A stretch of DNA of 32,057 nt from contig NZ_RAVZ01000073.1 of the NCBI RefSeq assembly GCF_003611635.1, positions 1-32,057 of the forward strand. Reading direction: 5' to 3'. The notes under the pieces were generated by a model. The model was not told the origin of the DNA. It saw nothing but the letters and a program-made list of their open reading frames with translations, and did not search any database. Below are positions 1-32,057 of this stretch, one piece after another; within the stretch, counting starts at the first letter, position 1, and the number at the start of each line of letters is the position of its first letter. The DNA is from Corallococcus terminator. GTDB lineage: Bacteria; Myxococcota; Myxococcia; Myxococcales; Myxococcaceae. Made by a program: the position numbers and the translations under genes.

Positions 1-335
<335 letters not shown>

Positions 336-376
336 TCGGCTTCACGCCGACCAGCTTCCACGGGCACTGAGTTGCC

Positions 377-408
377 GAGGGGAGGGCTGCTTTTGTAGCC
401 TTCCCCTC
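377..408 (+). other. tuf-rpmG intergenic stem-loop
   Basis: Twelve bases at 377-388 pair with 397-408 (one G-U), loop of 8 at 389-396. No T-run follows, so this is more likely an mRNA-stabilising or processing hairpin, or a weak attenuator, than an intrinsic terminator. A smaller hairpin (336-340 with 346-350) directly follows the tuf stop. Confidence 0.5.
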
Positions 409-429
409 TCGCATCTGGTGAAATGAGCC

Positions 430-594
430 ATGCCGAAGGGTAACCGTTCCATCATCTCGCTCGAGTGCACCACGTGCAAAGAGCGGAACTACACGACCAC
501 GAAGAACAAGCGGAAGAGCCAGGACAAGCTCGAACTGAGCAAGTTCTGCCCTCGGTGCCGCAAGCATACGGACCACAAGGAAGGCAAGGTCTAG
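430..594 (+). CDS. rpmG: 50S ribosomal protein L33
   Basis: Small zinc-ribbon protein of the large ribosomal subunit, near the E site. The 54-residue product begins [20 protein letters not shown] and ends [17 protein letters not shown]. Four cysteines in two CxxC pairs (C13/C16 and C40/C43) mark the zinc-binding C+ form of L33. Length is normal for the family. ATG at 430 is chosen because it gives the canonical N-terminus; the ATG at 423 is in another frame. It lies between tuf and tRNA-Trp, a common bacterial arrangement, and is probably co-transcribed with both. Confidence 0.95.
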
Positions 595-616
595 GTCGCG
601 CGTTCCATGAAGGTTT

Positions 617-692
617 AGGCCAGTAGCTCCAACGGTAGAGCAGCGGTCTCCAAATCCGCGTGTTGGGGGTTCGAATCCCTCCTGGCCTGCCA
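617..692 (+). tRNA. trnW: tRNA-Trp (anticodon CCA)
   Basis: A complete cloverleaf can be drawn: acceptor stem AGGCCAG/CTGGCCT (7 bp), D stem GCTC/GAGC, anticodon loop CTCCAAA with U33 and anticodon CCA, 5-nt variable loop, T arm with TTCGAAT loop, discriminator G and encoded 3' CCA at 690-692. The innermost anticodon-stem pair appears to be T-T. It sits 22 bp after rpmG and directly before a strong terminator, so it closes the tuf-rpmG-trnW transcript. Confidence 0.96.
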
Positions 693-702
693 GCTTCAGT
701 AC

Positions 703-745
703 AGGGACCCCCGGTACCGAGCGGTGCCGGGGGTCCCTGCCTTTT
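703..745 (+). terminator. Strong intrinsic terminator after tRNA-Trp
   Basis: A 16-bp stem (703-718 with 723-738, one G-T pair) has a 4-base loop GAGC and is followed by TGCCTTTTC. The outer 10 bp are perfect. It separates the tuf-rpmG-trnW unit from secE, whose ATG is only 36 bp downstream. Confidence 0.88.
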
Positions 746-780
746 CGCAGTCCAGCTTCCGCAGTCCCTCGTGAGGCACC

Positions 781-1224
781 ATGGCGACGGCAACTGAGGC
801 CAGCCAGCAGGCTAACCGCTCGGGTATCGACCCCAAGCGGCTCGTGGTCATCTTCTATCTCGTCGCCGGCATCGTCCTGGCCCTCTTCCTGGAGCATGTC
901 TTCGGGTTGCTCTGGAGCCGGTTCGGCTGGAGCGACGTCGAGCTCTTCGAAGGCCTGGGCTGGCGTGTGTCGACCCTCGTGGGCTACGGCGTAGCCCTGG
1001 GGTTGGTGCTGGCGGCCTACTTCCATCCTCGCACGCACGCGCTGTCCATCGACGTGGCGTCCGAGCTGATGAAGGTCACCTGGCCTACCTGGTCGGAGAC
1101 CCGCGCTTCGACCATGGCCGTGGTCGTCGCGTCGCTCGTGGCGGCCGTCCTCCTCTTCTGCATCGACACCGTCGCGTACAACTTGATGGTGGAGTGGCTG
1201 CCTGCCCTGTGGGGGAAGCTGTAA
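781..1224 (+). CDS. secE: Protein translocase subunit SecE
   Basis: SecE clamps SecY in the SecYEG inner-membrane translocon. The 147-residue product has a hydrophilic N-terminus, then three hydrophobic segments: about residues 20-42, 62-80 and 112-138. The SecE signature VTWPTWSETR lies just before the last segment, in the conserved amphipathic helix. The three-segment layout resembles the enterobacterial form rather than the short one-segment form. It is the first gene after the 703-745 terminator and its TAA overlaps the nusG ATG by one base (TAATG), so the two are translationally coupled. No clear promoter is visible in the 35-bp gap before it. Confidence 0.95.
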   Translation: MATATEASQQANRSGIDPKRLVVIFYLVAGIVLALFLEHVFGLLWSRFGWSDVELFEGLGWRVSTLVGYGVALGLVLAAYFHPRTHALSIDVASELMKVTWPTWSETRASTMAVVVASLVAAVLLFCIDTVAYNLMVEWLPALWGKL

Positions 1225-1772
1225 TGGCGAAGAAATGGTTCACGGTCCAGACCTACTCGAACTACGAGAACCAGGCGAAGAAGAACCTGGAAGAGCAGGT
1301 GCGCCTCAAGGGCCTGCAGGACCAGGACTTGATCGGTGAGATCCTCATCCCCATGGAGCAGGTCGTGGAGATGGTGAACGGCGAGAAGAAGACCACCCGC
1401 CGCAAGCTCTTCCCGGGCTACATCTTCGTCCAGATGGAGCTCAGCGACACCACCTTGCACCTGGTGAAGAACACCTCCAAGGTGACCGGCTTCCCGGGCG
1501 TCGGGCAGAACGAGCAGCCCCGGCCCATGTCGGACGCGGAGGTCGCTCGGCTCACCGCGCAGGTGACCGAGGGCGCCCACAAGACCAAGCCCAAGGTCCA
1601 GTTCGAGACGAGCGACACGGTGCGCGTCATCGACGGCCCGTTCGCCAACTTCAACGGCACGGTGGAAGAGGTCAACCCGGAGAAGGGCCGCGTCCGCGTG
1701 CTCGTCAGCATCTTCGGTCGTGCGACCCCCGTGGAACTCGATTTCATGCAGGTGGAGAAGACCACCGGCTAA
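1224..1772 (+). CDS. nusG: Transcription termination/antitermination factor NusG
   Basis: NusG binds the RNA polymerase clamp through its NGN domain and contacts Rho or ribosomal S10 through its KOW domain. The 182-residue product starts MAKKWFTVQTYSNYE, the standard NGN opening, with KKLFPGYIFVQM-like residues near 70-80 and PGVGQNEQPRPMSD after that. The C-terminal KOW motif is VIDGPFANFNGTVEEV, followed by GRVRVLVSIFGR. The ATG at 1224 is chosen over upstream in-frame codons because it gives the canonical N-terminus and overlaps the secE stop by one base. The length is normal. Confidence 0.97.
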   Translation: MAKKWFTVQTYSNYENQAKKNLEEQVRLKGLQDQDLIGEILIPMEQVVEMVNGEKKTTRRKLFPGYIFVQMELSDTTLHLVKNTSKVTGFPGVGQNEQPRPMSDAEVARLTAQVTEGAHKTKPKVQFETSDTVRVIDGPFANFNGTVEEVNPEKGRVRVLVSIFGRATPVELDFMQVEKTTG

Positions 1773-1809
1773 TCAGTCTTCCGCGTCCGGATGACGGGCG
1801 CGGATCAAC

Positions 1810-1852
1810 GGGTGGGAGGGTCGTCCCGTCTGGCGACCCGCTGGAACCACCC
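1810..1852 (+). promoter_or_regulatory. L1-binding mRNA leader (23S rRNA H76-78 mimic) upstream of rplK
   Basis: In the 103-bp nusG-rplK gap, GGGTGG (1810-1815) pairs with CCACCC (1847-1852). After an asymmetric internal loop (GA on the 5' side, 7 nt on the 3' side), GGGTCG (1818-1823) pairs with CGACCC (1834-1839). The 5' strand GGTGGGAGG and the closing CCACCC are the same as those I recall at the base of the L1-binding stalk of 23S rRNA (E. coli numbering near 2100-2190), including the GA internal loop. Established knowledge: L1 represses the rplK-rplA mRNA by binding such a mimic. That this element does so here is an inference. The rplK ATG lies 24 bases downstream. Confidence 0.75.
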
Positions 1853-1875
1853 CATCGAAAGGCAGCAGTCCGCCG

Positions 1876-2322
1876 ATGAAGAAGATCACAGGTCAGGTCA
1901 AGTTGCAGATTCCCGCCGGCAAGGCGAACCCCGCCCCGCCGATTGGTCCCGCCCTCGGTCAGCAGGGCGTGAACATCATGGAGTTCTGCAAGCAGTTCAA
2001 TGCCAAGACGCAGGCAGAGGCGAAGGAAGGTCTCATCATCCCGGTGATCATCACCGTGTATGCGGACCGCTCCTTCACCTTCATCATGAAGACGCCTCCC
2101 GCCGCCATCCTCATCAAGAAGGCCGCGGGTCTCCACACGGAGAAGAAGAAGGGTTCGGGCGCGAAGAAGCCGGGCAAGGAGAAGGTGGGGCAGATCACCC
2201 GGAAGCAGCTCGAGGAGATCGCCAACAAGAAGATCCAGGACACCACCGCCGCGTCCCTCGAAGCCTGCATGAACACCATTGCTGGCACCGCGCGCTCCAT
2301 GGGCATTGAAGTCGTCGGCTAG
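1876..2322 (+). CDS. rplK: 50S ribosomal protein L11
   Basis: L11 binds the GTPase-associated centre of 23S rRNA and is needed for the stringent response. The 148-residue product is full length. The N-terminal domain carries [20 protein letters not shown] and [12 protein letters not shown], including the flexible proline-rich segment contacted by thiostrepton-class drugs. The C-terminal RNA-binding domain has [14 protein letters not shown] and ends [11 protein letters not shown]. It is preceded by the L1-type leader and followed 29 bp later by rplA. The Shine-Dalgarno is weak (GAAAGG about 15 bases upstream), which fits a gene controlled at translation initiation. Confidence 0.97.
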
Positions 2323-2351
2323 CCCGCCCCCATCTTTCAAGGATTCCTGCC

Positions 2352-3065
2352 ATGGCTACCAATGGAAAGAAGTTCCGCGCGTCCTCCGAGCTGGTGGACC
2401 GCAACAAGCGCTATCCCGTCGCCGAGGGCTTCGCGCTGCTGAAGAAGACGGTCGAGTCGCGCGCGACGAAGTACGACCAGACGGTCGATGTCGCCATCAA
2501 CCTGGGCGTGGACCCGAAGCACGCGGACCAGATGGTCCGTGGCGCCGTGGTGCTCCCGCACGGTACCGGCGCCACCGTGCGCGTGGCCGTGTTCGCCAAG
2601 GGTGAGCGCGCGACCGAGGCGGCCAACGCCGGCGCCGACATCGTGGGCGCGGAGGACCTCCAGAAGCGCATCGAGGAGGGCTTCCTCGACTTCGACACCG
2701 TCATCGCGACGCCGGACATGATGGGTGTGGTCGGTCGCCTCGGTAAGGTGCTTGGTCCCCGCGGTCTCATGCCCAACCCGAAGGTCGGCACGGTCACCAT
2801 GGACGTCGCCAAGGCCATCCGCGACTCCAAGGGCGGTAAGGTCGACTTCCGCGCGGAGAAGGCGGGCATCGTCCACGCGAAGATGGGCAAGGCCTCCTTC
2901 GAGACGGCCAAGCTCGAGGCGAACTTCAACGCGCTGGTGGACCTGGTGATGAAGCTCAAGCCGGCCACCGCCAAGGGCGTGTACCTGCAGGGCATCGCCA
3001 TCTCGACGACGATGGGGCCGGGCATCAAGCTCGACACCACCGAAATCCTGGCGCGTCACCGCTAG
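2352..3065 (+). CDS. rplA: 50S ribosomal protein L1
   Basis: L1 forms the mobile stalk that helps release deacylated tRNA from the E site, and in many bacteria represses its own rplKA mRNA. The 237-residue product has the expected two-domain pattern: N-terminal [20 protein letters not shown] and VLPHGTG, the domain II Rossmann-like part around [10 protein letters not shown], then the signature [19 protein letters not shown] and the C-terminal [18 protein letters not shown]. Length is normal (E. coli 234). Its probable mRNA target lies at 1810-1852, just before rplK. A terminator hairpin and a long leader follow. Confidence 0.97.
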
Positions 3066-3170
3066 TTCGCGGCGCCAGCCGGGCCGGGAAGAGTGCGCTC
3101 CCTGACGGGGAGCGTCAGTCCTGTCGTCCGCTGAACGTCGGTCGCATAGAAAGTGCTGGATCTTTGCGAA

Positions 3171-3197
3171 AGCCGGGGGTATAGGCCCCCGGCTTTT
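3171..3197 (+). terminator. Intrinsic terminator/attenuator between rplA and rplJ
   Basis: AGCCGGGGG (3171-3179) pairs perfectly with CCCCCGGCT (3186-3194) around a 6-base loop, followed by TTTTG and preceded by GAAA, which can extend the stem. It looks like a genuine Rho-independent terminator. I found no convincing promoter between it and the L10 leader, so partial read-through (attenuation between L11-L1 and L10-L7/L12-RpoBC) is likely. Confidence 0.82.
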
Positions 3198-3244
3198 GCA
3201 ATTGGAGCGCCATGTCGAGAGACGCGGCGTTCCGACCTGGTTCA

Positions 3245-3357
3245 TGACAGCAGGGACCTGGAAGGGAAGAAGACGCGTCCGTTGGGAACCGGGCAACCGG
3301 TCGGGCGTTTATTCCGCTCCAGGTTCAAACGGCCGCAAGGTCAGCCCTGCCGAGACT
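3245..3357 (+). promoter_or_regulatory. L10-type ribosomal protein leader upstream of rplJ
   Basis: The conserved halves of the L10 leader kink-turn are present. TGACAGCAGGG (3245-3255) pairs through GCAGGG (3250-3255) with CCCTGC (3345-3350), and the latter continues into the conserved CTGCCGAGA. Inside, ACCTGGA (3256-3262) pairs with TCCAGGT (3318-3324). A further hairpin ACCGG/CCGGT (3288-3292/3297-3301) is capped by a GCAA tetraloop. In known systems the L10-(L12)4 complex binds this element and represses rplJL. The rest of the 397-bp rplA-rplJ gap holds the terminator at 3171-3197 and the hairpin at 3423-3442. Confidence 0.82.
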
Positions 3358-3422
3358 GGAGGTGCGGTGTGGTGCCTCTCGGAGGCTCCTCCCTCGCTCT
3401 GCCACTTTGGCCCAGGCATCAC

Positions 3423-3457
3423 GCCCGACCGTCAGGTCGGGCCATAAAGGAGGTGAG
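3423..3457 (+). promoter_or_regulatory. Hairpin abutting the rplJ Shine-Dalgarno
   Basis: GCCCGACC (3423-3430) pairs with GGTCGGGC (3435-3442) around a GTCA loop, immediately upstream of a very strong ribosome binding site AAAGGAGGTGA (3446-3456). The GGAGG ends 9 bases before the GTG at 3463, which fixes that GTG as the rplJ start. The hairpin has no T-run, so it is not a terminator. It may be a switch partner of the L10 leader upstream (inference). Confidence 0.6.
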
Positions 3458-3462
3458 TCAAG

Positions 3463-3984
3463 GTGCTGAAGAGCGAGAAGGAAGTGATGATCAAGGAACT
3501 CCACGAGAAGTTCGCCCGGACCAAGTCCGCGGTGGTCGCCGAGTTCTCCAAGGTGGATGTGGAGACGGTGACCAAGCTTCGTCGGAAGTTCCGCGAGGGC
3601 AAGGTCGAATACAAGGTCATCAAGAACACGCTGGCGCGCCGTGCTGCTGAAGGCACGTCCCTCTCCGTGATTTCGGATGACTTCACGGGTCCCGTGGCCC
3701 TGTGCATCAGCTACGACGACGTGGTGGCTCCTGCCAAGATCCTGATGGATTTCATCAAGGACATGGAGACCATCAAGGTCCGCAGCGCCGTGGTGGACGG
3801 CCGCAAGGTCGACGTCAACGGTGTGAAGGCGCTGGCGAAGTTGCCGGGCCTCAACGAGCTCCGAGGGCAGTTGCTCGGAATGCTCAACCAGCCTGCTGGC
3901 AAGCTGGTTCGGACCATCGCGGCCCCCGGGTCGCAGCTCGCGCGGGTCATCCAGGCCAACGCGGACAAGTCGAAGCCCGAGTAA
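3463..3984 (+). CDS. rplJ: 50S ribosomal protein L10
   Basis: L10 is the stalk base that anchors L7/L12 dimers on 23S rRNA. The 173-residue product begins MLKSEKEVMIKELHEKFARTK from a GTG start, with the typical TVTKLRRKFREGKVEYKVIKNTLARRA in the rRNA-binding domain (residues about 40-65). It also has a C-terminal helix, about residues 138-165, that binds L7/L12. The strong AAAGGAGG site nine bases upstream decides the start. It follows a long structured leader, as expected for the autoregulated L10 operon, and rplL follows after 92 bp. Confidence 0.96.
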   Translation: MLKSEKEVMIKELHEKFARTKSAVVAEFSKVDVETVTKLRRKFREGKVEYKVIKNTLARRAAEGTSLSVISDDFTGPVALCISYDDVVAPAKILMDFIKDMETIKVRSAVVDGRKVDVNGVKALAKLPGLNELRGQLLGMLNQPAGKLVRTIAAPGSQLARVIQANADKSKPE

Positions 3985-4076
3985 TCGTCCCGAGAAGTTT
4001 TTCTACCGCAACCCCTGCGGCTGGGCTGACCCAATGGGTCGCCGGCCGTTAGTCAACACCAGAAGGACACAGTTCC

Positions 4077-4445
4077 ATGGCTGACCTGAACAAGATTGCC
4101 GAAGACCTCTCCTCCCTGACGATCCTGGAGGCCGCTGAGCTCGTGAAGGCCCTCGAGACCAAGTGGGGCGTTTCCGCCGCGGCCGTTGCCGTTGCCGCGG
4201 GCCCTGCCGTCGCCGCCGCTCCTGTCGAGGAGAAGACGGAGTTCAACGTCATTCTCGCCAACGCGGGCGCGAACAAGATCAACGTCATCAAGGAGATCCG
4301 CGCCATCACCGGCCTGGGCCTGAAGGAGGCCAAGGACCTGGTCGAGGGCGCGCCCAAGACGGTCAAGGAAGGCGTCAACAAGGACGACGCCAAGAAGATC
4401 AAGGACCAGCTCGTCGCGGCTGGCGCCACCGTCGAAGTGAAGTAG
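4077..4445 (+). CDS. rplL: 50S ribosomal protein L7/L12
   Basis: L7/L12 is the multicopy acidic stalk protein that recruits translational GTPases. The 122-residue product has an N-terminal dimerisation helix pair (residues 1-32), an Ala/Val-rich hinge (about 33-50, [18 protein letters not shown]) and a C-terminal globular domain with [28 protein letters not shown] and [14 protein letters not shown]. The length is normal. AGAAGGAC about 9 bases upstream serves as ribosome binding site. The 92-bp rplJ-rplL gap contains two small hairpins. An attenuator-like hairpin lies downstream, before rpoB. Confidence 0.97.
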
Positions 4446-4508
4446 TTCTGACAGGGGCTGTCCTGTTCTTCCGGGAAATCCCGGGCAGCCTCCTGACTGG
4501 ATGAGCAG

Positions 4509-4540
4509 GCCGGCGTCCCCTTTGCTGGGGCGCCGGCTTT
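4509..4540 (+). terminator. Attenuator-like hairpin between rplL and rpoB
   Basis: GCCGGCG (4509-4515) pairs with CGCCGGC (4531-4537) and CCCC (4517-4520) with GGGG (4527-4530), leaving T4516 bulged and a 6-base loop. Only TTT follows, so termination is probably partial. E. coli has a partial attenuator at the same place that sets the ratio of ribosomal proteins to polymerase subunits; a similar role here is inference. A smaller CCGGG/CCCGG hairpin lies at 4471-4484. Confidence 0.6.
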
Positions 4541-4625
4541 GCCCATTTGACATTTGCCAAATTTCCCGGCGCCGCCGCGCGTTACTGAAGTTTGCCCCGC
4601 CCGAGCAGCCGTCCCCGGAGACCGA

Positions 4626-8852
<4,227 letters not shown>

Positions 8853-8871
8853 GCCTTTTTAGCAGCCGGTG

Positions 8872-8938
8872 CGCCCGCCTGACCGGTCGGCATCGCTTCC
8901 TCGTGGAGGGAGCGGCCGACCGGGTGCAGGGCGGGGGC
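8872..8938 (+). other. Long composite stem-loop in the rpoB-rpoC gap
   Basis: Three stacked helices can be drawn: CCCGCC (8874-8879) with GGCGGG (8930-8935), a perfect 9-bp CCGGTCGGC (8883-8891) with GCCGACCGG (8915-8923), and CGCTTCCT (8894-8901) with AGGGAGCG (8907-8914) around a 5-base loop. CTTTTTA follows the rpoB stop upstream of it, but no T-run lies downstream, so it does not look like a terminator. It could be an mRNA processing or stability element that lets beta and beta' be translated separately. Confidence 0.6.
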
Positions 8939-8984
8939 CCGAAACGTTTGGCGCCTTGAGCGCTCATAAGTTTTCGGAGGCAAC

Positions 8985-13193
<4,209 letters not shown>

Positions 13194-13202
13194 TGTCTTC
13201 CG

Positions 13203-13271
13203 GGAGCGTCCCTGACGCTCCTTGAGTCAGCCGCCGTCCTGGGTCACCCGGGGCGGCGGCTTTCTTGTTTT
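13203..13271 (+). terminator. Tandem hairpins and intrinsic terminator after rpoC
   Basis: A first hairpin GGAGCGTC (13203-13210) with GACGCTCC (13214-13221) is followed by a second stem, AGCCGCC (13229-13235) with GGCGGCT (13255-13261), that runs into TTTCTTGTTTT (13261-13271). The second is a classical Rho-independent terminator ending the rpoBC transcript. Confidence 0.88.
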
Positions 13272-13293
13272 GCACAGTTCGTCGCCTGTTGTC

Positions 13294-13327
13294 TTGACAG
13301 CATGTCGCGGTGCGTTATGTTGACGCA
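13294..13327 (+). promoter_or_regulatory. Sigma70-type promoter with internal inverted repeat, upstream of first phasin-like gene
   Basis: A perfect -35 box TTGACA (13294-13299) lies 16 bases before TATGTT (13316-13321). The predicted transcription start is near 13328, about 40 bases before the ATG at 13369. The inverted repeat TGCGT (13311-13315) / ACGCA (13323-13327) straddles the -10 box and could be an operator. The match to the -35 consensus stands out in this GC-rich DNA; activity is inferred. Confidence 0.6.
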
Positions 13328-13368
13328 TCACGTTATACGAGCCCGGAAGCCGGGCGGGGGAGCAGGAC

Positions 13369-13821
13369 ATGACGACGACGAACGCGAAGGTGACGGCCGT
13401 GACGCAGAACGTGGAGAACTTCCTCAAGGGGCAGTTCTCCCAGGCCCAGAAGCGGTTCGAAGGGCTGGAAGGGGAGGCCAACAAGGCCTTCAAGGTGCTG
13501 GAGACGCGGGGCCAGGAAGCGGCGAAGGAGGTCCAGGCCCTGTGGACGAAGGTCCAGGCCGGCGAGCTGCGTGCGGACCCCCGCGTGCAGGAGCTGAGCA
13601 AGAAGGTGGACGCCGCCAGCGTGGGGCTGCGCAAGCGGCTGGATGGGCTGCAGGCGAAGGTCGTGGAAGCTGTCGGGGTTGCCAGTCAGTCCCAGGTGGA
13701 GCAGATCACCCACGAGCTGGGCCGCCTGTCGAAGAAGCTGGATGTACTGCTGAAGCCCACCCGTCGGGCCCACGGCGCGACCAAGAATTCGGGCGGCGCG
13801 GCGTCTTCTCCGCGAGCCTGA
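13369..13821 (+). CDS. Phasin-family-like coiled-coil protein
   Basis: A 150-residue hydrophilic, almost entirely helical protein (Lys/Glu/Ala/Gln-rich) with no signal peptide or membrane segment. Residues 10-60 form an amphipathic helix (NVENFLKGQFSQAQKRFEGL). The C-terminal part, VASQSQVEQITHELGRLSKKLDVLL, resembles the end of PhaF/PhaI-type granule-associated proteins, where a short helix is followed by a leucine-repeat segment. Phasins coat polyhydroxyalkanoate granules, but no PHA synthase gene is in this window, so that role is unproven; a scaffold or envelope-stress role is equally possible. A promoter lies just upstream. The next gene encodes a second protein of similar architecture. 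Confidence 0.7.
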   Translation: MTTTNAKVTAVTQNVENFLKGQFSQAQKRFEGLEGEANKAFKVLETRGQEAAKEVQALWTKVQAGELRADPRVQELSKKVDAASVGLRKRLDGLQAKVVEAVGVASQSQVEQITHELGRLSKKLDVLLKPTRRAHGATKNSGGAASSPRA

Positions 13822-13923
13822 GCAGCGTTTTCATAACCTGGGGGGTGTGCTTAGGTGGCCGCCCCTTTTGTTCGAGCCCCGGGTTTCCCTTGTGGAAACG
13901 CTGGGGACTCCCGGAGCGACTTC

Positions 13924-14274
13924 ATGGACAACAACACCGAGGCCCCCCGAGAGAAGACCTCCGTGGCGGAGGCTTTCGAGCGCATCTGGAGCCAGGCACT
14001 CCTGGCGGTGAACACGGCGGAGGAGGAGGCTTCTCGCGCCGTGCAGCGCGTGGCGTCCGTCGCGGGCTGGAGCCAGGACGAGGTGAAGCGTCAGGCCCGT
14101 GAGTTCGCGGAGCGGCTGACGGGGCACCGCAAGGACCTGGAGCACAACGTGGAAGAGCGGGTCCGCACGGCCCTGACGTTGCTCAAGCTGCCGCGCCGCG
14201 AGGAGTTGCAGGCGTTTGGCAGCCGACTGGAGCGCCTCTCCGAGCGCATCCAGGCCCTGGAGCACCGCAAGTGA
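13924..14274 (+). CDS. Second phasin-family-like coiled-coil protein
   Basis: A 116-residue helical, charged protein with no membrane segment. The C-terminal segment LKLPRREELQAFGSRLERLS is a good match to the PhaF/PhaI pattern, in which a helix-breaking LP is followed by a heptad-type coiled coil that pairs subunits. ATG at 13924 is chosen because CGGAG lies 8-10 bases upstream and the 23 residues added by the upstream GTG are unlike the family. Its stop overlaps the GTG of the downstream lytic transglycosylase (GTGA at 14271-14274), so the two are translationally coupled. The 102-bp gap to the previous gene shows a short GTTTCC/GGAAAC hairpin and nothing else. Confidence 0.72.
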   Translation: MDNNTEAPREKTSVAEAFERIWSQALLAVNTAEEEASRAVQRVASVAGWSQDEVKRQAREFAERLTGHRKDLEHNVEERVRTALTLLKLPRREELQAFGSRLERLSERIQALEHRK

Positions 14275-15032
14275 GTGGACCCGCCGCCTCGGGCGGCAGG
14301 TCGTTGGGAACGCGGTTCTTCGCGGGGCTGCATGCCCTGAGCAGCGGGTGCTCCCGGCTCCCGTTGCTCGCGGGCATCGCGCTCGTGGTGTCCGCGCGGG
14401 TGGTGCCCCTCCTGGAGGAGCCCGCCCCCCCGTCCGTCGTTCCCGAGCTGGTGTCGCAGGAGTCCGTCTCCGAGGAGGCGATGCTCATCGACGCGGTGCT
14501 GGCCAAGCGCGCCCCGGACCTGGGGCTCACGCTGCGCCGGCGCCTGGGGCAGGCCATCGACGAGGAGTCCCGCCGCACCGGGTATGATCCGCTGCTGGTG
14601 CTGGCGCTCATCGACGTGGAGTCCGACTTCGAGGAGGAGTCCGTCTCCGACAAGGGCGCTCGGGGCCTGATGCAGATCAAGCCCAGCACGCTGCACTTCC
14701 TGGCGGAGAAGGAGGGGTTGCGGCTGTCGCGCGAAGAGGTGGTGGCCGATCCCGCCGTCTGTGTGCGCCTGGGCATCCGCTACCTGCGTTCGCTGCAGAG
14801 CCGGTTTGGCGGCGACCTGGACCTGGCGCTGATGGCGTACAACGCCGGCCCCACGCGCATCCGGGACGCCCTGAGGGCTGGGGAGCTGGAGAAGTTCCGC
14901 CGCTACCCCCGGGCCGTGCAGCGCGACTTCCGCCGCTTCCGCGAGGGCCATGGCCTGGGCGGAGACTGGGCGCTGGCGCAGCGGGAACTGCCGCCCGAGC
15001 CGCCCGGCACGACGACGACCGCAGCACCCTGA
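14271..15032 (+). CDS. Membrane-anchored lytic transglycosylase (SLT domain)
   Basis: Predicted to cleave peptidoglycan between MurNAc and GlcNAc with formation of 1,6-anhydroMurNAc. The 253-residue product has one N-terminal hydrophobic segment (about residues 31-47), a linker, then a Slt/GEWL domain at about 95-215. The catalytic glutamate is E117 in LALIDVESDF, followed by KGARGLMQIKPST and the third motif LALMAYNAGPTRI. The Thr/Pro-rich tail is low complexity. It starts with GTG overlapping the upstream phasin-like stop by 4 bases, which links a wall-cutting enzyme to a cytoplasmic coiled-coil protein. Bacterial homologues include MltC/Slt70-type enzymes; the exact subclass cannot be decided. 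Confidence 0.88.
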   Translation: MSGPAASGGRSLGTRFFAGLHALSSGCSRLPLLAGIALVVSARVVPLLEEPAPPSVVPELVSQESVSEEAMLIDAVLAKRAPDLGLTLRRRLGQAIDEESRRTGYDPLLVLALIDVESDFEEESVSDKGARGLMQIKPSTLHFLAEKEGLRLSREEVVADPAVCVRLGIRYLRSLQSRFGGDLDLALMAYNAGPTRIRDALRAGELEKFRRYPRAVQRDFRRFREGHGLGGDWALAQRELPPEPPGTTTTAAP

Positions 15033-15179
15033 CGGGGGCCTTCTCGCGGTCGTGGTGAATGTTCGGGGCCGTGGCGGGTTCAAAGCCTTGCCACACTCGC
15101 CTTGTCCCGCTCCCCGGGGTGCGCTAAGTCGTTTGCAAGCACCCGGGACTGTTGAGGATTCCCTGGAGGGATGCCCCCC

Positions 15180-15863
15180 ATGTCTCGTCCGTCCGTCCGC
15201 ATCGCGCTCACTGTCGCGGCCACGCTGGTCCCCATGTGGGCCCTGGCCGGCTCTGTCTTCCTCAATGGCGTCAACATCGACGGCGTGAAGGGCCAGCGTT
15301 TCGAGAAGGCCACCGTCCGCATCGACGCGGAGGGCAACGTCCACATCGACGCGCCAGGGTATGCCGCCCGCGTGACGACCGTGACGCCCACGCCCGCTCC
15401 CGCCGCGAAGCCCCCTCCGACAGCCCCTCCGCCCGCGGCAGGCCCGCTGGATGCCGGGGTGGCGACGGCGCCCGTGCCCGCCGCTGCCACGGCCCCCGTG
15501 CCGGGGCGCATCACCCAGCGCTACTGGCTGGTGACGGAGCAGACGACCCCGGGCATGACGGACTTCGACATCGACGTGTACGTGAACTCCCGCTGGGTGC
15601 GTCGTTTGCGCAACAACGAGGAGCAGGTGGCCCAGGACATCACCCGTGAGTTGCGCCCCGGGGCGAACGCGGTGACGCTGATTGCCCGCAAGGCGCAGGG
15701 CAGCCGCCGCAGCACGTCCGCCAGCAACGTCTTCAAGGTGATCATCGGGGAAGGCAATGAGGGCGGCGGCAACGTGATGATTGACACGCCCCTCATCCGC
15801 TTCCAGAAGACGGCTGCGGACGCGCAGGACGCGACCGAGGAGTTCACCCTCACCACCCGCTGA
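15180..15863 (+). CDS. Secreted or periplasmic protein of unknown function
   Basis: I do not recognise this family. The 227-residue product has a signal peptide (residues 1-24, cleavage likely after MWALA). The mature part begins GSVFLNGVNIDGVKGQRFEKATVRIDAEGNV, a small beta-type module. A Pro/Ala-rich linker follows (about 65-110). The C-terminal domain (about 110-190) is beta-rich and contains YWLVTEQTTPGMTDFDIDVYVN and LRPGANAVTLIARK, suggesting an Ig-like or carbohydrate-module fold. The ATG at 15180 is preferred over 15171 because GGAGGG (15165-15170) touches the first ATG but is ideally spaced for the second. The 147-bp gap upstream has no obvious structure. Confidence 0.8.
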   Translation: MSRPSVRIALTVAATLVPMWALAGSVFLNGVNIDGVKGQRFEKATVRIDAEGNVHIDAPGYAARVTTVTPTPAPAAKPPPTAPPPAAGPLDAGVATAPVPAAATAPVPGRITQRYWLVTEQTTPGMTDFDIDVYVNSRWVRRLRNNEEQVAQDITRELRPGANAVTLIARKAQGSRRSTSASNVFKVIIGEGNEGGGNVMIDTPLIRFQKTAADAQDATEEFTLTTR

Positions 15864-15893
15864 CACGGGACGGCGCGGGGAAGGGAGACGACG

Positions 15894-16358
15894 GTGTTCA
15901 CCATCGACGAGCGTTACCGGGGACTCCCCGCCAGCCGAGACCAGGTGCTCGCGCTGCACCTGTCCCTCAACGCGCCGCACGTGGCCATCCCCGGCAAGCA
16001 GGCCGGGCCGGCGCAGGCCTTCGTGGTGGGACTTCGCGGAGGGCAGGGCGCGGGTGTCTTCGTGTACCTGTACCTGGTGGAGGCCGGTGACTGCGCGGTG
16101 TACGTGTCCGGGCGGCGCGTCCAGTCCTCGGACGAGCTGCGGGAGGACGAGGACGACGCGCTCGGGTTCGTGGAGTCGCTGGGCTTCATGATGGACAACG
16201 CGAACTGGCGCGCGGTCGCGCCCGCGCAGCAGGATGAGTGGCTCAAGACGCTCCCCGTCTTCTTCAAGGAGCCCACGCTCGTGCCCGCCGTGAAGGCCCG
16301 CGCCGAAGAGAAGCGCAACGTCGCCACCACCCTGGGCCGCTTCCTGGCCGCGTTCTGA
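15894..16358 (+). CDS. Conserved-looking cytoplasmic protein upstream of tgl
   Basis: Function unknown. The 154-residue product has no signal peptide and no clear membrane segment. It shows an alternating beta pattern in the middle (AFVVGLRGG, GVFVYLYLVEAGDCAVYVSGR), an acidic stretch SSDELREDEDDALGFVESLG and a C-terminal helix. The start is GTG at 15894, 8 bases after GAAGGGAG. It ends 23 bp before tgl and is probably co-transcribed with it, so it may act in the same motility or PilQ-assembly context, but nothing in the sequence demonstrates that. Confidence 0.72.
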   Translation: MFTIDERYRGLPASRDQVLALHLSLNAPHVAIPGKQAGPAQAFVVGLRGGQGAGVFVYLYLVEAGDCAVYVSGRRVQSSDELREDEDDALGFVESLGFMMDNANWRAVAPAQQDEWLKTLPVFFKEPTLVPAVKARAEEKRNVATTLGRFLAAF

Positions 16359-16381
16359 ACCTCCCTCCCGGATTGGCTCCC

Positions 16382-17140
16382 ATGTTCCGCATCCCTTCCG
16401 CCTGTTGCCTCGCGCTCGTGCTCGCGTCCGCGGGGTGTGCGCACGTCCCCACGGAGAAGGAGCGCGAGAGTTCGGAGATCCACTACGACCTGGGCGTGCA
16501 GGCCCAGCAGCACGGCCACGTGCAGGACGCGCTCCAGGAGTACCAGAAGGCGCTGGAGATCAACCCGAGCAACCCGGAGGCCCACAACGCGATGGGCATC
16601 CTCTTGCACCTGTCCTTCCGGCGGCTCGATGAGGCCGCGGCCCACTACGAGAAGGCGCTGGAGCTGCGTCCGACGTTCTCCGACGTGCGCAACAACCTGG
16701 GCAACCTGCGCCTGGACCAGGGCCGCTACGACGACGCCATCAAGCTGTACGAGGCGGCGCTCAACGACATGCAGTACCGCTTCGGCTTCTCCGCGCAGGG
16801 CAACCTGGGCTGGGCGCAATACAAGAAGGGCGACACCGCGAACGCCTTGCAGAACATCAAGGCGTCCGTGACGACCAATCCGGAGTTCTGCATGGGCTTC
16901 CGGAACCTGGGCATCATCTACGACGAGACGGGCAAGACGGCGGAGGCCTGCATGCAGTTCGGCCACTACCGCGAGAAGTGCCCGGACACGGCGGAGGCCT
17001 ACCACCGGGAAGGCGTGTGCCAGGCGAAGCTCGGGAACGTGGATGCGGCGAAGGCGGCGCTCGCGGGCTGTGAGGCCAAGGCGCAGGCCACCGAGCAGGT
17101 GCTCAAGGACGACTGCCGCTCATTGCTGGAACACCTCTAG
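16382..17140 (+). CDS. tgl: TPR outer-membrane lipoprotein, Tgl-like (PilQ secretin assembly)
   Basis: In Myxococcus xanthus, Tgl is a TPR lipoprotein needed to assemble the PilQ secretin of type IV pili for social gliding, and it can be transferred between cells by contact. Here the 252-residue product has a lipoprotein signal MFRIPSACCLALVLASAGC with the lipidated cysteine at C19. About six tetratricopeptide repeats span residues 30-240, with repeat signatures such as ALQEYQKALEINPSNPEAHN, AAHYEKALELRPTFSDVRNN and AIKLYEAALND. Size matches the known Tgl (about 27 kDa). ATG at 16382 is required for the signal peptide. The assignment rests on length, lipobox and repeat layout; other TPR lipoproteins (PilF/PilW) are the alternative. 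Confidence 0.75.
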   Translation: MFRIPSACCLALVLASAGCAHVPTEKERESSEIHYDLGVQAQQHGHVQDALQEYQKALEINPSNPEAHNAMGILLHLSFRRLDEAAAHYEKALELRPTFSDVRNNLGNLRLDQGRYDDAIKLYEAALNDMQYRFGFSAQGNLGWAQYKKGDTANALQNIKASVTTNPEFCMGFRNLGIIYDETGKTAEACMQFGHYREKCPDTAEAYHREGVCQAKLGNVDAAKAALAGCEAKAQATEQVLKDDCRSLLEHL

Positions 17141-17158
17141 CCGGGGGCCCTGGGGACC

Positions 17159-17545
17159 GTGGACCACGTCGACTTCGGCAAATACCTCAGTCAGCAACGC
17201 GAGCTCCGCGGGCTGTCGCGCGAGGACGTCTCTCGGGAAACGAAGATCCCCCCCAGCCTCGTCGCGGCGTTGGAGGCGGGGCAGGTGGAGCGTCTGCCCG
17301 AGCGTGTGTTCGTCCTGAACTACATCCGCGCGTACGCCCAGGTCATCGGGTTGTCGCCCGAGGAAGCGGCGCTTCGCTACGAGGAGGTGGACCGGGCGGT
17401 GCCCGCGCCGTCTCCCGTGCAGTTGGAGAAGGAGCGGCGCAAGCGGGCGTACGTCATCCTGGCCGCGGTGCTGGCGGTGCTGCTGCTGGGTGCGGTCCTG
17501 TTCCTGATGCTGACCGGGAAGCTTCCTTCGCCCCTGGCGCGTTGA
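17159..17545 (+). CDS. RodZ-like helix-turn-helix protein with C-terminal membrane anchor
   Basis: A 128-residue protein starting from GTG, 18 bases after tgl. Residues 5-70 form an HTH_25-type domain (FGKYLSQQRELRGLSREDVS, then IPPSLVAALEAGQVERLPE), the same fold as the cytoplasmic part of RodZ. A charged linker LEKERRKR is followed by one transmembrane helix at 97-119. Unlike RodZ it stops after 8 further residues, with no periplasmic beta domain. It is tightly packed between tgl and recO, suggesting one operon. It may be a membrane-tethered regulator or a cytoskeletal adaptor (inference). Confidence 0.85.
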   Translation: MDHVDFGKYLSQQRELRGLSREDVSRETKIPPSLVAALEAGQVERLPERVFVLNYIRAYAQVIGLSPEEAALRYEEVDRAVPAPSPVQLEKERRKRAYVILAAVLAVLLLGAVLFLMLTGKLPSPLAR

Positions 17546-17554
17546 AGGGAGATC

Positions 17555-18289
17555 ATGGAGCGGTACGCCGACGACGCGTTCGTGCTGTCCACGGTCGACT
17601 ATGGCGAGTCCGACCGGATGGTGACGCTGCTGACGCGCGAGCACGGCAAGCTGACCGCGTTCGCCGCGGGAGCGCGCAAGAGCAAGCGCCGTTTCGCCGG
17701 AGCGCTGGAGCCGTTCATGCGGCTGCGCGTCCAACTGGTGGAGACGCGCGGCAGCACGGTACGGCTGGACTCCGCGGACATCGTGTCGGGGTTCTACGCG
17801 GCGCGCGAGGACCTGTCGCTCATCGCCCGGGCGCTGTACGCGGTGGAGCTGTGCCGCGAGCTCACGCGTGAGCACGAACCGCACCCGGAACTCTTCCTGC
17901 TGATGGAGGCCTACCTCCACCGCCTGGACGCGAAGGAGGCGGGGCCCACGTCGCTCCTGGCCTTCGAGCTGGCGGCGCTGGCGCAGGCTGGACTGATGCC
18001 CCGCTTCGACTCCTGTGCGCTGTGCGGGGGCGCTCCTGGCGAGCGGCCCCGGTTCGACCAGGGCCACGGCGGCGCGGTGTGCGAGCCGTGCGGCGGACGG
18101 GCTCGCGATTCGGTCGCGGTGCCGGTGGCGTTGCTGACCGGGCTCCGCTCGCTGCAGGAGGGTGGGCGCACGCCGCTGCCCCCTGACTTGCGGGCGCGGG
18201 CGCGCGGGCTGCTCAACGTCTTCATCGCGCACCATCTGGGCCGGCGGCTCAAGAGCGTGGACTTCATGGCCCAGGTGGGCCTGGACTGA
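17555..18289 (+). CDS. recO: DNA repair protein RecO
   Basis: RecO works with RecR to load RecA onto SSB-coated single-stranded DNA in the RecFOR pathway. The 244-residue product starts MERYADDAFVLSTVDYGESD, the OB-fold opening typical of RecO, with LLTREHGKLTAFAAGARK. A helical C-terminal domain carries a zinc site built from C154/C157 (CALC) and C176/C179 (CEPC). Length is normal. GAAGGGAG upstream fixes the ATG at 17555, 9 bp after the RodZ-like gene. No motif is missing. Confidence 0.95.
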   Translation: MERYADDAFVLSTVDYGESDRMVTLLTREHGKLTAFAAGARKSKRRFAGALEPFMRLRVQLVETRGSTVRLDSADIVSGFYAAREDLSLIARALYAVELCRELTREHEPHPELFLLMEAYLHRLDAKEAGPTSLLAFELAALAQAGLMPRFDSCALCGGAPGERPRFDQGHGGAVCEPCGGRARDSVAVPVALLTGLRSLQEGGRTPLPPDLRARARGLLNVFIAHHLGRRLKSVDFMAQVGLD

Positions 18290-18324
18290 AGCGGGATCCC
18301 GCGCGTGCGCGGGCGGGGAGCGTC

Positions 18325-19350
18325 ATGCACGAGACCGGGCCGCTGGACGTGGTGTGTGTCGGCGAGACGCTGGTGGACTTCCTTCCCGCGTCGGGTGGGG
18401 CTTCACGCGTGCGGGACGTGGACGCATGGCGGCCTTCGACGGGCGGCTCGCCGGCGAACGTCTCCGTGGGAGTTTCGCGCCTGGGACTGCGCTCGGCGAT
18501 GGTGGGCGTGGTGGGCTCGGATGAGTTCGGTCACTTCCTGCGCGATCGGCTGGCCGCGGAGGGCGTGGACGTCAGCCGCCTGCGTCAGGTGGACCACGCG
18601 CGCACGGGGCTGCTGTTCGTGTCGCTGGATGCGCGGGGCGAGCGCAGCTTCACGTTCTTCCGCACGCGTTCGGCGGAGTTCCTGCTGGATGACTCGGACG
18701 TGGACGGCGACTTCGTGCGGCGCGCGAAGGTGCTGCACTCCGGCTCCAACTCCCTGGTGCTGCCTGCGGCGCGCGAGGCCGTGGTGCGCATGCTCACCCT
18801 GGCGCGCGAGGCCGGGATGATTGTCAGTTGTGATCCGAACCTGAGGCTCCACGTGTGGCCGGAGCCCGAGGAGCTGCGGGTCCTCCTGGGACGCATGCTG
18901 CCCCTGTGCACGGTGGTGAAGCTGTCGGAGGAGGAGGTGGCCTTCGCGACCGGTGCGCGCACGCCCGAGGAGGCCCTGCGGCACCTGGACGGGTTGGGCG
19001 TGCGGCTGCCGGTGGTGACGCTGGGCGAGCAGGGCGCGGTGTTCCTCTGGCGGGGCGAGGTGGTCCACGTCCCCGCCCCCCGGGTGACGGTGGTGGACAC
19101 GACGGGCGCGGGGGATGGCTTCGTGTCGGCGCTGCTGCATGGGCTGGTGCGCTGGTACGGCGATGCGCGCTCGCTCGCGGACGCGACGCGGGAGGAGCTG
19201 GTCGCGCTGATGACGTTCGCGGCCGACGTGGGCGCGCGGGTGGTGACGAAGCTGGGCGCGGTGGCGGCCCTTCCCCTGGCGTCCGAAGTAGAAGGCCTGC
19301 TGCCCACGCGCTCCCAGGGCCCGGACGCGGTCCAGCGCGCCGCGCGTTGA
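18325..19350 (+). CDS. PfkB/ribokinase-family sugar kinase (fructokinase-like)
   Basis: Predicted to phosphorylate a sugar, probably fructose or a related hexose, with ATP. The 341-residue product has the PfkB N-terminal signature region (GGSPANVSVGVSRLGL, residues 40-55, and the dipeptide GG) and the C-terminal signature VVDTTGAGDGFVSALLHGL with anion-hole G261-A-G263 and catalytic base D264. The substrate-binding half contains FTFFRTRSAEFLL, as in fructokinases. The position after GAGD is G where the family usually has A or S. GCGGGGAGCG gives the ribosome binding site. The family has many substrates, so specificity is not settled. It is transcribed in the same direction as the downstream nucleotidyltransferase pair, 78 bp away. 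Confidence 0.88.
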   Translation: MHETGPLDVVCVGETLVDFLPASGGASRVRDVDAWRPSTGGSPANVSVGVSRLGLRSAMVGVVGSDEFGHFLRDRLAAEGVDVSRLRQVDHARTGLLFVSLDARGERSFTFFRTRSAEFLLDDSDVDGDFVRRAKVLHSGSNSLVLPAAREAVVRMLTLAREAGMIVSCDPNLRLHVWPEPEELRVLLGRMLPLCTVVKLSEEEVAFATGARTPEEALRHLDGLGVRLPVVTLGEQGAVFLWRGEVVHVPAPRVTVVDTTGAGDGFVSALLHGLVRWYGDARSLADATREELVALMTFAADVGARVVTKLGAVAALPLASEVEGLLPTRSQGPDAVQRAAR

Positions 19351-19428
19351 ACCTGGACGCCGTGCCGGGTCAGGCTCCCGTGTTTCACTGTGTCCAACGT
19401 GGCCCACCATCCCGCCCGGGAGGGACCG

Positions 19429-20721
19429 ATGAGCGACCCGAGACCTGATGCGACGCCCCCCACCTCCGCGAGGGTTCGGGGCCTGGAGCAGATCGACCGG
19501 CTGTCCGTGCCGCTGCCGCACGGCACCGAGGTGACGACGCGCGTGGAGCGCGTGGCCTCCGCCGGGCGCCGCATCCCGCAGGGCGTGGTGGGCCGCGTCG
19601 TGCGCGCGCATGACGGTGGCTTCGATGTGCAGATCGTCGGCGTGGGCGAGGTGTGGTTCGCGCGCGAAGAACTGGTGCCCCGGCGCGTGGGACAGGTCCA
19701 GTTCGCCCAGCGGCGCGAGGCGGCCTGGGGCGCGCTGCGGCCGTGCGTGGTGCTGGAGACACGCGTGGGCAGCCACGCCTGGGGGCTCGCGGACGAACGC
19801 TCCGACGTGGACGTGCGCGGCGTGTTCTCGCTGCCCCTGTCGTGGACGCTGGGGCTGGGGCAGGCGCCGCAGGACCTGGTGAGCGCGGATGGCAGCACCA
19901 CGTACTGGGAGGTGCGCAAGACGGTGGAGCAGGCCCTGCGCGCGGATCCGAACACGCTCGAAACGTTGTTCGTCCCTGGCGCGACGGCGTCGGATGAGCT
20001 GGGCGAGTGGATGCTCGAAGCGCGCGAGGCGTTCGTCTCCAAGGCCATCTTCGGCAGCTTCGGGCGCTATGCCATGAGCCAGCTCGACAAGCTCACGCGC
20101 AGCCAGCGGCTGGCCGAGCACCGCGACCTGCTCCTCGCGTGGCTGTGCGAGGACCCCACGCCAGACCTGGACGAGGTGGCCCGGAGGCTGGCCGCCGTGT
20201 CGCCCCGGAGCGCGCCCACGCCCGAGGATGGGGTGCTCGCCGCGAAGACGTACGTCAAGCAGCTCTACCGCTCGCTCTGGGACCAGGGCCTGCTCGCGGC
20301 CAACGACTTCGCGGCGCTGACGGCGTACGCACGTGGTGGCGGCCAGCGCCCTCCGTCCGCTCGGGAGCTGCGGCCGAAGAATGCCTACAACCTGCTGCGT
20401 CTGGTGGCGCTGGCGACGGGGTGGCTGCGCGACGGAACTCCCACCTTCGAAGCGACCGGAGCGTTGAAGGCGCGGCTGCTCGACATCAAGGGCGGGCAGG
20501 TTCCGTTGGAAGAGGTCCTGCGCGACGCGGAGGCGATGGCGCCCGCGCTGGAGGTCGCGCACCGCGAGAGCCGGCTGCCGGAGCATCCGGACTACGCTCG
20601 CGCGGATCGGCTGTTGCGGCGGGTGGGGGACGAGGTGGCCCGGCGCTGGGTGCTGAAGACGCCCGGGCCGTTGGGGCGTGACACGCCGGAGGCCCCGGCG
20701 CTGGAAGGAGGGACGGAATGA
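19429..20721 (+). CDS. RlaP-type polymerase-beta-fold nucleotidyltransferase with N-terminal beta-rich domain
   Basis: Function unknown; resembles the RlaP family (RNA-ligase-associated polymerase beta fold, predicted RNA-repair nucleotidyltransferases). Of the 430 residues, about 25-95 form an extra beta-rich, SH3- or KOW-like domain (GVVGRVVRAHDGGFDVQIVG). The catalytic core then begins with the polymerase-beta motif GSHAWGLADERSDVDVRGVF (G114-S115, metal-binding D126 and D128). YWEVRKTVEQAL follows, with E161 as a likely third carboxylate, and then NTLETLFVPG, characteristic of the family. ATG at 19429 has GGGAGGG 6-8 bases upstream and is preferred to one at 19390. Its TGA overlaps the next gene (ATGA), coupling the two. 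No RNA ligase is visible nearby. Confidence 0.82.
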   Translation: MSDPRPDATPPTSARVRGLEQIDRLSVPLPHGTEVTTRVERVASAGRRIPQGVVGRVVRAHDGGFDVQIVGVGEVWFAREELVPRRVGQVQFAQRREAAWGALRPCVVLETRVGSHAWGLADERSDVDVRGVFSLPLSWTLGLGQAPQDLVSADGSTTYWEVRKTVEQALRADPNTLETLFVPGATASDELGEWMLEAREAFVSKAIFGSFGRYAMSQLDKLTRSQRLAEHRDLLLAWLCEDPTPDLDEVARRLAAVSPRSAPTPEDGVLAAKTYVKQLYRSLWDQGLLAANDFAALTAYARGGGQRPPSARELRPKNAYNLLRLVALATGWLRDGTPTFEATGALKARLLDIKGGQVPLEEVLRDAEAMAPALEVAHRESRLPEHPDYARADRLLRRVGDEVARRWVLKTPGPLGRDTPEAPALEGGTE

Positions 20722-21506
20722 AGGGCTCAATGACGGAGCATCAGCAGCGGATGGCGGACCGGGTGCTGGACGAGGAGTCGCAAAGGCGCGAGCACCTGGT
20801 TGTCTCGCTCTCCGGCGCGCATGCGTACGGCTTTCCCTCGCCGGACAGCGACCTGGATCTCAAGTCCATCCACATCGCGTCCACCAGCGCGCTCCTGGGC
20901 CTCCAGACCCGCCACGTGAACGCCGAACGGCTGGAGGTGCTGGAGGGCGTGGAGGTGGACTACTCGTCCAACGAGCTGCAGCCCGTGCTGCTCGGCATCC
21001 TCCAGGGCAACGGCAACTACATCGAGCGGGTGCTGGGGGCCATCCCCGTGCGCGCCCTCCCGGAACTGGAGGTCCTGCGTCCCCACGTGCGGTCCGTGCT
21101 GTCGCGCCGCATCCACCGGCACTACCGGGGCTTCGCGCAGGGCCAGCTCCGCGAGTGGGAGAAGAGTGGCTTCCGCTCCGCGAAGAAGCTGCTGTACGTG
21201 CTGCGGACCACGCTCACCGGGACGCATGCGCTGCGCACGGGCGAGGTGGAGACGGACGTCACCGTCCTGCTGGAGCCGTACGGCTTCGGCGATGCCCATG
21301 CGCTGGTGGAACAAAAGCTCCGGGGCGAGCGCAGTGAGCTGCCCGAGGCTCTCAGCGTGCGATGGCAGGGGGAGGTGGCGCGGGCCTTCGGGGTGCTCGA
21401 TGCGGCGGATGCGGACTCCCAGCTTCCCCTGGAGCCTCCGACCGCGGCGGTGGCCGCGCTCGAAGGGTGGATGCTTGATGTTCGGAGACGGCGGTTCGGC
21501 GTCTAA
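20718..21506 (+). CDS. Second RlaP-type nucleotidyltransferase, coupled to the first
   Basis: A 262-residue protein starting at ATG 20718, overlapping the previous stop by 4 bases, with GGAGG 8-10 bases upstream. The core motif is SGAHAYGFPSPDSDLDLKSI: the usual GS is GA (G33-A34), while the two metal aspartates are D45 and D47 and a possible third is D81 in GVEVDYSS. It matches the RlaP-family pattern but lacks the N-terminal domain of its neighbour and is shorter. The two are therefore diverged paralogues, not a duplication of recent origin. A heteromeric enzyme is possible. Substrate is unknown; alternatives are an antitoxin-like or tRNA-modifying nucleotidyltransferase. Confidence 0.8.
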   Translation: MKGSMTEHQQRMADRVLDEESQRREHLVVSLSGAHAYGFPSPDSDLDLKSIHIASTSALLGLQTRHVNAERLEVLEGVEVDYSSNELQPVLLGILQGNGNYIERVLGAIPVRALPELEVLRPHVRSVLSRRIHRHYRGFAQGQLREWEKSGFRSAKKLLYVLRTTLTGTHALRTGEVETDVTVLLEPYGFGDAHALVEQKLRGERSELPEALSVRWQGEVARAFGVLDAADADSQLPLEPPTAAVAALEGWMLDVRRRRFGV

Positions 21507-21526
21507 CCCGCTTTCCTTGCCCTCCG

Positions 21527-21554
21527 GGGCGGCCCGTCATGGGGAGGGCCGCCC
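21527..21554 (+). other. Hairpin after the nucleotidyltransferase pair
   Basis: GGGCGGCCC (21527-21535) pairs perfectly with GGGCCGCCC (21546-21554) over a 10-base loop, 20 bp after the stop codon. There is no T-run on the + strand, so termination is uncertain. It marks the probable end of the nucleotidyltransferase transcript. Confidence 0.45.
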
Positions 21555-21610
21555 GCCGGTAAAGACGATCATCGACCTGGGAAGGTCCGACAGGTAACAT
21601 CCACCGGGCC

Positions 21611-23848
21611 ATGAGCATGCAGGGTGGCGCCGGAGACGATCCCGACCGGGGGCGGCGCATCGGAAAATACGAGATCCTCACCCGCCTCTCGATGGGAGGC
21701 ATGGCGGAGCTGTTCCTCGCGTTCACCTCCGGCCCCGGTGGCTTCCGCAAGTTCGTCGCGGTGAAGCAGATCCTCCCCGACATCAAGAAGGACGACCAGT
21801 TCGTCAAGATGTTCCTCGACGAGGCGCGCATCACCGCTGCCTTCTCGCACGCGAACATCGGACAGGTGTTCGACCTGGGGGAGGAGGACGGCGAGCTGTA
21901 CCTCGCCATGGAGTTCCTGCCCGGCCAGAACCTGGAGCAGGTGGTGAAGATGGCGGCCAAGCGCGACTACGCGCTGCCGCTGGGCTTCAGCGCTCGCGTG
22001 GTGCGCGACACCTGCCTGGGCCTGCACTACGCCCACCACTTCATGGATCCGTCGGGCCGTCCGGTGGCGGTGGTGCACCGGGACGTGTCTCCGAAGAACG
22101 TGATGATCACCTACGACGGCGTCGTGAAGGTGATCGACTTCGGCATCGCCAAGGCGCGCGGCAAGCTGGGCCGCACGCAGGTGGGCACCGTGAAGGGGAC
22201 CAGTGGCTACATGTCCCCGGAGCAGGTGCGCGACAAGGGGTTGGACGGCCGCAGCGACCAGTTCTCCACGGGCGTGATGCTGCACGAGCTGATGGTCGGG
22301 CAGCGCCTGTTCAACGCGCCGGGCGAGGCCGCCGTGATGATGCAGATCGTGGACGGGGAGATTCCCGTGCCGCGCTCGCTCAACGCGGCGATCCCCGAGG
22401 CCCTGGAAACCGTGGTGCTCAAGTCCCTGTCGCGGGATGCCGCGCAGCGCTTCGGCACCTGCCGCGAGATGGCGCGCGCCATCGAAGCCTCGCTGGGCGG
22501 CGAGCTGTACGACGAAGACCAGATGACCGCCGTCATGGGCGAGCTCTTCGAGGAGAAGCGCCAGAAGACGCGCACCCTCCTGGAGCTGGCCAGCCGCGCC
22601 GAGGACGCCCGCGTCAGCGAGGCCGCCGGAGCGCTGCAGGTGGAGGAGGGCGGCGACACGGCCACCGCGCGGGCGCAATCGCCGCACGCGGGGGCCTCGA
22701 CTGAGAACGCCGCGCCGTCGTTCCGCCCCACGCCCGTCCGGCGTACGAGCGCCGAGCCGACGACCCCGCCGCGTGCGGGTGCGACCCCGCGTCCCGCCAC
22801 CGCGCCCGCGGCCCCGCGCAGCGACACACCTCCGATGACGCCGCGAGCGCAGCGGCCCTCAGACGCCGCCGCGTCCGCTCGCCCGATCCGTCCTCCCGCC
22901 GACGCCGCCCGGGCGAACCGGCCCCGTCCCGTCGCCCGCCCGGAGGCTTCCGAGGCCCGGGCCACGCCTCCCGACGACGCGCTGCTGGATCCGCCCAGCG
23001 ACCTCCAGACCCAGCGCTTCCGTACGCGTCCGGCGCGCTCCGGTGCGGGGCCCGCGCGGTCCTCCCGTTCGGCGGAGGAGCCGGCGGAGACGCCCCCCGC
23101 TCGTGAGCGTTCCGGCTGGCTGGGCAAGGTGGTGCTGCTCCTCGTCCTGGGCGGCATGGGCTATCTGGCGACGCTCGAACCGGTGCGACGGCTGTTCATG
23201 CCGGCGTACGAGTCCGCCCGGCTGTGGGTGAAGGCGGAGCTGGATCCAGCCCCGAACGTGGACCCCGCGAAGGATGGGACCTGGCCTCCGAAGCCCTCCG
23301 GGCCTCCGCCGGGTTTCGTGCAGAAGACCGAGCCCGAGAAGGCGCCCGAAGTCGAAGCACCTCCTCCCGAACCGGTCGTGGAGGCCCCGCCTCCCGAAGA
23401 GCCCAAGGCGCCCGTCGCCAAGGGCGGACGCAAGCCGAAGGGGACCGCTCCGGCGGAGAAGACTGTCGCGGCGAAGACGGAGGCCCCGGCCTCGAAGCCC
23501 GCGCTGGAGCCCTCGCAGCGCGCGCCGGAGCCCGTCACCACCGTCACGCAGACGCCGGAGGTCGCGGAGGTGCTCGACACGAGCACCGCCAAGGGCGCCA
23601 AGAAGGCCGGCCTGGGCTGGCTGACGCTCTACACGGTGCCGAAGAACGCGGCCGTGTTCGACGGCTCGACGCAACTGGGCACCTCTCCGCTGATCAAGCT
23701 GGCGACCCCCGTGGGCACCTACCGCCTGCGTGTGGTGGATCCCCAGGACCCGGGAGGGACGAGCAAACTGTTGTCCGTTCCCATCCGTCCGGGCGAGGTG
23801 ACCCGGTTGCAGATTCGACTGGCCGACCTCCCGCCCTACACGGAGTGA
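21611..23848 (+). CDS. Transmembrane Hanks-type Ser/Thr protein kinase with PEGA-like C-terminus
   Basis: A 745-residue eukaryotic-like kinase. The catalytic domain is at about 20-295: glycine loop LSMGGMAELFLA, ATP lysine K52 (FVAVK), catalytic HRD 156-158 (VVHRDVSPKNVM), DFG 176-178, and activation-segment end GYMSPEQ. All key residues are present, so it should be active. A Pro/Ala/Arg-rich linker runs to about 500, then one membrane helix (about 504-525, GKVVLLLVLGGMGYLATLEPV). A Pro/Glu/Lys-rich spacer lies outside, and about 667-740 form a PEGA-like beta domain (LGWLTLYTVPKNAAVFDGS). Such domains often bind the cell surface. A large kinase family is typical of myxobacteria. Upstream of the ATG I see no strong Shine-Dalgarno. 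glyQ follows after 84 bp. Confidence 0.93.
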   Translation: MSMQGGAGDDPDRGRRIGKYEILTRLSMGGMAELFLAFTSGPGGFRKFVAVKQILPDIKKDDQFVKMFLDEARITAAFSHANIGQVFDLGEEDGELYLAMEFLPGQNLEQVVKMAAKRDYALPLGFSARVVRDTCLGLHYAHHFMDPSGRPVAVVHRDVSPKNVMITYDGVVKVIDFGIAKARGKLGRTQVGTVKGTSGYMSPEQVRDKGLDGRSDQFSTGVMLHELMVGQRLFNAPGEAAVMMQIVDGEIPVPRSLNAAIPEALETVVLKSLSRDAAQRFGTCREMARAIEASLGGELYDEDQMTAVMGELFEEKRQKTRTLLELASRAEDARVSEAAGALQVEEGGDTATARAQSPHAGASTENAAPSFRPTPVRRTSAEPTTPPRAGATPRPATAPAAPRSDTPPMTPRAQRPSDAAASARPIRPPADAARANRPRPVARPEASEARATPPDDALLDPPSDLQTQRFRTRPARSGAGPARSSRSAEEPAETPPARERSGWLGKVVLLLVLGGMGYLATLEPVRRLFMPAYESARLWVKAELDPAPNVDPAKDGTWPPKPSGPPPGFVQKTEPEKAPEVEAPPPEPVVEAPPPEEPKAPVAKGGRKPKGTAPAEKTVAAKTEAPASKPALEPSQRAPEPVTTVTQTPEVAEVLDTSTAKGAKKAGLGWLTLYTVPKNAAVFDGSTQLGTSPLIKLATPVGTYRLRVVDPQDPGGTSKLLSVPIRPGEVTRLQIRLADLPPYTE

Positions 23849-23857
23849 CGGCCGTCC

Positions 23858-23886
23858 TTGACGCTCCTGGACCCCCTCACTAGGGT
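23858..23886 (+). promoter_or_regulatory. Candidate sigma70 promoter for glyQS
   Basis: TTGACG (23858-23863) is followed after 17 bases by TAGGGT (23881-23886). The spacing is ideal and the -35 matches 5 of 6 consensus bases; the -10 matches 3 of 6. The predicted start of transcription is about 40 bases before the glyQ ATG at 23933. This would let glyQS be transcribed apart from the kinase upstream. Confidence 0.45.
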
Positions 23887-23932
23887 CCGCCGCGTTTCGC
23901 CTTCGACGCACTGCGAGAAGGACTCGCCATCC

Positions 23933-24925
23933 ATGTACTTCCAGGACCTCATCCTCACGCTCCAGAAGCACTGGGCCGACCAGGGATGCATCGTCACCCA
24001 GTCGTACGACCTCGAGGTCGGCGCGGGCACGATGGCCCCGTACACGTTCCTGCACGCGCTCGGGCCCGAGCCGTGGAACGTCGCCTACGTGCAGCCTTCG
24101 CGTCGCCCCGCCGACGGCCGCTTCGGTGAGAACCCGAACCGCCTGTTCCAACACCACCAGTTCCAGGTCATCCTCAAGCCGGCGCCCAAGAACGTCCAGG
24201 AGCTGTACCTGGAGTCCCTGCGGAAGATCGGCATGGATCCGCTGGAGCACGACATCCGCTTCGTCGAGGACGACTGGGAATCGCCCACGCTGGGCGCCTG
24301 GGGCCTGGGCTGGGAGGTGTGGTGTGACGGCATGGAAGTCACCCAGTTCACCTACTTCCAGCAGTGCGGTGGCTTCGACTGTCGCCCCGTGGCCGCGGAG
24401 CTGACGTACGGGCTGGAGCGCCTGGCCATGTACCTGCAGAACGTGGAGAACGTCTTCGACATCGAGTGGGTCAAGGGCGTGAAGTACCGCGAGGTGTTCC
24501 ACGCGAACGAAGTGGAGATGAGCAAGTACGCCCTCCACGAGTCGGATCCGCAGATGCTCTTCTCGCTGTTCGACGCGTACGAGAAGGAGTGCAAGCGCCT
24601 CATTGAGCGCCGCCTGCCGCTGCCCGCGTACGACTACGCGCTCAAGTGCAGCCACGCCTTCAACCTGCTGGACGCGCGCGGCGCCATCTCCGTCACGGAG
24701 CGCGCCAACTTCATCAAGCGCGTGCGCGACAACGCCCGCCTGTGCGCGGAGGGATATCTCCAGATGCGCGAGCGGCTGGGCTTCCCGCTGACGAAGACGC
24801 CGTGGACGGTGGGGGAGCAGCCGCCGGTGCTGGAGGGCAAGCCCGCCAGCGACTACTGGAAGACGGTGACGCTCAACAAGCCCGTGGAGAAGAAGGAGAA
24901 GTCGGAGGTGTCCCGTGGCGCGTGA
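23933..24925 (+). CDS. glyQ: Glycine--tRNA ligase alpha subunit
   Basis: Alpha subunit of the heterotetrameric bacterial glycyl-tRNA synthetase (class IIc); it holds the aminoacylation active site and makes glycyl-adenylate. The 330-residue product starts [19 protein letters not shown] from ATG 23933, with GAGAAGGA upstream. An upstream in-frame ATG would add 25 unconserved residues. Family motifs [45 protein letters not shown] and [14 protein letters not shown] are intact. The C-terminal tail is Lys/Glu-rich and longer than in E. coli (303 residues). It overlaps glyS by 11 bases, so the subunits are translated in a coupled way. Confidence 0.97.
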
Positions 24926-27023
24926 TCTGCTCCTGGAAATCGGCGCCGAGGAGATCCCGGCGTCGTTCATCGTGCCCGCGCTGGACGACTTGAAGCGCGT
25001 GCTCATCGAACGCATGGCCGACGCCCGCCTGAAGCACGGCGAGGTGCGCACCTTCGGCACGCCGCGCCGGCTCGCGGTGTGGGTGCGCGACGTGGCGGAC
25101 GCGGGCGAGGACGTGACGAAGGAGGTGCTGGGGCCCAGCGCCAAGGCCGCCTTCGACGCGCAGGGCAAGGCGACCAAGGCCGCGGAGAAGTTCGCGGAGA
25201 GCCTCAAGCTGTCGGTGGACGCGCTGGGCCGCACGACGACGCCCAAGGGCGAATACGTGTCCGCGCGCGTGGAGGAGAAGGGCCGTCCGGCGGACGCCAT
25301 CCTCCAGGACGCGCTGCACACCGCGGTGCACGGCATCAACTTCAAGAAGTCCATGCGCTGGGGCGACGTGGACATGTCCTTCGCGCGCCCGGTGCAGTGG
25401 CTGGTGGCGCTCCTGGGCGACACGGAGCTGCCGGTGGTGTTCGGCGACGTGAAGAGCGGGCGGACCACCTACGGACACCGCTTCCTTTCGCCCGGCCCCA
25501 TCACGCTGAAGGCGCCCGCGGACTACGAGGCGACGCTGGAGAAGGCGCACGTGCTGGCGGACATCGGCAAGCGCCGCGCGTCGCTCGTGCAGAAGGTGAC
25601 CGCCGCGGCGAAGGCGGCGGGGGGCCAGCTCCTGGAGGACGAGGGCCTGGTGGACCAGGTGACGAACCTGGTGGAGCTGCCGAGCCCCGTGGTGGGCCGC
25701 TTCGATGAGCGCCACCTGGACCTGCCGCCGGAGGTGCTGGTGCAGGAGATGAAGAGCCACCAGCGCTACTTCTCGCTGGTGGACGCTCAGGGCAAGCTCC
25801 TGCCGCGCTTCATCGCCGTGTCCAACACGCCGGTGCGCGACGAGCAGTTGTCGCTGCGCGGCTACGAGCGCGTGCTGCGCGCGCGGCTCGCGGACGGGCG
25901 CTTCTTCTTCGACGAGGACCGCAAGACGCCGCTGGGCGACCGCGTGGAGAAGCTGGGCCGCGTGGTGTGGCAGAACCAGTTGGGCACGTACCTGGAGAAG
26001 GTCGAACGCTTCCGCTCGCTGGCGGGCTGGCTCGCGCAGGCCACGGGCAGGGCAGGGGAGGCGGCCACGGTGGAGCGCGCCGCCACGCTGTCCAAGGCGG
26101 ACCTCGTCACCGGCATGGTGGGCGAGTTCCCGGAGCTCCAGGGCGTGATGGGCCGCGAGTACGCGAAGGCCGGCGGCGAGCCGGACGCGGTGGCCCTGGC
26201 CATCTCCGAACACTATCTGCCCCGGGGCGCCGAGGACGCGCTGCCCACCCAGGACGCGGGCGCGCTCATCGGCCTCGCGGACCGGCTGGATTCGCTGTGC
26301 GGCATCTTCGCCATCGGCAAGGCCCCGTCGGGCGCGGCGGATCCGTTCGCGCTGCGCCGGGCGTGCCTGGCCATCATCCGCATCGTGCTGGGGCGGGGCT
26401 ACCGCTTCAGCCTGTCGGCCGCGGTGGATGAGGCCCTGGGCCTGCTCGCGCCGAAGCTGGCCAACGTGAAGCGCAAGCCGGGCGAGGCCGCGCCGCGCGA
26501 ACAGGTGCTGGAGTTCTTCCGCGGCCGCCTCAAGGCGCTGTGGGGAGAAGAGCACCGCACGGACGTGGTGGAGGCGGTGCTGGCCGTGGGCTTCGACGAC
26601 CTCGTGGCGGCGAAGAAGCGCCTGGAGGCCCTGAGCCTGCTGGTGGGCCACGCGGACTTCCAGCCGCTGGCGGCCGCCTTCAAGCGCGTGGTCAACATCG
26701 TGGAGAAGCAGGGCAAGGACGTGGCGGGCGGGCAGACCAACCCGCAGCGCTTCACCGACGAGCCGGAGAAGAACCTCCACACCGCCTTCACGCAGGCGCG
26801 TGACAAGGTGGGCGTGCATGTGCGCGCGGACGACTTCGCCGGTGCCCTGCGCGAAATCACCGGCCTGAAGCCCGCGGTGGACACCTTCTTCGACAAGGTG
26901 ATGGTGATGGCCGAGGACAAGGACCTGCGGGAAAACCGCATCCGGTTCCTCACGGAGATTGGCGCCCTGTTCAACCAGGTGGCTGACTTCTCCAAGATCC
27001 AGGCGGAAGTCGCCGCCGCCTGA
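24915..27023 (+). CDS. glyS: Glycine--tRNA ligase beta subunit
   Basis: Beta subunit of the same synthetase; it recognises tRNA-Gly through its anticodon-binding and HD-like domains. The 702-residue product (E. coli 689) begins [18 protein letters not shown] from GTG 24915, with TCGGAGG upstream and an 11-base overlap with glyQ. Family stretches are present, including [54 protein letters not shown] and, near 455-480, [20 protein letters not shown] with DPFALRRA. The C-terminal helical anticodon-binding part ends [16 protein letters not shown]. No frameshift or gap is seen. Confidence 0.97.
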
Positions 27024-27038
27024 AGCTTTACCGCCGGA

Positions 27039-27076
27039 GCGTGCCCGTTCCCCCGCCAGGGGAGCGGCACGCGTTT
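27039..27076 (+). terminator. Terminator after glyS
   Basis: GCGTGCC (27039-27045) pairs with GGCACGC (27066-27072), then seven further bases at 27047-27053 pair with 27059-27065 (C27046 bulged). GTTTCC follows. The stem is 14 bp with a loop of 5. The T-run is short, but the position, 16 bp after the glyS stop, fits termination. Confidence 0.65.
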
Positions 27077-27127
27077 CCGGGCTTTGCGGCCTGCGGCGTG
27101 GGTGGGTGTCGTCGGGAGGGCGAACGG

Positions 27128-27179
27128 GAATAGCGACAGCCCTATTCAGTTGCCCGGGGCAGGGCCCCGTTCCTACACT
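27128..27179 (+). promoter_or_regulatory. Palindrome and candidate promoter upstream of lipoprotein pair
   Basis: GAATAG (27128-27133) and CTATTC (27142-27147) form an inverted repeat with an 8-base spacer, in an A/T-rich patch. Directly after it TTGCCC (27150-27155) lies 18 bases before TACACT (27174-27179), a plausible sigma70 promoter (4 of 6 at each box). The palindrome touches the -35 box, as an operator would. Transcription would start about 6 bases before the ATG at 27193. Confidence 0.45.
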
Positions 27180-27192
27180 CCGCCCCCCTCTG

Positions 27193-28728
27193 ATGCGCCT
27201 CCCTTTCCTGACCCCCGCGCTGTTGCTCCTCGCGGCGTGTTCGATCGAATCTGAACCGAACCCGCCCCCGTCCACCCGCTTCGTGTACCCCAGCGGGGTG
27301 GCGTTCTGGCGCCCACCCGCGGCTGGCGGTCCCTCGGCGAGCAACGGCTACCTCTTCGTCGCGAACGCGAACTTCGACAACTGCTACGACTCCGGTTCCG
27401 TGGTGGCGCTCAACCTGGACGCGCTGAGCACGCAGGCGGATGGCCAGTCCGTCCCGGTGCCCCGGCTGGGGACCGCCGTGGCGGCAAGCCCGCTTCTCTT
27501 CGAGTCGCTGTCCGCGTCGGCGGACTCGCTCGTGCAGATCCGCAGCTTCGCGGGCGACATGGGGATGTGGGTCAACCCGGCCAGCGGACTGCCGCGCCTG
27601 TTCGTGCCTTCGCGCGCGGAGGGCAACAACCTGTTCGCGGTGGACGTCAGCCTGTCGGCGGACGGCGCGCCGGTGCTCAACTGCGTGCAGGGCGGCGTGG
27701 ACTGCCAGACGGGGGCGCTGTCGCTCACGGACGACATCCCGGCGTCGCTCCAGGAGTCGGGACGTCCGGGCCTGCCCCGCGCGCCGTCGCCCATTGGCGT
27801 AACGGTGGATGACGCGAACGGCACGCTGTACGTGACGCACTCGGAGGCGGCGGATTCGCCCGCGAACTCCAGCACCAACTTCGAGAACTACCTGGTCACC
27901 CTGAAGGCGGAGAACCCCACGCGCGACACGCTGGGCTTCATCCCGCTGTCGCCAGAGGGCTACATCTACGGCGGCTCGGATTCGACGACGGTGGGGACGG
28001 GCTACCTCTTCGTGTCGGGCCGCAACTTCGTGGCCGGCGACAGCGGCACGGTGGGCGCGAACTTCGTCCTGCGGCTGGTGGACAAGAACGTGCCCACGCG
28101 CATCCTGGAGCCCCTCCTGTCCCTGGTCTACCGCATCCGCGAGGCGCGCGCGATCCGGGTGGTGCCCCGCCCGGTGACGGCGGCGGAGCTCGCGGTCCGT
28201 CCCCACTTCGTGCGCGAGCGGCTGTACGTGCTGGCGCGAGGCCCGGACACGCTGCTCACGCTCGACTTCGAATACGACGCACCGCCGGGCGAGCAGTCCA
28301 CGGACCCGTCGTTCCGGGTCATCTCCGCGGTGCCCATGCCCGACGGCGTCAGCGACATGCAGATCATCAGCCGGCAGGGCGCGCCGACCAGCACCGACAC
28401 CAACATCCTCGCGGTGACGAGCACCGGCGACAGCGCGGTGTCCCTCTACGACGAGGCGCTCGGACAGGTCGTCGTCCAGGTACCGCTCGTCAATTCGCAG
28501 AACCAGACCAGCAACCCGTCGCAGGCCTTCGCGCTGACGGTGGACAACCCGGCCGGCGTGAACGCGGCGCGGCTGTTCGTGACCAACTTCGGAGACGGGC
28601 AGGTGGCCATCGTGGACATCCCCGACCTCACCCGTCCGCAGGACGCGCGGCTGGTGGCACGACTCGGCACGCAGCAGCAGCGGGATCCGAACCAGGGCAC
28701 CAGCGTGTGCCAGGAGAACCCATCTTGA
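27193..28728 (+). CDS. Lipoprotein of unknown function, beta-propeller-like
   Basis: I do not recognise the family. The 511-residue product has a lipoprotein signal MRLPFLTPALLLLAAC with lipidated C16, so it is exported. The mature part contains short repeats reminiscent of YVTN-type beta-propeller blades: GYLFVANANFDN, RLFVPSRAEGNNLFAVDVSL, GTLYVTHSEAADSP, ILAVTSTGDSAVSLYDEAL and RLFVTNFGDGQVAIVDIPD. ATG 27193 is needed for the signal peptide; no ribosome binding site is visible before it (CGCCCCCCTCTG), consistent with a nearly leaderless message. Its stop overlaps the TTG start of the next lipoprotein (TTGA). A role in surface sensing or envelope structure is possible but not shown. Confidence 0.82.
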   Translation: MRLPFLTPALLLLAACSIESEPNPPPSTRFVYPSGVAFWRPPAAGGPSASNGYLFVANANFDNCYDSGSVVALNLDALSTQADGQSVPVPRLGTAVAASPLLFESLSASADSLVQIRSFAGDMGMWVNPASGLPRLFVPSRAEGNNLFAVDVSLSADGAPVLNCVQGGVDCQTGALSLTDDIPASLQESGRPGLPRAPSPIGVTVDDANGTLYVTHSEAADSPANSSTNFENYLVTLKAENPTRDTLGFIPLSPEGYIYGGSDSTTVGTGYLFVSGRNFVAGDSGTVGANFVLRLVDKNVPTRILEPLLSLVYRIREARAIRVVPRPVTAAELAVRPHFVRERLYVLARGPDTLLTLDFEYDAPPGEQSTDPSFRVISAVPMPDGVSDMQIISRQGAPTSTDTNILAVTSTGDSAVSLYDEALGQVVVQVPLVNSQNQTSNPSQAFALTVDNPAGVNAARLFVTNFGDGQVAIVDIPDLTRPQDARLVARLGTQQQRDPNQGTSVCQENPS

Positions 28729-30884
28729 AGCGCGGCATCCCTGCTGCCCTGTTGCTGAGCGCCGCGAGTCTCACGGTCGCCTGCTCCGACACCACCTCCA
28801 CGGCGGGCGCCGCGGGCCTGTCGGGCACGTACGACGTGGTGCTCTCCAACCAGCTCGTCTTCGTCACCTCCCAGGACCGGGACGAGCTGCGCGTGTTGGA
28901 CCTCACGCGCTCGCCCCGCGAATACATCCCCGCGCCCAACCCGCTGGAGCCCCTGGCCATCCCCGTCGTCGCGCGGCCCGACTCGCTCACCCGCGACGTG
29001 GGCTACGACGCCGAGGGCAACGACGTGTCCGGCCCGTACATCTACGCCCGCAGCTCCGGCGGACGGAGCATCTCCGTGGTGGCCGCCGACCGCGCGCGCC
29101 TCAACGAGGTGACGCGGCTGTCCACCGGCCAGCTCATCACCGCCTTCGCCGCGCACGCCCCGGTGGCCGAGGGCGCGCCGAGTGTCCTGTACTACGCGCT
29201 CCAGACCCGCCCGGAGGCCGCCGAAGCGCTCTGCGGTCCCTTCGGGGGCGGGGTGGTGATGCGCCAGGACCTGCCGGCCCCGGACGCCTTCGACGCTGGG
29301 GCCCTGCCGGCCGCGCTGCCCGTCTTCTGCCTGCAACCGGCGGACACGGTGCTGTCCATGATCACGCTGCCCGCGCGCCCGGGCGTGACGGACTCGCTGG
29401 TCATCGCCATCCGCAACGTGACGGGCACCAGCCGGCTCGTGCGCGCTGTCGCGGACGGCGCTTCGGTGGAGGTCGCCTACAAGCGTCCGCGCCCGGTGCC
29501 GTACACGGTGCCGACGTACACGGACCTGGTGGACATCCCGGCGCGGCTCGTCGCCACGCATCCGGCCTACGGGCCGACGGCCACCCGCGTGGCCCAGGGC
29601 CGGTATGTGTACGTGGTGCTCGACGAACTCACGTGCGTCACCGCGGAGTGCGAGGGCGTCATCGCGCTCGACAACGGGCCGGACCCCCTGGTGCCGTCCG
29701 CGACGCCGGTGCTCGCGCGCGACGTCACCGGAGCGCCCATGCTGACGCTGCGTCCGTCCGGAGGCTTGCCCACCGGACTCACCCTGCGCGCGGGCCTGGA
29801 GGTGCGCGAGTTGCTATCGGACAGCATCGCGTACACGTCCCCCATCCCGCTGCTGGGCATCGTGCCGTCGTCCAACAACCAGATCACCCTGTTCCGCGCC
29901 GACGAGCGCCGCGCGTTCAACCTGGACCGGGATCCCACCACGGGCGCACTGCCTGCCACGGTGACGGTGGACCTGCGCGACGGCTCGGAGCTCTCCCGAC
30001 CGGACCAGATCCGGAGCATCGTGGTCAATCAGCCGGGGTGTCCCCAGCGCGCGGACGTGGCCAATGCGGACGCCTTCCTGTGTAACGGGACGCTGCCCTC
30101 CGGGACCTACCGCTTCGTCTTCCAGGGCATCCTGCCGGGCCTCGTCAACCTGGCGCGCGACCTGAACGTGGAGGATCCGCCCTTCCTGGTGGAGACGTCG
30201 CTGGTCGCGGCCCGCAGCGTGGTTCCGGGCGACTTGCTCGTGCTGGCGAACAACGTGGGAGCCTGCGAGAAGCCCGTCAAGGTGCTTCGCCTGGAGGACC
30301 TGGGGGATGGTCGCACCCAGCTCTTCCCAGACCTGGCAGACGCGGACACCCTCATTGCCCTGGAGACGTGCGCCGCGTATCCGTTCTTCTCCGTGCGCGC
30401 TGGCCCGACCGTGAAGCCCTTCATCCTCTATTCGGGCCTGGAGACCAGCGACTCCTACGTGCAGCGCTTGAACGTCAACGAGCCCTACACGGTGTCCAGC
30501 TTCCTGGATTATTACTACCACGCTGATGGCTTCGACCTGGGCCTGGACCCGCCCAAGTCGCCCACGACCTTCGTGCCCGCGCCGCTGTCGCTCACCCTGA
30601 CGGCGACGTTTGGAGGGGCTGATCGGCTCGGCGTCGGCGACCGCTACGTGGTGACGCTGCTGCCGCGTTTCCGGCGCTTCATCTTCGGCGTGGACACCGG
30701 GTCTGGCAGCTCGCTGACCAACCTGGGGGCCTACACCCTGCCTGGCTCCGTGGTGGCCACGGACGTGGCTGGCTCCAGTCTGGCCTACATCGCGTATCCT
30801 TCAGCGGACGGCGTGCTCCAGGTGGCCCTGGAGCAGATCAGCGACAACGCGGACAACCTCCAGTACCTCCGGGCCTTCCAGTAA
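28725..30884 (+). CDS. Second lipoprotein of unknown function, coupled by a TTG start
   Basis: A 719-residue product I do not recognise. The start chosen is TTG at 28725, since it gives a lipoprotein signal MKRGIPAALLLSAASLTVAC ending in a lipidated cysteine, has CAGGAG about 9 bases upstream and overlaps the preceding TGA by 3 bases (TTGA). A GTG at 28707 would add six residues before the signal and is less likely. The protein has repeated beta-rich segments with VVLSNQLVFVTSQDRDELRV and GRYVYVVLDELTCV, and resembles the preceding protein in its propeller-like style. Several cysteines occur in pairs and may form disulfides. The two lipoproteins probably act together at the envelope (inference). 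Confidence 0.82.
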   Translation: MKRGIPAALLLSAASLTVACSDTTSTAGAAGLSGTYDVVLSNQLVFVTSQDRDELRVLDLTRSPREYIPAPNPLEPLAIPVVARPDSLTRDVGYDAEGNDVSGPYIYARSSGGRSISVVAADRARLNEVTRLSTGQLITAFAAHAPVAEGAPSVLYYALQTRPEAAEALCGPFGGGVVMRQDLPAPDAFDAGALPAALPVFCLQPADTVLSMITLPARPGVTDSLVIAIRNVTGTSRLVRAVADGASVEVAYKRPRPVPYTVPTYTDLVDIPARLVATHPAYGPTATRVAQGRYVYVVLDELTCVTAECEGVIALDNGPDPLVPSATPVLARDVTGAPMLTLRPSGGLPTGLTLRAGLEVRELLSDSIAYTSPIPLLGIVPSSNNQITLFRADERRAFNLDRDPTTGALPATVTVDLRDGSELSRPDQIRSIVVNQPGCPQRADVANADAFLCNGTLPSGTYRFVFQGILPGLVNLARDLNVEDPPFLVETSLVAARSVVPGDLLVLANNVGACEKPVKVLRLEDLGDGRTQLFPDLADADTLIALETCAAYPFFSVRAGPTVKPFILYSGLETSDSYVQRLNVNEPYTVSSFLDYYYHADGFDLGLDPPKSPTTFVPAPLSLTLTATFGGADRLGVGDRYVVTLLPRFRRFIFGVDTGSGSSLTNLGAYTLPGSVVATDVAGSSLAYIAYPSADGVLQVALEQISDNADNLQYLRAFQ

Positions 30885-30947
30885 CTGGGCGGGCCCGAAC
30901 GGCTCTGCTATCGTTCCCTACGTTCAGCATTTCCCGAGCCAAGACCG

Positions 30948-31805
30948 ATGATCGATCAGAACTCCCGTCCCGCACGCAAGGTCGGCATCGCCGAGCACCT
31001 GTGGGAGACGTACGAAGAGATGGCCCAGCAGATGGGGTCGGATCGCGACGCGCTGATCAACCAGGCGCTCTTCATGTTCGCGCGCCTCAACGGCTTCATC
31101 GACGTGAAGGTGAAGGCCGAGCCCTCCGTGGCGGCGGTGCCTGCCGCCACGCCGGCCCCCCGTCCAGCCTCCCCGCCGCCCGCGGCCGCCGCGTCCAAGG
31201 GCGCGCCGCCGGTGCTCGCGCCCGCGCGCGCCGAACCCGCCCGGGCCTCCCCGCGCAACGTGGAGGAGCGTCCGTCCTCCAACGGCCTGGACAATGATCC
31301 GGTGCGCCGCGAGGTGGCCGAGCGCGTCCTGGAGACAGCCGCAGAGCTGGAGCGGCTCATCAAGGGCAAGAACGAGCCGCCCCCTCCGTCCGCCGACGAC
31401 ATGATCGAGGACGAGGAGGAGCCCCTGCCCGAGCAGGAGGATCCGCCGCTCGAGGACGAGCTGGAGGATGAGCCCCCCGAGGAGGTCGATGACGAGCCCG
31501 CGGAGGAGGCCGACGAGGAGGAGGGCCTGTCGCTCTACCTGGTCACCGAATCCGGTGAGCAGGAGAAGATCATCAAGGACCGCTACGTCATCGGCCGCGG
31601 CAAGCACTGCGACTTCGTCATCAACTCCGGCAAGGTGTCGCGCGAGCACGCCGTCATCGCCCGCGACGGCGGCGAGTTCTACATCGAGGACCTCGGCTCC
31701 TCGAACGGGACCTGGTTCAACAAGCAGCGCATCAAGCGCCGCAAGGTCGAGGACGGGGACGAGTACTTCATCTGCAGCGAGAAGATCCGCCTCGTCATCC
31801 ACTGA
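30948..31805 (+). CDS. Ribbon-helix-helix plus FHA domain protein
   Basis: A 285-residue protein of unusual architecture. Residues about 10-50 (VGIAEHLWETYEEMAQQMGS then DRDALINQALFMFARLNGF) look like a ribbon-helix-helix DNA-binding unit. A Pro/Ala-rich linker and a strongly acidic stretch (about 150-192, mostly Glu/Asp/Pro) follow. Residues about 195-285 form an FHA domain with the phosphothreonine-binding signature YVIGRGKHCDFVIN, KVSREHAVI and LGSSNGTWFNKQRI. FHA domains read Ser/Thr-kinase output, which fits a kinase-rich myxobacterium. It lies 104 bp before a prepilin peptidase gene, so it may regulate a pilus locus. The RHH call rests on pattern, not alignment. Confidence 0.85.
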   Translation: MIDQNSRPARKVGIAEHLWETYEEMAQQMGSDRDALINQALFMFARLNGFIDVKVKAEPSVAAVPAATPAPRPASPPPAAAASKGAPPVLAPARAEPARASPRNVEERPSSNGLDNDPVRREVAERVLETAAELERLIKGKNEPPPPSADDMIEDEEEPLPEQEDPPLEDELEDEPPEEVDDEPAEEADEEEGLSLYLVTESGEQEKIIKDRYVIGRGKHCDFVINSGKVSREHAVIARDGGEFYIEDLGSSNGTWFNKQRIKRRKVEDGDEYFICSEKIRLVIH

Positions 31806-31844
31806 TGACGCAGTGCCCCCCGGTTCGAGGGTCGTGTTCAGCAT

Positions 31845-31874
31845 TTGACGGGCTTGGGGCCTCCCTGGTTTGAT
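31845..31874 (+). promoter_or_regulatory. Candidate promoter for the prepilin peptidase gene
   Basis: TTGACG (31845-31850) lies 18 bases before TTTGAT (31869-31874): 5 of 6 and 4 of 6 consensus matches. The predicted transcript begins about 28 bases before the ATG at 31910. It would make this gene independent of the FHA gene upstream. Confidence 0.4.
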
Positions 31875-31909
31875 GGGGGTCGCCTGCCCGCCTTGGGGAC
31901 AGGTGCCGA

Positions 31910-32013
31910 ATGACACCTGCTCAATCCGTGCTGTGGACGATTCTGGGAGTGGCCCTGGTGCTCGCCGTGGTGACCGACGTGCTGCGCCGGCTCATCCCCG
32001 ACATCGTGACCTA
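31910..32013 (+). CDS. A24-family prepilin peptidase, N-terminal fragment (CpaA/TadV-like)
   Basis: Only the first 34 codons plus two bases can be trusted. They encode one hydrophobic helix (about 7-22) followed by VVTDVLRRLIPDIVTY. This matches the first cytoplasmic motif of A24 aspartic prepilin peptidases, where an Asp (here D23) is followed by basic residues and an IP pair; position 31 is D where Asn is usual. The family cleaves and often methylates pilin precursors of Tad/Flp or type IV systems. The reading frame continues into adapter sequence from 32014, so any longer translation here is artificial. Confidence 0.7.
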
Positions 32014-32057
32014 CTGTCTCTTAAACACATCTCCGAGCCCACGAGACCGGAGCCTAT
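32014..32057 (+). other. Sequencing adapter contamination (Nextera read-2 adapter with index)
   Basis: Bases 32014-32032 match the 19-base Nextera mosaic end with one change (A for T at 32024). Bases 32033-32047, CCGAGCCCACGAGAC, match the read-2 transposase adapter. CGGAGCCT (32048-32055) matches a Nextera i7 index I recall as N720, and the last two bases AT fit the start of the flow-cell primer. This is library-preparation sequence, not genome, read from memory of the published adapter. Confidence 0.95.

Follow-up and report, generated by a model that had tools for sequence, protein, structure and literature searches.

Two overlapping RlaP genes in Corallococcus terminator

The window, by which we mean the whole stretch of 32,057 nucleotides analyzed here, is one entire contig (NZ_RAVZ01000073.1) of the 10.35 Mb Corallococcus terminator assembly. 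Its + strand carries two adjacent genes, which we call A and B. Gene A runs from an ATG at 19429 to a stop that ends at 20721 and encodes 430 amino acids, and gene B runs from an ATG at 20718 to a stop that ends at 21506 and encodes 262. The two share four bases, ATGA (20718–20721), in which the stop of A overlaps the start of B. An earlier note, made from the sequence alone, had described this as a pair of overlapping polymerase-beta-fold proteins related to RlaP, and both points hold: against the Pfam RlaP family (PF10127, cut-off 23 bits), A scores 74.1 bits (E 1.9e-20) and B 80 bits (E 2.9e-22). This is the sole Pfam match of either protein up to E 1. NCBIfam has no family for A or B, and PADLOC-DB of 2023 returned none for either up to E 10. 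Taken together, Pfam, AlphaFold2 models and fold comparison divide A into an SH3/KOW-like barrel, an RlaP nucleotidyltransferase domain and a helical C-terminal domain, and B into the latter two domains only.

Other genes in the window include those for NusG, L1, rpoB, rpoC, a TPR protein, RecO, a PfkB sugar kinase, a Ser/Thr kinase, glyQ, glyS and an FHA protein. The sugar kinase (18325–19350) lies upstream of A, with 78 bases between its end and the start of A. We scanned 21 of the window's proteins, a subset of the ORFs, with Pfam and found no RNA-repair genes besides A and B.

Catalytic residues and selection

As the earlier note had read them, the core motifs are GS in A and GA in B: GSHAWG...SDVDVRG in A (G114-S115 ... 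D126, D128; 19768–19812, + strand) and GAHAYG...SDLDLK in B (G33-A34 ... D45, D47; 20814–20858, + strand). We assessed their conservation in the window's A plus 48 barrel-bearing partners (of 59 non-fused), and in the window's B plus 79 further rows, with both sets drawn from the best 80 of at least 578 relatives of B. In A, G114, S115, D126 and D128 are each invariant (49/49), and the third acidic residue, E161 (19909–19911, +), is kept in 48 of 49. In B, G33, D45 and D47 are present in all 80 proteins. At position 34, 62 proteins have A and 18 have S, so GA is interchangeable with GS, and the third acidic position, E86 in the window (20973–20975, +), is D in 65 and E in 15. The helical domain has a K-x6-R that is kept in both the A and the B sets; K317 ... 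R324 of A (20377–20400, +; 49/49 each) are candidate triphosphate contacts. In B we also see R163-x6-H170, with the H in 70 of 80 proteins, whereas A has K-x6-R without the H. Because GS/GA, DxD and the third acid are intact in both proteins, we reject the active/inactive pair that had been offered as one explanation of the coupling. Judged from these residues, both A and B look catalytic.

Pairwise dN/dS among six sequences of the genus is 0.06–0.13 for A and 0.18–0.40 for B, which indicates purifying selection on both genes, with B evolving faster than A; both are therefore maintained. This selection, together with the recurrence of the pair in all 64 RlaP-positive genomes of the phylum, argues that the pairing is not due to chance.

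Predicted structures

The AlphaFold2 models have mean pLDDT 91.4 and pTM 0.80 for A, and 94.9 and 0.91 for B. The N-terminal extra domain of A (residues about 26–92; 19504–19704, + strand) is modeled as a five-stranded beta barrel with its strands in residues 34–84, in agreement with the SH3/KOW-like domain proposed earlier. It resembles SH3, Tudor, PWWP and KOW barrels with VIA Z of 7–9 over 50–80 residues, which are values for a small domain: part of Hpy99I (Z 9.0, rmsd 1.1, 54 residues), a PWWP domain solved with ssDNA (8.8), the PHF1 Tudor domain (8.0), eL21 (7.8), DSIF KOW6-7 (7.4) and NusG (7.0). Foldseek gives these barrel matches a probability of 0.99–1.00 with E of only 0.04–0.15, and 'KOW' is therefore one suitable name for the barrel among several. 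No Foldseek match of A reached E <=0.001. The rest of A resembles HalB (VIA Z 9.3, Foldseek E 4.4e-3).

For B, Foldseek matched the kanamycin nucleotidyltransferase 1kan (E 2.2e-6, TM about 0.45), and the top VIA matches were DrrA (Z 10.9), AadA (10.4), glutamine synthetase adenylyltransferase (10.3), HalB (10.2) and AAD(9) (10.1). These lie within 1 Z of one another, so we treat them as ties, and their substrates are mixed: protein, drug and nucleotide. MntA/HEPN-MNT scored about 5 against B, and the toxin RnlA scored 5.0 against its helical domain. A sequence search of solved structures gave nothing meaningful, with best E values of 0.15 for B and 0.22 for A.

The pair in the Myxococcota

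In the window's phylum, 64 of the 146 genomes sampled have PF10127 and the other 82 do not. Every one of the 64 positive genomes has exactly two matches, side by side on one contig and within about 3.2 kb. This bears out the strict coupling that the earlier note had claimed, and the alternative that the two genes usually occur apart is rejected for this phylum. The positive genomes are clumped: 55 of 65 genomes in the window's family carry the pair, as do 9 of 81 elsewhere in the phylum. The 64 paired genomes are thus not independent, as 55 of them come from one family, and this counts against our preferred reading. One genome of the window's own genus (G118) gave no RlaP match, but as the flanking glyQ likewise gave none, we do not read this as a loss of the pair.

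We fetched 40 loci from the phylum, including all nine outside the window's family, and called their genes mechanically as ORFs. In four of them (L068, L069, L070 and L072), A and B are fused into a single ORF of 681–793 amino acids, and the genomes of all four are among the six RlaP-positive ones that lie outside the window's class. Two further loci, L067 and L071, hold a pair of more canonical type that has no barrel, with the gene order B-A in L067. Two loci (L064 and L066, from G066 and G112) are broken copies and were left out of the alignments and the overlap count. Of the 34 intact loci with separate genes, 32 were scored for the overlap, with L067 and L071 outside the count; in 28 of the 32, ATGA coupling with an in-frame ATG of B is placed as in the window. 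The exceptions are L054 and L058, where the genes lie close together, and L059 and L060, where they are further apart.

No neighbor other than the pair itself is common to more than 5 of 21 genera, and the cluster that reaches five is a generic protein kinase. The earlier note was right that a sugar kinase lies beside the pair in the window, but this proved misleading: the kinase precedes the pair in each of the five loci obtained from the window's genus and was not found in the remaining 35 stretches. With the adjacency seen in one genus only, we reject a functional link.

Pairs and single genes in other phyla

Scanning contigs from one genome per species with an alignment of B yielded at least 578 relatives, of which we kept the best 80; these come from Planctomycetota, Cyanobacteria, Chloroflexi, Acidobacteria, Myxococcota and other phyla. 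Within these best 80 of at least 578, the order is A-B in 54, B-A in 5 (one on the other strand) and fused in 1, and 20 have no A in the stretch. The fusion, on a Planctomycetota contig (L095), begins with a stretch that by eye is barrel-like. When we aligned it with the A and B rows, all invariant columns fell in its second half, a sign that the A rows had probably been matched to the B half, and we set this alignment aside. Among the 59 non-fused A partners in the best 80, 49 can be aligned to the part of the profile that covers the barrel. Nineteen of the 20 genomes with B and no A in the stretch could be searched: 14 have a further RlaP match and 5 have none. The occurrence of B without an adjoining A counts against our preferred reading.

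In a tree of 149 proteins (64 A, 85 B), A and B split cleanly, with no exception and support of 1.0. The distances among A and among B covary (r 0.743 over 64 pairs; maximum 0.366 in 2000 shuffles), in part because the two share the history of their species.

We also surveyed two samples of genomes that had not been chosen by B, from the phyla of a Nostoc genome (G149) and an Aquisphaera genome (G165). RlaP was found in 31 of 146 Cyanobacteria, with at least two matches in 8 and an adjacent pair in 4 (one on opposite strands). The corresponding numbers for Planctomycetota were 33 of 149, 16, and a clear adjacent pair in 10; two further genomes have fragmentary matches side by side and one has two matches separated by a gap of about 2 kb. 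RlaP is therefore mostly single in Cyanobacteria and single about half of the time in Planctomycetota, which counts against a general rule of pairing. All RlaP-positive genomes sampled in the window's phylum have the two genes adjacent, but in these two phyla RlaP often occurs singly, and the genes' being apart is partly true of PF10127 at large. Because single genes are so frequent in these samples, obligate pairing is a property of the A/B subfamily and of the window's phylum rather than of the whole of PF10127.

RNA-repair genes near the pair

Local searches of the best 80 loci (of at least 578) found a full Pnkp, with kinase, phosphatase and ligase, in 9 (L080, L082, L088, L099, L105, L141, L146, L151 and L152), Hen1 in 8 and Thg1 in 3. 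Twelve of the 80 loci have one or more of these genes; all of these are raw counts. Weaker Pnkp matches in L120 and L078 were left out, and the Thg1 of L120 was confirmed by Pfam. Hen1 is present in eight of the nine Pnkp loci. We ran Pfam on 129 of the 140 neighboring ORFs (68 and 61) and considered the 25 commonest of 70 and of 53 families; among the matches listed, PNKP_ligase was found in 8 and Hen1_L in 6. In an acidobacterial locus (L141), RtcR, Hen1, A, B and Pnkp follow one another on one strand in overlapping open frames. The other 68 of the best 80 stretches have no Pnkp, Hen1 or Thg1, in a count that covers these three genes.

It is true that the window has no RNA-repair neighbor, as the earlier note had observed, but elsewhere the same pair can lie beside Pnkp, Hen1, RtcR or Thg1. 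For this reason the proposal that the window holds an undescribed system was too strong.

Could a ligase be encoded elsewhere in the genomes that carry the pair? Within the window's phylum, RtcB was found in 63 of 64 RlaP-positive and 45 of 82 RlaP-negative genomes, or in 20 of 21 and 31 of 57 when tallied by genus (Fisher p 0.0005, from hand tallies uncorrected for kinship). Kinship and genome size both confound this association, and RtcB is in any case a common gene. The lone exception among the positives (G012) has a Pnkp ligase. The window's own genome has seven RtcB matches and four RNA_ligase matches, two of them strong (on contigs C29 and C280); PNKP_ligase found no match in this genome.

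Comparison with known systems

The closest known system is RlaP itself, the RNA ligase-associating Pol-beta nucleotidyltransferase, which is predicted to restore lost nucleotides before ligation (PMC7824862). Both proteins belong to it by Pfam score and by their intact GS/GA, DxD and third acid. The genomic link of RlaP to RNA ligases and end-healing enzymes is seen at other loci of the pair (the 9, 8 and 3 of the best 80 given above) and is absent beside the window copy, which has no adjoining ligase. What sets A and B apart is that they are two diverged paralogues that seem to act as a unit, of which A bears a barrel, and that fused forms exist. We found no paired or fused RlaP in the literature searched; the available portions of PMC7824862 and PMC6514570 are silent on this, which does not establish its absence from print. 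Our search also found no report of RlaP activity.

In the nine of the best 80 loci (of at least 578) with a full Pnkp, eight of them also with Hen1, the setting of the pair resembles Pnkp-Hen1(-Rnl) operons. Relatives such as L141 and L152 have both genes, and the scanned proteins of the window include neither. RlaP is also encoded by phages, jumbo phages among them: A best matches PHROG 388 (E 5.2e-28) and B best matches PHROG 14344 (E 9.9e-12), and Burkholderia phage BcepSauron has an annotated RNA ligase nearby. Unlike the pair, each query found one place per phage record (68 in 68 and 27 in 27), no place covers 80% of A or of B, and the three phage regions we opened each have a single annotated nucleotidyltransferase.

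The general fold is shared with kanamycin and spectinomycin nucleotidyltransferases and with HalB of Hailong, with AadA, AAD(9) and HalB all at Z of about 10 to B, but these differ from the pair in substrate and in sequence family: no aminoglycoside nucleotidyltransferase (ANT/KNTase) model matched in Pfam or NCBIfam up to E 1, and no HalB/CD-NTase-like defense model in PADLOC-DB of 2023. The MNT-HEPN toxin-antitoxin is likewise a two-gene module with one member of the Pol-beta fold. In contrast, both A and B are by sequence full nucleotidyltransferases with helical domains, and neither matches a HEPN family in Pfam up to E 1.

Interpretation

A physical A-B enzyme is the cheapest account of the pair because A and B are fused in two phyla, overlap start to stop, are present both or not at all in the genomes sampled from the phylum, and are inherited together. 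This favors a heteromeric enzyme as the likely reason for the coupling, one of the possibilities raised in the earlier note. RNA repair is the cheapest account of the neighbors and agrees with the published prediction for RlaP (PMC7824862). On balance, we think that A and B are two subunits of one RlaP-type RNA-end nucleotidyltransferase whose ligase is encoded elsewhere in the window's genome.

Such an enzyme might work as follows. Translational coupling would ensure that A and B are made together, and in some relatives they would be made as one polypeptide. The SH3/KOW-like barrel of A could hold RNA, either tRNA or ribosome-bound RNA, next to one catalytic center, with B supplying the second. 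Kanamycin nucleotidyltransferase forms dimers whose sites are shared, and by analogy A and B probably pack as a heterodimer. The enzyme would add one or more nucleotides to the 3' end of a cleaved and trimmed RNA, which a ligase would then seal; in the window's genome this may be RtcB or an ATP-grasp RNA ligase on other contigs, and in nine of the best 80 loci elsewhere it may be the Pnkp in the cluster.

A bolder form of this reading, which we put forward tentatively, is an obligate RNA polymerase of repair with two active sites. The heterodimer would grip broken RNA by the KOW-like barrel and rebuild more than one lost nucleotide, with each subunit responsible for a different nucleotide or step, and in the window's family it would stand alone and serve ligases encoded elsewhere. 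Such a division of labor was not found described for RlaP in those parts of the searched literature that were available.

Of the alternatives, the strongest is that A and B are separate enzymes that act on the same RNA, at different ends or bases, and are coupled for dosage without forming a complex. The two active sites appear complete but differently decorated, with a fixed GS and E161 in A, and mostly GA with D at position 86 in B; B evolves faster; and some genomes keep B without an adjoining A. However, contact between the proteins is favored by their fusion in two phyla and by the conservation of the ATGA overlap, and we regard this alternative as unlikely.

Alternatively, the pair could serve housekeeping maturation or quality control of RNA 3' ends rather than damage, having been captured from repair operons and then retained in the window's family. 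Its presence in 55 of the 65 genomes of the family, its low dN/dS and a window without a ligase partner would all fit. As 82 of the phylum's 146 genomes lack the pair, it is not essential there, and together with the repair context of some loci elsewhere this makes the housekeeping role quite improbable.

We think it very unlikely that one or both subunits AMPylate a protein, be it the other subunit, a toxin or a housekeeping enzyme, in the way that MNT antitoxins act on HEPN toxins. The protein-AMPylating DrrA and glutamine synthetase adenylyltransferase are among the top folds of B, and MntA/HEPN-MNT and RnlA match it at Z of about 5, but fold scores tied within 1 Z show no function, and no HEPN or defense model matched in Pfam up to E 1 or in PADLOC up to E 10. 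The R163-x6-H170 of B could be taken as a HEPN-type RNase motif, which we count as part of this same alternative, but A, which lacks the H, has the same K-x6-R, so that R163 could equally well contact a nucleotide. The pair is also unlike a patchy toxin-antitoxin cassette in being so common in the window's family, and RNA-repair genes adjoin it elsewhere.

A small-molecule nucleotidyltransferase, modifying for example an antibiotic or a sugar together with the neighboring sugar kinase, is suggested by the drug-modifying enzymes among the best folds of B and by the 78-base distance from PfkB, but given that the kinase is restricted to one genus, that no aminoglycoside-enzyme model matched and that 12 of the best 80 loci (of at least 578) have RNA-repair genes beside the pair, it is highly improbable.

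The pair represents an already described family, predicted to act in RNA repair, in a two-subunit version. With its natural fusions, intact sites, lack of other conserved operon genes and frequency in the window's family, it is a portable two-gene cassette and a clean object for testing the function of RlaP. That PF10127 comprises at least two kinds of subunit is relevant to annotators. If the two-subunit reading is true, an RlaP of this subfamily may show little activity when assayed on its own.

In two myxococcotal loci, L067 (genome G002) and L071 (genome G027), the pair consists of a canonical RlaP protein that lacks the SH3/KOW-like N-terminal barrel of A, together with a B-type protein, which shows that the pairing is independent of the barrel. 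The pair is broken in two further loci from this phylum: A is divided over two frames in L064 (G066), while L066 (G112) apparently lacks the last part of A and the first part of B.

Elsewhere, the pair is adjoined by proteins that are either unclassified or of the HEAT, DMP19 or DUF5677 type (L105:1777-3618, L126:2768-4303, L152:6570-8021 and L120:3507-4652), and proteins of the kind seen in L120 were found again in L106 and L121.

In the window itself, two long plus-strand ORFs of 589 aa (26959-28728) and 725 aa (28707-30884) follow glyS. Neither had a match in a Pfam scan up to E 0.001, and they may be genes without a recognised family or wrong frames.

The C. terminator genome (G000) holds seven matches to the ligase RtcB and many of its relatives hold 5-8 each; ligases of the RtcB type are strikingly numerous in these genomes.

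On an Acidobacteria contig, RtcR, Hen1, A, B and Pnkp form a compact run on one strand (L141:1903-9331). This is probably a repair operon under sigma-54 regulation, with the nucleotidyltransferase pair within it.
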